Part shown: in pieces, positions 1 through 64,000 of the stretch
How the letters are laid out: the number at the start of each line of letters is the position of its first letter
Numbering within the stretch: the first letter of the stretch is position 1
Assembly (NCBI RefSeq): GCF_030913635.1
Contig: NZ_CP133188.1
Coordinates: 2,604,001 to 2,668,000 of the forward strand
Origin: Sedimentibacter sp. MB35-C1
GTDB taxonomy: Bacteria > Bacillota > Clostridia > Tissierellales > Sedimentibacteraceae
DNA: 64,000 nt
Reading direction: 5' to 3'
Made by a program: the position numbers and the translations under genes
The notes under the pieces: generated by a model
Database searches by the model: none
What the model was told of the DNA's origin: nothing
The model's input: the letters and a program-made list of their open reading frames with translations, nothing else

Positions 1-748
1 ACCAGAACTGATATGCGCTGATTTTATTGAAATTCAATGCATTGCTTCTAAACTTTTCAGCCATTTCTATTCCATTATACTTTAAGCATGTATCGTAAAT
101 ACTGTCGACTAGTTTTTTTGTAGGTTTCATATTCCAATTTTCATATTTATTCTCATATTCATTATTAAGACTATTAATTTCAATATCTTTATATTTTTCG
201 TCGTGCACCAATACAGTTCTGTTATATTTTTCAGACATCACAGGTTTATTTTTAGGGTATCCCAAAACAACCATTACCGACGGACATACATATTTAGGAA
301 TATTCAAAAGTTCAGATACCTTGTCAACAGTATTTATTATATTCCCCACATAAACTGATTTCAAATTTTCAGCCTCAGCTGCAAGGCAAGCCGTATGAGC
401 ACATATGGCCGTACTGAGTACGGCCATCCAAAAGTCCATAAAATTATTTATTGCTTCACATGGAGCAGGTAATACGTCACAAATTTTCTTTATTCTTCTG
501 TAGTCTATGCAGAATAATAAGCACACCGGTGCTTTTTCTATAAACATTTGGTTTCTGCAAAGCTCTGCAAGCTTTTTCTTTGTTTTACTATTTTTTATTT
601 TTATAATGGAATATGCTTGAAACCCTCCTGCCGACGGTGATTTGCATGCTGCATTCAGGATTTTTTCAAGACATTCGTCCGAAACTTCTCTGTCTGAGAA
701 GTTTCTGCAGCTTGAACGGTTATTTATTATGTAATAGATATTATCCAT
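1..748 (-). CDS. Nitroreductase-family protein, C-terminus cut by window edge
   Basis: The reading frame is open from an ATG at 748 to the window edge, about 249 codons with no stop, so the C-terminus is missing. The start follows a good ribosome site (CAGGAGG). The N-terminus reads MDNIYYIINNRSSCRNFSD, then a segment close to the AACKSPSAGGFQAYSI pattern of flavin nitroreductases (usually R-S-x-R-F then SPSA-N-QPW). A later stretch has the usual family layout of an alanine-rich helix followed by a valine-rich strand and GYPKNKPV. It would be an FMN-dependent NAD(P)H oxidoreductase of unknown substrate. It lies 41 bases after the DUF917 gene on the same strand and may be the last gene of that operon. 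Family call fairly safe, substrate unknown. Confidence 0.75.
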   Translation of the reverse strand, partial: MDNIYYIINNRSSCRNFSDREVSDECLEKILNAACKSPSAGGFQAYSIIKIKNSKTKKKLAELCRNQMFIEKAPVCLLFCIDYRRIKKICDVLPAPCEAINNFMDFWMAVLSTAICAHTACLAAEAENLKSVYVGNIINTVDKVSELLNIPKYVCPSVMVVLGYPKNKPVMSEKYNRTVLVHDEKYKDIEINSLNNEYENKYENWNMKPTKKLVDSIYDTCLKYNGIEMAEKFRSNALNFNKISAYQFW

Positions 749-789
749 ATCGCCTGCCTCCTGAAATTATTGACAGCATGATATAACCA

Positions 790-1896
790 TTAAATTATAT
801 CCTCAATTCTTCTATAATCCATATTGTATCCAAAAAATCTCGGCCCGAATATATCAACCGCTTCTTTTGTTCTCCATTCTTCAAATGCCTTTAGGACAAA
901 AACCGTAACTTTCATACCGGGTTTTCCGTTAGGATTAAGCAGCGGCATCTTTTCATCCCGATTATAAATGTTTATTGAATCCGGTGCAGTTGCAAAAACT
1001 TCTCCGTTTTTCCATGACATTATATATTCGTTTTGAAACCATATATCAAGCTTTTGCCCGCTGTATTCTCCCTCTCCGCTGATGCTCAGGTTTCCGAAAG
1101 TAAATCCTTCCCTGTCTTCCCAGTCAGCTTCGGTTATTTCACCCTCAAACACTACATATCCGTTGAACTTTTCAGCCACATCATAAGCAAAATTTCTTCC
1201 TTCTTCTTTTGCGGCTCTTGCTGTCCTTCCAATTTCCAGGCAATATGTAATTGTATTTTTTATCAGAGCATTCTTTAGATTTTTCCAATATCCCGGATGG
1301 TCAACGACTCCTACTGAATTGAAGCTTGCAACTGCTGTCTGTCGAGCAAAAAGTTCAGCTCTGTCATCATTTGCCACGTTTGTTATAACCATAGAGTCCC
1401 CAAATTCATTTGCCAGGCCCATAGGTGTTATGGAAACATCATTTAAAAACAAAGTTGAATGCTGTAGGCACGGCACACTTCTACCTGCCGGGTCTGCATC
1501 CACTATAGGTTTCCCAAGCCTTGCTGCCACATTAAGTGCTGCAGCAGTGTTTCCTCCACCCAATTCAGTTGCTATAACGCCGTAAAATTCATTTCCGAAG
1601 TACTCTTCTAAAACTTTTATTGCTCTTACTTCTTTTGCTTCTTTTATTTTAGGCAAAGCATCATATTTGCTTTTCTGTTCTTGAGAAAGTTCTCCTATTG
1701 AGCCACATGTGTATGGACTTGCGATTAAAGCATCGTCTGGTATTTCATTGATTTCTGCCAGCGTAAATTCAAATCCTTCATCATATGCCTTATCTACTAA
1801 TTCAATTCCTTCTTTAAGGCTTCCGCCGCCTCCTGTTCCTACTATGGCAGCGCCTAGTAGTATATCATGCAAATCTTGTTTTGTTAGTTTTTTCAT
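790..1896 (-). CDS. DUF917 (S-Me-THD-like) family protein, copy 2 of the operon
   Basis: 368 residues, full length for the family. The N-terminal GTGGGGSLKEG loop, SPYTCGS, ELGGGNT, the DADPAGRSVPCLQ stretch, WFQNEYIMSWKNGE, and the C-terminal GPRFFGYNMDYRRI are all shared in order with the second copy at 8502-9581. The family was DUF917 in Pfam and, as I recall, has been linked to S-methyl-thiohydantoin desulfurase activity; proteins of this type often sit beside hydantoinase/oxoprolinase genes. What this copy acts on is not visible. The start at 1896 follows GAGGGC. One base separates it from the M29-like gene upstream, so translation is probably coupled. It is encoded at the distal end of the ABC transporter operon. 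Confidence 0.85.
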   Translation of the reverse strand: MKKLTKQDLHDILLGAAIVGTGGGGSLKEGIELVDKAYDEGFEFTLAEINEIPDDALIASPYTCGSIGELSQEQKSKYDALPKIKEAKEVRAIKVLEEYFGNEFYGVIATELGGGNTAAALNVAARLGKPIVDADPAGRSVPCLQHSTLFLNDVSITPMGLANEFGDSMVITNVANDDRAELFARQTAVASFNSVGVVDHPGYWKNLKNALIKNTITYCLEIGRTARAAKEEGRNFAYDVAEKFNGYVVFEGEITEADWEDREGFTFGNLSISGEGEYSGQKLDIWFQNEYIMSWKNGEVFATAPDSINIYNRDEKMPLLNPNGKPGMKVTVFVLKAFEEWRTKEAVDIFGPRFFGYNMDYRRIEDII

Positions 1897-1897
1897 A

Positions 1898-2944
1898 TTA
1901 TGCCCTCTTAAATATTTTATCTTCGTAATCTTTTAATTCTTTGTGGATAAATTTTCCTTTATCCAACACTTGCACATCGTCCAGCCATACTGAAGCATTC
2001 AGGCAAATTCCGTCGCAGTGTGATTTTGCATCTTGTCCCTTTGGCGGTGCATCTATTGGACTTACATAGCCTATACCCCATTCAACGCATCCCCACACTC
2101 TTTCATCTTCAACTATGTCTCCTGTCAATCTTGCCCCGGGGTTCAGCCCGTAAGCCATGTGAGCCAGTTTATACATATTAGGATCTCCGAAACTCTTTAG
2201 CCAGCCGGCAAATTGTTCGGCCTGATTTCCCCCTTCTATATTTGTTATCGTGCTGTTTTTAATTGTCAGCTTGACAGGCGCATCTAAAAGTCTGAAAGGT
2301 GGAACAAGAGAACCATCAAACACTATAGTACCTTGTATGCTGTCAAATTCCGGCACAATGTTTAACTGCCCAGGCATCATATTCATACCGGGTTTTGATG
2401 CATCGCCTGAATCATTACAAACCAAGTGATTTGGATTAGTTTTGAAAGTCAAGTCTGTTCCTGCCGGAGTAGTAACCCTGTAAGCCTTCGTATTAATATT
2501 CATATTTGTAAACTTCTGCATAAATTCGGCAAGAAGCAGCATATCTATATTGCCTATATTTCTTATCATTAGATCCGGATTCATTTCCACAAGATTTATA
2601 TATCTTATTTTTTTGTTGCCGCTGAAAGCAATTTCAAACGGAGTGGAATACAAAAGCCACTGCTTGTTATATTCAATCCATACATCTGCATGCTTTAATG
2701 CGCCTCCAAGAGCTTCTACAGGAAGATCAAAATCTGCTGCCTTTCCTACGCCGCTGGGAGTGGAAGTATATATAACCATGGGTTTCCCGCCTGCAGCGTA
2801 CACGCTTGACGCAGTTGCATTAACAACTTGCTCATTTGAGCATGTGTCTGCAGTAATTACCACTGTTTCTCCTTTTTTTACCTGAAGCATTTCCTTAATT
2901 AATCTGTCTGCTGCATTTTGCAATTCAAACTCTAATAATTTCAT
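1898..2944 (-). CDS. M29-like (thermophilic metalloprotease family) aminopeptidase
   Basis: 348 residues. The overall pattern is that of peptidase family M29 and its relatives: an N-terminal KKGETVVITAD segment, GGKPMVIYTS, later TPAGTDLTFK, a GTIVFDGSL strand, then AHMAYGLNPGARLTG and, near the end, EWGIGY with KSHCDG. In M29 the late Glu, His and Asp residues bind a dinuclear metal centre. The same fold also contains NicX-type 2,5-dihydroxypyridine dioxygenases, so peptidase activity is a family-level inference. Placed between the transporter ATPase genes and a DUF917 gene, it probably processes what the transporter imports. Start ATG at 2944 follows GGAGAAAG. Confidence 0.75.
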   Translation of the reverse strand: MKLLEFELQNAADRLIKEMLQVKKGETVVITADTCSNEQVVNATASSVYAAGGKPMVIYTSTPSGVGKAADFDLPVEALGGALKHADVWIEYNKQWLLYSTPFEIAFSGNKKIRYINLVEMNPDLMIRNIGNIDMLLLAEFMQKFTNMNINTKAYRVTTPAGTDLTFKTNPNHLVCNDSGDASKPGMNMMPGQLNIVPEFDSIQGTIVFDGSLVPPFRLLDAPVKLTIKNSTITNIEGGNQAEQFAGWLKSFGDPNMYKLAHMAYGLNPGARLTGDIVEDERVWGCVEWGIGYVSPIDAPPKGQDAKSHCDGICLNASVWLDDVQVLDKGKFIHKELKDYEDKIFKRA

Positions 2945-2968
2945 AAGTCTTTCTCCATTTTTTAAAAT

Positions 2969-3928
2969 TTAATTTTTATACCTATGACATGCAATTAATC
3001 TTCCATCATTTAATTTTATAAGTTCAGGCTCTTTTAACTTGCATACGTCACATGCATACTGACATCGCGTATGAAACCTGCATCCTGCCGGAGGATTAAT
3101 CGAGCTTGGTATGTTTCCTTCGAGGGTCTTCATATCTTCAATGTTATCGGTATTAATATCCGGTATAGCTGCAAAAAGGGCTTCTGTGTATGGATGTTTA
3201 GGGCTATTAAATATTAAATCAGTTTTTCCATATTCTACAAGCTTACCTAGATACATAACTGCTATCTTATCTGACATATAACTCACAACACTTAAATCAT
3301 GAGATATAACTATATAAGTTAAATTAAACTTTTCTTTCAAGTCATCAAGAAGACTTAGTATTTGCGCCTGTGATATAACATCTATTGAAGATGTTGGTTC
3401 ATCAAGTACGACAAGCTTAGGCATCAGAGACAGCGCCCTCGCTATTGCAATACGCTGCCTTTGACCTCCGCTGAACTCATGTGGATACTTGTATGCTCCG
3501 TCTTTCGGCAAACCCACCATATCCAAAAGTTCACCAATTTTTTCTAATATCTCAACATTACTCAATTTTGTTTGTACACTTAACGGCTCTCCTATTATAT
3601 CCTTAACGAGCATTCTTGGATTCAAAGACCAGAATGGATCCTGAAAAACTATCTGAATATTTTTTCGTGTTTCTCTCATTTCTCTTTTCCCAAGAGTATA
3701 TATGTTTTTCCCGTCAAAAATTACTTCGCCTTCCGTAGGATGTGTCAAGTTCAATACCGTACTTACCAACGTTGATTTGCCGCATCCCGATTCTCCAACA
3801 AGCCCTAATACTTCCCCTTTTGCCATATTCAGCGAAACCCCGTCAACCGCTTTGACAAAAGTCGCCTTACTGCCTTTAACAGGAAAGTACTTTTTTAAAT
3901 TCTTTATTTCTAATATTAATTCACTCAT
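2969..3928 (-). CDS. Oligopeptide/dipeptide ABC transporter ATPase (OppF/DppF type)
   Basis: 319 residues from the chosen ATG at 3928. An upstream in-frame ATG at 3964 exists but has no ribosome site, while 3928 follows GGAGGG and overlaps the stop of the preceding ATPase gene as ATGA. Walker A GESGCGKST, signature SGGQRQRIAIARAL, Walker B VVLDEP and the switch His (VISHDLSVV) are present. The C-terminus has the oligopeptide/dipeptide transporter extension with PAGCRFHTRC and further Cys residues (CDVC, ACHR), a pattern seen in OppF/DppF. It energises the permease pair 4930-6841 together with the OppD-type partner. Substrate cannot be read from the sequence. Confidence 0.93.
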   Translation of the reverse strand: MSELILEIKNLKKYFPVKGSKATFVKAVDGVSLNMAKGEVLGLVGESGCGKSTLVSTVLNLTHPTEGEVIFDGKNIYTLGKREMRETRKNIQIVFQDPFWSLNPRMLVKDIIGEPLSVQTKLSNVEILEKIGELLDMVGLPKDGAYKYPHEFSGGQRQRIAIARALSLMPKLVVLDEPTSSIDVISQAQILSLLDDLKEKFNLTYIVISHDLSVVSYMSDKIAVMYLGKLVEYGKTDLIFNSPKHPYTEALFAAIPDINTDNIEDMKTLEGNIPSSINPPAGCRFHTRCQYACDVCKLKEPELIKLNDGRLIACHRYKN

Positions 3929-4920
3929 ATACCCTCCTGAATTTTTTCCTGTGCAAAACAACATTTAACTTGATGAATTTCACTTATTTTTATGTTATTT
4001 TGGAACATCTTGCACTTATCTTTTCTTTTCAAACATTTATCGTAATAAATACATGCTGTTTCTAAATCTATTTTTTCATTAATCAAATCAGGTTTTTTCA
4101 AAATTATTTTGTCTTTTCTTGATTTAGGTATGGCATTTAACAAAGTAAATGTGTATGGATGCATCGGATTTCTCAGCACTTCTTTTGTATTTCCCTGCTC
4201 CACAATCATCCCTTTGTACAACACTGCTGCATTATCGCATGTAGATGAAATAAGTCCTGGATTATTTGCAATGAACAGCACAGTTACGTTTAATGTTTTT
4301 TGAAGCTTTTTAATTAGCTTCAGTATGCCTGCTTGTATTGTAACATCCAGATTTCTTGTAGGCTCATCTGCTATTATAAATTCAGCGCCGCAGCTTAAAG
4401 CCAGTGCAATAATAACTCGCTGCCTCTGTCCTCCGGAAAGCTCGTGAGGATATTTTTCCATAGCGCGCTCAGGGTCCGGCAAATCCACCATCCGAAGCAT
4501 TTCTACAGCTTTTTCAGTTGCTTCTCTTTTTTTTAAGCCCTGATTTTTAATTATTACATTTATAACCTGATCCCCAACTGTATAGACAGGATTTAAAGTT
4601 GACATAGGATCTTGAAAAATCATAGATATTTTCTTTCCCCTAACTTCTCTTTCCATTTGCCTGTCAGTTTTTTTAAGCAGATCATCTCCGTCAAGCAATA
4701 TTTGTCCGCTCACAATCTCTCCCGGAGGCATTTCCAGAAGTTTAAATATTGTTAACGCCAAAACGGTCTTGCCTGTCCCGCTTTCTCCTATTATTCCGTA
4801 GGCTTCACCTTTTTCTATTTGTATTTCATCAATATCCAATATTGTCCTTGTACCGTCATATCCTTTAAAATTTACTTTTAGATTTTTGATATGAAGATAA
4901 GGTTTATGGTTCTCTTCCAT
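3925..4920 (-). CDS. Oligopeptide/dipeptide ABC transporter ATPase (OppD/DppD type)
   Basis: 331 residues, start ATG 4920 after AGGAGG. Walker A GESGTGKTV, Q-loop FQDPMSTLNP, signature SGGQRQRVIIALAL and Walker B FIIADEP are present. Where the switch His normally lies (ISHDL) this protein reads FIANNPGLI, so the H-loop histidine is replaced by Asn. The partner ATPase at 2969-3928 keeps its His. If real, the heterodimer would have one degenerate ATP site, as is known for several ABC heterodimers. The C-terminal extension is shorter in Cys-rich motif than OppF (CIYYDKCLKRKDKC). Overlaps the next gene by four bases. Confidence 0.92.
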   Translation of the reverse strand: MEENHKPYLHIKNLKVNFKGYDGTRTILDIDEIQIEKGEAYGIIGESGTGKTVLALTIFKLLEMPPGEIVSGQILLDGDDLLKKTDRQMEREVRGKKISMIFQDPMSTLNPVYTVGDQVINVIIKNQGLKKREATEKAVEMLRMVDLPDPERAMEKYPHELSGGQRQRVIIALALSCGAEFIIADEPTRNLDVTIQAGILKLIKKLQKTLNVTVLFIANNPGLISSTCDNAAVLYKGMIVEQGNTKEVLRNPMHPYTFTLLNAIPKSRKDKIILKKPDLINEKIDLETACIYYDKCLKRKDKCKMFQNNIKISEIHQVKCCFAQEKIQEGI

Positions 4921-4929
4921 GGCTGCCTC

Positions 4930-5820
4930 CTAGTTCTTTCTCGTTCTTGGGTCCAATATTTCTCTGAGACCGTCACCAAGCAGGTTAAATATAAGCACTG
5001 TAAAAAATATTGCAAGTCCAGGGAATATACTGTACCACCAAGCGTTTAAAAAATAGTTTCTGCTTGTACTTACCATAAGTCCCCATTCAGGCACAGGCGC
5101 CTGAGCTCCAAGCCCTAAAAAACTTAAGGATGCAATTGTAAGTATTACTCCGCCTATGTCCATTGACGCCTGTACAATAATCGGAGCTATGCAGTTCGGA
5201 ATAATATGCTTGATTACAATACTACCTGATGGAGCGCCCATTGCTTGTGCAGCCTTGACAAACTGCCTTTCTTTCAGAGACACAGCTTGTCCCCTTACAA
5301 TACGCGTATACCACGGCCACCATGACAATGCGATTGCTAGTGTTGCATTGTTTAAGTTAGGTCCCAAAAATGCTGATATAACAATAGCCAAAAGCAGTGA
5401 TGGAAAACCTAAAAATATATCCGTAAATCTCATTAAAAGTTCATCAATAAAACCTCCGAAATAACCTGCGATAGCTCCTATGGGAACTCCTATAAGTATG
5501 GCAATACCTACTGCAAATATTGATGTTTTCAATGATATGCTTGTACCAAGCAATACTCGTTTAAAAACATCTCTTCCCAGCTCATCCGTTCCGAACAAAT
5601 GATTTGCAGACGGTGCCAGCAGACTTTCCTGCGGATTAGCATCCTGGTTTACATGTATATCCTTTGGAAGAACTATCGGAGCAATGATTCCTATTAGGCA
5701 AAGAACGACTACCGCATACATGGCAAACTTGGTTAGTGCGTTCTTCTTAAGCAGGTATATGTTCATTTTCAGCTGGTTTAATTTCGCTTTAATTATCCTT
5801 GTTATTGTATCGCTTTTCAT
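4930..5820 (-). CDS. ABC transporter permease, OppC/DppC type
   Basis: 296 residues. A short cytosolic N-terminus is followed by a first membrane span (ALTKFAMYAVVVLCLIGIIA), the periplasmic-side segment with LFGTDELGRDVFKR that is diagnostic of OppC/DppC proteins, and five further hydrophobic spans. The coupling EAA-like loop reads AAQAMGAPSGSIVIKHIIPN. It pairs with the OppB-type permease encoded just upstream (10 bases between genes) to form the translocation pore. Start ATG 5820 after GGAGTG. Confidence 0.93.
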   Translation of the reverse strand: MKSDTITRIIKAKLNQLKMNIYLLKKNALTKFAMYAVVVLCLIGIIAPIVLPKDIHVNQDANPQESLLAPSANHLFGTDELGRDVFKRVLLGTSISLKTSIFAVGIAILIGVPIGAIAGYFGGFIDELLMRFTDIFLGFPSLLLAIVISAFLGPNLNNATLAIALSWWPWYTRIVRGQAVSLKERQFVKAAQAMGAPSGSIVIKHIIPNCIAPIIVQASMDIGGVILTIASLSFLGLGAQAPVPEWGLMVSTSRNYFLNAWWYSIFPGLAIFFTVLIFNLLGDGLREILDPRTRKN

Positions 5821-5830
5821 AAATTCACTC

Positions 5831-6841
5831 CTATACTCTTATTCTCGGGTCTATTGCTATAATAATGTCAGCGAGAAGGTTCAACACTATATATGAACAC
5901 GCAGAAAAAAGCGTAACTCCGATAATTGCAGGGAAGTCCATGGACATAACCGCCGTCGAAATATAATTTCCAATACCGGGCCAGTTAAATATAGCTTCTA
6001 CCAGAAAAGTGTTAACCAAAGTATATCCCACTGACAAAGCAAGCACAGTTGCTGTAGTTCCGAGAGAATTTTTTAAAGCGTATTTCCACAAAATTAAATT
6101 TTCTTTCAACCCGTATGATCTCGCTGCCTTTATGTAATCTTCGCCAAGTATTTCAAGCAAAGCTGAACGTGTCATTCTTGCAACAAGACCTATGGGATAT
6201 AAGGAAATAGTTATAGCAGGAAGAATTATATGTTTAAGAGCGTCAACATACAGCGTCATGTTTCCTGAAATTAATGTATCTAAAGTTAAAAGTCCCGTTA
6301 TCTTGGGAATACTGTATAAGAGCTTCAATTTTGCATCTAATTGCCCGCCTAGGGGCAACAGTTCCAGCCATCTGTAAAAAATAAGCTGCAAAAATAAAGC
6401 AACCCAAAATGTTGGAAGAGATACAGCTCCAACAGAAAAGAACCTGCAGAAGTGATCCAACAGCTTATCCTTTTTCTTTGCAGAATATAATCCCAGCGGT
6501 ATTCCGATAATTACGGCAAGTATTGTCGATATCAGCACAAGCTCAAGTGTCGGAGGAATATATGTCTTTAATTCGCTTAAAACTGATTGCTTTGTTCTTA
6601 AAGACATCCCTAAATTTCCATGCATCAGGTCAGTAATATAATTTTTATACTGCACCAGAAGAGGCTTATCTAAACCAAGCTCGACTGTTGCTGCATCAAT
6701 TTGCTCTTGTGTTGCTCTGGGACCCACCCATTGAGCTGCAGGATTTGACGGCAAAACCCTTGTAAGAAAAAAAGTAATTGTAACTACTCCCGCCAAAACC
6801 AATATTCCCAATAGAACACGCTTAAATATATATTTACTCAA
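5831..6841 (-). CDS. ABC transporter permease, OppB/DppB type (TTG start)
   Basis: 336 residues with six expected membrane spans. The N-terminus MSKYIFKRVLLGILVLAGVVTITFFLTRVLPSNPA (split here across the signal-anchor span) is classic for OppB/DppB, and the cytosolic loop AARSYGLKENLILWKYALKN is the ATPase-coupling segment. The start codon is TTG at 6841, supported by GGAGG spaced correctly; no other ATG or GTG lies near enough to include the first span. Encoded 62 bases after the binding-protein gene. Confidence 0.93.
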   Translation of the reverse strand: MSKYIFKRVLLGILVLAGVVTITFFLTRVLPSNPAAQWVGPRATQEQIDAATVELGLDKPLLVQYKNYITDLMHGNLGMSLRTKQSVLSELKTYIPPTLELVLISTILAVIIGIPLGLYSAKKKDKLLDHFCRFFSVGAVSLPTFWVALFLQLIFYRWLELLPLGGQLDAKLKLLYSIPKITGLLTLDTLISGNMTLYVDALKHIILPAITISLYPIGLVARMTRSALLEILGEDYIKAARSYGLKENLILWKYALKNSLGTTATVLALSVGYTLVNTFLVEAIFNWPGIGNYISTAVMSMDFPAIIGVTLFSACSYIVLNLLADIIIAIDPRIRV

Positions 6842-6903
6842 CTTTTACCTCCGAGTCTCAGGGAAAGCAATACTGCTTTCCCTGTATTTTCTATTGTCAA
6901 TAA

Positions 6904-8490
6904 TTATTTTTCTCTGTAAAGATCATAGAAAAATACAACAAATGGATATGAAGGATTATCCTTATGACCTTTCAATGTCGAAGATTTAACCCATGCAACG
7001 TTCTTGTCATACATAAATATTGAAGGTACATCTTCCAGCAGTATTTTTTGAGCACCTACAAAATCTCTTTCTGCTTCTGCCATATTGACAGCTGATTTAG
7101 TCTGAGCCCCGTCTATTAATTCATCAAATTCCGGATTGCTGTAATATCCCAGATTGTACAAGGTGCTGTCTTCCGAATGATAAAGTGAATACAAATATGA
7201 ATATGGTGTTGACAAATCATTCCACCAATACATTACAAATATATCCTGCTGATCAGACACATTGTTTCCCATTGCCATTTCCCACTGGCTTTCCCAAGGC
7301 ATCGCTCTTATTTCTAATTCTATACCAATCTTGGATAATTCCGCTTTATATAATTCAGCCATTTTCTTTTCTGCTTCATCACCTGTCATGTAAGTCAAAA
7401 GCAGTTTTATCTGACCTTCCTTTATACCAGATTCTTCAAGCAATTGCTTTGCCATGTCTAAATCATGATTGAATTGGAAAAGTTCTTTTGAATGCCCCCA
7501 CATCCCTTCAGGAACAGGGCCGTAGGACTGCGAAGCATATCCTCCCATTGCATAATTTACAACATCCTCATACGGGAATGCATATGAAAGTGCCTGCCTT
7601 ACCTTAACATCGTTTAGAGGAGCTTTTTGTGTATTGAAAAATCCAATTAAATTTGTAAATGAAGGCACAACATCTATTACAACATTTTCGTTAGATTTTA
7701 ATGCTTCAATATCTTCTGAAGGAAGCTCAATAGTTATATCTGCCTCTCCTGATTCAATCATCTGCCTTCTCGATGATGTTTCAGATACTTTTTTAATTAT
7801 AACTTTTTCAAAGTGTTCTCCATCCCAGCCTTTCCAATAGTCTTCATTTTGTGTAAGGATAACCTCGTCACCCATTGTTTTGTCCTGGAGCTTGTACGGA
7901 CCGGTTCCATTTGCATTTCCCTCTTCCAGCCAATTTTCCGGTTCATCTTCCAGTGAAGGCGACATCATAAACGATGCATAGGGGCAGCTGGTAATAACAT
8001 CCATCGGAGCCGGGTGTGACAAAACAAAGTCTACAGTGTATTCATCAACAATTTTTATTTCTTTAACCGGATCCCATATAAAAGCAGCGCCCTGGCCTAT
8101 TTTCTTTGTTCTTTCTATTGAGTATTTTACAGCTTCCGCATTGAATGGAGTTCCGTCATGGAATGTTACTCCTTCTCTAAGTTTAAATGTCCATACCATT
8201 CCATCCTCACTTTTACTGTAGTCTGTAGCCAGAACATTTTCATACTCTTTCGTTTCTGCATTAAATCTCAGCAACTGCTCATATACGTTGTTCAATACTA
8301 CAATGCCATTTGAAAATTCAATGCTTGGGTCCCACGTTAAAATAGGAATTGAATTATATGCATAATACAATACGTCCATTTCATCGTTTTTGCCCTGTTG
8401 ATTTGAAGTTCCATCTCCATTTGTACCGCATGCGGTAATTGTCGTTAGGAGCATAAGAATTGCTAAAATTATGGATAGTTTTTTTTTCAT
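6904..8490 (-). CDS. Extracellular solute-binding lipoprotein, SBP family 5 (Opp/Dpp/nickel type)
   Basis: 528 residues. A lysine-rich N-terminus and hydrophobic stretch end in the lipobox TITAC, so it is a lipid-anchored binding protein on the outer face of the membrane. The mature part has family-5 marks: WTFKLREGVTFHDGTPFNAEAVKYS, later GTGPYKL, and VRQALSYAFPYEDVV. It delivers ligand to the two permeases that follow. Family 5 covers oligopeptides, dipeptides, nickel and glutathione; the flanking DUF917 and M29-like genes argue for a peptide or cyclised amino-acid derivative, but this is inference. Start ATG 8490 follows CGGAGG. Confidence 0.92.
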   Translation of the reverse strand: MKKKLSIILAILMLLTTITACGTNGDGTSNQQGKNDEMDVLYYAYNSIPILTWDPSIEFSNGIVVLNNVYEQLLRFNAETKEYENVLATDYSKSEDGMVWTFKLREGVTFHDGTPFNAEAVKYSIERTKKIGQGAAFIWDPVKEIKIVDEYTVDFVLSHPAPMDVITSCPYASFMMSPSLEDEPENWLEEGNANGTGPYKLQDKTMGDEVILTQNEDYWKGWDGEHFEKVIIKKVSETSSRRQMIESGEADITIELPSEDIEALKSNENVVIDVVPSFTNLIGFFNTQKAPLNDVKVRQALSYAFPYEDVVNYAMGGYASQSYGPVPEGMWGHSKELFQFNHDLDMAKQLLEESGIKEGQIKLLLTYMTGDEAEKKMAELYKAELSKIGIELEIRAMPWESQWEMAMGNNVSDQQDIFVMYWWNDLSTPYSYLYSLYHSEDSTLYNLGYYSNPEFDELIDGAQTKSAVNMAEAERDFVGAQKILLEDVPSIFMYDKNVAWVKSSTLKGHKDNPSYPFVVFFYDLYREK

Positions 8491-8501
8491 ATTTCCTCCG
8501 T

Positions 8502-9581
8502 TTATAAATTATTTTTTATATACCTACAATCCATGTCAAAGCCAAAAAACCTAGGATTTAAAATACTAAGTCCTTTTTCGGTTTTCCATAAATTATGAGC
8601 TTCAAAGCCTAGCACCGCAACTTTATCGCCAATTTTGCAATTTGGATTTGTTATGGGGTATCCCGTTGAATTCTCTACCACGCAGATCAAGTCAGGACAA
8701 GTAATATACGGTGCATCATTTTTCCACGAAATCATGTTTTCATTTTTGTACCATATCCTAAATTTATCATTTTCAAAATTTTCGATTCCGTTTATGTCAA
8801 CTGTACCTACCGTAAATCCGTCTACTATTTTCCACTGAGCGTCTGATACAACTCCTTCAAATAAAAAGTATCCTTCAGCAGCTGAAATAATTTCTTCAAC
8901 AGGATCAAGCCCATTTTCCATAGCTTCTCTTTGAGCTTTTCCAACTTTTCCTGCATAGCTTAAGGCACTAGGTATTACTGATTCTTTAAGCAAATTCCCT
9001 TTTATAGGATGATCTGCCATACCAACAGAACCTTCGGAACCTACAGCCATAAATCTGGATAAAGCCTCTGCTCTTGCATCATCCCTTACTTTTGGAAATA
9101 TCCCTATATCTCCGAACTGTGTGGCAACCGAAAATGGATATATGGGCTTACCCGTGACGAAGTAAGTGGAAAATTGAAGCTCCGGAACTGCTCGTCCGGC
9201 AGCATCGCAATCAACAATATATTTTCCCATTTCTGCAGCTGCCGCCATAGCCTGTCCCGTATTTCCTCCGCCGTATTCTATAGAAACTACGCCGTCGAAT
9301 TCTACATTCATATATTTTTCCAGAGCATTAACAGCCAAGACCAATTCATTTGAAAGCTCTTTTTTTTCCTCATTGGGACTAACACTTCCACAAAAATATG
9401 GATTTATGTAATATTTTTCTTCACTTATTTCACAAAAATCCAGGAGCTTAAATTCGTATCCCTGACTAAATGCAGTCCTTACTGCCTCCAATCCCTCTTC
9501 CAAAGAACCGCCTCCACCAGTTCCAAGTATTGTGCACCCAACAAGTATGTCTTCAATGTCTTTTAAATTCAATACTTTCAT
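8502..9581 (-). CDS. DUF917 (S-Me-THD-like) family protein, first gene of the operon
   Basis: 359 residues. It shares with the copy at 790-1896 the GTGGGGSLEEG loop, NPYFCGS, EYGGGNTG, DCDAAGRAVPELQ, the FGD motif, DDARAE, WYKNENMISWKN and NPRFFGFDMDCRYI. Outside these blocks the two differ widely, so they are old paralogues and not a recent duplication. It is the promoter-proximal gene, 11 bases before the binding-protein gene. Start ATG 9581 has an excellent AAAGGAGG site. Two DUF917 proteins bracketing one transporter suggests two steps or two subunits; a heteromer is possible but not shown. Confidence 0.85.
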   Translation of the reverse strand: MKVLNLKDIEDILVGCTILGTGGGGSLEEGLEAVRTAFSQGYEFKLLDFCEISEEKYYINPYFCGSVSPNEEKKELSNELVLAVNALEKYMNVEFDGVVSIEYGGGNTGQAMAAAAEMGKYIVDCDAAGRAVPELQFSTYFVTGKPIYPFSVATQFGDIGIFPKVRDDARAEALSRFMAVGSEGSVGMADHPIKGNLLKESVIPSALSYAGKVGKAQREAMENGLDPVEEIISAAEGYFLFEGVVSDAQWKIVDGFTVGTVDINGIENFENDKFRIWYKNENMISWKNDAPYITCPDLICVVENSTGYPITNPNCKIGDKVAVLGFEAHNLWKTEKGLSILNPRFFGFDMDCRYIKNNL

Positions 9582-9966
9582 GACAACCTCCTTTTATTCA
9601 ACAAAATTAGTAGATTCGTATCAGCTTATGCATATAAATACATTTATGCATTTTTTATAATTATTAAACCGCTTTTAAAACCCTCCTATGAATTATCCTT
9701 TTAAATTAGATTTTTCAATATATAATCATAGGTTTCAACAATTAATATGTATTTAATAAAATACAACTGTGTTTCTAAAAAAAATAGTGTATTTTTACTT
9801 ATGCGTATTTTATTATAAATATATTTGTTTTGTATTATATATTATATATTTTCAATTGTCTTTGTAATTTTTATAAAAATATGCTAATTTTTTTGTAGTA
9901 TTTTAAAAACTCTGGAATTTCTAGTTTGTTTATAGTAAAATAGTTAGATAAATCGGAGGAAATACA
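9582..9966. promoter_or_regulatory. Divergent control region between the DUF917-ABC operon and the PucR-type regulator
   Basis: 385 very AT-rich bases with no open frame. Two direct copies of TTATGCAT lie at 9626-9633 and 9644-9651 (18 bases apart), just upstream of the operon, and a related TTATGCGT at 9799-9806. These are candidate operator sites for the divergent regulator. On the plus strand a TAAAAT box at about 9937 could serve the regulator, but its -35 is poor. No convincing -10/-35 pair stands out for the minus-strand operon, which would fit activator-dependent transcription. Confidence 0.4.
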
Positions 9967-11109
9967 ATGTCAGTTACCATACATAATTTACTATCAATAG
10001 ATTTGTTTAAAGATGCAAAAATTGCTGCCGGAAGCAGTGGTTTAAATAATGAGATAGGAAGAATCAATTTTATAGACTGTCCCTTTCCTGATGACATCAG
10101 AAGCAGCGGACTGATAAATAAAGGAGATCTTTTTATTAACAGCTTTTATATTGCAGGAGACGACGAAGATATGCTGTTTGATTTTATAAATGCATACATT
10201 GACTGCAAATGCTCCGGAACGTTTATCATTACCGAATATATAAAAAAACTTCCTCAAAAAATAGAAGATCTTTGCAATATGCATAATTTCCCTGTTGTTT
10301 TTATTGATCCTGATATTCCATATGCGGAAATAATCAAAACAACAATGGAAATGATTCTTTCTGACAAATCAGAAACAATTTTTGAAATGAAAATAGAGAG
10401 GATTTTATCAAATAATGTAAGTAAAAAGACAATAATAGACACTGCCCATGAAATAATAAAAAATTTCAGAAGCAATTATGTTTCCTTATATGTAAGTCCG
10501 GACGATTTTTCTGGAGTAAAAAAACAGATGAGTGTTGCAACAATAAAAAATATAAATGCAATTGAACCTGTAACATATAAAAAAGGAATGTTTTTGATAA
10601 TTAATCTTGATAAGTTGTCTTTACTACCGTCATATATCGAACAATCAGAATCAATATTAAAAAATTTTTTTAGCAGATATAATATAGGCATAAGCAACAC
10701 ATTCAACGAAGTCGAAAACTTTAATATATGTCTGAGACAGTCTCTTCTGTCTTATGAAATATCAAAAATATTAGAAGGAAATACTGTATATTACAAGGAT
10801 ATAAGCCTTTATAAAATATTATATCCTTTAAAAAATTCAGATGTTTTGATGGATTTTTATTCGGATGTTATAGAACCGCTGACAAAAGATGTCAGCAACG
10901 ATAAAAATGAATTAATAAATACTATTGAGGCATATTTAAATTGCGACGGTGATTTTAAAAAAACAGCCGCTTTGATAAACCAGCATGAAAATACCGTGAG
11001 ATACAGAATTTCAAAGGCAAAACGACTGCTTAACCTTGAGAATAACAATTTTAAATTTATTGAACAGGTTTCAATAGCTCTGAAAATAAAAAATATATTA
11101 AGATTGTAA
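9967..11109 (+). CDS. PucR-family transcriptional regulator
   Basis: 380 residues. Residues about 6-130 form the PucR N-terminal domain (LLSIDLFKDAKIAAGSSGL, then VVFIDPDIPYAEI). The C-terminus from about 315 carries the PucR helix-turn-helix: LINTIEAYLNCDGDFKKTA, then ENTVRYRISKAKRLL, a motif repeated throughout this family and in CdaR. PucR proteins activate purine, nucleobase or amino-acid-derivative catabolism in response to the substrate. It is divergent from the DUF917-ABC operon, so that operon is its likely target. Start ATG 9967 follows CGGAGGAAA. Confidence 0.9.
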   Translation: MSVTIHNLLSIDLFKDAKIAAGSSGLNNEIGRINFIDCPFPDDIRSSGLINKGDLFINSFYIAGDDEDMLFDFINAYIDCKCSGTFIITEYIKKLPQKIEDLCNMHNFPVVFIDPDIPYAEIIKTTMEMILSDKSETIFEMKIERILSNNVSKKTIIDTAHEIIKNFRSNYVSLYVSPDDFSGVKKQMSVATIKNINAIEPVTYKKGMFLIINLDKLSLLPSYIEQSESILKNFFSRYNIGISNTFNEVENFNICLRQSLLSYEISKILEGNTVYYKDISLYKILYPLKNSDVLMDFYSDVIEPLTKDVSNDKNELINTIEAYLNCDGDFKKTAALINQHENTVRYRISKAKRLLNLENNNFKFIEQVSIALKIKNILRL

Positions 11110-11141
11110 AATAGCTTCTTAAATAAAAGTCGTAGAAGTGA

Positions 11142-11238
11142 CAGGCTGTTTGAAAATTTGTTAAAAATGCAAAGTATTTCATGCATTAATAAATACACTG
11201 CAAAAATAGGTGGAAAAACGAATTTTTTCAACAGTCTG
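11142..11238. repeat. 97-bp imperfect inverted-repeat element (MITE-like or bidirectional terminator)
   Basis: The outer arms CAGGCTGTTTGAAAATTTG (from 11142) and the reverse complement of 11220-11238 (CAGACTGTTGAAAAAATTC) match with few changes. A second nested pair lies inside: TGCAAAGTATTT (11168-11179) against AAATACACTGCA (11191-11202). The whole could fold into one long hairpin. It lies between the convergent ends of the regulator and the histidine kinase genes, so a terminator role is possible, but the arms are longer and the loop larger than the other terminators in this window. Confidence 0.5.
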
Positions 11239-11249
11239 AAACTATAATA

Positions 11250-12620
11250 CTAATCTAATGCGTTAAAGCAAAGAATGAACTTTGTTCCATTATTCTCTTC
11301 ACTTTCTACTTCAATTGACCCAGAGTGCAGAGTTAATATATTTTTGACAATTGTTAGCCCAATACCTGAACCTTCTGTTTCGTGCCTGCTCTTATCACCT
11401 CTGTACAGACGCTCAAATATAAAAGGCAGATCTTCTGTCTTTATTCCTATTCCGTTATCTGCTACCTCAACAAATATTTTTTTACCTTTTGCATATACAT
11501 TTATGGATATTTTTCCGTTTTTTTCTGAAAACTTTATCGCGTTATTTACTAAATTAATAAACACCTGCTTTAATCTGTCTGAATCCCCTAATATGAAATA
11601 ATTTGTGTCTCTTTCCTTTATCAAGTCAATTGAAATATGTTTTTTTTCAGATTCCATGAGAAAATCATCATATAAGCTTTCTATAAGCCCAAAAAGTTCT
11701 ATGGCATAAAAATTCAGCTTGAGACTTTCTGTTTCAAATTCTTTAAGTTTCTCTAAATTGTTTAAAAGTTTTCCAAAGCGTATAATTTCATCATTAAGTT
11801 TGTTCAGCCTCGCCTGTGTAACAGGAAAAACCCCGTCAATCATAGCTTCAAAATTATTTTGCATAACATTCAGGGGCGTCCTGATTTCATGATTTATATC
11901 TGATATAAGCCTTTTTCTTATCATATCCTGCTTATTAAGTTTATCAGCAAGAATATTGATGCTATTCCTTAGATCCCTTATTTCTTCTATGTCTGTCTGA
12001 ATACTCGCTTTTTCTTCGAAGTGACCTTTTGAAAGGTTGACGGACATACCGGCAACTTCTTTTATAGGGTCTGAAAACTGTTTGGACAGGTATAAACTTG
12101 CTGCAGTTATAATAATTAAAGTTAATACACCACTTGCAATGATACTTTTATTGACTGATGTTTGAAAAAGAACATCCTCCTCTGTTATGAGGAGAGGTGC
12201 ATACTGCCCTATCTCTACATATCCCACTATTTCATCGTTGTATTCAAGCCCAAATTTCTTTGTTGTATACACACCTTCATCCTGCACCTTCATATGCTTA
12301 AGATTTATTTCATTTTTTATGTCCATGGGATTCATTCCCCAAACCAAAGTATTTCTTTCATCATACAGTGTCAAAATATAGTTGCTCATGTAAGCCTCGT
12401 GCATAAGCTCTATTCCGGAATATTCACTCCATTTTCCGTCCTTTTTATATGCTTCCTCCAAATATGAAACTATCCTTTCATATCTTTTATTTTGCACATC
12501 GGCCATATATTCTTTAAATATACCTTTAATCGTTAAATTAATAAACAGCATTATGAGAACAATTGCTGCAAAAGAACACAAGAATAATATTATACTAATT
12601 TTTTTTCTTATTGTAGTCAT
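11250..12620 (-). CDS. Membrane sensor histidine kinase
   Basis: 456 residues. First membrane span about 8-30, an extracellular sensor region about 31-155, second span about 158-178, HAMP linker to about 232, then the phospho-acceptor box SDINHEIRTPLN with His244, and an HATPase domain with N box (NLVNNAIKFS), G1 (VADNGIGI), F box and G2 (GSGIGLTI). It is a classical kinase partnered with the OmpR-type regulator whose stop codon overlaps its start (TGATG). The signal is unknown; the sensor domain has no recognised motif. Confidence 0.93.
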   Translation of the reverse strand: MTTIRKKISIILFLCSFAAIVLIMLFINLTIKGIFKEYMADVQNKRYERIVSYLEEAYKKDGKWSEYSGIELMHEAYMSNYILTLYDERNTLVWGMNPMDIKNEINLKHMKVQDEGVYTTKKFGLEYNDEIVGYVEIGQYAPLLITEEDVLFQTSVNKSIIASGVLTLIIITAASLYLSKQFSDPIKEVAGMSVNLSKGHFEEKASIQTDIEEIRDLRNSINILADKLNKQDMIRKRLISDINHEIRTPLNVMQNNFEAMIDGVFPVTQARLNKLNDEIIRFGKLLNNLEKLKEFETESLKLNFYAIELFGLIESLYDDFLMESEKKHISIDLIKERDTNYFILGDSDRLKQVFINLVNNAIKFSEKNGKISINVYAKGKKIFVEVADNGIGIKTEDLPFIFERLYRGDKSRHETEGSGIGLTIVKNILTLHSGSIEVESEENNGTKFILCFNALD

Positions 12621-13303
12621 CAGTATTCACCGCTAAATTTATATCCGACTTTTGTAACGGTAATTATATACTTAGGTTTTTTAGTATCTTCTTCAATTTT
12701 TTTTCGAAGATTTTTTATATGAACATCTATCGTCCTATCATATCCATTAAAATCCAACCCAAAAATTTTGCTAATTATCTGCTCCCTAGATAACACATTC
12801 CCCCTGTTAGCAGCTAAAAGATGCAATATATTGAATTCATTTGGAGTAAGCCAAATTTCCTTTCCATTGACACTGGCTATTCTTTTGCCATAATTTATTT
12901 TTAAATTTCCGTCATCATAAAAAGACTCACCGTTATTATCCTTATCAAGCCTCCTAAATAATGCATTTACTCTTGCAGTAAGCTCCCTTGGGCTGAACGG
13001 CTTTACCAAGTATTCGTCAGCTCCTATATTTAATCCATCTATTTTTTCCTCAATAGACCCTTTTGCAGTAAGCATGAATATATGAACATCAGATTTTTCC
13101 CTTATTATTTTACACACTTCTTCCCCACAAATGTCAGGAAGCATCAAATCCAGTATTATTAAACTGATATCATTTTTTCTTGCAAGCTCTATTCCTTCTA
13201 ATCCTCTGGATTTCAAGAACACATGATATCCTTCTTTTTCCAAATACGCACAGATAACATCAGAAACTCTTTCGTCATCTTCTATCACTAATATATTTTT
13301 CAT
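12620..13303 (-). CDS. OmpR/PhoB-family response regulator
   Basis: 227 residues. Receiver domain at 1-115 with the acidic pair (EDD at 8-10), phospho-acceptor Asp52 in ILDLMLPD, and the conserved Lys in VKPFSPREL. The C-terminal winged helix contains LTPNEFNILHLLAANRG and the recognition-helix region YDRTIDVHIKNLRKKI. Start ATG 13303 follows GGAGAG. It is the first gene of the two-gene operon; targets are unknown. Confidence 0.95.
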   Translation of the reverse strand: MKNILVIEDDERVSDVICAYLEKEGYHVFLKSRGLEGIELARKNDISLIILDLMLPDICGEEVCKIIREKSDVHIFMLTAKGSIEEKIDGLNIGADEYLVKPFSPRELTARVNALFRRLDKDNNGESFYDDGNLKINYGKRIASVNGKEIWLTPNEFNILHLLAANRGNVLSREQIISKIFGLDFNGYDRTIDVHIKNLRKKIEEDTKKPKYIITVTKVGYKFSGEY

Positions 13304-13329
13304 AACAGCTCTCCAAAAATGTTAGTTAT

Positions 13330-13358
13330 AATATAAGTTGTTATGCTGTCATTGTCAA
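13330..13358 (-). promoter_or_regulatory. Sigma-A promoter of the two-component operon
   Basis: On the minus strand, -35 TTGACA (13353-13358), 17-base spacer, -10 TATATT (13330-13335). The gene start is 27 bases downstream of the -10. Confidence 0.75.
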
Positions 13359-13751
13359 TGCTTAATAATTATTTCACACTAGGCCTTGAAGATTCATAAA
13401 ATATATAGAGTCTTACCGCACTCTCATCATCTTTGGTAATTAGCAATATGACATTTCAGCATTTTTTGCTTATTTTTACCTTTTATAAATATCTATAAAT
13501 TTATTATAATTAAATTATCAATTTTTATATATTTTCTTCATAAAATCTTTATATTTGTACATTATAATATTAGTATAAGAGCAAAAAAATTAACTTCATG
13601 ATTAAATATTGCAGAATTTTTTAACAGCTGTCAAGCAGGCAAAAACCTTAAGAACAGCCGTTGGGTTGCTGCTCTTTAAACAAAAATAATTGCAATCCAA
13701 AGAAATTAATTTATTAATCACTATTTAATCAAAAATCTCCTAATATAAGTT
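13359..13751. other. Intergenic, no gene seen; contains one weak hairpin
   Basis: About 390 AT-rich bases with many stops in all frames. A 9-bp near-perfect stem with a 9-base loop lies at 13650-13676 (AAGAACAGC against GCTGCTCTT); on the minus strand the one imperfect pair is a G-U. It is not followed by a clear T-run, so I do not call it a terminator. Confidence 0.4.
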
Positions 13752-13791
13752 AAAATAAGACCATGGTTGTGCTGGATTATGGTCTTATTTT
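13752..13791. terminator. Perfect 13-bp hairpin, bidirectional terminator-like
   Basis: Arms AAAATAAGACCAT (13752-13764) and ATGGTCTTATTTT (13779-13791) are exact inverted copies with a 14-base loop; both sides give a T-rich 3' run. No intact gene ends here, so it may be left over from a lost gene upstream. Confidence 0.6.
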
Positions 13792-13848
13792 ATTATGCAA
13801 ATATCTTATGCATTTATTAAATAAAATCATTGCCTTTTTCCATGATAG

Positions 13849-14085
13849 TTGTTCGTAACAGGAGCTATTCCTTTCGCAGCTACACTTATAATCTACGTAA
13901 TTTTTTCAAAAAATAATTCTGCTAAAATATTAAACACGGTACTGCTAAGCAGTGTAGAAAACAATTTTAATCTTAGGTATATAACAGCATTCCCTGCTTT
14001 ACTTATATTTATTTTGACATTTTTCAAAAAAATGTAATATTTTTTATGTTTTTAAGTGCAATTGCCTTCATTGGAGTCTGCAGTT
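13849..14085 (+). pseudogene. Decayed membrane-transporter fragment (NhaC-like antiporter is a guess)
   Basis: An open stretch of 62 codons begins with a TTG just after an in-frame stop, and has no ribosome site. It contains two hydrophobic segments, GAIPFAATLIIYVIF and YITAFPALLIFILTFFKK, joined by a polar linker. The spacing and the ITA-P-LL-hydrophobic pattern recall the NhaC-type antiporter core. A further hydrophobic stretch (MFLSAIAFIGVC from 14046) continues in another frame, as if after a frameshift. I infer a remnant of a longer membrane protein. Small independent gene is possible but less likely. Confidence 0.3.
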
Positions 14086-14118
14086 AAAAGTATGTAACAG
14101 CTCAACTGACAAACACAA

Positions 14119-14157
14119 TAAAAAAATCTCACAATCATTACAATTATGAGACTTATT
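14119..14157 (-). terminator. Intrinsic terminator of the LysM-GH18 gene
   Basis: Minus strand: TCTCATAAT, 7-base loop, ATTGTGAGA, then TTTTTTT. One G-U pair in the 9-bp stem. It lies about 65 bases after the stop codon of the gene at 14223. Confidence 0.75.
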
Positions 14158-14222
14158 TTAATTTATACAAATTACTTCATACTTCATTCCATATTTATCA
14201 ATATTTTACTTTTGTTTTTAAA

Positions 14223-15494
14223 TTACAGCTTTTTAATATCAAAATTGTCTTCAAGCAATACCCAGTTTTGTCTAAATGGAAACCCGAGTCCCCAGTAGCT
14301 TATACCTTTTAATCCATATTCCTTTGCTGTATCAAATTTTGCCTGAGCGCTTCTTGCGTCCTCGAACCAAACTTCATGCGCATTTCCTTCATCGTCAGTA
14401 TAACGAAAAAACGGCGATTGAGCCATATAATCATATTGTATCTGCGCATTATGAGCATATGCCCTATTCATTGCTTCCTCAACACTGATTGTTTCAGCCT
14501 CTTTACCGGGCAAAAAAGGCACTTCCCAATCTCGCGCGTAAATTTGGAATCCCATAAGTATTTTATCTTTTGGAATAACCGTTACAGCATAATCTAAGAC
14601 CTTTTCAATTTCATTTATTGGAGATATGGCTCTGGGCTGACCGCCTCTCCATCCCCACTCATAAGTCATTAAAACTACAAAATCCGCCAATTTCCCGTGC
14701 TCCAAATAATCATGTGCTTCATATAAAAGACCTTTTTGATCAGCACTTGTTTTTGGTGCTAATGATGTTGAAACAAAAAAACCTTCATCGTGCAGTCTGT
14801 TAACTGTACTTTCAAGAAACTTATTATATGCTTCACGGTCTTCAGGTAAAACATACTCAAAATCAATGTTTAATCCTTGGTATCCCTTATCTTTCATGGT
14901 GTTAATAATATTTTCCTGAAGTGTGTTTACAATTTCAGGATTGTTAAGCACATTTTTTGCTACATTTCTACCTGCCACATTAACAGTAAAATTAACAATT
15001 GCCATAACCGGGACAATGCCATTAGCTATGGCCTCACCTATGGCAGCTTCATCATCTATCGGCACCAAACTTCCATCTTCTTTTACTAGATATGCAAATG
15101 GACTGAGATATGTAAGCATTTCGCCGACTTCACCTATAACAGGCACAGCCATATCCCCTAAAGTATAAGTAAATGCATTAACCTCAATTTCAGGCTTTTT
15201 CTTCTCCGGAATTGTCAATAACTGCCCTATGTATAAATTATTCGGATTCATAATTTCATTTTCCCACAAAAGATCTTGAACTGATATACCATGCCTTTGA
15301 GCTATCTTCCACGCGCTGTCCCCTGCTCTAACATTATATATATTTTCTTCTGTAGGTATTATGAGCGACTGCCCTACGAGGAGAACATCTGGATTAGGCA
15401 GAGCATTTGCCTCAATTATGGAATCAATATCAACATTGTAATGATCTGCTATCCTCCACAATACATCCCCTCTCTGCACAACATATATGACCAT
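14223..15494 (-). CDS. LysM-GH18 spore cortex/peptidoglycan hydrolase (YaaH/SleL type)
   Basis: 423 residues. Two LysM domains at about 3-47 (YVVQRGDVLWRIADHY...LIIP) and 52-96 (YNVRAGDSAWKIAQRH...LTIP) bind peptidoglycan. A GH18 barrel follows (about 110-420). The catalytic strand reads GLNIDFEY, which keeps the Asp and the acid Glu; the first Asp of the usual DxxDxDxE is Gln. No signal peptide, as in B. subtilis YaaH/SleL, which is delivered to the forespore cortex as an N-acetylglucosaminidase acting in germination. Monocistronic, with its own terminator. Start ATG 15494 follows GGGAGG. Confidence 0.85.
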   Translation of the reverse strand: MVIYVVQRGDVLWRIADHYNVDIDSIIEANALPNPDVLLVGQSLIIPTEENIYNVRAGDSAWKIAQRHGISVQDLLWENEIMNPNNLYIGQLLTIPEKKKPEIEVNAFTYTLGDMAVPVIGEVGEMLTYLSPFAYLVKEDGSLVPIDDEAAIGEAIANGIVPVMAIVNFTVNVAGRNVAKNVLNNPEIVNTLQENIINTMKDKGYQGLNIDFEYVLPEDREAYNKFLESTVNRLHDEGFFVSTSLAPKTSADQKGLLYEAHDYLEHGKLADFVVLMTYEWGWRGGQPRAISPINEIEKVLDYAVTVIPKDKILMGFQIYARDWEVPFLPGKEAETISVEEAMNRAYAHNAQIQYDYMAQSPFFRYTDDEGNAHEVWFEDARSAQAKFDTAKEYGLKGISYWGLGFPFRQNWVLLEDNFDIKKL

Positions 15495-15585
15495 AGAAAC
15501 CTCCCTATATCCCTAGTTATTAATAATATATTCAGTACCATGCTCATAATGATAGATTTCAAAATAAAACAGTAAAATAATGTAC

Positions 15586-15628
15586 AATAAAAAAGCAGTC
15601 ATAAAAAATATATATCTTTTATGACTGC
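15586..15628 (-). terminator. Terminator of the purine operon
   Basis: Perfect 12-bp stem GCAGTCATAAAA / TTTTATGACTGC (15595-15606 and 15617-15628), followed on the minus strand by TTTTTTATTG. It lies 16 bases beyond the purD stop. Confidence 0.9.
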
Positions 15629-15643
15629 CCCAATACTATTATA

Positions 15644-16894
15644 CTATTTTGCTATATCACTTCTAAACTGCATTTTTTCAAATTTAATTTTTAATATATT
15701 TTCATAAACTATTTTTCTTGCATCATCAAGGGTTTTTCCCATAGCTGTTACCGCCATCACCCTGCCGCCGTCAGTAAAAACCTTTCCATCCTCAGCCCTT
15801 GTTCCGCCGTGGAAAATCACAATACTGTCATCCATATCATTCAAGCCCGTAATCTGCTTGCCTTTTTCATAGCTTTCCGGATATCCACCTGATGCAAGAA
15901 CAACCGTTACACATTTGTCGCTACTCCATTGCAAATCCTGCTCAGTCAAATTTCCGTCGATGCATTTTAGCATAATTTCAACCAAGTCGGATTCTAATCT
16001 TGGGAGCACAACCTCTGTTTCCGGGTCTCCAAAGCGCGTATTGTATTCCAAAACCTTAGCTTTGCCTTCTTTAACCATAAGACCGATGAACAGCACTCCT
16101 TTGAAATCCAGTTTTTCCTGTTTAAGCCCTTCCATAGTTCTTTTAAGTATATTTTCTGATATATAACCTTTCAGCTCTTCGGTGTAAATTGTGTTTGGGG
16201 AAAAGCATCCCATCCCGCCTGTATTAAGGCCTTTGTCAAAATCATACGCCTTTTTATAGTCTCTTGCACTCTCCATAGGTATTATTGAATTTCCGTCCAC
16301 AAAGCATAGCAGCGATGCCTCAGTTCCGTCAAGGAATTCTTCAATGACAACCGTATCACCGGCTTCACCGAACTGCTTGTCATTCATCATACTTTTAATA
16401 GACTCTTCGGCTTCTTCCTTAGTGCTGCAAATAACTACTCCCTTGCCTGCCGCCAATCCATCAGCCTTAACTACAATAGGAACTCTGAATTTTGAAAGCC
16501 CTTTTATTGCTGCTTCAGCATCAGTAAATACTTCGTATCCGGCAGTGGGAATATTATATTTTTTCATAAATTCCTTTGAATATGATTTGCTTGCCTCTAG
16601 TTTTGCTCCTTTTTTGCAGGGGCCGAACACTTTGATGTTCCTTTGCTCGAGCATGTCCGTAAGACCTTCACACAACGGCCCTTCCGGTCCTATAACAGTC
16701 AGATCAATCCCGTTTGAAACTGCAAATTCAGTAATTTTATCCAAATTATCAGCTTTTATATCAACACATCGGGCAATTTGAGAAATACCTGCGTTGCCCG
16801 GAGCACAGTAAATCTTTGTTGCTTTGCCGCTTTGTTTTAATTTCCAGCACAATGCATGTTCTCTTGCACCGCTTCCAACAACCAGTATATTCAT
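15644..16894 (-). CDS. purD: Phosphoribosylamine-glycine ligase (GAR synthetase)
   Basis: 416 residues, normal length. The N-terminus MNILVVGSGAREHALCWKL and CAPGNAGI are diagnostic. ATP-grasp domain with VVKADGLAAGKGVV and the TGGMGCFSP loop; C-terminal VLASGGYPESYEKG. It ligates glycine to 5-phosphoribosylamine, step two of de novo purine synthesis. Last gene of the operon, 43 bases after purH. Start follows GGGAGG. Confidence 0.98.
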   Translation of the reverse strand: MNILVVGSGAREHALCWKLKQSGKATKIYCAPGNAGISQIARCVDIKADNLDKITEFAVSNGIDLTVIGPEGPLCEGLTDMLEQRNIKVFGPCKKGAKLEASKSYSKEFMKKYNIPTAGYEVFTDAEAAIKGLSKFRVPIVVKADGLAAGKGVVICSTKEEAEESIKSMMNDKQFGEAGDTVVIEEFLDGTEASLLCFVDGNSIIPMESARDYKKAYDFDKGLNTGGMGCFSPNTIYTEELKGYISENILKRTMEGLKQEKLDFKGVLFIGLMVKEGKAKVLEYNTRFGDPETEVVLPRLESDLVEIMLKCIDGNLTEQDLQWSSDKCVTVVLASGGYPESYEKGKQITGLNDMDDSIVIFHGGTRAEDGKVFTDGGRVMAVTAMGKTLDDARKIVYENILKIKFEKMQFRSDIAK

Positions 16895-16937
16895 AAGTCC
16901 TCCCTGCTTCGATTAATTAATTATTAAGTGTACATGA

Positions 16938-18494
16938 TTAATGTTTAAAGTGTCTCATTCCCGTAAATACCATGGAAATATTATTTTCATTACAAGCCTT
17001 CACAGACAACTCGTCATTAACGGAACCACCTGGTTGAATTATTGCTGTAATGCCTGCTTTAGCAGCCTCTTCTACACAATCAGGGAATGGGAAAAACGCA
17101 TCAGAAGCCATTGCTGCACCTTTTAGGCTGTCCTCACCTAAAAATTCAACTGCATGTTCTATCGCCTGTCTGCACGCCCATATACGATTAACCTGACCAG
17201 GTCCTATTCCGATGGACTGACCATTTTTCACAATTGTTATAGCGTTGGATTTTGTATGTTTTACAATTTTCCAAGCCATCATTAGATCCTTCATTTCATT
17301 TTCTGTGGGCTGTTTTTTTGTAATTGTTTTTAATTCTTCATTCTCTTGAATTAACTTAGAGTCAATTGTCTGAACAAGTATTCCTCCTGCAACCTTTTTA
17401 AGGTCATATGAGTTTTCATCCTGCTTCTGAAGGATATTTTCTATAAGAAGCACTCTTTTGTTTTTTTTGGATTTAAGTATTTCAAGAGCTTTTTGAGAAT
17501 ATGAAGGAGCTACAACTATTTCAATAAAAATCTTATTTATCTCTTCAGCAGTTTTTTCATCTACCTCTCTGTTAAATACCGTTATTCCTCCAAATATAGA
17601 TGTTGGATCAGCTTTAAAAGCTTTCATATATGCGTCATATATGTTGTCAGCAATTCCAACCCCGCATGGATTTGCATGCTTGCACGCAACAACGGCAGGT
17701 TCTTCAAATTCCTTAAGCAATTCCAAAGCACCGTTTGTATCATTAATATTGTTGAATGAAAGTTCCTTGCCATGAAGCTGAACAGCTGATGATAAAAGTC
17801 CTTTGCCGCCAACTGCTTCTCTGTAGAAAGCAGCTTTTTGATGCGGATTTTCACCGTATCTCATTTCCTGAACCTTTTCATATGTCAGACTTATTGTTTC
17901 AGGAAGGCTATTATCATTTCTTTCTTTTTTAAGATATGATGCTATTAAAGTGTCATAATGTGCCGTGTGTTCAAACACCTTACCACAAAGGTAAAACTTT
18001 GTTTCTTCCGACACCTCTTTTTTTTCTTCCAAATCTTTTGCTACTTTTTCATAATCAGACGGGTCAACTATAACTGCAACATCCTGATAATTTTTTGCAG
18101 CGGCACGAAGCATTGTAGGACCGCCTATATCAATATTTTCAATTGCTTCTTGTCTTTCTACATTTTCTTTTTGTATTGTTTGTTTAAATGGATACAAATT
18201 AACTACAAGCAAATCTATGGTCTGTATTCCCAAATCTTGAAGCTGCTTCATATGCTCAGGGTTATTGCGGACCGCAAGAAGTCCGGCATGAATTTTAGGA
18301 TGAAGTGTTTTAACTCTGCCGTCCAAACATTCAGGAAATCCCGTAACTTCTGAAATCCCTGTAACCTTTATTCCTGCTTTCTCAAGAGTTTTATGTGTCC
18401 CACCTGTGGAAATAATTTCAATACCCAGCTTATCAAGTCTTTTAGCAAATTCGGTAATTCCTGTTTTATCCGATACGCTTATTAAAGCTCTCAT
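16938..18494 (-). CDS. purH: Bifunctional AICAR transformylase / IMP cyclohydrolase
   Basis: 518 residues. The N-terminal IMP cyclohydrolase domain (about 1-200) has [20 protein letters not shown] and [12 protein letters not shown]. The C-terminal transformylase carries [11 protein letters not shown] and the end motif [10 protein letters not shown] with ADAF-like SDAFFPFPD. It performs the last two steps to IMP with 10-formyl-THF. Start ATG abuts the purN stop (TAAATG) and its AAGGAG site lies inside purN, so translation is coupled. Confidence 0.98.
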
Positions 18495-19124
18495 TTAGTT
18501 CAGCTCCTTTATTTTTACTTTCCTTTTTTGTACTTCTATTCTTCCATCACAGAAATATTTAACTGCTGTTGGAAGAAGCTTATGTTCAACTTTTAAGATT
18601 TTCTTCTGAAGCGTTTCTTTTGTGTCATCACCATCAACATACACTGCTTCTTGCAATATTATAGGACCTGTGTCCGCCTCCTCATCAACAAAATGCACCG
18701 TAGCACCACTTACTTTGACACCATAATCGATAGCTGCCTCATGAACTTTGATACCATAATACCCTTTTCCGCAAAATGAAGGTATGAGGGAAGGGTGTAT
18801 ATTTATAATTCTGTTTCTGTAGCTTTTTATAAATTTCTCTGACAGTATCTTCAAATAACCTGCAAGCACAACTAAAGACACGCCTCGTTTCTCTAGTTCT
18901 TCGATAATGGCATCATTATATTCTTCGGAGCTTCCGTAGTTTTTAGGATTTAAGTATACCGCATCTATCTTATATTTTTGCGCTCTCTTCAGACCATAGG
19001 CATCTTTTTTATTTGAAATTACTACGGAGATTTCTCCATTAATATTTCTGCTTTCCACATTATCTATCAAAGACTGCAAGTTTGTTCCCGAGCCTGATAT
19101 AAGCACTCCTATTTTTAATGGCAT
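18495..19124 (-). CDS. purN: Phosphoribosylglycinamide formyltransferase
   Basis: 209 residues. [16 protein letters not shown] at the N-terminus, the formyl-binding [10 protein letters not shown] motif with the catalytic Asn and His, [22 protein letters not shown] and the catalytic Asp are present. It transfers formyl from 10-formyl-THF to GAR. It overlaps the end of purM by 10 bases. Confidence 0.97.
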
Positions 19125-20152
19125 ATTTTAAGACCGCCTTCTCTTTTAACAGTCTTTCCTATTATGACAGGTTTTTCTCCTAATTTTTTAAGATATTCAA
19201 GTACCTTTGTCGATTCTTCCAACCCTGCCGCCAGAACCATTCCTATACCCATATTGAATGTAGAATACATTTCATCCACATCTATATTTCCGGATTTTTG
19301 AATGAGATTAAATATTGGAAGCACATTTATATCTTTTGTTTCTATGTCAGCCGTTATGCCTTCTGGAAACATTCTTGGAATATTTTCATAAAATCCACCG
19401 CCGGTTATGTTTGACATTCCCTTTATCTCAAATTTAGATATCAAATCAAGAATGAGCTCAGGATAAATTCTTGTTGGAACCATTAATGCTTCACCCAATG
19501 TGCAATCTAGTTCTTCTATATATTCAGATGTACTATAATTCTGATGGTCAAAAAAAACCTTTCTCACTAATGAGTATCCGTTTGAATGAATACCGCTTGA
19601 TGGTATACCTATGAGTATATCTCCATCTACGATTTTTGAGCCATCAATTATTTTTTTCTTATCAACAATTCCTACACAAAAGCCTGCTATGTCGTATTCT
19701 CCTTCGCCGTAGAGTCCAGGCATCTCAGCAGTTTCCCCTCCTATGAGGGCTGCTCCTGCTTTTATGCACCCATTAGCAACTCCCTTGACTATGTCTGATG
19801 CCTTTTTAGGCTCAAGTTTACCAGTAGCAATGTAGTCAAGGAAAAACAAAGGCTTAGCTCCCTGACATATTATGTCATTAACACACATAGCAACAGCATC
19901 TTCTCCGATTGTATCATGAATATCTGTTTTAAATGCAACCATAAGCTTTGTTCCAACGCCGTCAGTCCCTGATACAAGCACCGGTTCTTCGTACTCATCT
20001 TTATCAACCGAAAACATTCCACCAAAACCGCCAATATCAGACATGACACCCTTTGTGTATGTTTTTTTTACATAATCCTTTATTAACTTTACAGTTTCGT
20101 ATCCAGCCTTTATATCTACTCCTGAATCTTTGTATGTTAGTTTTTTGGACAT
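19115..20152 (-). CDS. purM: Phosphoribosylformylglycinamidine cyclo-ligase (AIR synthetase)
   Basis: 345 residues from ATG 20152, which follows AAAGGAG. A longer frame begins at 20203 but would run into the end of purF without a ribosome site. The N-terminus [24 protein letters not shown], the ATP-binding segment [15 protein letters not shown] and GGETAEMPG are diagnostic of PurM. It closes the imidazole ring to AIR. Ten bases after purF. Confidence 0.97.
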
Positions 20153-20162
20153 ATTTTCTCCT

Positions 20163-21557
20163 TTACATGTTCTGATTAGGTACTTCCATAGGATATTCTC
20201 CATTTAAGCATGCAAGACAGTAATTGTTGGTTGATTCCGTGGACTTCACCAAGCCTTCAATACTCAAGTAGTATACACTGTCTGCGCTAATAAATTCTTT
20301 TATTTCTTCAATGGTATAATTTGCTCCGATCAGTTTGTTTCGATCAGGCGTATTTATTCCAAAAAAGCAAGAATTAATTACAGGCGGGGACGCTATCCTT
20401 ACGTGAACTTCTTTAGCGCCCGCTTTTTTGACCATGCTCACAATCTGCTTCATTGTTGTACCTCTTACAATGCTGTCATCAATCATAACCACTACTTTAT
20501 CTTTTACAAGATCTTTCAATACGCTTAGCTTTGTTTTAACTCCCTGTTCTCTCAAAGACTGTTCAGGCTCAATAAATGTACGCTTAGCATACCTGTTTTT
20601 AATAAGCCCCAGGCCATATGGAATCCCAAGCTCAGTTGCATATCCTATGGCTGCAGGAGTTCCCGAATCAGGAACAGCAAACACCAAATCAGCTTCAACA
20701 GGTGCTTCCTCGGCAAGCAATTTACCTGCATTATATCTTGATTGATATACATTGACGCCGTCTAAAGTGCTATCTGGCCTTGCAAAATATACATGTTCAA
20801 ATATACACAGCTTTTTTTGCGCATATTTATTGCTCTTTATACTTTCCACATTGTTATCTTTTATAACTACCATTTCACCGGGTTCAATATCTCTTACGAA
20901 CTCTCCTCCCATTGCACTTATTGCGCAACTTTCAGACGCAAGGAGATATCCATCCGGTCTTTTTCCCAAGCACAAAGGTCTTAACCCAAAGTTATCTCTA
21001 ACGCCTATCAGCTCATTTTCAGTCATAAAAACAAAGGCATATGCTCCTTTTACAATTTCGGTAACATTTTGAATTGATTTTACAATGTCACCCTTATTGT
21101 GTCGCGCCACCATGTTTGCAACGACTTCAGAGTCTGTAGATGTTTGAAATATTACCCCGTTATCCTCCAACATGCTTTTCAAAGAATCCGCATTTACAAG
21201 GTTTCCGTTATGAGCCAGTGCGATTGAACCTTCCTTATATCTTACAACCAAAGGTTGTGCATTCTGTATTTCACTTCCTCCAGAAGTTGAATACCTTACG
21301 TGCCCTACAGCAATATTACCTTCGTACTTGTTTATCACGTCTTTTGTGAGCACATCTGCCACAAGTCCCATGTCTTTGTGATATTCTATTTTGTTATCGG
21401 TGTGTATTGCAATACCGGCACTTTCCTGTCCCCTGTGTTGCAAAGCAAACAAGCCGTAGTAAATTAATTGTGCTGCTGCTTTTGTGTTTTCTGTATATAC
21501 CCCAACAACTCCGCATTCTTCATGAAGCTTGTCATCATCTATAATTTTAATGCACAT
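20163..21557 (-). CDS. purF: Amidophosphoribosyltransferase (Fe-S, B. subtilis type)
   Basis: 464 residues. A 14-residue propeptide precedes nucleophile Cys15 in ECGVVGVY, as in the processed B. subtilis enzyme. The PRPP loop [13 protein letters not shown] is present. Cysteines of the 4Fe-4S centre are in place: [17 protein letters not shown] and the C-terminal NYCLACLNG. It commits PRPP to purine synthesis and is normally feedback-inhibited by AMP/GMP. Start ATG 21557 after GAGGAG. Confidence 0.98.
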
Positions 21558-21571
21558 ATTATCTCCTCAGA

Positions 21572-22285
21572 TTAGCTTTGTTTGCTGCTTACTCTTGCAA
21601 GAACTTCCTGATATACTTCCTCAACTCCGCCCATATCTCTTCTAAATCTGTCTTTGTCAAGTTTTTTATTAGTTTCAGCGTCCCACAGTCTGCATGTATC
21701 AGGTGAAATTTCATCAGCAAGAATTACCTTATTATCGTAAAGTCCAAATTCAAGCTTGAAATCTATAAGCTTAATGTTAATTTCAAGGAAGAATTTTTTC
21801 AAAACATCATTTACCTTCAGGGCATATTTTTTTACTGTTTCCAACTGCTCGTCAGTTGCAAAACCCATTGCTTTTATATGATAGTCATTTATCATAGGGT
21901 CACCAAGCTCATCATTCTTATAAGAAAACTCAAGCACGGTTTCTTTCATTTCAATACCTTCATCAATTCCAAGTCTTTTAGAAAGTGATCCTGCAGCTAC
22001 GTTTCTTACTATTACTTCCAACGGAAGAATTTTAACTGCTTTGACTAATGATTCTCTATCATTTAAAAGCTCAATTTGGTGAGTAGGAACTCCTTCTTTC
22101 TCCAAGAGCGCAAATAAAGCCGCTGACATCTTATTGTTAACAACACCTTTTCCAACTATTGTCCCCTTCTTTTCTCCGTTAAAAGCAGTTGCATCGTCCT
22201 TGTACTCAACAATGTATTTTTTTTCGTTATCTGTCTTATAGACCTTTTTTGCTTTACCTTCGTAGAGCATTTCAAGCTTATTCAT
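21572..22285 (-). CDS. purC: SAICAR synthetase
   Basis: 237 residues, typical of the short bacterial form. [13 protein letters not shown] at the N-terminus, LIDFKLEFG and [13 protein letters not shown] are diagnostic. It joins CAIR and aspartate. Its ATG overlaps the purE stop by one base (TAATG) and its GGAGGA site encodes the last purE residues. Confidence 0.98.
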
Positions 22286-22782
22286 TATATTCCTCCACTC
22301 AATTTATCATTTATTTTTTTGTTTTTATTATATACTTTTTCAGCCATCTGTTTTTTGTAATCATAGAACTTTTCTCTTAGAACTTCATATTTCACAGAAA
22401 GAATCTGTATCGCAAGCAAAGCTGCATTTTCTGCGCCATTTATTGCAACTGTTGCAACCGGAACTCCCGGCGGCATCTGTACTATTGAATAAAGCGCGTC
22501 CACACCATCAAGCTCTGATGATTTTATAGGAAGACCTATAACAGGCAGAACAGTGCAGCCTGCCAGTACTCCTGGAAGATGTGCTGCCTTACCTGCAGCA
22601 CCTATTATAACTTCATATCCATTTTTTTCAGCATTTTTTGCAAAGCTGATAGCCTCGTCCGGAGTCCTGTGAGCTGAGATTACTCGTACGTCAACATCCA
22701 CTCCGAAATTTTTTAGTATATTGTAACCTTTTTCTACTATAGGGAAATCTGAATCGCTTCCCATAATAATTGCTGCTTTCAT
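22285..22782 (-). CDS. purE: N5-CAIR mutase (class I PurE)
   Basis: 165 residues. [39 protein letters not shown] and the [31 protein letters not shown] core are the class I pattern. No purK lies nearby in this window. Start ATG 22782 after AGGAGG, 16 bases after purL. Confidence 0.97.
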
Positions 22783-22798
22783 TTTTCCTCCTGTTTTT

Positions 22799-25700
22799 TT
22801 ATTTATAATAATTTACACCTGCTTCAAAGATTAACTGATCTTTAGAGCCAGGTATGTTTTTATAAAGGTCTTTATCCAGTCTTTCAGAATGAGCCATTTT
22901 CCCAAGCACTCTTCCATCAGGGCTTGTAATTCCTTCTACTGCTTCTACCGAACCATTTAAATTGTAAAATCCGTCATAGGTAGGATTGTCATTTTCGTCC
23001 ACATACTGAGTGGCTATCTGACCGCTTTGCTTTAATTTCTTAATCCATTCCTCATTTGCAACGAATCTTCCTTCTCCGTGAGATACTGGAAGGTGGTGAA
23101 TATCTCCGACATTGCACATGCTTAACCAAGGTGACAAATTGCTCACAACTTTTGTTTTTGCAAATGTAGATATATGACGCCTTATGCTATTGTAGGTAAG
23201 TGTAGGGTAATCATCTTCCATGTTTACAATCTCACCGAAGGGTACCAGCCCTAGCTTAATTAATGCCTGAAATCCGTTGCATATTCCTATAATCAATCCA
23301 TCTCTATTTTTGAGCAAATCCATAACTGCATCTTTCAACAATTCATTTCTGAAAACAGCAGCAATAAATTTACCGGAACCTTCCGGCTCGTCTCCTGCAG
23401 AAAATCCTCCTGGGAATGCAATAATTTGAGATTTCCTTATAAGCCTGTTCATTTCTTCTATAGAATCTTTTACGTCCATCTTGTTTAAATTTTTAAATAC
23501 AAATATTTCTGCGTCAGCGCCTGCCCTTTCAAAAGCCCTTTTCGTATCGTACTCGCAATTTGTTCCGGGGAACGCAGGTATAAATACCTTTGGTCTAGCA
23601 ATGCTTGTTGACGATTTAATCTTTGCTCCTCCTGAAGTGAGGTAACTCTCTGCTGTACCGTCAGTATCTTTTTTTATCGGATAAATGCTGTTTAGAGGCT
23701 TAAGCCACTCATTTTTCACATCGTCTAATGCTATTGCCACTGAACTGTCTATCACTATTTTCTCTTCTTCTGTAGTTGTTCCTAATTGAATACATCCAGC
23801 TATTTCTGCATCATTTTCTATCTCAAGAATAATATCACCGTAGTCTGCAGTAAACCATTTATCTAAACTTATATTAAGGTTGTTGTCAGCTTTAAATCCA
23901 ATATAGTTGCCTAATGTCATTTTACTTATAGCCGCAGCAATACCACCGTACCCAACCGTATGTGCACTGAGAATCTTTCCCGATTTAACAGCTTCGTACA
24001 TGTTCGAATACTTCTCTTTTATATCTTTAAAATCAGGAATATTATTTCCAAGCCTGTTAATTTTAAGCAAGCTTACCCTGCTGCCAGCCTTTTTAATTTC
24101 CGGAGATATTACATTTTTGACATTTTCTGTTGCTACGGCAAAACTAATAAGTGTGGGAGGAACATTTAAATCTTTGAATGTTCCGGACATGCTGTCCTTC
24201 CCGCCTATTGCTGCAATTTCAAGCTCATGCTGTGCCTTGAAAGCACCAAGTAAAGCACACATCGGCTTTCCCCATTTTTCCGGATCTTTATTCAGTTTTT
24301 CAAAGTATTCTTGGAATGTCAGCCTAATATTTTTATAGTTTCCGCCCATTGCCGCAATTTTAGCAGCAGAATGTATAACCGCATACATAGCTCCGTGATA
24401 CGGACTCTGTTTTGACAAATAAGGATCAAAACCGTATGCCATGAGAGAACATGTATTTGTTGTTCCGTTCAATACAGGTATTTTAGCAGCCATTCCCTCT
24501 GCCGGAGTCAGCTGTTTTTCTCCTCCGAAAGGCATTAACACAGTACCGGCTCCAACTGTAGAGTCAAATCTTTCAACCATGCCCTTTTGACTTGCCACAT
24601 TTAAATCCCTCAAATTTTCAAACCATGCACTTTTTAATTCATCACATTTTACATTTATTTCTGAACATACATTTTCAGGTTCTTTTACTAAAGCATTAAT
24701 TTTTTGCTTTACTCCGTTGGTGTCTAAAAATTCTCTGCTTATGTCTAAAATTATTTTCCCATTCCAACTCATTTTCAATCTTCTGTCATCTGTTACATCG
24801 GCCACATGAGTTGATTCTAAATTTTCTTCATGAGCATATCTGTTAAATTCTTCAATATCCTCTTTTCTTATAACTACAGCCATTCTTTCCTGTGATTCTG
24901 AAATGGCAAGTTCTGTTCCGTTAAGCCCTTCATATTTTTTGGGCACAAGATCAAGATTTATGTTAAGTCCTTCGGCTAATTCTCCTATAGCAACAGATAC
25001 TCCTCCTGCACCAAAATCATTGCATTTTTTTATCATTTTGCTGACATTTGGATTTCTGAACAGTCTTTGAATTTTTCTCTCGGTTGGTGCATTTCCCTTT
25101 TGAACCTCACAGCCGCACAGCAAAATTGATTCTTCAGTGTGCTCCTTTGAAGCTCCTGTAGCTCCACCTAAACCATCTTTTCCTGTCCTTCCTCCTAATA
25201 GGATAATTGCATCGCCTTTTTCAGAATCTTCTCTTTTTACATTAATTCTTGGAGCTGCTGCTATTACAGCACCAACTTCCATTCTTTTTGCTACATAGTC
25301 AGGATGATATATTTCATTAACATAACCTGTAGCAAGCCCTATTTGGTTTCCATAAGAGCTGTAGCCTGAAGTTGCCTCTGTTGAAATCTTCCTTTGAGGA
25401 AGCTTGCCAGGTAGCGTATCTTCCCATTTTTGTCGTGGGTCAGAACTTCCTGAAACACGCATTGCCTGATACACATATGCACGGCCTGAAAGAGGATCTC
25501 TTATTGCTCCGCCCAGACATGTAGCAGCCCCTCCAAACGGTTCTATTTCCGTAGGGTGATTGTGCGTCTCGTTCTTAAACATCAAAAGCCATTCTTCATT
25601 CTTTCCGTCTACATCTACATTTATTATTATGCTGCACGCGTTTATTTCATCAGATATTTCCAAGTTATCCAGAAGACCACGTTTCCTTAACTCCTTAGCT

Positions 25701-26536
25701 CCTATTGTTGCCATATCCATCAAGGTAATATCCTTCTGCTTTTTATCATGCACAAATTTTCTTGTGTTTATATATTCTTCATAAGTGCTTTTTATTTCAT
25801 CCGATATTTTTCCGTTTTCAAATTCTACTTTTTCAATTACTGTAGAAAATGTTGTATGTCTGCAGTGATCTGACCAGTACGTATCTATTACCTTAATTTC
25901 TGTAATAGTAGGATCTCTTTTCTCAGCGTCTCTGAAATATTCCTGGCAAAAAAACAAATCCTCGAAACTCATGGCAAGTCCTCTGTCAACACGGAATTCT
26001 TCCAATTGTTCCTTGGATTTTTTTATAAAATTCGTTATTATTTCTACTTCTTCCGAATCAGGATAAACTTCATCCAGAGTATCAGGCTTTTCTAATGAAG
26101 CCTCTCTCGAATCGACAGGATTAATACAATATTTTTTAATTTTGTCTAGATCTTCTTCCGACAATTCTCCTTCAAGAACAATAACCTTTGCATACTTTAC
26201 TGTAGGTTTGTCCTTGCCTGTTACTATTTGGATACATTGTGCTGCGGAATCCGCCCTTTGGTCATATTGTCCGGGAAGATATTCAACAGCAAATACATTA
26301 TGATTAATTTCTATTTCATCATATGTATTATCTTGATTAGGTTCTGAAAAAACTGTAGTTACTGCCCTTATAAAATCTTCCTGATCTATGTGAGATACAT
26401 CATATCTGTTCAAAACACGAACATCATCCAAATTTGTAAGTTGCAGATTTTCAATAAAATTATCCTTCAAGTTAACAGCTTCTGTATTAAAGCCATGTTT
26501 TTTTTCCACATACACTCTTCTGACTTCAAAGTTCAT
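22799..26536 (-). CDS. purL: Phosphoribosylformylglycinamidine synthase, single-chain large form
   Basis: About 1245 residues. Synthetase halves with [21 protein letters not shown] and, later, [16 protein letters not shown], and a C-terminal glutaminase with nucleophile Cys in [10 protein letters not shown] and [10 protein letters not shown]. All PurS, PurL and PurQ functions are thus on one chain, unlike the split B. subtilis enzyme; large single-chain forms are known in Clostridia. I place the start at ATG 26536, behind AAGGATGG; an ATG nine bases earlier has no site. First gene of the operon; 5' leader only about 35 bases, so there is no room for a purine riboswitch. Confidence 0.97.
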
Positions 26537-26577
26537 AACAACCATCCTTAAATTTCGTTATTTGTAATTTCAACTCT

Positions 26578-26606
26578 ATAATAGCAAATAGAAATATTAA
26601 AGTCAA
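26578..26606 (-). promoter_or_regulatory. Purine operon promoter
   Basis: Minus strand -35 TTGACT (26601-26606), 17-base spacer, -10 TATTAT (26578-26583). Predicted start near 26571, 35 bases before the purL ATG. Confidence 0.85.
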
Positions 26607-26652
26607 TACAAAATGATATGATTTTATAATTTAACATTTTTATATTCGTCTT

Positions 26653-26695
26653 ATATCGAACTATAACACAATCAATTATAGTATAGTTCGTATAT
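26653..26695. promoter_or_regulatory. PurBox pair (PurR operator) upstream of purL
   Basis: ATATCGAACTATA (26653-26665) and TATAGTTCGTATAT (26682-26695) form an inverted pair; CGAA and TTCG are separated by 26 bases. B. subtilis PurR binds inverted CGAA-type PurBoxes upstream of the pur promoter. The pair lies about 50-90 bases upstream of the -35 box. A PurR gene is present at 43737-44558 and has a pair with the same spacing. Confidence 0.8.
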
Positions 26696-26756
26696 GTATC
26701 TGTTATAATTAATAATGAGTTTGCATCCTAAGAAATTATGTCATAAATTTAAATAT

Positions 26757-26806
26757 AAAAAATGCCCTCTATAGGAGCAATATCACTATCGAGAGCATTT
26801 TTTAGT
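26757..26806 (-). terminator. Terminator of iorA-iorB-buk
   Basis: Minus strand stem ATGCTCTCGATAG / CTATAGAGGGCAT with one G-A mismatch and one wobble, followed by TTTTTTATAT. It separates buk from the purine promoter region. Confidence 0.8.
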
Positions 26807-26821
26807 TGTATTGTATTTACT

Positions 26822-27889
26822 TTATTCGGTATATTCCTTCGCTTTTTCTTCGCCATTCAGAACTCTCAATGCTCCTAATGCCAGCGCCTCAAGTTCATTC
26901 TCCCCTGCAAGTATTTCTACCGGAGCAATAAAGCTTACTCTTTTCACTATCAAGTCTGTCAAAATCTTTGAATATGCTATTCCTCCTGTTAAAATTATCA
27001 GATCCACATTTCCTTCAGCTACGGTGGCTAGCTCTCCGATTCCTTTTGCAATTTGGTAGGCCATTGCTTCATAAACAAGCTTAGCTTTTTCATTGCCGTC
27101 GGCAATCATACCTTCAACTTCTCTGGCATCAATTGTGTTTAAATAAGCCTTTAATCCTCCGTTTCCTCTGAGCTTCCTCTGCATAGTTTTTTTATCATAT
27201 TTGCCTGAATAACACAAATTAATAAGCTCTCTGCAAGGTACTCTACCTGCCCTTTCCGGAGAGAACGGGCCTTCATCATCGGATACCAAGTCCACTATTT
27301 TTCCACCCACATGGATGTTAATAGAAATTCCACCTCCCAAGTGAGCAACAATTATATTCATATCATCATATTTCTTGCCTCGTTCGCCGGCAGCCTTTAT
27401 AGCCATGGCCCGTGTATTTAAAACATGACTGGTACTTGTTCTGGGAAGCTCCGGCATACCTGAAATCCTAGCTATATCTGTAAGTTCATCAGTAACAACA
27501 CAATCATATATATATGATTCTACACCTGCCTCCTTTGCTATCTCATAAGCAATAGGAGCTGCGTAATTTGAAGCATGCTCCATGACAGGCCTATTTAAAA
27601 CCCTGTCAATCATCAAATCATTAATTATATATGCTCCTGATTTTACAGGAGGAAGCATTCCCCCTCTTGCTACAACAGCCGATAATTTTTTGATATCAAT
27701 ACCTTTTTCTTTTAAAAATTCGATGACAAGTTGTTTTCTCATTTTTAACTGTTCTTCTACACTGTCGTATTTTTCAATGATTTCCAAGGGGTGTTCAAAT
27801 TTTTTTGTGAAAATTTCATACTCATTTTCATATAAAGAAATTTTCGTTGAAGTGGATCCCGGATTTATTGCCAAAATTTTATAGCTCAT
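26822..27889 (-). CDS. buk: Butyrate kinase / short- or branched-chain acyl kinase
   Basis: 355 residues. Acetokinase-family marks: ILAINPGSTSTKISLY at the N-terminus, ARGGMLPPV, VVTDELTDIARISGMPELPR, NIIVAHLGGGISINIHVGGK and the ATPase-like GGIAYSKILT. It interconverts acyl phosphate and ATP. No phosphotransbutyrylase gene is adjacent. Being co-directional behind iorAB, 38 bases after iorB, its substrate may be a phosphate of the acyl group made by IorAB rather than butyrate. Start follows CGAGGAAG. Confidence 0.93.
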   Translation of the reverse strand: MSYKILAINPGSTSTKISLYENEYEIFTKKFEHPLEIIEKYDSVEEQLKMRKQLVIEFLKEKGIDIKKLSAVVARGGMLPPVKSGAYIINDLMIDRVLNRPVMEHASNYAAPIAYEIAKEAGVESYIYDCVVTDELTDIARISGMPELPRTSTSHVLNTRAMAIKAAGERGKKYDDMNIIVAHLGGGISINIHVGGKIVDLVSDDEGPFSPERAGRVPCRELINLCYSGKYDKKTMQRKLRGNGGLKAYLNTIDAREVEGMIADGNEKAKLVYEAMAYQIAKGIGELATVAEGNVDLIILTGGIAYSKILTDLIVKRVSFIAPVEILAGENELEALALGALRVLNGEEKAKEYTE

Positions 27890-27927
27890 ATGTCTTCCTC
27901 GTATAATTTAATTATCAAAACTATTAA

Positions 27928-28524
27928 TTAATTTCCGGCTTCTGCCAGAGCTGCACTTTCCATTCCGGCACGCAGGGCCTTGATGTTTAAGTCTATAAAT
28001 TTTTCCTTTACAGTTTTTCTTATAGCATCTTCCCAGTCTATATCTGTCAGATTCATTGATTTTATTAAAGCTCCCATAAGCACTACGTTCATAACCTTAG
28101 CACTTCCTATACTTTCTGCTATTTCAGCGGCCTTAATAACTCTTGTATCTACTTTTTTCTCTATCAAATCAATTATCCCTTCAGGATATTCAGCTTTACC
28201 GGAAAGTATTGGCGCAGACGGAATTTCGTAGTCATTTATTACTACAACTCCATCAGGTTTCAAATACTCAAGCCATCTTAATGTTTCCATAGTTTCAAAT
28301 GATACAAGAATATCCGCATCGCCCACTCCAATTATAGGCGAGTATACCTTTTCTCCAAATCTTACCTGAGTTGACACACTTCCGCCTCTTTGAGCCATAC
28401 CATGAATTTCAGACATTTTTACATCGTATCCAGCCTCCATGAGACCAGTTGATAAAATTTTGCTCACCAATATTGTTCCTTGTCCGCCTACTCCAACTAA
28501 CAAAATATTCTTATTCTTTTTCAT
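27928..28524 (-). CDS. iorB: Indolepyruvate (2-oxoacid):ferredoxin oxidoreductase beta subunit
   Basis: 198 residues from ATG 28524, preceded by AAGGTGG at the right distance; a GTG nine bases earlier is in frame but too close to that site. ILLVGVGGQGTILVSKIL, HGMAQRGGSVSTQVRFG and DILVSFE are typical of the gamma-type domain in IorB. It works with IorA to decarboxylate aromatic 2-oxoacids to acyl-CoA with reduced ferredoxin. The chosen start lies directly after the iorA stop (28526). Confidence 0.95.
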   Translation of the reverse strand: MKKNKNILLVGVGGQGTILVSKILSTGLMEAGYDVKMSEIHGMAQRGGSVSTQVRFGEKVYSPIIGVGDADILVSFETMETLRWLEYLKPDGVVVINDYEIPSAPILSGKAEYPEGIIDLIEKKVDTRVIKAAEIAESIGSAKVMNVVLMGALIKSMNLTDIDWEDAIRKTVKEKFIDLNIKALRAGMESAALAEAGN

Positions 28525-28525
28525 A

Positions 28526-30304
28526 TTATTCACCCACCTTACTTATAGCTTTTACAGGACATACTTGCATACATAAAGTACATCCCACGCATTGAGCGCT
28601 ATTTATAGTTGATTTCTTAATTTCTTTTTTGAAATGAATTGCAGGGCAGCCTGTGCTGACGCATTTTTTACAACCTATACATTTATCCTGGTCAACTACA
28701 CAAACACCTTCTATTGCTCCAAACTCATTTAAATCGTTTTCTGAATATTTCTTAAGAGCACATGGATATCTTGAAATAATAACGGAAGGTTCATCAAGAT
28801 CAAACGCCCAGTTTAATGCTTCTTTCATTTCAGAATTATTCATCGGGTTAACTGTTCGAAGGTTTTTTATGCCTATTGCTTTCACCGTTTCAGGAATATC
28901 TGTAATATAAGCTTCATCTCCCTGAAGAGTACGACCTGTACCTGGGTTTTCCTGATGCCCTGTCATAGCTGTTATTCTGTTATCCAATATGCAGGTTATA
29001 GTATTGCTCTTATTATAAACCACATCCAAAAGGCTGGTTATTCCAGAATGATAGAATGTGGAATCTCCTATTGTAGCAACAACTCTCATATTGGCATTGT
29101 TTTTATCAAATATTTTTTTAGCACCATGAGCTGAACTTATGCTTGCTCCCATACAGGTTACAGTATCCATTGCATTTAGAGGATCTGCGCCTCCCAATGT
29201 ATAGCAGCCTATATCTCCTGTAATCATAGTATTCTTTTTCTTGGACAATTCATAGTAGAATGCTCTATGAGGGCAACCTGCACACAAAGTAGGAGGTCTT
29301 CCAACAGCCATAGTTTTATCATAATCTATTGTCGGCTTTACTGTACCCAGCAGTGATTTTTCAACTATGTCCGGGTTTAATTCCCATGTGTTCGGAATTT
29401 TATCTTTTCCTATGCAGTTGATGCCTGCAGCTCTTATTTGTTCTTCCATAAATGGTTCAAGTTCTTCAACTACATATAGTGTATCAACTTCTTCAGCAAA
29501 TTTTTTTATTTTTTCCATAGGAAGAGGATTAGTAAAACCTATTTTAAAGTACGATGCCTTGTCACCAAATATTTCTCTAGCATACTGGTAGGCAATACCT
29601 GATGAAATTACACCTATTTTTTTATCGTCATTCCAATCTATAAAATTCAAATCTGTTTCATTAGAAAACTTTTCAAGCTCTTTAAGCCTGTCTTCAACTA
29701 CAAGATGAAGCTGTTTCGCAACTGCCGGAGCAACCAGGTATTTATTTGGGTTTTTAATATATGGCTTAATAGGTACTTCAGTACGTTCACTTATTTTTAC
29801 TATTGATTTACTGTGACATACCCTTGTTGTCATTCTAACCAAAACCAAGACATCATATTTTTCGCTTATTTCCATAGCAGCCTTAACCATGTCCTTACAT
29901 TCTTGGCTATCGCTAGGTTCTAATAATGCAACCTTTGCCATTTTTGCATAATATCTGTTATCCTGTTCATTCTGAGAAGAATGCATCCCAGGGTCATCAG
30001 CACTTACTAATGCCATTCCTCCGTTTACACCCGTATAACCCATTGTAAAAAAAGGATCAGCTGCAACATTAAGACCGACATGCTTCATTGCAGTCAATGT
30101 CCTTGCACCTGCATAGCAAGCACCTACGGCCGATTCAACGGCAACCTTTTCATTTGGAGCCCATTCAGCTATTATTTCCTTATACGGAGCGATATTTTCC
30201 AGGATTTCTGTACTTGGTGTTCCCGGATAAGCTGCTGCATAATGCACACCTGCTTCATATGCGCCACGAGCTATAGCTTCATTACCTGTCATTAATTTTT
30301 TCAA
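28526..30304 (-). CDS. iorA: Indolepyruvate:ferredoxin oxidoreductase alpha subunit (TTG start)
   Basis: 592 residues. N-terminal oxidoreductase domain (GNEAIARGAYEAGVHYAAAYPGTPSTEI), thiamine diphosphate domain (CPHRAFYYEL, ITGDIGCYTLG, ATIGDSTFYHSG), and a C-terminal ferredoxin with two 4Fe-4S motifs, CIGCKKCVSTGCP and CVGCTLCMQVCP. The start is TTG 30304, six bases after GGAGGG; an ATG four codons later is too far from the site. It is the first gene of iorA-iorB-buk and sits about 115 bases after a sigma-54 promoter. Role: oxidative fermentation of Trp, Phe or Tyr (or other amino-acid) oxoacids. Confidence 0.95.
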   Translation of the reverse strand: MKKLMTGNEAIARGAYEAGVHYAAAYPGTPSTEILENIAPYKEIIAEWAPNEKVAVESAVGACYAGARTLTAMKHVGLNVAADPFFTMGYTGVNGGMALVSADDPGMHSSQNEQDNRYYAKMAKVALLEPSDSQECKDMVKAAMEISEKYDVLVLVRMTTRVCHSKSIVKISERTEVPIKPYIKNPNKYLVAPAVAKQLHLVVEDRLKELEKFSNETDLNFIDWNDDKKIGVISSGIAYQYAREIFGDKASYFKIGFTNPLPMEKIKKFAEEVDTLYVVEELEPFMEEQIRAAGINCIGKDKIPNTWELNPDIVEKSLLGTVKPTIDYDKTMAVGRPPTLCAGCPHRAFYYELSKKKNTMITGDIGCYTLGGADPLNAMDTVTCMGASISSAHGAKKIFDKNNANMRVVATIGDSTFYHSGITSLLDVVYNKSNTITCILDNRITAMTGHQENPGTGRTLQGDEAYITDIPETVKAIGIKNLRTVNPMNNSEMKEALNWAFDLDEPSVIISRYPCALKKYSENDLNEFGAIEGVCVVDQDKCIGCKKCVSTGCPAIHFKKEIKKSTINSAQCVGCTLCMQVCPVKAISKVGE

Positions 30305-30419
30305 TTTTAGCCCTCCTTCAAATCATTTATATATAGTAGACATCAATAGAAATTATTTCTCATCCGACAAATAAATGTCTTTCATGAAGAAAAATTATCA
30401 TATGCATCATATTTATACC

Positions 30420-30435
30420 TGCATAAATCATGCCA
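30420..30435 (-). promoter_or_regulatory. Sigma-54 (-24/-12) promoter of iorA-iorB-buk
   Basis: Minus strand TGGCATGATTTATGCA: the GG and GC are separated by exactly 10 bases, as sigma-54 requires. It lies between the activator gene and iorA, oriented towards iorA. Confidence 0.8.
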
Positions 30436-30510
30436 TTAATTTCAGGCAAAAAAAAATTATAAAACACTGCAATTACTTGCCTTTAAGCAGGCTTAAAATT
30501 GTGCGTAAAT

Positions 30511-30560
30511 TATCAACGGGTTAAAAGGTATAGTTTTTTATACCCTTTAACCCGTTGATA
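30511..30560. promoter_or_regulatory. 50-bp dyad, candidate enhancer (UAS) or terminator hairpin
   Basis: Arms 30511-30532 and 30539-30560 are 22-base inverted copies with one mismatch and a 6-base centre. The right arm contains the last codons and stop of the activator gene. No T-run follows on the minus strand (AATTTACG), which argues against a standard terminator. It is 75-140 bases upstream of the sigma-54 promoter, the usual place for an activator binding site. Confidence 0.5.
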
Positions 30561-32607
30561 GATGATTAAGAATTTTTATTCCAAAATCCGTTATAACCGT
30601 ACCGCTTCTGCCTTTGTTGATTTCTGCCATTTTATATTTTTCCAGACTATTGAGAATTGATCTTATTTCCTGCTCACTAATGAAAAGTTTTTTTGATTTT
30701 GCAATTTCAGATATACTTCTTCTTCCAAGTCTCTTTTCATTAATATAAGCATTCCTAAGTTCCTCAAGAACAAAGACATACTTCTTAATATTATTACCTG
30801 CATGCTCTAGAAATTCAAGCATAAGCTCATGTTCAACAACAAAAATTTCTTCGTCATCAGACACATTAAAATCGATTGGCAAATCCTTCCCGTCTATTTC
30901 CTCCAGACCCAGATTAACCAAGTACTCGACACAGTTTCTAAGCTCTCTTACATTACCATTCCAATTGTAATTAATCAGCAGCTCTTTGGCCTTTTCTTTT
31001 AAAATAAAATTGCTGTTAAATGTTTTCTTCAAATAATCTATGAGACCGATTATATCTTCTCTGCGATTGCGTAAAGGAGGAATTTTTAACGGAAGAACAT
31101 TGAGGCGGTAAAATAAATCCTGCCTGAATTCTCCTCTCTCAACCATTTCCTTAATATCCTTGTTTGTTGCGGCTATAATTCTTATGTCAACATCTATTAT
31201 TCGGTCTCCGCCCAACCTTACAACTTCTCTTTCCTGAAGAACTCTCAAGAGCTTAACCTGCAAATTCATCGGCATTTCTGTTATTTCGTCTAAAAAAAGC
31301 GTACCGTTGTGCGCAAGCTCAAACAAACCGGGTTTTCCGCCCTTTCTAGCTCCTGTAAAAGCCCCGTCTTCATATCCGAACAGCTCGCTTTCCAAAAGAC
31401 TTTCCGGAAAGGCACCGCAGTTAACAGGAACAAACTGATAATCTTTTCTTAGAGAATTATTGTGAATAGCCTGTGCAAATAGCTCCTTGCCCGTTCCTGT
31501 TTCTCCTGTAATTAAAACTGAAGAGTTTGATCTGGACATTCTTCTGGCTATGTTTATGCATTCTGTTATAGAACTGCTTTTCCCGAATATATCTTTAAAA
31601 TCATATTTAGCCGCATATCCTTTTCCAATGAGCTTTTTTCTCAATAAATATTCCTGTTTCTCAAGATCAGAATACTTTCGTATAATCGCTACAGCACCGT
31701 ATGTTTTTTTTGAGTGAAGAAGCGGATTAACAGAAACAACAACGTCGTAACCATTTATTTTTATTATTTTTTCTTCAACAGGTTTAAGATTTCGCAGTGC
31801 AACTGAAAAAGGTATTTCAGGCATCAATTCTAACCCGCTTCTGTTTATAACATCTTCGTAATTTCTGCCCAGTATTTCTTTAGCATTATCATTATAAAGA
31901 AAAATTTCGCCTTCTGTATTGATTCCGATTACTCCGGCATCTATGGTCTGTAAAAGAATATCAAGCTGACTTTCGCGGCTGTTGGTAAGTCCTAATATTT
32001 TAAGAAACCCAAAATTCGCCGTCTTTATTTCAGTATAACTTCGTACGATATCCTTCCTGTCTAACTCTGAAAACAAATCGAATTTAGTTCCTATATCAAT
32101 AATTGAGTTAATATCTAGGAGACTGTTTCCAACATTAATTATTTCTTTTGTATTTTCAGGAATATAGTCAGTCTGACCTAAAATAATGTATATTTCTCCC
32201 CTTGATTTATTTAAATCTGTTGCCCAATATGAATTTAACTCTATATGCCTTGCTCCCAGCTGATATATTATGGAGATTATCTGTTCGGCCATTTCAGGGC
32301 TCTCATCAACAAGCACAACTTTAGCGCCCTTATTTATACTGTTTATTTTGTCCATCCCCGATTTGGAAATTGTCCTGTTTGCAAACAAGAGCTCAGTATC
32401 TTTATTTACATGTTCTCTTATTTTTTTGAACAAATGATATGATGGAATTAACAGAACATCAGCGTCAATAATTATATATCCATTGGTGGCAAAATCGTCT
32501 AGGCAATATTTTTCTATAGAAATTTTATTACCAAACAAGCTTTTTATCTGATTATAATAGCTATTGACAGACTCAGCAGTATAACTTACAATGGCTAATT
32601 TTTTCAT
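30547..32607 (-). CDS. Sigma-54-dependent activator (PAS-AAA+), non-Fis C-terminus
   Basis: 686 residues. Residues 1-205 form an N-terminal sensory region, possibly PrpR_N-like (ILGQTDYIP, IIDIGTKFDL). A PAS domain spans about 212-315. The AAA+ domain has Walker A GETGTGKE (368-375), GAFTGA (415-420, sigma-54 contact), LFLDEITEMP Walker B and arginine finger region FRQDLFYRLN. The C-terminus (about 600-686) does not show the Fis-type helix pair; instead it reads RRSISEIAKSKKLFISEQEI then EINKGRSGTVITDFG, like a winged helix. It lies just upstream of iorA-iorB-buk and its sigma-54 promoter and is their likely activator, comparable in logic to BkdR. Encoded 17 bases after the beta-CASP gene. 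Confidence 0.9.
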   Translation of the reverse strand: MKKLAIVSYTAESVNSYYNQIKSLFGNKISIEKYCLDDFATNGYIIIDADVLLIPSYHLFKKIREHVNKDTELLFANRTISKSGMDKINSINKGAKVVLVDESPEMAEQIISIIYQLGARHIELNSYWATDLNKSRGEIYIILGQTDYIPENTKEIINVGNSLLDINSIIDIGTKFDLFSELDRKDIVRSYTEIKTANFGFLKILGLTNSRESQLDILLQTIDAGVIGINTEGEIFLYNDNAKEILGRNYEDVINRSGLELMPEIPFSVALRNLKPVEEKIIKINGYDVVVSVNPLLHSKKTYGAVAIIRKYSDLEKQEYLLRKKLIGKGYAAKYDFKDIFGKSSSITECINIARRMSRSNSSVLITGETGTGKELFAQAIHNNSLRKDYQFVPVNCGAFPESLLESELFGYEDGAFTGARKGGKPGLFELAHNGTLFLDEITEMPMNLQVKLLRVLQEREVVRLGGDRIIDVDIRIIAATNKDIKEMVERGEFRQDLFYRLNVLPLKIPPLRNRREDIIGLIDYLKKTFNSNFILKEKAKELLINYNWNGNVRELRNCVEYLVNLGLEEIDGKDLPIDFNVSDDEEIFVVEHELMLEFLEHAGNNIKKYVFVLEELRNAYINEKRLGRRSISEIAKSKKLFISEQEIRSILNSLEKYKMAEINKGRSGTVITDFGIKILNHLSTG

Positions 32608-32624
32608 TTACATACTCCCGATAT

Positions 32625-34298
32625 TTATTTGCTGGTCATAACCGTAAGATTAATAATTTCATTTTCCAAATCAATTATAGCATTGTTTATTTTTTTGTAA
32701 TCGTCTATGCTAATATTTTCCTTGATATGGACTTGAGCCCTTTCTACAGCAATTTCAAACATCTCCTTCAACTCGTTTATATCATTGCTCAAATCGCTTA
32801 TGCGCTTCTCGTTAACTTTATTTGAATAAGGAAGCGTGATAGATTTAGGCCCTGAAACAGGTACTTTTTCTATGTTTTTTGATTTCTTGATTTCATAAAT
32901 AATATTATACTCAGGGATTATACAGTTCATTCCGAGAGTTTCTTTAACTTCTTTAGCAAAATTAATTTTTGAATCCTGTTCTCCATGAACTATGAAGACT
33001 GTCTTTGGTTTTTCCTTAAACCCTTTCAGCCAGTTTAAAAGCGATGGTTTGTCGGCATGCCCTGAAAACCCTTCAACATTATAAATTTCAGCCTTAACAT
33101 TGATTGTTTCTCCCAGAACCTTAACAACCTTTTCGCCGTCTAATATTCTTCTCCCCAGAGTACCTTCTGCTTGATATCCGACAAACACGATGCTTGCTTC
33201 TTTTCTCCACAAATTATGTTTCAAGTGGTGTTTAATTCTCCCAGCATCGCACATTCCGCTGGCTGAAATTATTATTTTAGGTTCAGAAGAAAAATTCAAT
33301 GCTTTTGATTCCTCGGCGCTTTGAGTAAAATGGAGATTTTCAAACTCAAGAGGATTATCTCCTTTCATAATATACTCTCTTGCTTCCTCGTCAAATACAC
33401 CGGCATTTTGTTTAAATACTTCCGTAGCTTTGGAAGCTAAAGGACTATCAATATAGACAGGAATTTTTCTAAGCTCATTTTCCTTAGTCCCAATTTCACC
33501 TAAGTGGCTGTCATAATATTTATTAAGTTCATAAATAAGCTCCTGAGTTCTTCCCACTGCAAAGGACGGAATAATGACACTTCCTCCTCTTTTAACGGTT
33601 TTTAGAATAATTTTTATAAGCTCTTCTGTTCTTTGAGCAACATCATCGTGAACTCTGTCCCCATATGTAGCTTCCATTATTATATAATCTGCTCTCTCAA
33701 TAAATGAAGGGTCTCTCAAAATTGGTTTCTGGTCCATTCCAAGATCTCCTGAATAAACAAGCTTTACGTTTTCATTTTCGTCATCAAACCACATCTCAAT
33801 AATTGAAGATCCCAGAATATGACCTGCATCATTAAATCTTACTGTCAAACCCTCATCAACATTAATTATCTGATCGTACTGAACTGTTTTAAAATATTGA
33901 AGGCTATCCATGGCGTCATCCTGTGTGTACATAGGTTCAACTAATTTTCTTCCAAGCCTTTGAGCCTTTTTGTTTTTCCACTCTGCTTCGTTCTCCTGAA
34001 TATGTGCGGAATCTAAAAGCATTATTTCACATAGATCATATGTAGGCTTTGAACAAAAAATAACTCCCTTAAATCCTTTCTTAACAAGCAGAGGAATTCT
34101 GCCGCTGTGATCTATATGGCTGTGACTTAAAAATAAATAATCAATCTCGGCAGGATTTATTTCAAATTCCTCTAAATTCAAATCATCATCTCTGCCCTGA
34201 TACATCCCGCAATCTAAAAGTATCTTTTTATTCTTGTATTGTATTAAATGACTTGAGCCTGTTACTCCTTTTACAGCTCCTAAAAATCTTATTTCCAT
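32625..34298 (-). CDS. Beta-CASP metallo-beta-lactamase (RNA-processing/exonuclease type)
   Basis: 557 residues from ATG 34298, behind AGGGGG; a longer in-frame start (34355) lacks a site. Metal-binding FLSHSHIDHSGR, then GHILGSS, YSGDLGMDQ, MEATYGDRVH, and beta-CASP motifs SASGMCDAGRIKHHLKHNLW and GFSGHADKPSLLNWL. This arrangement is that of bacterial RNA-metabolising beta-CASP proteins. A C-terminal helical tail (about 490-557) is extra. The exact target is unknown. Followed closely by the sigma-54 activator gene. Confidence 0.88.
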   Translation of the reverse strand: MEIRFLGAVKGVTGSSHLIQYKNKKILLDCGMYQGRDDDLNLEEFEINPAEIDYLFLSHSHIDHSGRIPLLVKKGFKGVIFCSKPTYDLCEIMLLDSAHIQENEAEWKNKKAQRLGRKLVEPMYTQDDAMDSLQYFKTVQYDQIINVDEGLTVRFNDAGHILGSSIIEMWFDDENENVKLVYSGDLGMDQKPILRDPSFIERADYIIMEATYGDRVHDDVAQRTEELIKIILKTVKRGGSVIIPSFAVGRTQELIYELNKYYDSHLGEIGTKENELRKIPVYIDSPLASKATEVFKQNAGVFDEEAREYIMKGDNPLEFENLHFTQSAEESKALNFSSEPKIIISASGMCDAGRIKHHLKHNLWRKEASIVFVGYQAEGTLGRRILDGEKVVKVLGETINVKAEIYNVEGFSGHADKPSLLNWLKGFKEKPKTVFIVHGEQDSKINFAKEVKETLGMNCIIPEYNIIYEIKKSKNIEKVPVSGPKSITLPYSNKVNEKRISDLSNDINELKEMFEIAVERAQVHIKENISIDDYKKINNAIIDLENEIINLTVMTSK

Positions 34299-34686
34299 TT
34301 TTGCCCCCTGGGGTATAATAGTCATAGCATGTGCTATGCCGCCGTTATAACGCATTATGCATATAACCAGAAAAGTATACCCTTAATTCTATCCTATATC
34401 ACAAATTTAATACGGAATTAAAAATTAAATTTGCCACATGCTCACTAACTTTCCACATTATAAACATAAATAACGTTGTACATAAATTACAATATAATTG
34501 TAGCACAAACAACTAATTTAACCAATATAAAATATTTGTATCAAAATCAGCACATCGTTATATAAATTTGTTTATACTTGATAATTTGATAGCATAAAAT
34601 TCTTGTCACTTTTTATCAATTAATTAATATTTTTAATTTTTTTATTAATTTATTTAATTTTTATATTAATATTTTTAATTTATATA
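34299..34686. other. AT-rich divergent intergenic region
   Basis: About 390 bases with no gene. Near the beta-CASP gene there is a 16-bp palindrome CATAGCATGTGCTATG (34324-34339) in the presumed leader. The right half is almost pure A/T and holds an exact 16-base direct repeat ATTAATATTTTTAATT at 34623-34638 and 34665-34680, just before the DUF2089 promoter; it could act as an UP element. Confidence 0.5.
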
Positions 34687-34715
34687 TTGACATATTAAAC
34701 AAATTGGTATATTAT
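34687..34715 (+). promoter_or_regulatory. Consensus sigma-A promoter for the DUF2089 operon
   Basis: TTGACA (34687-34692), 17-base spacer, TATTAT (34710-34715). The ribosome site AAGGATGG begins about ten bases after the -10, giving a very short leader. Confidence 0.85.
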
Positions 34716-34739
34716 GCTATTAACAAGGATGGTGAAATA

Positions 34740-35129
34740 ATGAAATATAAAGCACCCAGCAAATGCCCAGTATGCGGAGAAAAATTATCAATTACAAAAC
34801 TAGGATGTCATAAATGTTCTACATTCATTGAAGGCGACTTTGAGCCATGCGAATTTTGCAGTCTTCCTGAAGACGACCTTAATTTTTTAAAAACCTTTAT
34901 AAAGTGTCGCGGTAACATTAAAGATGTTGAAAAGGAAATGGGAATATCTTATCCGACTGTACGCGGCAAATTAGACACTGTCATAAAAAGCTTGGGATTA
35001 GAAATTTCTCCGAAAGGAGTCGAAAAAGAAAATGAAATAAAAAAATCTCTAAGAAGTGAAATTCTAGAAAAGCTTTCAAAAGGCGAACTTTCACCTAAGG
35101 AAGCAACGGAAAAAATTAAAAATTTATAA
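34740..35129 (+). CDS. DUF2089-family zinc-ribbon/HTH protein
   Basis: 129 residues from ATG 34740, which follows AAGGATGG; an earlier TTG in frame would swallow the ribosome site. N-terminal Cys pairs KCPVCGEKL, GCHKC and PCEFC look like a zinc ribbon. The centre, FIKCRGNIKDVEKEMGISYPTVRGKLDTVIKSLGL (seen at about 55-90), is a helix-turn-helix typical of DUF2089. The tail GELSPKEATEKIKNL resembles a SHOCT-like helix. Probably a DNA-binding regulator; targets unknown. First gene of a two-gene operon. Confidence 0.85.
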   Translation: MKYKAPSKCPVCGEKLSITKLGCHKCSTFIEGDFEPCEFCSLPEDDLNFLKTFIKCRGNIKDVEKEMGISYPTVRGKLDTVIKSLGLEISPKGVEKENEIKKSLRSEILEKLSKGELSPKEATEKIKNL

Positions 35130-35147
35130 CCTTAAGGAGGTATTTGA

Positions 35148-35591
35148 ATGAACGAGCAGGAAAAAATACTTGAAATGATAGAAAATGGTCAATTAACGGC
35201 AGCAGAAGCAATGGAACTGCTTAATGCCCTAAACACCCCTTCCGCACCAGACGAAACCAATACAGCTCTCGCGTCAAACGTATCTAGGACAGATTATAAG
35301 TACCTTAAAATACGGGTAACGTCTGAAAACAACACTGTCAATGTAAATGTAAATATCCCAATACGCTTTCTTAAAATAGTAGGTGGTATTGCAGGAAAAA
35401 TGACATCAATGATACCAAAGGATGCCAGGGCAGAAATAGAAAGCAAAGGTATTGACATAACAAACATTGATTTCAAAGAAATTATAGATGAATTAATGAG
35501 CGGAACATTAGATGATCCCAGTATAGTTGATGTTGAAGCATGGGATCAGGAACATAACACAACCATAAAAGTAAAAATATACGTAGAATAA
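35148..35591 (+). CDS. SHOCT-like (YvlB/LiaX N-terminal type) domain protein
   Basis: 147 residues. The N-terminus EQEKILEMIENGQLTAAEAMELLNAL is the SHOCT-like helix pair found in YvlB-type proteins. The rest has a strand-rich segment YLKIRVTSENNTVNVNVNIPIRFLK and a C-terminal strand TTIKVKIYVE. No membrane span. Eighteen bases after the DUF2089 gene, with AAGGAGG before the ATG. DUF2089 and such proteins are commonly neighbours in Firmicutes; function unproven, with a link to envelope stress suggested by analogy only. Confidence 0.8.
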   Translation: MNEQEKILEMIENGQLTAAEAMELLNALNTPSAPDETNTALASNVSRTDYKYLKIRVTSENNTVNVNVNIPIRFLKIVGGIAGKMTSMIPKDARAEIESKGIDITNIDFKEIIDELMSGTLDDPSIVDVEAWDQEHNTTIKVKIYVE

Positions 35592-35623
35592 TTATGGCAA
35601 ATACAAATATAGGCATAGTTTAC

Positions 35624-35668
35624 AAAAAACTTCAGATGTGCAAATAAATTACACATCTGAAGTTTTTT
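35624..35668. terminator. Strong bidirectional terminator
   Basis: Perfect 17-bp arms AAAAAACTTCAGATGTG (35624-35640) and CACATCTGAAGTTTTTT (35652-35668). Serves the plus-strand operon and probably spoVT on the minus strand. Confidence 0.9.
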
Positions 35669-35772
35669 GATAGCAGTATCATATCAACATAACAAAATTT
35701 ATTAAGAAAATACATTATACAAAATTCTATATAAACCTTTTAATGAATTGTCTGATATAGATTTTGCTAATG

Positions 35773-36324
35773 CTAGCTTTCCATTTGTCTGGACAGAAAT
35801 ATACTTGCTGTTTTTATAAGTTTTTCTTCAACTTCAGTCATTTTAGAAGCCTTATCCTTTGATAAAAGCATAACCGATCCTATAGGATCACCGTGAACCA
35901 GTATGGGAGATATAACCTGACTTACATAGTTATCCGGGTTAAATTCATTAGCTGTAATTCTGATTGGCTTAGCGTTAGCGCCTGTCATATAAACTTCCCT
36001 GCTCTCAATTATTTTTTCCAGCTCAGGGCTTAATCTTTTTTCAGAATAATCTTTTTTAGAACTTCCCGATACGGCTATTACCCCATCACGATCTGTAATT
36101 ATTGCTATATGTCTTGTTGTTTCAAACAAGGATTCTACATATTCTCCCGCAAATTCAGTCAATTCTCCTATTGGTGAATATTTTTTCAGTATTATTTCAC
36201 CTTCTCTGTCTGTGAATATTTCTAAAGGATCTCCTTCACGGATTCTCAAAGTTCTTCGTATTTCTTTAGGAATTACTACTCTTCCTAAGTCATCAATTCT
36301 TCTGACAATTCCAGTTGCTTTCAT
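35773..36324 (-). CDS. spoVT: Stage V sporulation protein T
   Basis: 183 residues. MKATGIVRRIDDLGRVVIPKEIRRTLRIREGDPLEIF (AbrB-type swapped-hairpin DNA-binding domain, about 1-50) followed by a GAF-like domain. Length and sequence match SpoVT, the forespore regulator under sigma-G in Bacillus. It lies after mfd and the PpiC lipoprotein, as in the conserved mfd-spoVT block. Start ATG 36324 behind GGAGGAAC. Confidence 0.97.
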   Translation of the reverse strand: MKATGIVRRIDDLGRVVIPKEIRRTLRIREGDPLEIFTDREGEIILKKYSPIGELTEFAGEYVESLFETTRHIAIITDRDGVIAVSGSSKKDYSEKRLSPELEKIIESREVYMTGANAKPIRITANEFNPDNYVSQVISPILVHGDPIGSVMLLSKDKASKMTEVEEKLIKTASIFLSRQMES

Positions 36325-36528
36325 AACTTATGTTCCTCCAATTGAATAATTTTATTTATATGACATTTCTTTTAATATTTTCTATTATTTACACTTTAAT
36401 AGATTTTATCCTGATTAGTTTACGGATATTATTGGAAATATCATTTACATTATAATTGATACTTTTATGAATAGCAACATTTTTTTACACCTTCTAACAT
36501 TATTTAGAAGTAATTAATAAAATATTAA

Positions 36529-37467
36529 TTATTCTGTAATTGTTGCTTCGCTTTTTAATTTCTCAAGAAGCTCTTCATATTTAAATGATTTATAGTATTC
36601 TGTCAAAGCTGTTTTTTCTGTTTCTACAGTAATTTCATCATCTACAATTTTGTCATTCACTTTAATAATATGATAACCGAAGTCTGATTTCACTGGCTCG
36701 CTTATTTCTCCGATTTCCATAGAGAATGCTGCCTCTGAAAATGGCTGAACCATATCAGTATATTCGAAATAATCCAAGTCTCCTCCGTTAGCCGCGCTTA
36801 CTGTATCTAAAGATAGTTCCGTAGCCAGGTCCTCAAAATTTTCGCCATTGTTAAGTCTTTCAACAACATTCTTAGCTTCATCCTCTGTATTAACAAGTAT
36901 ATGGCTTGCTTTTATCTTTATATTCATTTTTAAATCATTAAACAATGTTTGAAGCTCTTCATCCGTAGGCTGTAAGTTTTCAATCTTCAATGCAAGATAA
37001 TGATTTATCAGGAATTCTTTTTTCAATGATTCTTTAAGATATTCTTCCGTCATTCCATAGTTTTCAAGAAACTGCTGATATTGTTCATCAGTATCTAGGT
37101 ATGCTTTAAAGTTATCAAGCTCACCTTTAAGTTCTTCTTCAGAAATAGTAATTCCTTCTTTTTCTGCTGCTTCAACCAACAAAAGATCCATAATAAGTTG
37201 ATCTAACAAAGTGCTTTCATAATAGCTCCCCATTGTCTGACCTTCGGAAATCTCCTGCTCCCACGCATCCGCTCCATATTGATTTTCTGCCATTTTTTTA
37301 TATACTGACAGATTCTCATCATATTCTTCCTGAGTAATAACTTTGTCGTTGACTTTAGCTTTTATACCTTCTTCAACTGTATCAGTGCTTTCCTGCTTAC
37401 ATGCAGTAACTGATAAAACCATTGTTAAAGCAAGAGTCAGTGCTAATGCTTGTTTCAATTTATTCAT
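36529..37467 (-). CDS. PrsA/SurA-like peptidyl-prolyl isomerase lipoprotein
   Basis: 312 residues. Signal peptide ending in lipobox SVTAC, so anchored outside the membrane. N-terminal chaperone region with QYGADAWEQEISEG and EEELKGELDNFK, then a parvulin domain (about 185-275: IKASHILVNTEDEAKNVVERL ... FGYHIIKVND). It would help fold secreted proteins. Located between mfd and spoVT, 24 bases after mfd. Start ATG 37467 after GGGAGG. Confidence 0.92.
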   Translation of the reverse strand: MNKLKQALALTLALTMVLSVTACKQESTDTVEEGIKAKVNDKVITQEEYDENLSVYKKMAENQYGADAWEQEISEGQTMGSYYESTLLDQLIMDLLLVEAAEKEGITISEEELKGELDNFKAYLDTDEQYQQFLENYGMTEEYLKESLKKEFLINHYLALKIENLQPTDEELQTLFNDLKMNIKIKASHILVNTEDEAKNVVERLNNGENFEDLATELSLDTVSAANGGDLDYFEYTDMVQPFSEAAFSMEIGEISEPVKSDFGYHIIKVNDKIVDDEITVETEKTALTEYYKSFKYEELLEKLKSEATITE

Positions 37468-37491
37468 ATTTTTCCTCCCTGGCAGATTCTT

Positions 37492-40400
37492 TTAAACCTG
37501 CTTATAATTAATTAATATTTCAAAGAATTTTTCAAGTTCCTCCAGAATTTTCAATTGTTCTGTAGAATCTAATCTATATTTAATAACAGGCTCTCTTGAA
37601 ACGTCAAATTTTATTTTTGTATTGTAATTTTCAATTAAGAAACCTATTATGTCCTGACTCAGATCGTTGCCGGAAGTTAACTCTATGTTTACAATAAAAC
37701 CTGCCTGCGCAATTGATTTTACATGCAGCTTTTTGCAAAGAGATTTGATATAAGAAATTTTCATCAGGTTGTCTACTTGTACCGGTGTGTTTCCAAATCT
37801 ATCTATAATTTCTTCTGTGATATCATATATATCATCTTTACTTGAAGCTGCTGCTATTTTTTTGTATATCTCAATTTTCTGCTCTTCATTCTCAATATAG
37901 GTTGACGGTATGTATCCATCAACACTTATGTCTACAGAGGTCTCAATATCCTCATCCTCATAACTCTTGCCCTGAAGTTCTTTAACTGCCCTGTCAAGGA
38001 ATTTAACATACAAATCGTAGCCTATTGCAAGCATATGCCCATGCTGCTCCGATCCTAATATGTTTCCGCATCCCCTTATTTCTAAATCCCTCATGGCAAT
38101 TTTAAATCCCGATCCAAATTCTGTGAATTCCTTAATTGCCTTAAGTCTTTTGTCAGCTACTTCAGAAAGCATTTTATCCTTTTCATATGTCAAATAGGCA
38201 AAGGCAACCTTGTTTGATCTTCCTATTCTTCCTCGCAGCTGATAAAGCTGGGAAAGCCCCAAATGATCTGCATTATCAATTATCAAAGTATTTGCATTAG
38301 GAATGTCCATTCCTGTCTCAATAATGGTTGTGCACATCAATATATCATATTCTTTATTAACAAATTCAAGCATTATATTTTCAAGGTGACGTTCGCTCAT
38401 CTGCCCATGAGCTACAGCAATTCTGGCATTTGGAACAAGTTTCTGAAGCTTTGAAGCAGCGCTGTCAATATCAATTACTCTATTATGCACATAGTAAACT
38501 TGACCGCCTCTTGAAATTTCCTTTTCTATAGAATCTTTTATAATTCCATCATTATATTCCATTACATATGTCTGAATAGGCAGCCTATCTCCTGGCGGTT
38601 CAGAAATAATACTCATATCTCTAACACCAATCATAGACATATGAAGAGTTCTTGGAATCGGTGTAGCTGATAGTGTTAATACATCTATATTTGTCTTAAG
38701 CTGCTTAATAAGCTCCTTGTGCTTAACGCCGAATCTCTGTTCTTCATCTATTATAAGCAGCCCGAGATCTTTGAACTTAAGATCTTTTGAAAGAAGTTTG
38801 TGCGTGCCTACAACAATGTCAACAAGTCCCTTGTTCAAATCATTGATTACCTTTACCTGCTGATAAGGCGTTCTGAACCTGGAAAGCATTTCTACCTTAA
38901 CAGGATATCCCCTAAACCTATCTACTATATTTGCATAGTGCTGCTGCGCCAATATAGTTGTAGGCACGAGTATTGCCACCTGCTTTGAATCCATTACCGC
39001 TTTAAATGCAGCCCTCATTGCAACTTCTGTTTTCCCAAATCCAACATCACCGCAAAGAAGTCTGTCCATACAAACAGGCCTTTCCATATCTTTCTTGATC
39101 TCTTTTGTACATCTCAGCTGGTCATCTGTTTCCTGGAAAGGAAATTTATATTCAAATTCCTTCTGCCATTCTGTATCAGACGAAAACGCATGTCCTTTGA
39201 CTACTTTTCGCTGAGCATAAAGCTTAACAAGTTCAGCTGCCATGTTCTCTATTGCAGCTTTTGTGCGTTCCTTGGTTTTAACCCATTCAACGCTTCCCAT
39301 TTTGTTAAGCTTCGGTTTTTCAGAGTCCGAACCGATATATTTTTGAATCAAAGACATCTGATCTACAGGTACATAAAGCTTATCTTCGCCTTTGTACTTT
39401 ATACACAAATAATCTTTTTTAATGTTTTGAACATCAATTTTCTCAATTCCGATGTACTGTCCGATTCCGTGGTGCTCATGAACTACAAAATCTCCTACTT
39501 TAAGATCCGTAAAAATTTCAATTTTTGACCCTTTTCTTTTTTTAGCCTTTTTAGGTTTTTTCCTCAGGCTGCCAAAAACTTCATTTTCGGTTAATATAAG
39601 TATTTTATTATCGTAGTATTCAAAGCCTTTTTTGACTTTTCCAGGCATTATTATCACTTGTCCGCTTTCGGCAGCGACATTTGCGGTCTTGGACAGAGTC
39701 GTTGTGCATTCATAATCATTTAATAGATTATGAAGTTTCAAGCATCCTTCATTGCTTGAAAGCACTATGGCAATCTTGTAGCCTTTATATTTCAATCTGT
39801 TTAAATCCTTAGACAGATCCTCCATCTTACCATAATAATATGGAGCTTCTTTAAACTGCAGCGAAACAGATTCTTCTGCTTTGAAAATCTTATCCCTTCC
39901 ATTTACAGACACAAAAGGAGTTTCTGTAAGCTTTGCCTTTAATTCTTGTTCACTAATAAAAACGCAACTTTGTTTTGTAAAAATCTCGCCCTTTTCAAAC
40001 AATTCGCTGAACTTCAATTCATAGCTGTCATTCAAGGATCCTAATTCTTCGAATACTCTTTCCGGTTCATCAACTATAAGTATGAAATCCTCACCGAAAT
40101 AATCAAGCACACTTACAAAGCTGTCTTTCAGGAAAGGAACCAATAGATCGGAATTCTCTATTGATAATCCTTCTTTCATTTTGTCTCTGTAAGCGTTGTA
40201 CATACTTCTGAGTTTTTTCTGTACTTCTTTTGACTCAGACAGATTTTTTATCTTATCCATCCTGCTTTGATAGTCCATGTCTATCTCAGTAAGCATGCTG
40301 TCAATTTCATCCTTATTGAACAGTAAGTCACTGCAAGGTATTATTCTAACAGATTTCAAATTTTTAACAGATCTCTGTGTTTTTAAATCTACTGAACGTA

Positions 40401-41004
40401 TTGAATCAATTTCATCATCAAAAAATTCAATTCTAACAGGATTAGATTCTGACGGAGAAAATATATCAACTATTCCTCCTCTTATGGAAAACTGTCCTAC
40501 ACCTTCTATTGCATCAACTCTTTCATACTTAAGATTTATAAGATTTTTTTTGAGCTCATTCATATCATAGCAGTTGCCATATTTTAATACTATTATAGAA
40601 TCCTTAAATCTATCTTTAGGCATAACTCTTGTTACGATAGAATTTATAGATGCGGTAACAGCACATTTTTTTAAATTAAGGATTTTATCGAGCAAGTATG
40701 ATCTTTTATATTCTACATCTTTGCTTAATGCATCTACATTGTACAATATAAATTCCTTAGGATGAAATCTTCCCGCATTGTCTGTAAAGGCTTTTATTTC
40801 TTCCTCGTACTTTCTTGATTTTGATTCGCTGGAAGTTATAACAAGTATCTTATCAGCAGCGGCTTCCAATAAATTACACACCAAAAACGCCATGCTTTCT
40901 TCATTAATCCCCTGAACCTGCTGACTTTTTCCATTTTTATAGTTTTCAATTATCTTATTAAATTTTTCTGTTTTTTGAAACTGCTCAAACAAAATTTTGT
41001 TCAT
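37492..41004 (-). CDS. mfd: Transcription-repair coupling factor
   Basis: About 1170 residues from ATG 41004 (site AAAAGGA); the open frame extends 19 codons further upstream with no site. UvrB-like N-terminal region, RNA-polymerase interaction domain (KVGDFVVHEHHGIGQYIGIEKI), then RecG-like translocase with Walker A GDVGFGKTEVAMRAAFKA, DEEQRFGV box, and LTLSATPIPRTLHMSMIGVRDMS (seen as a run of helicase motifs), and the C-terminal TRCF domain. It removes stalled RNA polymerase and recruits UvrA. Downstream of pth as in B. subtilis. Confidence 0.97.
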   Translation of the reverse strand: MNKILFEQFQKTEKFNKIIENYKNGKSQQVQGINEESMAFLVCNLLEAAADKILVITSSESKSRKYEEEIKAFTDNAGRFHPKEFILYNVDALSKDVEYKRSYLLDKILNLKKCAVTASINSIVTRVMPKDRFKDSIIVLKYGNCYDMNELKKNLINLKYERVDAIEGVGQFSIRGGIVDIFSPSESNPVRIEFFDDEIDSIRSVDLKTQRSVKNLKSVRIIPCSDLLFNKDEIDSMLTEIDMDYQSRMDKIKNLSESKEVQKKLRSMYNAYRDKMKEGLSIENSDLLVPFLKDSFVSVLDYFGEDFILIVDEPERVFEELGSLNDSYELKFSELFEKGEIFTKQSCVFISEQELKAKLTETPFVSVNGRDKIFKAEESVSLQFKEAPYYYGKMEDLSKDLNRLKYKGYKIAIVLSSNEGCLKLHNLLNDYECTTTLSKTANVAAESGQVIIMPGKVKKGFEYYDNKILILTENEVFGSLRKKPKKAKKRKGSKIEIFTDLKVGDFVVHEHHGIGQYIGIEKIDVQNIKKDYLCIKYKGEDKLYVPVDQMSLIQKYIGSDSEKPKLNKMGSVEWVKTKERTKAAIENMAAELVKLYAQRKVVKGHAFSSDTEWQKEFEYKFPFQETDDQLRCTKEIKKDMERPVCMDRLLCGDVGFGKTEVAMRAAFKAVMDSKQVAILVPTTILAQQHYANIVDRFRGYPVKVEMLSRFRTPYQQVKVINDLNKGLVDIVVGTHKLLSKDLKFKDLGLLIIDEEQRFGVKHKELIKQLKTNIDVLTLSATPIPRTLHMSMIGVRDMSIISEPPGDRLPIQTYVMEYNDGIIKDSIEKEISRGGQVYYVHNRVIDIDSAASKLQKLVPNARIAVAHGQMSERHLENIMLEFVNKEYDILMCTTIIETGMDIPNANTLIIDNADHLGLSQLYQLRGRIGRSNKVAFAYLTYEKDKMLSEVADKRLKAIKEFTEFGSGFKIAMRDLEIRGCGNILGSEQHGHMLAIGYDLYVKFLDRAVKELQGKSYEDEDIETSVDISVDGYIPSTYIENEEQKIEIYKKIAAASSKDDIYDITEEIIDRFGNTPVQVDNLMKISYIKSLCKKLHVKSIAQAGFIVNIELTSGNDLSQDIIGFLIENYNTKIKFDVSREPVIKYRLDSTEQLKILEELEKFFEILINYKQV

Positions 41005-41088
41005 GACTATCCTTTTTAGCACAAAGTTTACATCATTATGCCGACTTTCCGAACATTTCATTCGGTTCCGACATAAGTCATGTCACTT

Positions 41089-41670
41089 CTAATCCCGAAG
41101 CTGCTCACCTGTCGCTTTTATGTTATATTTCTGCATTGCTGCATCTATGTTTTTCTCAATAATTTCTATTGCTGCTTCAGCAGCTTTCTCCATTATCATC
41201 CTAATTTTATCCGATTCATCTCTGCCAAATTTTTGGAGAACATAATCAGCCAAATCAATATCAGGATTTCTTCCGATTCCTACACGTATACGCGGGAAAT
41301 TTTCTCCTACATGGTTAATGATAGATTTCATACCATTATGCGTTCCCGGACTTCCATGTGGTCTGATTCTCAGGGTTCCCACAGGTATATCTATATCATC
41401 ATAAATTACAATCAAGTTATCTACGGGTATTTTATAAAATTTTATTATTTCATCAATAGCAATTCCGCTTCTATTCATATATGTAACAGGTTTTACAAGC
41501 ATAACTTTTTCTCCGTTTATGAAAGTTTCGCCATAAACGGAGTTAAATTTAAGTTTATTCAACTTTACATCATACTTTTCTGCCAAACAATCTAATGTAT
41601 CATAACCTACATTATGTCTGGTTCCTGTATATTCCTTACCGGGATTGCCAAGTCCTGCAATTATATACAT
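41089..41670 (-). CDS. pth: Peptidyl-tRNA hydrolase
   Basis: 193 residues. YIIAGLGNPGKEYTGTRHNVGYDTLD with the catalytic His20-type residue, KPVTYMNRSG, IYDDIDIPVGTLRIRPHGSPGTHNGMKSI are all family marks. Known as SpoVC in B. subtilis. It recycles peptidyl-tRNA. Eight bases after glmU; start behind AGAGGT. Confidence 0.98.
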   Translation of the reverse strand: MYIIAGLGNPGKEYTGTRHNVGYDTLDCLAEKYDVKLNKLKFNSVYGETFINGEKVMLVKPVTYMNRSGIAIDEIIKFYKIPVDNLIVIYDDIDIPVGTLRIRPHGSPGTHNGMKSIINHVGENFPRIRVGIGRNPDIDLADYVLQKFGRDESDKIRMIMEKAAEAAIEIIEKNIDAAMQKYNIKATGEQLRD

Positions 41671-41678
41671 ATTTACCT

Positions 41679-43049
41679 CTAATATCTGTTTTTCCCCAAA
41701 CCCTTTTTATTAACCTGCCTAGCCCTTGCTATAGCCAGATCTCCTTCTTCAACGTCATCAGTTATTGTAGAGCCGCAAGCTACATATCCTCCCTGCTGCA
41801 CTGTTACCGGAGCAACAAGATTTGAATTGCTACCTACAAAAGCTCCATCCCCAACAATTGTTTGATGCTTGCTTTTTCCGTCATAATTCACAAATACCAC
41901 ACCACATCCTATATTTACATTCTTTCCTACTGTAGCGTCTCCTATGTATGATAAATGTGAAGATTTAGAGTTATCTCCTATTGTTGACTTCTTAACTTCT
42001 ACAAAATCGCCAATTTTGACATTTTTACCCAAGACTGTGCCCGGTCTTAAATATGCAAAAGGCCCCACAGTTGATCCCTCATCTATAATTGATTCAATTA
42101 CTTTTGAACTTTCAACTGTCACATTATTTTTCAAAGCAGAATCTATTATTCTGGCATTAGGCCCTATAGTGCAGTTTGATCCAATTACTGTACTTCCTTC
42201 CAACATACTTCCGGGGTATACTACCGTATCTGCTCCTATTTTAACCGTATCTGCTATATATGTGTGCTCAGGATCTATAAAGGAAACTCCTGAGAGCATT
42301 AGCTTTTTATTTATTCTTTCCTGCATTATCTTATTTACCTCAGCAAGCTGTACCCTATCGTTCACTGCTTTTATATCAGTTGAATGTTCTAGTAACCATC
42401 CGCCTATTTTATGACCTTCTGTATTCAAAACCTTAATTGTATCGGTAAGATAATACTCTCCCTGTGAATTATTTGTGTCAATTTTTTGCAATGCGCTTTT
42501 AAGCATATTTCCACTGAAGCAGTAAATTCCTGTGTTAATTTCGTTTATTTTCTTTATTTCCTCTGAAGCATCCTTTTCTTCAACAATATTCATTATTGAT
42601 AAATCGTTATTTCTTACTATTCTACCATATCCTTTAGGATTCTCCAGATGCGAAGTCATAACCGATGCTGCATAGCCATTGTCTTCATGATACTTCATAA
42701 ATGACACAAGAGTTTCGCTTCTTATAAGCGGCCCGTCTCCAACTAAAATTACGACCGTGTCATCGTCATCAATGTATTCCACAGCAGACATAACGGCAAA
42801 GCCTGTTCCGTAAGGCGCCCCTTCTCCAATAGGTTGTTCCACTGTAACAACATTCATATCCTCTATATTATGTCCAACTTTTTCTTTACCATGACCCAAT
42901 ACAACAACATTTTTTTCTATTCCTGAATTTTTAGCAGCATCCACAACGTACCTGATCATCTCTTTACCGCAAACTTTGTGTAAGGTTTTCGGAATATTTG
43001 ATTTCATTCTCGTTCCCTCACCGGCTGCTAAAATAATTGACATGCCCAT
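41679..43049 (-). CDS. glmU: Bifunctional GlmU (UDP-GlcNAc pyrophosphorylase / GlcN-1-P acetyltransferase)
   Basis: 456 residues from ATG 43049, behind AAGGAG. Uridyltransferase domain with SIILAAGEGTRMKS and GDGPLIR; left-handed beta-helix with hexapeptide repeats from about 250; acetyl-CoA region YVACGSTITDDVEEGDLAIAR. It makes UDP-GlcNAc for peptidoglycan. Position between spoVG and pth is conserved with Bacillus, though prs and ctc, which lie between there, are absent here. Confidence 0.97.
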   Translation of the reverse strand: MGMSIILAAGEGTRMKSNIPKTLHKVCGKEMIRYVVDAAKNSGIEKNVVVLGHGKEKVGHNIEDMNVVTVEQPIGEGAPYGTGFAVMSAVEYIDDDDTVVILVGDGPLIRSETLVSFMKYHEDNGYAASVMTSHLENPKGYGRIVRNNDLSIMNIVEEKDASEEIKKINEINTGIYCFSGNMLKSALQKIDTNNSQGEYYLTDTIKVLNTEGHKIGGWLLEHSTDIKAVNDRVQLAEVNKIMQERINKKLMLSGVSFIDPEHTYIADTVKIGADTVVYPGSMLEGSTVIGSNCTIGPNARIIDSALKNNVTVESSKVIESIIDEGSTVGPFAYLRPGTVLGKNVKIGDFVEVKKSTIGDNSKSSHLSYIGDATVGKNVNIGCGVVFVNYDGKSKHQTIVGDGAFVGSNSNLVAPVTVQQGGYVACGSTITDDVEEGDLAIARARQVNKKGLGKNRY

Positions 43050-43284
43050 ATATTTTCTCCTTGTTCGTAATACTTTGCTATTATAGTACATATTATTCGA
43101 AAAGTAAATAAAAATGAAAAAATAGATAACAAATCTGAAATATCAACGAATTTTCACTTATAAAATAATCTTTGCTTAAAATTTTTAAAGTGTTTAAGCA
43201 TAAGATATTGAACTCATATAATAATTGGTATAATTAAAAATATATTACATATTAATAATTAAGTCAAAAAATTTCATAATAAAA
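43050..43284. other. Intergenic between spoVG and glmU
   Basis: About 235 AT-rich bases after the spoVG terminator. No gene, no clear hairpin. A promoter for glmU is expected but I see no convincing -35/-10 pair. Confidence 0.4.
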
Positions 43285-43302
43285 GGGTCTTATAAAAGAC
43301 CC
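43278..43302 (-). terminator. Terminator after spoVG
   Basis: Minus strand GGGTCTT, loop TTAT, AAGACCC, then TTTTATT. Stem positions 43285-43291 and 43296-43302. Confidence 0.8.
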
Positions 43303-43337
43303 GGAAACTGTTGATTATTCAATCATCAGTCGTGGCG

Positions 43338-43628
43338 CTATAGAAGAGCAGCTTCTGCACTTTCGCTTTCTTCTAAGCGCTTTTCTTCATAAGCCTTAAA
43401 AACAGCATCTGCAACAAGGTTTCTTGTTTCAGAATTAATTGGATGAGCTATATCTTTAAACTCTCCATCCGGCATTTTTCTACTTGGCATAGCTATGAAC
43501 AAGCCTTCTTGTCCTTCAATAATTTTAATGTCATGTACCACAAAGCAATCATCAAAAGTAACGGAAACGATTGCCTTCATCTTACCCTCTGAATTAATTT
43601 TTCTGACTCTAACGTCCGAAATTTTCAT
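43338..43628 (-). CDS. spoVG: Septation/sporulation protein SpoVG
   Basis: 96 residues from ATG 43628, behind [47 protein letters not shown] is nearly invariant in SpoVG. It is a small RNA/DNA-binding protein affecting septation and sporulation. A longer reading frame begins at 43700 but overlaps its promoter. Confidence 0.98.
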
Positions 43629-43671
43629 GTTGTCACCACCTTCCCCCAAAAGATTATGTCCACTTTCTTCT

Positions 43672-43700
43672 ATTATACTATAATAAAAAGAAAAAAGCAA
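43672..43700 (-). promoter_or_regulatory. spoVG promoter
   Basis: Minus strand TTGCTT (43695-43700), 17-base spacer, TATAAT (43672-43677). Sigma-A-like; the sigma-H type known in B. subtilis is not evident. Confidence 0.6.
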
Positions 43701-43736
43701 AAAAACATTTTCATTTTTGTGGAAAAAAATGTGAAA

Positions 43737-44558
43737 TTATTTTAACAATTTACTGTTAGGGGTTATATCAATAATTCCTTCCTTTTCATTTATACCATTT
43801 AACACAAGAAGGGACAAATAATTATCAACCAATTTCTTTTCAGGTTCCTTTGTTTCGATGACAACAGCAGTACCCACAACTTCCGCATTGAATTCTCTCA
43901 TCATGTCGGCCATGCCCTTGCATGTCCCTCCTCCTTTCATGAAGTCGTCCACTATCAGCACTCTTGAATTTTCCTTCAATGATCGTTTTGATAAAGACAT
44001 TGTCTGGATATTATTTGAAGAGCCGGATACATAATTAATACTTACCGTTGCTCCTTCGGTTACTTTGTTATTTCTTCTTATGACTGCAACAGGCACATTA
44101 AGCTTTTGTCCCGTCAATATAGCAGCCGGTATACCCTTTGTTTCAACAGTTATTATGCAGTCTATCTTTTTATTGGAAAATTCCGAGGATATAACTTTTG
44201 CAATGTTTGTAACAACTCCGGGGTTATTGAAAATATCCGTCATATATATGAAACCCCCAGAAAGTATTCTATTTTTATGCGAAAACATCTCGCACAAGTT
44301 ATCAAGTATGTCTGTTTTTTCTTTCATTCCCATTACAGGTATAAAGACAGCACCGCCTGCTGCTCCCGAGATAGTCTCTATTTTACCGTAATCAAGTTCT
44401 GAAACTAATTCTTTTACTATTGCAACATCTTCACTTATTGTCGATTTAGCAGCATTGAAAATTTCTGAAAAATAGTTGTAAGAAAAAATGAAATTTGGTT
44501 TTTCGGCGAATATTTTCATCAATGCACCGATTCTTTGGTTTCTTTTATATTTTTTCAT
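43737..44558 (-). CDS. purR: Purine repressor PurR, B. subtilis type
   Basis: 273 residues. N-terminal winged helix (KRNQRIGALMKIFAEKPNFIFSYNYFSEIFNAAKSTISEDV, about 3-45) and a C-terminal phosphoribosyltransferase-like domain with PRPP motif VLIVDDFMKGGGTCKGM. It represses purine genes when PRPP is low. The next genes on the strand are spoVG and glmU. Start ATG 44558 follows GGGG at an acceptable distance. Confidence 0.97.
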   Translation of the reverse strand: MKKYKRNQRIGALMKIFAEKPNFIFSYNYFSEIFNAAKSTISEDVAIVKELVSELDYGKIETISGAAGGAVFIPVMGMKEKTDILDNLCEMFSHKNRILSGGFIYMTDIFNNPGVVTNIAKVISSEFSNKKIDCIITVETKGIPAAILTGQKLNVPVAVIRRNNKVTEGATVSINYVSGSSNNIQTMSLSKRSLKENSRVLIVDDFMKGGGTCKGMADMMREFNAEVVGTAVVIETKEPEKKLVDNYLSLLVLNGINEKEGIIDITPNSKLLK

Positions 44559-44570
44559 AGTAACCCCGTC

Positions 44571-44614
44571 CGAATGTTTTAATTGATTATATAATAATCG
44601 TTCGCAATTTTCAA
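44571..44614 (-). promoter_or_regulatory. purR promoter overlapped by a PurBox pair
   Basis: Promoter: TTGAAA (44609-44614), 17-base spacer, TATAAT (44586-44591). CGAA (44571-44574) and TTCG (44601-44604) form an inverted pair with 26 bases between them, one inside the spacer and one just after the start site. This is the same centre-to-centre spacing as at purL, so autoregulation is likely. Confidence 0.8.
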
Positions 44615-44647
44615 GATGCTAAATAAAATATTTTATCATTCCTAAAA

Positions 44648-45343
44648 TTAATTCAACTCTCCACCTGCATATAGTATCGATGCTTCTGTAAGCACCTCCA
44701 TAGGGTTAATAAAATTTCCATCAAACTTGTACATATATTGTGCTGATGATAATTCTGTACATCCCAAAAGAAATGCATCTGCTTTTTTTTCCTTTAATTC
44801 CTCAAGGCATTCAAATAGAAGCGCAGTCCCTTCTTCATAATTTCCTTTTTTGATAACATCATATATGAACTTCATTATTTTTTCCTGAGTTTTTTCAGGA
44901 ATCACCGTTTTAATTCCAACCTTTGCATAATAATTTTCATAAATTTTTGACTTTATGGTGCCATCTGTGGCAAGGATACCGATAACAGCTTCTTTTCCGT
45001 ATTTATTCAAAGTATACTTAGTAGTTTCTTCAAGCATGTTCACAAATGGTATATTTACGCTTTGTTTGATTACATCCACATAATAATGTGCTGTATTGCA
45101 AGGCATTATTAAAAAATCTGCACCGGCCTGTTCCAGCTTCCTGGCAGATTTTATAAGTTCTTCTGTAGGGCTTTTGCCATCTGAAATTATTGCTTTTGTT
45201 CTGTCAGGTATATCGGTGTTTCCGTCAATAATTACATGTATATGCTCCTGATCAGTAGCTGCTTTTGTTCTCAATACTATGCGATGGTACAGGTCCACTG
45301 TAGCAAGAGGTCCCATTCCACCTATTATTCCTATAGTTTTCAT
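44648..45343 (-). CDS. Aspartate/glutamate racemase family protein
   Basis: 231 residues from ATG 45343, behind GAGGTG. IGIIGGMGPLATVDLYHRI, then catalytic-Cys motif MPCNTAHYY and second Cys in LLGCTELSSAQ. PLP-independent amino-acid racemase of the RacX/aspartate racemase group; substrate not resolved. In spore formers such enzymes can supply D-amino acids. Monocistronic or first of none; downstream is the purR control region. Confidence 0.9.
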   Translation of the reverse strand: MKTIGIIGGMGPLATVDLYHRIVLRTKAATDQEHIHVIIDGNTDIPDRTKAIISDGKSPTEELIKSARKLEQAGADFLIMPCNTAHYYVDVIKQSVNIPFVNMLEETTKYTLNKYGKEAVIGILATDGTIKSKIYENYYAKVGIKTVIPEKTQEKIMKFIYDVIKKGNYEEGTALLFECLEELKEKKADAFLLGCTELSSAQYMYKFDGNFINPMEVLTEASILYAGGELN

Positions 45344-45378
45344 TTTACACCTCAATAATAATAAAAATAATCTACTAA

Positions 45379-45407
45379 ATTATATCACACAGGAAATGCA
45401 GTAACAA
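45379..45407 (-). promoter_or_regulatory. Candidate racemase promoter
   Basis: Minus strand TTGTTA (45402-45407), 17-base spacer, TATAAT (45379-45384). It overlaps the T-run of the upstream terminator. Confidence 0.5.
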
Positions 45408-45408
45408 C

Positions 45409-45440
45409 AAAAAAATGAGCATATGAACTTGCATATGCTC
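45409..45440 (-). terminator. Terminator of the DUF4397 gene
   Basis: Minus strand GAGCATATG, 6-base loop, CATATGCTC, then ATTTTTTTG. The CATATG here belongs to the hairpin and not to the operator set further right. Confidence 0.85.
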
Positions 45441-45450
45441 GCAACTTACC

Positions 45451-46170
45451 TTAGCACAATTCTAAATAATTAACTCCATCCTCAGGTATTATTATATCAA
45501 TGTCTGAATCATCACAATACTTGCCTGACACGAACAATGTGTAGTGCATTCTTGGAGCAAAATCTACATTAAGTGTTTTTACATCCTTTTTATTTGATTT
45601 TTCTCTCAATGTAATTGTATACCTCCCTGAAGGTATTCCTACATTATTTGAAGCATCGCCAAAGTTTACTCCGGAAAACAGTATAGTTTTATCCGATGCT
45701 GCCAGCTCAAAGTCCGGTGCATTAGATGCAAGGTTTATTAATCGGACTGCCGCCATTTTCCCCGGAATTGATTTTTGCTTTGCTTCAGGAATCATTAATA
45801 CACTTATATCAGCGGGGTCTCTATCGTCTTCAGCTATGGCTCCTGTATAAACAAGGTTTCGTTCTATGTCTATAGCCGATTCAAAGATTAATTTTTTTGG
45901 TTCACCGGATTCAAAAATTTTCACATTATAAACCCCAGGTGTAAATTGCACATATCTTGTAAAATTACCTCTTTTTAGACCTTCTGCCATAATTATTTCA
46001 TTAACTTGGACATCAAGAGCCTTATCATATGTGTTAAGTATTCTTAAATAAGATTTTTTGCAGTAACAATTGATCGCTTGATTATATATTTGATTCTTGT
46101 AATCCATGTTGTTTTTCCATTGAGGATATGTAGAATACGGATTGTTATATACATTGTTAAAATTATTCAT
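45451..46170 (-). CDS. DUF4397 domain protein
   Basis: 239 residues. A polar Asn/Tyr-rich N-terminus (FNNVYNNPYSTYPQWKNN) is followed by strand-rich DUF4397 repeats: LRILNTYDKALDVQVNEIIMAEGL with GVYNVKIFESG, and VRLINLASNAPDFELAASDKTILFSGVNFGDAS with GRYTITLREK. No signal peptide is seen. Surface or spore-coat role is possible from the Asn/Tyr-rich start but unproven. Start ATG 46170 behind AAAAGGGG. Confidence 0.8.
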   Translation of the reverse strand: MNNFNNVYNNPYSTYPQWKNNMDYKNQIYNQAINCYCKKSYLRILNTYDKALDVQVNEIIMAEGLKRGNFTRYVQFTPGVYNVKIFESGEPKKLIFESAIDIERNLVYTGAIAEDDRDPADISVLMIPEAKQKSIPGKMAAVRLINLASNAPDFELAASDKTILFSGVNFGDASNNVGIPSGRYTITLREKSNKKDVKTLNVDFAPRMHYTLFVSGKYCDDSDIDIIIPEDGVNYLELC

Positions 46171-46195
46171 TAATTCACCCCTTTTCTTATGTAAT

Positions 46196-46225
46196 ATTAT
46201 ATGAAAAGGAATGTTAAACGTTCAA
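46196..46225 (-). promoter_or_regulatory. Promoter of the DUF4397 gene
   Basis: Minus strand TTGAAC (46220-46225), 18-base spacer, TATAAT (46196-46201). Confidence 0.6.
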
Positions 46226-46233
46226 TAAAATGG

Positions 46234-46737
46234 TTAAACGAAGCTTTCGGGAAAATCAACATATTTTACAATTAACGACACAAATTTCTCCAAATACCGC
46301 CTATCGTTTTCATTAAACCTGTTTATAACAGGACTGTCAATATCCAGCACTCCAACCAGCCTGCTTCCTTTAACAATAGGAATCACTATCTCAGAATTTG
46401 AATTCGAATCGCAAGCTATGTGCCCCGGAAATTCATGTACATTTTTAACAAGCTGTGTCTCTTTCTTATCTGCCGCTGTGCCGCATACTCCTTTTCCAAG
46501 TTTTATATGCGTGCATGCCGGCTTTCCCTGAAAAGGTCCGAGAACAAGCTCATCGTTTTTATACAGGTAAAATCCTGCCCAATTAATATTATCAAGCAGC
46601 AGCCAAAGAACTGCACCGGCATTAGACAAGTTTGCAAGCCAGTCAGGTTCATCACATATTAAAGCTGTAAGCTTCAAATTAATGTAGCTATATAACTTAT
46701 CTTCTGATTCAAAATTAATTTTTTCTATATTATTCAT
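46234..46737 (-). CDS. Free methionine-(R)-sulfoxide reductase (GAF domain)
   Basis: 167 residues. A GAF domain with the three cysteines of fRMsr: Cys75 in PACTHI, Cys85 in GVCGTAA, and Cys109 in GHIACDSNSNSEIVIP. In the E. coli and yeast enzymes these are resolving and catalytic residues for reducing free Met-R-SO, so activity is likely. Oxidative-stress repair in an anaerobe. No strong ribosome site before ATG 46737; 46 bases after the sortase gene. Confidence 0.9.
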   Translation of the reverse strand: MNNIEKINFESEDKLYSYINLKLTALICDEPDWLANLSNAGAVLWLLLDNINWAGFYLYKNDELVLGPFQGKPACTHIKLGKGVCGTAADKKETQLVKNVHEFPGHIACDSNSNSEIVIPIVKGSRLVGVLDIDSPVINRFNENDRRYLEKFVSLIVKYVDFPESFV

Positions 46738-46782
46738 AATGCTTTTTCAATAGCTGCGCTATTGATTTCTCCTTCGTATATT

Positions 46783-47457
46783 TTACTTATCTGAAAGAAC
46801 TCCTCTGACAATAAGTCTGTCCGTATATGTTATCATAGGTGTGCAAGTAATCATAGTTACTGTGGCATCCTCCGTGTTATCTAGAACCCATACCTCTTCC
46901 GGGCTGACTACAAAAGATTCCGTTACAATATAGGTGTATGTCTCTGCGTCTTTCTTCAGTATAACTTGATCTCCAGGCTCCAGCTCGTCAATTCTTCTGA
47001 AAAAATGACCATATACGTAATTCCTGTGCCCCAAAAGAACGCAGTTCCTCTTTTCACCTGGATTTGCTGTTTCCGGATAATGTCCAACCGTATATTTCAG
47101 AGCGCTGTCATCTGTACCTTCAAGTATTGCCGATTTTACATTCAATTTTGGAATTTCTATTATTCCGCTTATTTCTTTTCCCTCAAGATATTTTTCAACG
47201 GGGCTTTTTTCTTCATGAACTTCCTCAACATGCTCTTCCCTTGACTCCTGTTTTATTTCCTCACCAGGTATCTCCACTTCAGACTGAACAACCTCCGACT
47301 CTTCATTTACATCAGAATTTAGCATGCTAATATGCCTGTCATACTCCTCGACAAGTTTCTTTTGATAATAAGATGTACTTATTTTTTGATATAATGCGAT
47401 TGATATAATTGCTATTCCTGTAATAATTAATATATAAGACAAATATTTTTTTAGCAT
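46783..47457 (-). CDS. Sortase (transpeptidase) for the adjacent LPXTG adhesin
   Basis: 224 residues. An N-terminal membrane anchor (LSYILIITGIAIISIALYQ), a Glu-rich stalk, and a sortase fold with catalytic His (LLGHRNY), Cys (MITCTP) and Arg (DRLIVRG). The short TLxTC-type pattern and DUF-free size resemble class D sortases, but class is tentative. It is encoded directly after the large adhesin gene, so that protein is its likely substrate. Start ATG 47457 behind AGAGGATG. Confidence 0.92.
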   Translation of the reverse strand: MLKKYLSYILIITGIAIISIALYQKISTSYYQKKLVEEYDRHISMLNSDVNEESEVVQSEVEIPGEEIKQESREEHVEEVHEEKSPVEKYLEGKEISGIIEIPKLNVKSAILEGTDDSALKYTVGHYPETANPGEKRNCVLLGHRNYVYGHFFRRIDELEPGDQVILKKDAETYTYIVTESFVVSPEEVWVLDNTEDATVTMITCTPMITYTDRLIVRGVLSDK

Positions 47458-47472
47458 ACCATCATCCTCTAA

Positions 47473-47502
47473 AAATAGAGAGGAGCAAAACCGCCCCTCT
47501 CC
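47473..47502 (-). terminator. Hairpin between adhesin and sortase genes
   Basis: Minus strand GAGAGG...CCTCTC (47478-47483 and 47496-47501) with a GC-rich interior, then TATTTTTA. Probably ends most adhesin transcripts and lets some read through to sortase. Confidence 0.7.
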
Positions 47503-47511
47503 TAAATTAAT

Positions 47512-50500
47512 CTAATTAGTAACTCTTCTTCTGAAGTATAGTACCGCTCCGGCTAGTATCATCATTAACCCTATGACCATTAAAAGCCAAGTGTTTAAAA
47601 ACGAGCCTGTATTAGGCAGTGTATCCACAGTATCCTGAGGCACGTCTGGGTCATCTATTGTTTCCCATCCCATCGGTACATTAGGATCCTCTATTAGAAC
47701 AGAAGAAGGTACATTCCTAAATCTGTAGCTGTATGTCTTATCTCCAGTAACATCAATGTTCATAGGTTCATCTACAATTTCATATCCTTCTGGAGCCTTT
47801 GTTTCTTTTACGGTATATTTCCCATTCTTAAGGTTCTCAAACATAACTCTTCCGCTTTCGTCTGATACGGCAGTTTCTATAATTCGATTATTCTCATCAT
47901 ATAGTGTAAACTCCGCTCCCGGTAGAGCCATGGAATTTTCGTCTACCTTAATAATTGAAATATTTCCAACAGTTTCAGCCGGAACTGGTACATCAGGTGT
48001 TCCTTCAAGTTTGTTTATAAAGCTTAACTCAATAGTCTTGTCGCTATTAACAGTAACTGAAATTGTCTTGTTACTCAGTTCATATCCTTCTGGAGCCTGA
48101 ACTTCCTTTACCGTATACCTTCCAGCAGGTACATCTTCAAATACGGCGCGTCCATCAGAAGTTTCAACATTCTGCAAAGTAGAGCCGTTTTCGTCAATCA
48201 GACTGAACCATGCACCTGAAAGAAGTTTTCCTTCTTCATCAGTCTTGATTATTTCAATGCTGCCTGGCTTCTCAGGTTCTTCTTTCTTGTTAGTGAATGT
48301 GTATGTCCTGGTAACAGAGCCGTTGATTGAAACTTCAGTTTCATTCTCTTCCAAAACATATCCCTCAGGAGCCTTAGTTTCCTTCAGAACATATTCTCCA
48401 GGTTCCAACTCCTCAAAGGATATTGTTCCGTTAGATCCTGTAACTCCTTTGTCAACAACTTTTCCGTCTTCATCATACAGTGTAAACTCTGCTCCGGAAA
48501 GAACCTTTTTATCCTCATCGGTTTTCTTAACTACAACCTTTCCATAAAGCGGAGTTACTTCGCCACCGCCTGATGATTTTTTGGTATTTGTTACTGTTAG
48601 ACCATCTTCGGATTTTCTGTATCCACTTGGAACAAAATCATTGCCATCTTCATCTACTTCTTTTACTGAATAGATATATACATTGCCATTTTCATCTGTT
48701 TTGTCTACATCTTCCCAAGTCGCTTCTTCTGTTCCGCTTGGCAATTCTTTAATTTCAACATCTGCTTTTTCTAATTCTCCACCTTCAATCTGTCGATATA
48801 ATTCAAGCCAAATTGTAGGCCTTGAAGAAGGTCCGCCGCTCCATACTTTTGTAGCAGTTACATCTTTCTTTGTATAAGTGTTGGTTACTGTTAGGCCGTC
48901 TTCGAATTTTTCGTAGTTTTCCGGTGCAAAATCATTACCTTCTGCATCTACTTCCTGTACCGAAAAGATATATTCTTTGCCAGCAACATCAGTCTTGGTA
49001 AGTCCAGTCCAAACAACTTCTGTTGTTCCGGCTGCCAGTTCTTTAATTTCAGCTTCTTGCACTGCTTCCGGCTCCCCGCCTTCTACGTGTCTATAAAGTT
49101 CAAACCACACTGCTGGTCTTTCTACTGTTCTGCCTTCCGGTTCTCCGGTCCATACTTTCACTGCCCTTGCACTTGCATCTGTTGGGCTGACATAATGGTT
49201 TGTTACTGTTAATCCATTCTCTGCTTTTACATAGTTTTCAGGAGTAAAATCATTGCCTTCTGAATCTACTTCTTTAACAGAATATATGTAGTCCACACCA
49301 TCAATATTAGTTTTATCTAAGGCTTCCCAGATTACTTCTGTTGTTCCATTTTCTAGTTTTTTAATTTCTGTTCCCGGTACTTCTTCTAACTCTCCGCCCG
49401 GTAATTGTCTGTGCAGTTTAAACCATACTGCTGGTCTAGGGCTTGGTCCGCCATCCCATTCTTTAATGCCGGTAACGTCAATTTTTTCTTTGGTGTTTTC
49501 AAAAGTAACCGGTACAATATTTTCTTCATTGTCATCATATGCAGTATCCACTACGATTTCTATTTCATCATCTTCTCCATCGAGTAGAACATATCCATTT
49601 GGCGCTGCCGCCTCTCTTAGGTAATAGGTTCTAAGTGGTAAGTTTCCTATACCCAAAACGCCATTTACTGTTACAAAAGGTTCCTCTTGGGTAAATTCTA
49701 CCCTATTGTTATTTAATTCGTACCATAGCGTAAATCTTGCTTCATTATTTGTGATGACTTCACCTGTCTCTGCATCTACTTTAGTTACTCTTAACGCTCC
49801 TCTGTTAGATGCCCATTCTCCGCCTACGCTGGAAAATTGCCTTGCTGTTAATTTATCTGATTCTTTGGTGACATTCTCTACAGTATTCCCTTCCAATAAG
49901 ATTGAATTGCTTATTTCGCCGCTTGTTGTTGTTACCACGGTTTTATATTTTAAGATTAAGGTATCCTTTAAATCATCCTTCAATTCAACCGTTAGAACAT
50001 TTTCTTCATTGTCTGTTGTGCTTACAGCAAGGGTATAGTCTGTTCCCTCTACTAGAGCCTCATCTGGATCTTGTAGTCTAAAGATTTCAAGGCTACCGTC
50101 TACATAGACATGCCCTGCACTGATTGTATCTGTAATAACAGCGTTTTTAATTATGGATAAACTTTCGTTCACTTTAACTTCCCAATCGACCTCATCACCT
50201 GTAAACACTTTATTATCTGCTGCCACTAATGCACTTTTGTCTAAGAAAGTATTGTACTTATCATAATTAACAGTTGCAGAATAAGGATAGTCTACACCGC
50301 CGACTGTAACTTTTGCGTTGTTGGTGTAGATTCCTGCTGAAATATCAGGCACTGATGTTGTAAATTCTATTGCATATCTTTTATCTACCACAAAACTATC
50401 TGCAAAAGTTAAAGTAAATGCGCTACCCGTGGTGGTATCTACTGTGTATTTACTAGAATCCAGTTCAGTATTATTAAATTCCGTTTCTCCATTGATCTTA

Positions 50501-53028
50501 ACATTATACCCAATTACTCGAATACTATCTTCGTCAATATCTCCTGTATAAGCTAAAGTATCTGCCACTTTAACGCCTGTTCCAAGATCTAGTCCTTGAT
50601 AGTTAATGTATAGCTGCCATAAAATTTTTCTTTCAGCCCCGCTTACCCAACCGTCATCCATAACTCCTTTATCATTAAAGTGTTTTAATTTTCCTTCTTT
50701 TTTACCACTGTTCCAAGAGTCTGTTCTTACAGTTGTTTTTGCGTCGTCTTCTGCATCAATTGTATGTCCGTTACCTGTTTTTCCATCAAATTCAGCTTTG
50801 TTTATGTAAGTTTTTTTGTCATCTTCGTTAGAATGAGGAATCAAGGAATAGCCTTCTACTTCTTTTTGAGGGTCATAAGAGGTGGTATAAGTAACTACCA
50901 GCTTACCGCCAGCTATTGCTGGGTTAAAGGTAATTGTAAATCCATTGTGGTAACCATCGCCAATCGGAGCCAATGTGTACGCAGAACTATCAAGTTCTGC
51001 TCCACCTAAAGTAACCTTTATTGTATCCGGCAACAGAATCAGTCCGTTATTGGGGAATGTATCTGTTATAACAAATCCAGATTGGATATCCTCTCTTACT
51101 GGATTAACATTCAAACGCCAGTTGATTGTCTTTTTACTGTAATCAATCCCCAAAAAACTCTTCGTATATGTATTTGCTTTTGGATTTATTTTAACCTCTC
51201 TAGAGCTTCCGCCTTCACCAACACCATCGCCAGTTATTCCAACACTGTTTATAAAGCTATTAATTGTAAAATCTGTGATTTCCGTTGTGTATTTAATAGT
51301 AATGGTTTCTGTCCCAACATTCGGTAACATAATTGTCAGCAAAGTTTTCCCATCATTTGCTCCACCATTTGTAGTATCTATGCTAGGAGTTATACCAGCG
51401 AAATCAGGGCTCTCGTCTCCTATGATCTTAACAGTTTCTTCATCAAGGGATAATCCTTTTGGTAGCGTATCTGTTACTGTTACAGTACCTAACGGATGCT
51501 TTGCCTTATTAACAGTTACTGTCCAAGTAATAGTTTTGTTGTTATAATCAACATTGTCTACTCCTACTTTTTCAAGAATCGGATCTCTGTTAAAGGTAAC
51601 TGTTGCGTCATCATCATTTAATTTGTCGGCGCCATCATAGAGCGTTGCTTCGTTGGTAAACCCATTATCCTTTAGATAATCGCCATTATTTACTTCGCTC
51701 CAATCAACCGTTGTATCAAATATGATTCTATAGGCATCATCAGATGTTAAATTTCCTAAGTTCATAGGGAATCCAGCAAGTGAATCTTCATCAGGATGAG
51801 AATCGCCTTCATCCCATTTATCACCATTTTGGGTAATTTTAATAACTTGGATGCTATCTTCCACTATAGTTAATCCGTCTGGCAACTTCTCTTCTACACT
51901 GGCATCTGTAATCTCTTGTCCATTTTTGTTGACATCAATTGTCCATCTTATGGTATCAGTTTCGGCGCTTGTTAGAATTTGTCCGTTCTTTTCAATCGGA
52001 TTACTTCTTGTCAACCCCCATACTGTTGCACCTGCCGGCAAACTTGTTTCACCATATTTAAAAGCTGCATTGTTGGTAAAGGACTCTGCCGTGTAATCTT
52101 CAATGTCCGTTGTAAATTGAACCCTATAGCCGATAAAAGGTGCCATAGTACCTAAGTCGATTGGAAAACCGGTTGGAATTGGAAGTGAAGCTTCCGCTCC
52201 GGGAGTTATATTTCCATTAAGGCCAATATTTAAAACATTAATCTTAAAATCTCTGGCAGCTCCTAATCCTACTGGAATAGTATCCTCTAATGTCGCTTCT
52301 GTTATTAATTCATCATTGGTATTGATTACATCAATTGTCCAAGTTATTTCTCTTGCATTCTCTTGACTGTCAGGATGCCCCTCCTTATCAATACTGCTTA
52401 CTGTTCCCGTGGGTCGTGCTATTACTGTAATATTATTATCGCTGCCATCATGAAATGGAATTTCTTGCACAATATTTTCTTGGAATTTTTCCAAGTTGAA
52501 TTCTAAACCAAGATCAACATAACCATTTTTGACATTGTCTTTTTCAATATTTTCATTGAATTCAAACTTTAATTCCCCACCACTAATGCTGTAGGTCCCT
52601 ACAATTGTTCCATCAACTATTATATTCTCTCCGGAAACATCAACCATTTCAAATGCATCGGAAAGCCGGATCGTTGCTATATCTCCTGCTTGTGCCTTCG
52701 GATCAACACCTTCTGTGTCCCAAGTATATCTTACCTGTACTACAGTACCGTCATCTATTTTTATGATATCTTCATCATTAATAGGCGTACCATCAATTGT
52801 CATCGAGACAAAATCAAATATATTACCCAAATTTCTTTGAGATTCTGCTAATGTTGCTTGTATTGCTGGTGGTGTTGTTGTTTCCGATAACAGATGCAAA
52901 GAATCTTCAGATAAATCCTCTTCTGAAATTGTATCTCCATAAGCAAAGCTGCCTGGCATCATAAGCTGAAACACCATCATAAACATCAAAACCATACTGA
53001 TAATTTTTGATCTTTTAATTCTCTCCAT
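47512..53028 (-). CDS. LPXTG cell-wall-anchored multidomain adhesin
   Basis: 1838 residues. Signal peptide 1-30. An N-terminal adhesin-like beta domain about 60-205. Six collagen-binding-type repeats of about 115-130 residues follow (starting near 225, 357, 497, 633, 800, 946), each with a WxIDVN/WxVxVN strand and a D(T/K)xP-GL segment. Then a SpaA-type domain (1076-1182), three Cna-B domains (1185-1280, 1286-1385, 1388-1483) and three SpaA domains (1495-1581, 1588-1673, 1687-1771) with KETKAPEGY/KEVQAPEGY and ending (F)TNK or similar, the Lys-Glu-Asn set for isopeptide bonds. Sorting signal LPNTG at 1804-1808, membrane span and RRR tail. Secreted and linked to the wall by the neighbouring sortase. 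Start behind AAAGGAGG. Confidence 0.95.
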   Translation of the reverse strand: MERIKRSKIISMVLMFMMVFQLMMPGSFAYGDTISEEDLSEDSLHLLSETTTPPAIQATLAESQRNLGNIFDFVSMTIDGTPINDEDIIKIDDGTVVQVRYTWDTEGVDPKAQAGDIATIRLSDAFEMVDVSGENIIVDGTIVGTYSISGGELKFEFNENIEKDNVKNGYVDLGLEFNLEKFQENIVQEIPFHDGSDNNITVIARPTGTVSSIDKEGHPDSQENAREITWTIDVINTNDELITEATLEDTIPVGLGAARDFKINVLNIGLNGNITPGAEASLPIPTGFPIDLGTMAPFIGYRVQFTTDIEDYTAESFTNNAAFKYGETSLPAGATVWGLTRSNPIEKNGQILTSAETDTIRWTIDVNKNGQEITDASVEEKLPDGLTIVEDSIQVIKITQNGDKWDEGDSHPDEDSLAGFPMNLGNLTSDDAYRIIFDTTVDWSEVNNGDYLKDNGFTNEATLYDGADKLNDDDATVTFNRDPILEKVGVDNVDYNNKTITWTVTVNKAKHPLGTVTVTDTLPKGLSLDEETVKIIGDESPDFAGITPSIDTTNGGANDGKTLLTIMLPNVGTETITIKYTTEITDFTINSFINSVGITGDGVGEGGSSREVKINPKANTYTKSFLGIDYSKKTINWRLNVNPVREDIQSGFVITDTFPNNGLILLPDTIKVTLGGAELDSSAYTLAPIGDGYHNGFTITFNPAIAGGKLVVTYTTSYDPQKEVEGYSLIPHSNEDDKKTYINKAEFDGKTGNGHTIDAEDDAKTTVRTDSWNSGKKEGKLKHFNDKGVMDDGWVSGAERKILWQLYINYQGLDLGTGVKVADTLAYTGDIDEDSIRVIGYNVKINGETEFNNTELDSSKYTVDTTTGSAFTLTFADSFVVDKRYAIEFTTSVPDISAGIYTNNAKVTVGGVDYPYSATVNYDKYNTFLDKSALVAADNKVFTGDEVDWEVKVNESLSIIKNAVITDTISAGHVYVDGSLEIFRLQDPDEALVEGTDYTLAVSTTDNEENVLTVELKDDLKDTLILKYKTVVTTTSGEISNSILLEGNTVENVTKESDKLTARQFSSVGGEWASNRGALRVTKVDAETGEVITNNEARFTLWYELNNNRVEFTQEEPFVTVNGVLGIGNLPLRTYYLREAAAPNGYVLLDGEDDEIEIVVDTAYDDNEENIVPVTFENTKEKIDVTGIKEWDGGPSPRPAVWFKLHRQLPGGELEEVPGTEIKKLENGTTEVIWEALDKTNIDGVDYIYSVKEVDSEGNDFTPENYVKAENGLTVTNHYVSPTDASARAVKVWTGEPEGRTVERPAVWFELYRHVEGGEPEAVQEAEIKELAAGTTEVVWTGLTKTDVAGKEYIFSVQEVDAEGNDFAPENYEKFEDGLTVTNTYTKKDVTATKVWSGGPSSRPTIWLELYRQIEGGELEKADVEIKELPSGTEEATWEDVDKTDENGNVYIYSVKEVDEDGNDFVPSGYRKSEDGLTVTNTKKSSGGGEVTPLYGKVVVKKTDEDKKVLSGAEFTLYDEDGKVVDKGVTGSNGTISFEELEPGEYVLKETKAPEGYVLEENETEVSINGSVTRTYTFTNKKEEPEKPGSIEIIKTDEEGKLLSGAWFSLIDENGSTLQNVETSDGRAVFEDVPAGRYTVKEVQAPEGYELSNKTISVTVNSDKTIELSFINKLEGTPDVPVPAETVGNISIIKVDENSMALPGAEFTLYDENNRIIETAVSDESGRVMFENLKNGKYTVKETKAPEGYEIVDEPMNIDVTGDKTYSYRFRNVPSSVLIEDPNVPMGWETIDDPDVPQDTVDTLPNTGSFLNTWLLMVIGLMMILAGAVLYFRRRVTN

Positions 53029-53432
53029 TTTTCATTTCCTCCTTTCTTTTGTTTTTTTATTTAAAAGCATAAATGCTGATAAATAGAATATAATTATTTT
53101 TTAGTGTACTGCTTGCGCATCTTAATTGATGCAATGCATAGCACAATTACTACGATAACACATCTTTTTAAAAAAACATATAGAACAATTGTTACCAAGC
53201 TTCATAAATGTTTATTTTTAAATATATGAAACGTTTAAGCTACACTGCATTATCTTCGTATAAAAATAATACATAGCAAGCGTCACAATACATTGTTTAT
53301 ATCCACTATGCATACAACCTAAACATAAATTATTATTTTTATCCGAATAGTAATCAATAGTTAAGTGTTAATTACCGTTCGATATAAAATCCAGTAAAAT
53401 TTCGGGTCTAATATTGTTAATATTAGGCAAAC
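53029..53432. other. Intergenic upstream of the adhesin gene, no gene seen
   Basis: About 400 AT-rich bases. No open frame and no firm -10/-35 pair. The length suggests room for regulated expression. A CCGTTCG at 53367 resembles half a PurBox, but no partner is at the right distance. Confidence 0.4.
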
Positions 53433-53460
53433 AAAAAATAGGCCGCTGTATTCAGCGGCC
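53433..53460 (-). terminator. Terminator of leuS
   Basis: Perfect 8-bp GC-rich stem GGCCGCTG / CAGCGGCC with a 4-base loop; minus strand then reads TATTTTTTG. Confidence 0.9.
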
Positions 53461-53493
53461 GTATTAATAAAAATGTCGTTATCTGCGTTGCTT

Positions 53494-55905
53494 TTATTTT
53501 ACAACTATGTTGTAAATTTTACCAGGAACATAAATTTCCTTAACTTGTGTTTTTCCTTCAAGATATTTATTAATATTTTCATCGCTAACAGCCAATTTCC
53601 TTGCAGTTTCCTTATCAGCATCTTTGGAAATAATAATTTTGCCTCTTACTTTTCCACTTACCTGAACAGGAAGTTCAATTACATCATCAACTGTTTTTTC
53701 TTCGTCCCAAACTGGCCAGCTTGACCGGTTTAACATTCCTCCGAAGTTCATTTCTTCCCAAATTTCTTCGGTTATATGTGGAGCAACCGGGTTTAACAGA
53801 GTTATAAAGGACTTCAATTCTCCTCTTGTTATATAGCTATCTGCCATTACCTCATTAACAAAGCTCATCATTGCAGCTATAGCTGTATTGTACTTCATGG
53901 CTTCATAGTCTTCTGTTACTTTTTTAATTGTCTTGTGCATAAGAGAAATATGCTTTTCTGAATATCCCTCTTCTTCAGTTGCAATTTCCTGAAGCTTCCA
54001 CGTTCTGTCAAGGAACCTTTTACATCCTTTAACGCTTGAGTCACTCCATATTGCATATTTTTCATAATCGCCTATAAACATTATATATGTTCTCAGCGTG
54101 TCTGCACCGTACTCTCCAATTATATCATTAGGATTTATTACATTTCCTCTTGATTTAGACATCTTTTCACCGTCAGAACCGAGAATCAGCCCTTGCGCTG
54201 TACGTTTTGCATACGGCTCTTTAAATGTTACTGCTCCTATGTCATAAAGGAATCTATGCCAGAATCTCGAATAGATCAAGTGTCTTGTAACGTGCTCCAT
54301 TCCGCCGTTATACCAGTCTACAGGTCCCCAGTAATCAAATTTCTCTTTAGAGGCTATGGCATCATGATTGTGTGGATCTATATATCTCAGGAAGTACCAT
54401 GAAGAACCTGCCCATTGAGGCATAGTGTCAGTTTCTCTCTTTGCATCTTTACCGCAAACAGGGCACTTAACATTAACCCATTCAGATATATTAGCCAACG
54501 GAGATTCTCCTGTTTCTGTAGGCTGATAGTTTTCAACCTCCGGCAGTGTAACCGGCAGCTGATCTTCCGGAACAGGAACCATCCCGCAATGAGGACAATG
54601 AATTATTGGAATAGGCTCTCCCCAATATCTTTGTCTGTTAAACGCCCAGTCCTTCATTTTATAATTCGTTTTTGGCTCACCTAGTTTATTTTCTTTTATA
54701 TATTCTATTATTTTAGCAATAGCTTCTTTAACTCTAAGACCGTTTAACAGGCCGGAGTTAACCAATATTCCGTCGTCAACATCTGTGTACGCTTCTTCCT
54801 GTACGTTTCCGCCCTCAATAACTTCAATTATAGGAATGTTAAATTTCTTAGCAAACTCCCAGTCTCTTGTATCATGAGCAGGAACACCCATTATTGCTCC
54901 TGTTCCGTAACCCATCATTACGTAGTCCGCAACCCATACAGGCACTTCATCTCCGGAAAACGGATTTACAGCTGTAAGTCCTTTTATTTCAACGCCGGTT
55001 TTATCTTTTGCCAGTTGAACTCTTTCAAATTCTGTTTTCTTTCTAGACTGCTCCTGATAGTCATGAATTTCATCCATATTCTTTATTCTTGAAGCATATT
55101 TTTCAATAAAAGGATGCTCAGGTGCAATAACCATAAACGTTACACCAAACAAAGTATCCGGTCTGGTTGTAAACACTCTTAACTTATCATCCGTATCTTT
55201 CAGTTTAAAATCCACTTCGGCTCCATATGAACGTCCTATCCAGTTTTCCTGTTCAAGCCTTATTCTTGGAAGAAAATTAACTTCATTAAGCCCATCTAAC
55301 AGTTTGTCGGCATATTCTCTGATTTTTAAGAACCATACATCTTTTTCAAGCTGCACTACCTCGCTGCCGCACCTGTCACATACTCCGTTTTGAGATTCTT
55401 CATTTGCAAGAACAACTTTGCAGCTGTTGCAGAAGTTAACATATGTCTTGTCTTTGTATGCCAATCCGCGCTTAAATAGTTGCACAAAAATCCATTGTGT
55501 CCATTTATAGTATTCAGGATCCGTTGTATCAACAGTTCTAGACCAGTCAAAAGAGTACCCTGCCGCCTTAAGCTGCTGTGTGAACACTTTAATATTTCTG
55601 TCTGTTACAACTCTTGGATGTATGCCTGACTGAATTGCATAGTTTTCAGTTGGAAGCCCAAACGCATCCCATCCTATTGGGAAAAGAACATTGTAACCTT
55701 CCAGCCTTCTCTTTCTTGAAATCACTTCAAGAGAAGTGTATGCGCGAATATGCCCAACGTGCAGACCCACTCCAGAAGGATACGGGAATTCTACCAAACC
55801 ATAGAATTTCTCTTTATCAGAATTATCTTCTGCTTTGAATATTTCTTTATTTTCCCAAATTTCCTGCCACTTTTTTTCAATTACTCCGGGATTGTATGAT
55901 TTCAT
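53494..55905 (-). CDS. leuS: Leucyl-tRNA synthetase
   Basis: About 803 residues from ATG 55905, behind GGAGGT; the frame is open 44 codons further back but that part lies in the T-box leader. HIGH-type [17 protein letters not shown], editing domain with [16 protein letters not shown], zinc-type CNSCKVV...CDRCG, and KMSKS in [11 protein letters not shown]. Class I synthetase, single chain. Controlled by the T-box. Confidence 0.98.
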
Positions 55906-55987
55906 TTTTACCTCCATAGTCAATTTAATTTTAAAAAAATCTGAACTTCTCTGTTTCTGCTCACAAGAAGTATAATTGTGGACCAAT

Positions 55988-56023
55988 AAAAAAACAGCCC
56001 TCTCCCACTCTGGGACGAAGACT
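55988..56023 (-). terminator. T-box-regulated terminator of leuS
   Basis: Minus strand AGTCTTCGTCCCA, loop GAG, TGGGAGAGGGCT (one bulge, two wobbles), then GTTTTTTT. Competes with the antiterminator formed by the T-box sequence. Confidence 0.85.
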
Positions 56024-56217
56024 ATCCGCGGTACCACCCATTTTAGGCATATGCCTCACTCTATTATGTAACGGTTTTATCCGTTTGAAACTACTTTGTT
56101 CGCTTCAAATACTCATGGACGAGTTCAGTTCTCATACTGCTGCCTTGCACCAAACGGCAGCTCGCTAAAAGTATGTACAAACCTAATGCTTCCAGTCACA
56201 GTAAATTATTCACTTTC
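55988..56217 (-). ncRNA. T-box riboswitch (leucine), leuS leader
   Basis: The conserved T-box TGGGTGGTACCGCG is at 56027-56040 (minus strand), followed by the terminator. Upstream lies a long stem-I region. A GAACTGAACTCG segment near 56115-56126 has CTC (Leu) in a place consistent with the specifier; this codon assignment is inference. Uncharged tRNA-Leu would stabilise the antiterminator and allow leuS expression. Confidence 0.9.
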
Positions 56218-56223
56218 TTTCGT

Positions 56224-56252
56224 ATTATATCAGAAGCGATTTTCTTATGCAA
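56224..56252 (-). promoter_or_regulatory. leuS promoter
   Basis: Minus strand TTGCAT (56247-56252), 17-base spacer, TATAAT (56224-56229). Start near 56217, at the 5' end of the T-box leader. Confidence 0.85.
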
Positions 56253-56339
56253 CACCTAATTTTCAAAATACAATTAAAAATTGATTATTTAAAAATTTTA
56301 TGATAAAATTCATTTGTAAATTCAAAATAGAGGTTAAAT

Positions 56340-57491
56340 ATGGAACTGTTAAAAAAGCACAAAGATACGGTTATATACATTTTTACATTGATATTTTCAC
56401 TTTTGTTTTTATTAATAGGATACACTTCTAACAAATCAGATTTAAGTGCCCTTAAAGAACAGACATCTTACAGAGCAAAAGTCCTATCTGTGGAAGAGAT
56501 TAAAGAAGATCAAATTGACTACGGATATGAAATGATGGCCACTAAATCAATTCGATTTATTGCGCAAATAAAAAACTATGACTCCGGTAATGATAAAGTC
56601 GAAGCTTACCAATTTATTGACGAAGCTGTCGGAATTAATCCCAAACAAATTGAAGTAGGTGATGATGTCTTAATATCTCTTCTTAGCTCAAGAGAAAATG
56701 TTGAAAAAAACGTGTGGACTTTCATAGAATATTATAGAACAGATTCACTAATAATTATTGCTGCGTTGTTTTTTTCGTTGCTCATACTGTTATGCAAAAG
56801 AAAAGGAATTAATACGATTGTATCATTAATTATAACCTGCTTTTCCATTTTCTTTGTTTTCGTACCTTCGATATTAAACGGTAAGAACATTTATATTTCT
56901 TCAATTACAATTTGTATATTCATCATACTTTCAAGCATGTTAATCATAAACGGCGCTCACAAGAAGACTTTATGCGCAATTGTTGGGAACTTAGGAGGCC
57001 TTGCTGCTGCCGGAATACTCTCGTATGTAATCAGCAAAATGCTGAACCTAACGGGAATGATAGACCAAGATTCCATATTCCTTTTCATGGTTAATACCGA
57101 AAACCCTATAGATTTAAAGGCTATACTGTGGGGCAGCATTGTAATAGGCTCATTAGGAGCGATTATGGACATCTCCATGTCAATAGCTTCTGCTATAAAT
57201 GAGCTTTCCGAAAATATTGAAAATAAAAGTTACAAAGTATTCCTAAAATCTGGACTTAATATTGGACAAGATTCAATTGGAACAATGACAAACACTTTAG
57301 TGTTGGCCTATATTGGGAGTTCATTATCTATAGTTCTACTGATGGTATTATATAACAATGATTTTTTGCAGCTTATAAATCTTGAAATGATAGTGTTTGA
57401 AATATTGCAGGCAATCATAGGAAGTATGGGGATACTTCTTGCCATCCCCGTAACTTCCATATTTTCAGCATATATTTTTAGCAAGTATTAA
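56340..57491 (+). CDS. YibE/F-family membrane protein
   Basis: 383 residues. One N-terminal span (VIYIFTLIFSLLFLLIGY), an extracytoplasmic beta region of about 100 residues (YRAKVLSVEEI ... FIEYY), then seven or so spans. GSIVIGSLGAIMDISMSIASAINE is the characteristic YibE/F segment. Function in the family is unknown; transport is suspected. It ends four bases into the convergent NifX-like gene. Start ATG 56340 behind AGAGGT. Confidence 0.88.
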   Translation: MELLKKHKDTVIYIFTLIFSLLFLLIGYTSNKSDLSALKEQTSYRAKVLSVEEIKEDQIDYGYEMMATKSIRFIAQIKNYDSGNDKVEAYQFIDEAVGINPKQIEVGDDVLISLLSSRENVEKNVWTFIEYYRTDSLIIIAALFFSLLILLCKRKGINTIVSLIITCFSIFFVFVPSILNGKNIYISSITICIFIILSSMLIINGAHKKTLCAIVGNLGGLAAAGILSYVISKMLNLTGMIDQDSIFLFMVNTENPIDLKAILWGSIVIGSLGAIMDISMSIASAINELSENIENKSYKVFLKSGLNIGQDSIGTMTNTLVLAYIGSSLSIVLLMVLYNNDFLQLINLEMIVFEILQAIIGSMGILLAIPVTSIFSAYIFSKY

Positions 57492-57847
57492 TCCTTGTAC
57501 ATCCTAGAATTAAATTCATCTAACAGACTTAATTTATCTGAGAGAAATTCGTTAATGTTATGTTCTAAAGAGCCGGGTACTGACTTATAAATTAGTATTT
57601 CGGCTTTTTCTAAAGTTTTCTGTGCATTTTCTCCACATCTTGGTGTAATCAAAACCTTGACTCCATTATCCGCAATAACTTGTGAAGCTCTTATTCCCGA
57701 AGCTCCCTGGCTTAAAACTGCACTGTTATCCAAAAATTCACTTTCCTTTGTTACACTGTTATATAAGAGATAATACGGAGCGCGTCCATAACTTTCATAT
57801 AACTCTGAACCCATGTCTTTACTCTTTGCAGGTAATGCAATTTTCAT
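57488..57847 (-). CDS. Dinitrogenase Fe-Mo cofactor-type (NifX/NifB C-terminal-like) protein
   Basis: 119 residues. MKIALPAKSKDMGSELYESYGRAPYYLLYN and the GASGIRASQVIADNGVKVLITPRCGENA pattern are the NifX/NifB-C/MTH1175 family, RNase-H-like fold, with a Cys in the cluster-binding region. Probably an Fe-S or metal-cofactor carrier; no nif genes are present. 26 bases after the DUF5320 gene and read from its promoter. Start ATG behind AGGAGG. Confidence 0.88.
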   Translation of the reverse strand: MKIALPAKSKDMGSELYESYGRAPYYLLYNSVTKESEFLDNSAVLSQGASGIRASQVIADNGVKVLITPRCGENAQKTLEKAEILIYKSVPGSLEHNINEFLSDKLSLLDEFNSRMYKD

Positions 57848-57873
57848 AAAATACCTCCTACCCTTCTTGTTGA

Positions 57874-58095
57874 CTAATCAAAATCATGTAGCTCTGCTTC
57901 AATGTCTTCAACTCTCTTTTTTAAAATTTCTTTTTGTTCCAAAAGAAATTCTTTCCTAGTTTTATAACCATTAAAGCATCCAATTCCGTAACCATAACCG
58001 CCGCAGCCGCCTCTTCTGCCGTAGCCGTTTCTAAAAAATCTTTTTCCATAATTAAATCCTTGGTTAACTGGTCCTGTTCCGTCTCTTCCTGGCAT
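57874..58095 (-). CDS. DUF5320-family small Gly/Tyr/Arg-rich protein
   Basis: 73 residues from ATG 58095, behind GGAGGG. MPGRDGTGPVNQGFNYGKR is typical of DUF5320 (MPGxDxTGP). The middle is GRRGGCGGYGYGIGC and the C-terminus is a short helix or coiled coil (LLEQKEILKKRVEDIEAEL). Found next to NifX-like and Mrp genes in many anaerobes; function unknown. First gene after a palindrome-controlled promoter. Confidence 0.85.
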   Translation of the reverse strand: MPGRDGTGPVNQGFNYGKRFFRNGYGRRGGCGGYGYGIGCFNGYKTRKEFLLEQKEILKKRVEDIEAELHDFD

Positions 58096-58114
58096 GATAA
58101 CCCTCCTTTTATTA

Positions 58115-58128
58115 TTGACATATGTCAT
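58115..58128. promoter_or_regulatory. CATATG palindrome, second operator of DUF5320
   Basis: TTGACATATGTCAT, with a 12-bp exact palindrome TGACATATGTCA at 58116-58127. It lies just downstream of the predicted start site and before the ribosome site of the DUF5320 gene. Confidence 0.75.
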
Positions 58129-58138
58129 TTATAATTAT

Positions 58139-58169
58139 ATTATACTTCTTTATTGACATATGTCAATAA
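58139..58169 (-). promoter_or_regulatory. DUF5320 promoter with full 20-bp palindrome over the -35
   Basis: TTATTGACATATGTCAATAA (58150-58169) is an exact 20-bp palindrome. Its minus-strand TTGACA (58161-58166) is the -35; spacer 16; -10 TATAAT (58139-58144). Confidence 0.8.
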
Positions 58170-58187
58170 CTTTTTTATTTATTTCAA

Positions 58188-58212
58188 GAAAAAAACTGCT
58201 ATTGCTAGCAGT
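58188..58212 (-). terminator. Terminator of the Mrp-DUF134 operon
   Basis: Minus strand ACTGCTA, loop GCAA, TAGCAGT, then TTTTTTTC, beginning right at the DUF134 stop codon. Confidence 0.85.
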
Positions 58213-58581
58213 CTATACTTCTTCTTTATTATGTTCGATGTTACATCGCCGCCTCCTGCACGCATTGCTACAGAAGTTTCCTTCACCGTTGCAAAGCTCG
58301 TAGTCTCCGCCTTCTATTCTCAGAACTTTTCCTTTAACCAAAGATTCCGCAAGCTTGCTTCTTGCATCACTGTATATACCCTGTACAGTTGTGCGAGCTA
58401 CATTCATCTGAGAAGCACACTCTTCTTGAGATAATCCCTCTAAGTCAATCAGTCTTATGGTTTCATATTCATCAATAGTCATAGTTACAAACATGTTTCC
58501 TTTAGCATGAGAATCAAGAGGTCCAAATCTACTTGAGTCTGGGAGGCAGCACACCTTTCTCCATTTTCTTGGTCTTGGCAT
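58213..58581 (-). CDS. DUF134-family helix-turn-helix protein, candidate regulator
   Basis: 122 residues. MPRPRKWRKVCCLPDSSRFGP, MTIDEYETIRLIDLEGLSQEECASQMNVARTTVQGIY (DNA-binding helices, about 35-70) and a Cys-rich tail (CNGEGNFCSNACRRRRC). This is the DUF134 pattern; the Cys-rich ends may bind a metal or Fe-S cluster. It is co-transcribed behind Mrp (47 bases) from a promoter with the CATATG palindrome, so it may be the repressor of this set; this is inference. Start ATG behind GGAGAG. Confidence 0.9.
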   Translation of the reverse strand: MPRPRKWRKVCCLPDSSRFGPLDSHAKGNMFVTMTIDEYETIRLIDLEGLSQEECASQMNVARTTVQGIYSDARSKLAESLVKGKVLRIEGGDYELCNGEGNFCSNACRRRRCNIEHNKEEV

Positions 58582-58628
58582 AATTATCTCTCCAATATAT
58601 ATTTCTAATGTGTATCTCTACAATTATA

Positions 58629-59453
58629 TTACTTTTCCAAAATTTCTGCAATACCATTAAATAAACTATCGTCGCAAAGTTCAACCAATCCTTTATCAAT
58701 TGATACGGCAACTTTAGGGTCTATAGGAATCTTTGCAAGCACTTCTAAATTATGCTTCTTAGCAACTTCTTCAATATGGCTGTTTCCAAATATTTTATGT
58801 TCGCTGTTGCAGTCAGGACATTTGAAATATGACATATTTTCAATTACTCCTAAAATAGGAACATTCATATTTTCCGCCATCTTAACCGCTTTTTCAACAA
58901 TCATTGAAACCAGTTCCTGAGGTGACGTTACAACTATTATACCGTCCACCGGAATCGACTGAAATACTGTAAGAGGAACATCTCCTGTTCCAGGAGGCAT
59001 GTCGACAAACATATAGTCTATATCCTTCCAAATAACTTCAGTCCAGAATTGCTTTACTGTTCCGGCAATTATTGGCCCTCTCCAGATTACAGGGTCTGAA
59101 TCATTTGCCAGCAAAAGGTTGATTGACATTATATCAATGCCGGTCTTGCTTTTTACCGGAAGTATTCCATGATCATTCCCTTTTGCTTTTTCTTTCAGAC
59201 CGAAAGCCTTTGGTATTGACGGTCCTGTTATATCTGCATCTAAAACAGCAACGTTGTGATTTCTTCTTTTCATTGTTACAGCAAGCATCGAGGTAACAAG
59301 AGACTTTCCTACTCCTCCTTTTCCACTGACAACTCCTATAACTTTCTTTATGCTGCTCATTTCATGAGGCTTTTCCATAAAATCAAAAGGCTCTTTTCTG
59401 CTGTCGCAGTCTTGACTGCATGAACTGCAGCTTGAATTACAATTTTCACTCAT
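58629..59453 (-). CDS. Mrp/NBP35-type P-loop ATPase (Fe-S carrier)
   Basis: 274 residues. A Cys-rich N-terminus (CNSSCSSCSQDC), the deviant Walker A VVSGKGGVGKSLVTSML, switch LDADITGPSIPKAFG, Walker B VDMPPGTGD, and CPDC (in FKCPDCNSEH), the cluster-binding CPxC. It assembles or carries 4Fe-4S clusters. Upstream of DUF134. Start ATG 59453 behind ACAGGAG. Confidence 0.95.
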   Translation of the reverse strand: MSENCNSSCSSCSQDCDSRKEPFDFMEKPHEMSSIKKVIGVVSGKGGVGKSLVTSMLAVTMKRRNHNVAVLDADITGPSIPKAFGLKEKAKGNDHGILPVKSKTGIDIMSINLLLANDSDPVIWRGPIIAGTVKQFWTEVIWKDIDYMFVDMPPGTGDVPLTVFQSIPVDGIIVVTSPQELVSMIVEKAVKMAENMNVPILGVIENMSYFKCPDCNSEHKIFGNSHIEEVAKKHNLEVLAKIPIDPKVAVSIDKGLVELCDDSLFNGIAEILEK

Positions 59454-59497
59454 CTGTTTACTCCTGTCGTATATTTACTAATGTATTTTTTATTAGC

Positions 59498-59507
59498 AAC
59501 ATATGTT
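59498..59507. promoter_or_regulatory. AACATATGTT palindrome, second operator of mrp
   Basis: A 10-bp exact palindrome centred on CATATG, just downstream of the mrp start site. Weaker match to the main operator, but in the same relative position as the second site at DUF5320. Confidence 0.55.
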
Positions 59508-59517
59508 CATTAAAAAG

Positions 59518-59550
59518 ATTATATTCCTACTGACTTCATATGTCAATAAA
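59518..59550 (-). promoter_or_regulatory. mrp promoter with a partial CATATG operator
   Basis: Minus strand -35 TTGACA (59541-59546), 17-base spacer, -10 TATAAT (59518-59523). The half TTATTGACATATG is intact; the other half reads AAGTCA, spaced two bases off the perfect form. Confidence 0.75.
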
Positions 59551-59552
59551 CA

Positions 59553-61103
59553 TTAAATGTTACTTAATTCCTTTAACAAAAGATCGTCATAGGTATCTAA
59601 TCCTGAAACTTGAGCCGCTAATTCTGTAAGAGGAATTATGTCTCCTCTTTCAATAAATCCAAGTTTAAATTTTCGATTTAACGCCATAAGCTGCTTAAGA
59701 CCTGCTGAAACTCTGCTTATATATGAATAAACACCTATAGCACCGCCTGATATTTTATCAGTATTATCATAGTACATTTTCAATTCTCTTATCCCTGCAA
59801 AAAGCTCATTTCTTTCCGAACCGAACCTTTTATATTCTTTGGTAACTATGCCCTGAGACAATAATTCATCAACTTGTTTCCCTGACATTGCAGCAGCCAT
59901 TGCAGCTCTTCCTACTGCAACAAAATTTACAACGGGAGCTCCAAGCGCAAGTCCCTTGAAAATATGATCTTCTGTAGCAAACCCTCCGGCAATGGCAATT
60001 TGAGGTAGTTTAAAATTTTTATATTTCATTCTGCTTAGCAAATTGTAGAGCATACTTTCAAGATAAACAGTGGGCATGCCCCATTCATTCATCATTTTAA
60101 CAGGGCTGTTTCCGGTACCTCCACCGGCTCCGTCAAAGGTAATCAAATCCACTCCTGCTTCTGAAGCAATTTTTATAATCCTTACCAAGTCTTTAGGGTC
60201 AAATGGTCCAGTTTTAAAGCATATGCGCTCGGCACCTAATTTTCTTAATTCTGCAACTCTATTAATAAGCAATTCTTCGTTCCATATAGGAAGTTTCCCT
60301 ATTTTTTCAAATATTTGTCCTTTGCCTTTTTTGTAATTTTCCGCTATATTAGGATCTTCAGGATCAGGATACACAAGGTAACCCATTTTTTTTAATTTTA
60401 CAGCATCATCTATATCCTTAACTGCTCCCATGCCTTGAATTCCTTTTGCTGCCTGCCCAAACTTTAATTCAACAGACTTCACGCCCAAGCTTTTTATTGC
60501 ATAATCAAGCACGCCTAAATTTTCATCATCATAATTTGCCTGTAGAATTATATCTCCATATCCTCTGTAATATTCTCTAAAAGAATCCACCATTTTCATA
60601 ATTAACGGAGAAGAAACAACTTTCCCGTTTTCAAGCGCCAGCTCTTTGTCCTTTGCTACAACATCCTCTCCTATAACAACGGGAACCCCTGCCAAGGCAG
60701 CACCAGCATAGTAGTCTTTCCAATTCAGCTTAGCCATAGCGGGAAGAATTATAGGTGCATTCATTTTTACTTTCTTCGATAACCCAAAACTCGTCTGAAT
60801 ATCTACTTTCGGATAAGTTGCGGAATCCGCATTTTCTTCACATCCATAAGCTCCGAATACTTTCCCGTTTATATTGAAATGTGAAAAGTCAAGCGGATAT
60901 CTCTTTTCTGACGCAAATTGATTTTTATCTGTTTCAAAGGGATAAAGAGCCTCACAACCTCTTATAGCAGATAACCCGATTTCACATGGACCTATACAAT
61001 TAGCTGTACAGACTGCACACATACCAGAATATTCCGAAACGTTTTCCGGAGTTCTTACTGCTGTATGTGTCAACGTGCTTCCTAATGATGGACTAAAAGA
61101 CAT
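59553..61103 (-). CDS. Stand-alone FMN glutamate-synthase-like protein
   Basis: 516 residues. A Cys-rich N-terminus MCAVCTANCIGPCEIG (CxxCxxxCxxxC) is followed by the GltB synthase barrel: KFGQAAKGIQGMGAV, ITFDGAGGGTGNSPVKMMNEWG, QIAIAGGFATEDHIFKGLALGA. There is no glutaminase domain. In full-length GltS this barrel binds FMN and a 3Fe-4S cluster. The reaction here cannot be named. It has its own palindrome-controlled promoter. Start ATG 61103 behind AGGAGG. Confidence 0.88.
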   Translation of the reverse strand: MSFSPSLGSTLTHTAVRTPENVSEYSGMCAVCTANCIGPCEIGLSAIRGCEALYPFETDKNQFASEKRYPLDFSHFNINGKVFGAYGCEENADSATYPKVDIQTSFGLSKKVKMNAPIILPAMAKLNWKDYYAGAALAGVPVVIGEDVVAKDKELALENGKVVSSPLIMKMVDSFREYYRGYGDIILQANYDDENLGVLDYAIKSLGVKSVELKFGQAAKGIQGMGAVKDIDDAVKLKKMGYLVYPDPEDPNIAENYKKGKGQIFEKIGKLPIWNEELLINRVAELRKLGAERICFKTGPFDPKDLVRIIKIASEAGVDLITFDGAGGGTGNSPVKMMNEWGMPTVYLESMLYNLLSRMKYKNFKLPQIAIAGGFATEDHIFKGLALGAPVVNFVAVGRAAMAAAMSGKQVDELLSQGIVTKEYKRFGSERNELFAGIRELKMYYDNTDKISGGAIGVYSYISRVSAGLKQLMALNRKFKLGFIERGDIIPLTELAAQVSGLDTYDDLLLKELSNI

Positions 61104-61147
61104 ATAATACCTCCTAATTATTAATTGTATAATTATATTTTACTACT

Positions 61148-61167
61148 TTATTGACATATGTCAATAA
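61148..61167 (-). promoter_or_regulatory. Exact 20-bp CATATG palindrome before the GltB-like gene
   Basis: TTATTGACATATGTCAATAA, identical to the site at 58150-58169. Minus strand TTGACA serves as -35; 16 bases on is TAAAAT, with TATAAT a little further. The site lies between divergent genes and could also affect 61314. Confidence 0.8.
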
Positions 61168-61313
61168 TATTGTTTGCAATTCTTTAAGAAATTTAGTTCA
61201 TGGTAGAATTACTTTTACCGTCGTGATCCTACAGCTATTGTAACCAAGTCACGGAAACAAAATCACAATTCTAAATATAATGTGAATTATTGATTAAATT
61301 TGAAGGAGAGAGT

Positions 61314-62060
61314 ATGAACAAAACGACTAAAAATTATTACATCAAGACAAACAGAATATTTAATCCTGTCAGAAAATACGGCTGGATAATAACTGTGCTT
61401 GTGGCAATAGGAGGCTTATGGGAACCTAAATTAGGACTGGTAGTGCTTCTTATAATGGGAGGACTTATTATTACATCTTTCTTCAGCGGAAGATATTGGT
61501 GCGGTAACATATGCCCCCATGGGAGTCTGTTTGATAAAATAATACTACCGTATAGCGCAAATAAGAAAATACCGGGATTTTTCAAATCAAAATTTTTTAT
61601 CATTCCGTTTTTCCTTTTTTTTATGTTTAATTTCATAAGAAAAATGATTATGATTTTAAATTCTTGGGGAACTTATGATATTTTAGATAAAATAGGCGCT
61701 TTGTTTTCAAACACATACTTAGTTGTTCTGATTGCTGGCGGAGCTCTTGCAATATTTGTAAATTCAAGAACATGGTGTCAATTCTGCCCAATGGGAACAA
61801 TGCAAAAAATCTCGCTTGGATTAGGAAGAAAATTAGGCATCGCAAAAAAAACAGAGAAAAAAATTACAATTTCAGATAAATCTAAATGCATCAGCTGTGG
61901 AAAATGCTCTAAGGTCTGCCCGTTTCAGCTTAGCCCATACCTTGAATTTTCTGACAAAAACCAATTTGACAACATAAATTGCATTAAGTGCAATACATGT
62001 GTAGAAAACTGCCCTTTAAAAATACTATCACTGGAAAAGGAAGACAAATCAGCCGCATAA
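61314..62060 (+). CDS. Membrane 4Fe-4S ferredoxin-type protein (NapH/Fer4_5-like)
   Basis: 248 residues from ATG 61314, behind AAGGAGAG. Four to five membrane spans with cytosolic Cys pairs RYWCGNICPHG and RTWCQFCPMGT (Fer4_5 type), and a C-terminal 2x4Fe-4S ferredoxin: CISCGKCSKVCPF and CIKCNTCVENCP. Such proteins move electrons across or along the membrane. Divergent from the GltB-like gene; it has its own strong terminator. Confidence 0.9.
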   Translation: MNKTTKNYYIKTNRIFNPVRKYGWIITVLVAIGGLWEPKLGLVVLLIMGGLIITSFFSGRYWCGNICPHGSLFDKIILPYSANKKIPGFFKSKFFIIPFFLFFMFNFIRKMIMILNSWGTYDILDKIGALFSNTYLVVLIAGGALAIFVNSRTWCQFCPMGTMQKISLGLGRKLGIAKKTEKKITISDKSKCISCGKCSKVCPFQLSPYLEFSDKNQFDNINCIKCNTCVENCPLKILSLEKEDKSAA

Positions 62061-62065
62061 ACAAA

Positions 62066-62107
62066 AATAATGAGCAAAAGCCGGACCTCCGGCTTCTGCT
62101 CATTATT
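62066..62107. terminator. Strong terminator after the membrane ferredoxin gene
   Basis: 20-bp arms (62066-62085 and 62088-62107) with one mismatch, ending ATTATTTTATTT. Confidence 0.9.
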
Positions 62108-62126
62108 TTATTTATAGCATAAATTC

Positions 62127-62155
62127 TTGATATCAATTGCTTTTTTTGTTATAAT
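62127..62155 (+). promoter_or_regulatory. mntP promoter
   Basis: TTGATA (62127-62132), 17-base spacer, TATAAT (62150-62155). The leader has a short dyad TCATGC...GCATGA (62187-62204). No yybP-ykoY manganese riboswitch is visible. Confidence 0.7.
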
Positions 62156-62229
62156 ACGTAATGTTACACTAAAATAATTTAAAAAGTCATGCTGTACTGC
62201 ATGATTCTTTACATACTAAGGAGAAAATA

Positions 62230-62805
62230 ATGGGTGTCCTTATGCTGTTTTTCACATCAATTGGATTATCAATGGATGCGTGTGCCGTATCAATATCTAA
62301 CGGAATGTGCTTCAATAAATTCGAAAAAAAGCAGATTTTATTAACCGCATCTGCTTTTGGTTTCTTTCAGGCTTTCATGCCTATATTAGGGTACTTAGTA
62401 GGATCAACCTTCAGCGAAGCTATTTCTTTTTTAGACCACTGGATTGCATTGATACTTTTGGGATTTATCGGAGGAAAAATGATTGTTGAAGCATTGAAAG
62501 AACTTAAACACCCAGAAGCATGTCTAAACGTCGAAAAATTTTTAACCTTTAAAACATTATTGCTTCAGGCCATCGCAACTAGCATTGATGCTCTGGCAGT
62601 AGGAATCGGATTCGCTGTAATAAAGGTTAATATTGTAAACGCTGCATTATGCATCGGCATTATCACATTTATAAGTTCAATAATAGGTTCAAATCTCGGC
62701 AAAAAATTCGGAGAAATGTTTAAGCAGAAAGCTGAATTTTTAGGCGGCTCAATATTAATACTAATAGGGTTAAAGATCTTTATAGAGCATGTTTTTTTCA
62801 GCTAA
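62230..62805 (+). CDS. mntP: Manganese efflux pump MntP
   Basis: 191 residues, six membrane spans. The two family motifs SIGLSMDACAVSIS and ATSIDALAVGIGFA hold the conserved Asp residues of the metal path. Exports Mn2+. Start ATG 62230 behind AAGGAG. Own promoter. Confidence 0.95.
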   Translation: MGVLMLFFTSIGLSMDACAVSISNGMCFNKFEKKQILLTASAFGFFQAFMPILGYLVGSTFSEAISFLDHWIALILLGFIGGKMIVEALKELKHPEACLNVEKFLTFKTLLLQAIATSIDALAVGIGFAVIKVNIVNAALCIGIITFISSIIGSNLGKKFGEMFKQKAEFLGGSILILIGLKIFIEHVFFS

Positions 62806-62827
62806 GATTATTCTCCTAAAAAGGCCA

Positions 62828-62856
62828 CAAAAAAATTAGGGGGAATGCCCCCTAAT
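62828..62856. terminator. Convergent terminator after mntP / DUF4489
   Basis: 9-bp perfect stem ATTAGGGGG / CCCCCTAAT with 4-base loop. T-run on the minus strand (TTTTTTTG); plus side weaker. Confidence 0.8.
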
Positions 62857-63008
62857 CTATATTAACAAAATTACTTAATAAATCTTTAAAAAATATAATT
62901 ATTTGACCGAACCTAAATTGTGTACTATTAAGGGGTCACTTCACTCCGTCTACAGAATCAACACCAAGAACTAGTTAATTTTAATTGGGCTTGTTTAGCA
63001 TTTTAACA

Positions 63009-63608
63009 TTAGTCACAATATCCTTGTGCAATAGCACTTAAATCAGGTTTAACAACTCTTAATGCATCAAAGTCTCCGTCAAAGTCAACGCCTTCTACTA
63101 CCATTTTATATTCACAGCAATCTGAGCAAGGTCTATCACAGAATGTTACTGTAAATGGTTGACTCATTTCTACTTCTAACTCATCAATATCATTCTCAAT
63201 TTCAAGTTCATACAAATATCTCCAACTTTGAATACATTGTTTATCACCATTACAAATTCTTATTAACTTAAATAGCAAATCAACTTCTATTTCGTGTTCA
63301 GAACCACAATCATCCTCAACTTCAAAGAAAATAAGACTTGAAAATTCAATTTTAACAATAGGTTTATTTAAGCAAGTAGTATCTACTATCAAGCGATCCA
63401 ATACAAATTTTTGATCATCTTCTACATCGCCATCATCAATTTCAAAAATTGCATCACTAGGCCTGATTCCACATTCTAAAATTGTGTCTCTCTTCTTTGG
63501 ACACTTTTTACAGCAGTCAAATTTATCTTTTTCATAGGAGTCAAAATTATCTTGTTCACAGCAGTCATTTTTATATTTTATATTAGGGTAATATCTTCTA
63601 TTTTCCAT
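63009..63608 (-). CDS. DUF4489-type protein, sporulation-associated pattern
   Basis: 199 residues from ATG 63608, which follows GGAGG by eight bases; an ATG five codons earlier has no site. Cys pairs near the N-terminus (CCEQ, CCKKC), then ILECGIRPSDAIFEIDDGDV, LDRLIVDTTCLNKPIVKIEFSSLIFFE, and DRPCSDCCEY. This matches DUF4489 of Clostridia; acidic and Cys-rich. Function unknown. A CATACTATA box upstream suggests mother-cell expression. Confidence 0.8.
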   Translation of the reverse strand: MENRRYYPNIKYKNDCCEQDNFDSYEKDKFDCCKKCPKKRDTILECGIRPSDAIFEIDDGDVEDDQKFVLDRLIVDTTCLNKPIVKIEFSSLIFFEVEDDCGSEHEIEVDLLFKLIRICNGDKQCIQSWRYLYELEIENDIDELEVEMSQPFTVTFCDRPCSDCCEYKMVVEGVDFDGDFDALRVVKPDLSAIAQGYCD

Positions 63609-63630
63609 AAAGTTTTCCTCCATTTAGATT

Positions 63631-63658
63631 ATGAGATTGTCTCATGTTTTATAGTATG
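63631..63658 (-). promoter_or_regulatory. Possible sporulation sigma (E/K) -10 and leader dyad
   Basis: Minus strand CATACTATA (63650-63658) fits CATAnnnTA of sigma-K; an AACA lies 15 bases before it, one short of the usual spacing. A dyad ATGAGATTGTCTCAT (63631-63645) follows. Confidence 0.35.
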
Positions 63659-63764
63659 AAGCTTATCCAATTCTGTTCATGAAAAATAATAAAAATTAAA
63701 AATAAATGTCCCTTATAAACTTTAGGGAGTAGGTGCTCAATAACAATGCGTATTGTAGAATAAA

Positions 63765-63876
63765 AGGCCCTTTGATATAATCGTTACGTCAAAAGGTCTT
63801 GTAGTTATTATTCAGTTTCAGGGCTGTTGGTACAAGCACTTGGCAGACACTCTGACCAAGTGCTATTACTACAAGC
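63765..63876. other. Structured non-coding stretch
   Basis: Two dyads: AGGCCCTTTGA / TCAAAAGGTCT (63765-63775, 63789-63799), and CTTGTAG (63798-63804) with CTACAAG (63870-63876) enclosing an exact 8-bp stem GCACTTGG / CCAAGTGC (63837-63844, 63857-63864). No open frame. The first dyad may be a terminator; the second may be part of a small RNA or of an element cut by the window edge. Confidence 0.4.
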
Positions 63877-63950
63877 CAGATATGTAATCCATGCAACTGC
63901 TAAAAATAACAAAAAGTATGCCCACTAATTGAGCGTGCAACGTTAATAGC

Positions 63951-63974
63951 AAAACCCGCATTTCAGCGGGTTTT
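63951..63974. terminator. Terminator near the right edge
   Basis: AAAACCCGC, loop ATTTCA, GCGGGTTTT: perfect 9-bp stem with T-runs both ways. It may end the RNA noted above or a gene beyond the window. Confidence 0.8.
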
Positions 63975-64000
63975 CATATTGTATCAAATAGTTTTTACTA

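Follow-up and report, generated by a model that had tools for sequence, protein, structure and literature searches.

Gene content and candidate operators

The window, a 64-kb stretch of the Sedimentibacter sp. MB35-C1 genome, carries the following genes, candidate operators, and predicted promoters.

57488-57847, minus strand: NifX-like (Nitro_FeMo-Co) protein, 119 aa (PF02579, 61.5 bits)
57874-58095, minus strand: DUF5320-like small Gly/Tyr-rich protein, 73 aa (position and C-terminal match)
58112-58131, minus strand: operator 2 of the DUF5320-NifX unit, 2 mismatches, 38 bp past operator 1
58166-58161 (-35) and 58144-58139 (-10, TATAAT), minus strand: promoter of the DUF5320-NifX unit, spacer 16
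58150-58169, minus strand: operator 1 of the DUF5320-NifX unit, exact 20-mer
58213-58581, minus strand: DUF134 protein, 122 aa, proposed regulator (PF02001, 69.3 bits; Pfam cut-off, 27)
58629-59453, minus strand: Mrp/NBP35-type P-loop ATPase, 274 aa (PF10609, 303 bits)
59493-59512, minus strand: operator 2 of the Mrp-DUF134 unit, core TGAACATATGTTGC, 37 bp past operator 1
59546-59541 (-35) and 59523-59518 (-10, TATAAT), minus strand: promoter of the Mrp-DUF134 unit, spacer 17
59530-59549, minus strand: operator 1 of the Mrp-DUF134 unit, one good half (TTGACATATG), the other degenerate
59553-61103, minus strand: GltB-like (glutamate-synthase domain) enzyme, 516 aa (PF01645, 48 bits)
61164-61159 (-35, TTGACA, the operator's right half) and 61142-61137 (-10, TAAAAT, by eye), minus strand: promoter of the GltB-like gene, spacer 16
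61148-61167, minus strand: single operator of the GltB-like gene, exact 20-mer (sequence match)

The DUF134 protein belongs to PF02001 and is the single match to this family in the genome; Pfam names DUF134 as of unknown function. The Mrp protein resembles the N-domain of MrpORP (NF041136, 347 bits over the N-domain only, under the cut-off of 450). It was not assigned as MrpORP, given this score and a NifX protein encoded by a separate gene. The GltB-like enzyme has no NCBIfam match at an E value of <=0.01, and the Pfam search gave no match to the Rrf2 domain (IscR, RirA) at an E value of <=0.001. The DUF5320 label, proposed in a sequence-only reading of this DNA, is a soft one: the 73-aa protein itself matches nothing in Pfam, and its link to DUF5320 comes from its position and from 27 C-terminal residues that match a protein with a PF17253 hit.

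That reading had placed an exact palindrome at 58150 and 61148 and a degenerate copy at 58115. The 20-mer TTATTGACATATGTCAATAA indeed occurs exactly at 58150-58169 and 61148-61167 and with 2 mismatches at 58112-58131. At <=3 mismatches, it has 3 matches in the window, where shuffled sequence predicts 0.03, and the statement that the window holds no further site is correct for the 20-mer at this threshold. The 12-mer palindrome described below shows no excess at the same tolerance (45 matches; chance, 38 +/- 6). Two more degenerate copies, reported at 59498 and 59538, exist (CATATG at 59500-59505 and 59537-59542) but are weak taken singly. They count because together they form the pair TTGACATATG-N26-38-CATATG, which in the whole genome is found at just three promoters (control matches, 0).

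Read by eye, the promoters of the three units are of the sigma70 type, and the site supplies the -35 TTGACA in each, as had been claimed: TTGACA-16-TATAAT for the DUF5320-like unit, TTGACA-17-TATAAT for the Mrp unit, and TTGACA-16-TAAAAT for the GltB-like unit. A second dyad near the predicted start was likewise recovered at two of the three promoters; in the DUF5320-NifX unit, operator 2 overlies the transcription start predicted from the -10 element. In sequence terms, the operator reads as two inverted -35 elements, with TTGACATATGTCAA as the candidate DUF134-binding sequence.

Distribution of the palindrome

The 3.62-Mb genome was scanned for scatter of the palindrome and holds only four exact 14-mer copies, three of which precede regulon genes; at <=2 mismatches, the count is near chance (40, against 34 for the control). 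All four NifX-domain genes of the genome lie, in three places, within what look like units with such a site at their head. The palindromes thus mark a regulon, which takes in two more loci of the genome. The exact site at 599912 was rejected as a control element of the ECF transporter/DUF1893 genes, as it sits ~80 bp beyond the ECF gene on its 3' side; it lies ~490 bp ahead of the next gene, part of a ParA/ParB/Fic cluster, and has no plausible target.

The palindrome is also conserved before orthologues. A Sedimentibacter sp. (L066) whose DUF134 protein is 97% identical to that of the window carries it before the GltB-like, Mrp-DUF134, and DUF5320-NifX units, and two more distant genomes (L069 and L074) carry it before DUF5320-NifX. 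This conservation and the lack of scatter support the earlier proposal of a repressor-type regulon on Fe-S or metal-linked genes, which had put DUF134 forward as the candidate binding protein.

Blind enumeration of 12-mer palindromes within 2 kb of DUF134 returned TGACATATGTCA as the top sequence, present at 39 of 79 loci against 1 of 72 far flanks; these 79 named loci were not thinned for kinship. Among site pairs closer than 150 bp, 50 of 59 are spaced by 36 to 40 bp. The paired form, defined as a -35 TTGACA inside the first operator plus a second operator ~38 bp further, is found in 91 of 299 genomes, and the reversed control pattern in none (0/299). Across 124 sites, a TATAAT-like -10 hexamer (5 to 6 of 6 letters) follows with a spacer of 16 in 64 and of 17 in 26.

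DUF134 itself occurs in 198 of the 299 genomes of the phylum (E value, <=0.001). The link between the exact 12-mer and DUF134 of any type is modest (41/197 against 8/101 genomes; P = 0.003, uncorrected for kinship), and it is sharpened by the window type of DUF134 and by the paired pattern. The window type was delimited at 140 bits, a cut-off chosen by eye at a gap in scores from 145 to 134. The exact 12-mer is present in 24 of 47 window-type genomes and absent from the other 23, compared to 25 of 251 other genomes (P = 8e-10, kinship uncorrected); its reversed control is present in 5/47 and 16/251, respectively. The paired pattern occurs in 86/197 DUF134-positive and 4/101 DUF134-negative genomes, again without correction for kinship, and in 41 of the 47 with window-type DUF134. 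At the level of loci, 10 of 79 have no site in the flanking sequence scanned, up to 4 kb, and a pair within 3 kb is missing from 34 of 89 window-type loci. Pairs within 3 kb accompany types II, III, and IV at 6/21, 6/32, and 0/24 loci, respectively, in a tally that used the two inner half-sites.

A CRP/FNR-type or SorC/DeoR-type protein might instead read the palindrome, with DUF134 as a mere neighbor and target. TTGAC-N4-GTCAA resembles FNR/CRP boxes. The Escherichia coli CRP consensus in 1cgp contains TGAcatatgTCa (PMC4655474), and TATGTGACATATGTCACAGA (L173, L174) fits the CRP consensus. In addition, SorC/DeoR-type regulators with a sigma-4-like helix-turn-helix (HTH) adjoin two exact 14-mers in two genomes (L058, L059). 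The latter were set aside as probable sites of another regulator; they and TATGTGACATATGTCACAGA were retained in the plain tallies. However, a CRP/FNR box would leave its middle free, whereas 61 of 62 TGAC-N4-GTCA sequences near DUF134 have ATAT as N4. With this fixed middle and no TTGAT-N4-ATCAA box found near DUF134, the main motif was judged not to be a CRP/FNR box. Co-occurrence also tracks DUF134, above all its window type, in a comparison that covered DUF134 as the regulator, and the best-predicting protein columns sit in the DUF134 recognition helix (see below). We therefore regard a reader other than DUF134 as quite unlikely.

The DUF134 protein and covariation with operator bases

The window DUF134 protein contains a sigma-region-4-like HTH within about residues 36 to 83. 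R63, T65, and Q67 are invariant across 66 aligned sequences (that of the window plus 65 from a list of 70), and the cysteines C11, C97, C104, and C108 are near-invariant (79 to 88 of the 88 sequences have them). Natural DUF134-NifX domain fusions occur in five genomes. The predicted structure is of good quality in the HTH alone (mean pLDDT, 73); a Foldseek search with this model gave no match at an E value of <=0.001, and no solved structure of a DUF134 protein turned up in sequence searches.

Like sigma-70 region 4, DUF134 pairs an HTH with a TTGACA half-site. It differs in its inverted-repeat site, its length of 122 aa, and its Cys-rich tail, and it was rejected as a sigma70-family factor because it has no region 2 match and its region-4 matches fall just under the cut-offs (25.4 versus 25.7; 20.6 versus 24.1). 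DeoR/SorC repressors (DeoR, 7bhy) similarly place a sigma-4-like HTH on their operator (Foldseek root mean square deviation of 0.6 over 40 residues; E value, 0.13). They carry a sugar-binding effector domain (PF04198 in L058 and L059) that is absent from DUF134, and this assignment was likewise dropped.

For covariation, 192 DUF134 matches were reduced to 177 once identical domains were removed, of which the 70 that combined a paired site with an aligned protein were scanned. Column-ranking and mutual-information scans used the majority of three half-sites; the letters of the outer half of operator 1 are fixed by the search pattern. Among 102 DUF134 columns, the top rank for base 4 goes to residue 62 of the recognition helix and that for bases 6 and 7 to residue 68. 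By uncorrected mutual information, loop columns F31 and E100 rank above the helix columns. In the two inner half-sites, G68 accompanies T6/G6 in 92/7 cases and R68 in 6/30. There are only six independent contrasts between residue 68 and base 6, also on these half-sites; five agree, one is a tie, and none is opposed. The link is confined to the inner half-sites; at loci with R68, operator 2 keeps T6 in its outer half in 15 of 20.

The order of residues 62 to 68 along the half-site, from inner to outer, is that of sigma70 region 4, where in E. coli the residues acting at -31 and -33 are R584 and E585, and Q589 has been assigned to -35. Base 5, which E585 of sigma reads, is nearly invariant in the DUF134 operator, and no helix column ranks high for it (of 102 columns, 64 comes 28th and 68 comes 24th).

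These data also bear on whether the sites are mere strong -35 elements or chance palindromes preserved by promoter ancestry. TTGACA is the -35 consensus, the genes share descent, and the co-occurrence tests are uncorrected for kinship. Against this stand the zero count for the reversed paired pattern, the preservation of operator 2 where no -35 element is needed, the presence of sites at unlinked loci within one genome, and the covariation of operator letters with helix residues. This explanation, already disfavored, is highly improbable.

Proposed mechanism and comparison with known systems

Operator, spacing, regulon, co-occurrence, and helix-base covariation are all evident in the DNA and protein sequences, and proximity, co-occurrence, and amino acid-base covariation make DUF134 the likely binder of the palindrome. 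Because the palindrome letters track it, the DUF134 family is likely a gene switch. We infer direct DNA binding, dimerization, and repression: DUF134 is probably an autoregulated one-component repressor of the palindrome that controls ORP/Mrp-type iron-sulfur carrier genes. It would bind the palindrome, presumably as a dimer, with its own unit among the targets. The half-site TTGACAT would correspond to a -35 element, and the recognition helix, a relative of sigma region 4.2, may read it in sigma's direction and in nearly the same register. Since operator 1 covers the -35 element of a near-consensus promoter, and the transcription start lies under operator 2, ~38 bp on, bound DUF134 would exclude RNA polymerase. 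We conjecture from the four cysteines and the DUF134-NifX fusions that the repressor might be switched by an Fe-S cluster or metal whose state the carrier pathway sets.

DUF134 on the -35 element and start might also aid RNA polymerase or remodel the promoter. Some regulators near -35 activate, and sites on -35 can serve activators; the Fe-S regulator IscR was modeled on -35 with sigma70 at an activated promoter (PMC8561392). However, near-consensus TTGACA-16/17-TATAAT promoters should need no activator, and a second operator on the start is a repressor layout, making activation unlikely and repression by DUF134 the preferred reading.

The regulon resembles the ORP/Mrp Fe-S carrier system. Between them, the window Mrp protein and the NifX proteins match both halves of MrpORP, and the Desulfovibrio vulgaris ORP operons (DVU2103-2109) similarly group MinD-like ferredoxin-type and Mrp/NifX-type genes (PMC6345978). 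The orp operons have a sigma54-dependent promoter and the regulator DVU2106 (PMC6345978), in contrast to the sigma70-type promoters (by eye) and paired palindromes beside DUF134 found here. As for Fe-S regulators with other DNA-binding folds, DUF134 would resemble IscR, SufR, and RirA in its proposed logic only. In those systems, the cluster state controls Fe-S biogenesis genes.

Literature searches, mostly outside subscription journals, showed no description of a DUF134 switch. A family of unknown function now has a predicted operator, regulon, and residue-level predictions. The poorly understood anaerobic NifX/MinD/Mrp carriers gain a candidate regulator, so the signal to which they respond can be asked by reporter. 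There is, in our estimate, an even chance for a wider reading, in which DUF134 is a transcription factor family that descends from the part of sigma that reads -35, or has converged on it, and in which a four-cysteine Fe-S or metal center in the window type, or a fused NifX cluster-carrier domain in other members, lets the protein sense the state of the anaerobic ORP/Mrp Fe-S carrier pathway throughout the phylum and beyond. Reading two back-to-back -35 hexamers, DUF134 would thereby compete with sigma for sigma's own element. If true, inverted -35 elements read by a repressor through its sigma-like helix would make a clear example of promoter mimicry.

Operator pairs in the window and the genome

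The 20-mer TTATTGACATATGTCAATAA, which the sequence-only reading had placed as an exact palindrome at 58150 and 61148, is perfect at both positions, and a copy at 58112 differs by two mismatches. The same reading had noticed no other such site in the window, and this holds: with up to three mismatches the 20-mer occurs nowhere else, shuffles giving an expectation of 0.03. The degenerate copies reported at 59498 and 59538 are present (59500 and 59537) and stand in the paired layout; taken singly, they are weak. The site was also said to supply the -35 element in three promoters, and TTGACA is indeed one operator half in all three units:

DUF5320-like unit promoter, minus strand, TTGACA-16-TATAAT
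Mrp unit promoter, minus strand, TTGACA-17-TATAAT
GltB-like unit promoter, minus strand, TTGACA-16-TAAAAT

We examined 124 TTGACATATG sites, most of them close to DUF134 in the named loci, counting both strands: a TATAAT-like hexamer (5-6 letters) is found with a spacer of 16 in 64 and of 17 in 26; the next-best spacers are 21 (23 sites) and 27 (14 sites). Where a further CATATG lies downstream, it is 36-40 bp away in 88 of 97 cases. From this distance and the position of the -10 hexamer, we infer that operator 2, the second site of a pair, covers about +1 to +20.

In a genome-wide scan, the paired layout (TTGACATATG-N-CATATG) was confined to three promoters in the whole 3.62-Mb genome, with no matches for the control:

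Window, paired promoter heading the DUF5320-like/NifX unit
Window, paired promoter heading the Mrp-DUF134 unit
3056 kb of the own genome, paired promoter heading NifX-MinD-MinD-NifX, then a ZIP transporter gene

The genome holds one DUF134 gene and four PF02579 genes, all four in apparent units (judged by strand and spacing) headed by an operator-type site. At 76.6 kb, a NifX gene is preceded by a one-mismatch 14-mer, 34 bp from the likely start codon; TTGACAAATG, a degenerate first site, lies a further 35 bp upstream. At 599912 (7913-7959 of the own-genome piece L310), an exact 14-mer and a degenerate second site, which follows it at 33 bp, adjoin a ParA/ParB/Fic cluster; no convincing target gene was found among its neighbours. 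Adjoining the regulon in the window are divergent genes for a membrane 4Fe-4S protein and an MntP-type manganese pump (61314-62060 and 62230-62805), toward which the 61148 site has no good -10 downstream, as judged by eye.

Association of the operator with DUF134

DUF134 is present in 198 of 299 phylum genomes, the own genome included, and the paired pattern in 91 (reversed control, 0/299). Leaving out the own genome and ignoring kinship, the pattern occurs in 86/197 DUF134-positive versus 4/101 DUF134-negative genomes (p 1e-14), and in 41/47 genomes with the window type of DUF134 versus 45/150 with other types only. The exact 12-mer is likewise found in 24/47 window-type genomes versus 25/251 others (p 8e-10, kinship ignored; control, 5/47 versus 16/251). 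Within the order, 17 of 100 genomes, own included, carry the exact 14-mer, and none carries the control.

We fetched 79 named loci with a DUF134 alignment, from sources including Sedimentibacter, Desulfosporosinus, Clostridium, Syntrophomonas, Thermoactinomyces, Flexilinea and a Brocadia MAG. An enumeration of all perfect palindromes, with no motif preselected, put TGACATATGTCA first among the 12-mers lying no more than 2 kb from DUF134 (39/79 loci; runner-up, 3; far flanks, 1/72). Allowing two mismatches, the operator lies inside 4 kb of DUF134 in 69/79 loci, and 50 of 59 site pairs closer than 150 bp are spaced 36-40 bp apart. The motif is not a box of the CRP/FNR kind, whose middle would be free: ATAT fills 61 of the 62 TGAC-N4-GTCA sites near DUF134. 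No operator was found within 4 kb of the DUF134 genes at loci L075, L077, L081 and L127 in the DNA examined; in L075 and L127 an 804-aa ORF follows the DUF134 gene.

Neighbours within 6 kb, identified by phmmer with own-genome proteins as queries, include MinD/ferredoxin-type (48/79 loci), Mrp-type (44/79), NifX types (40/79, 35/79 and 7/79), DUF5320-like (15/79) and GltB-like (6/79) genes, usually in the order [DUF5320]-DUF134-NifX-MinD-MinD-Mrp-NifX. Counted on both strands, 90 oriented paired promoters have as first gene within 260 bp a DUF5320-like gene (29), DUF134 (11), another regulon gene (10) or an unlabelled one (14); 26 have none. The ORP genes of D. vulgaris, which are under sigma54 control (PMC6345978, PMC4641369), form a similar set. 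The window Mrp matches the MrpORP N-domain with 347 bits, and NifX proteins give weak to good matches to its C-domain (21 to 69 bits).

Recognition-helix residues and operator bases

The 177 distinct DUF134 domains were grouped by recognition helix; operator positions are counted outward from the dyad and residues as in the window protein. At position 4, near-palindromic CATATG sites show A in 58/63 cases when the neighbouring DUF134 is of type I, the window type (R[TS]T[VI]), and G in 8/8 when it is of type II (RQT). For pairs no more than 3 kb away, counts of A and G at position 4 of the inner half-sites are 119:50 near type I, against 3:20 near types II and III; no type IV pair was seen within that distance. 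Within type I, T/G at position 6 of inner half-sites is 92/7 with G68 versus 6/30 with R68, or 34 T, 2 G versus 1 T, 8 G with each locus taken once. Six independent G68/R68 contrasts, drawn from a tree that leaves the helix out, gave five as expected, one tie and none opposed. No such dependence on residue 68 is seen in the outer half of operator 2 (T in 15/20 at R68 loci). Pairs near R68-type DUF134 (e.g., loci L092, L080) are asymmetric, the outer halves staying TTGACA/TGTCAA while the inner halves vary.

An all-column covariation scan of 70 loci and 102 columns, with scores normalised against shuffles, put residue 62 at the top for position 4; at both position 6 and position 7 residue 68 came first. 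In the type I subset (92 columns, 55 loci), the highest z values belong to T64 and A62 at position 4, and to G68 at positions 6 and 7; by excess, N106 and F31 stand above G68 at position 7. Without the correction, some loop columns (E100 and F31, for example) outrank the helix columns, and position 5 has no helix signal in the column scan.

The register places operator positions 7 to 2 on TTGACA, -35 to -30. For the comparison with sigma70 we presume an equivalence of residues between the two proteins. DUF134 residues 62 to 68 then go outward along the half-site, like R584, E585 and Q589 of sigma70, which are placed at -31, -33 and -35, respectively (PMC2613000, PMC8407463, PMC8561392). Sister forms of the operator, among them TGAGCATATGCTCA and TTRGCATATGCYAA, occur at types II/III loci (e.g., L235, L239); 9/12 pairs there are spaced by 33-35 bp.

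DUF134 protein and the proposed repressor

We propose that DUF134 would act as an autoregulated repressor, recognising inverted -35 elements and controlling ORP/Mrp-type Fe-S carrier genes. Judged from sequence, DUF134 itself very probably binds the operator directly and is likely to repress; whether it might sense Fe-S or metal is evenly balanced. Among the papers listed by searches of the open-access literature with family names and motif letters, none describes such a regulator.

The AlphaFold2 model (mean pLDDT 73) is confident for the HTH, with blocks of 85-93, and of poor quality towards either end. Its best Foldseek matches, none with E <= 0.001, are mostly sigma region 4 or DeoR chains (rmsd about 1 Å or less over 40-50 residues); the top PDB match by profile is a sigma factor (E 0.004). 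Window-type proteins share cysteines C11 (88/88), C97 (88/88), C108 (87/88), C55 (82/88) and C104 (79/88); C11 and C97 are absent from the other types (0/16, 0/31 and 0/22). In loci L058 (1501-2555) and L059 (1501-2556), two exact 14-mers 19 bp apart precede the gene of a sugar-binding regulator of SorC/DeoR type. Its HTH matches sigma region 4 as well, and here a different family may be reading the same half-site.

Five proteins in five genomes, with differing helix types, fuse DUF134 to NifX (Nitro_FeMo-Co) in a single chain, so that regulator and carrier domain are naturally linked:

L191:1563-2294, DUF134-NifX fusion
L167:753-1478, DUF134-NifX fusion
L258:2493-3287, DUF134-NifX fusion
L263:1932-2633, DUF134-NifX fusion
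L216:2570-3232, DUF134-NifX fusion

The operator adjoins the fusion gene in L191 and L167, both loci that had been fetched by operator.
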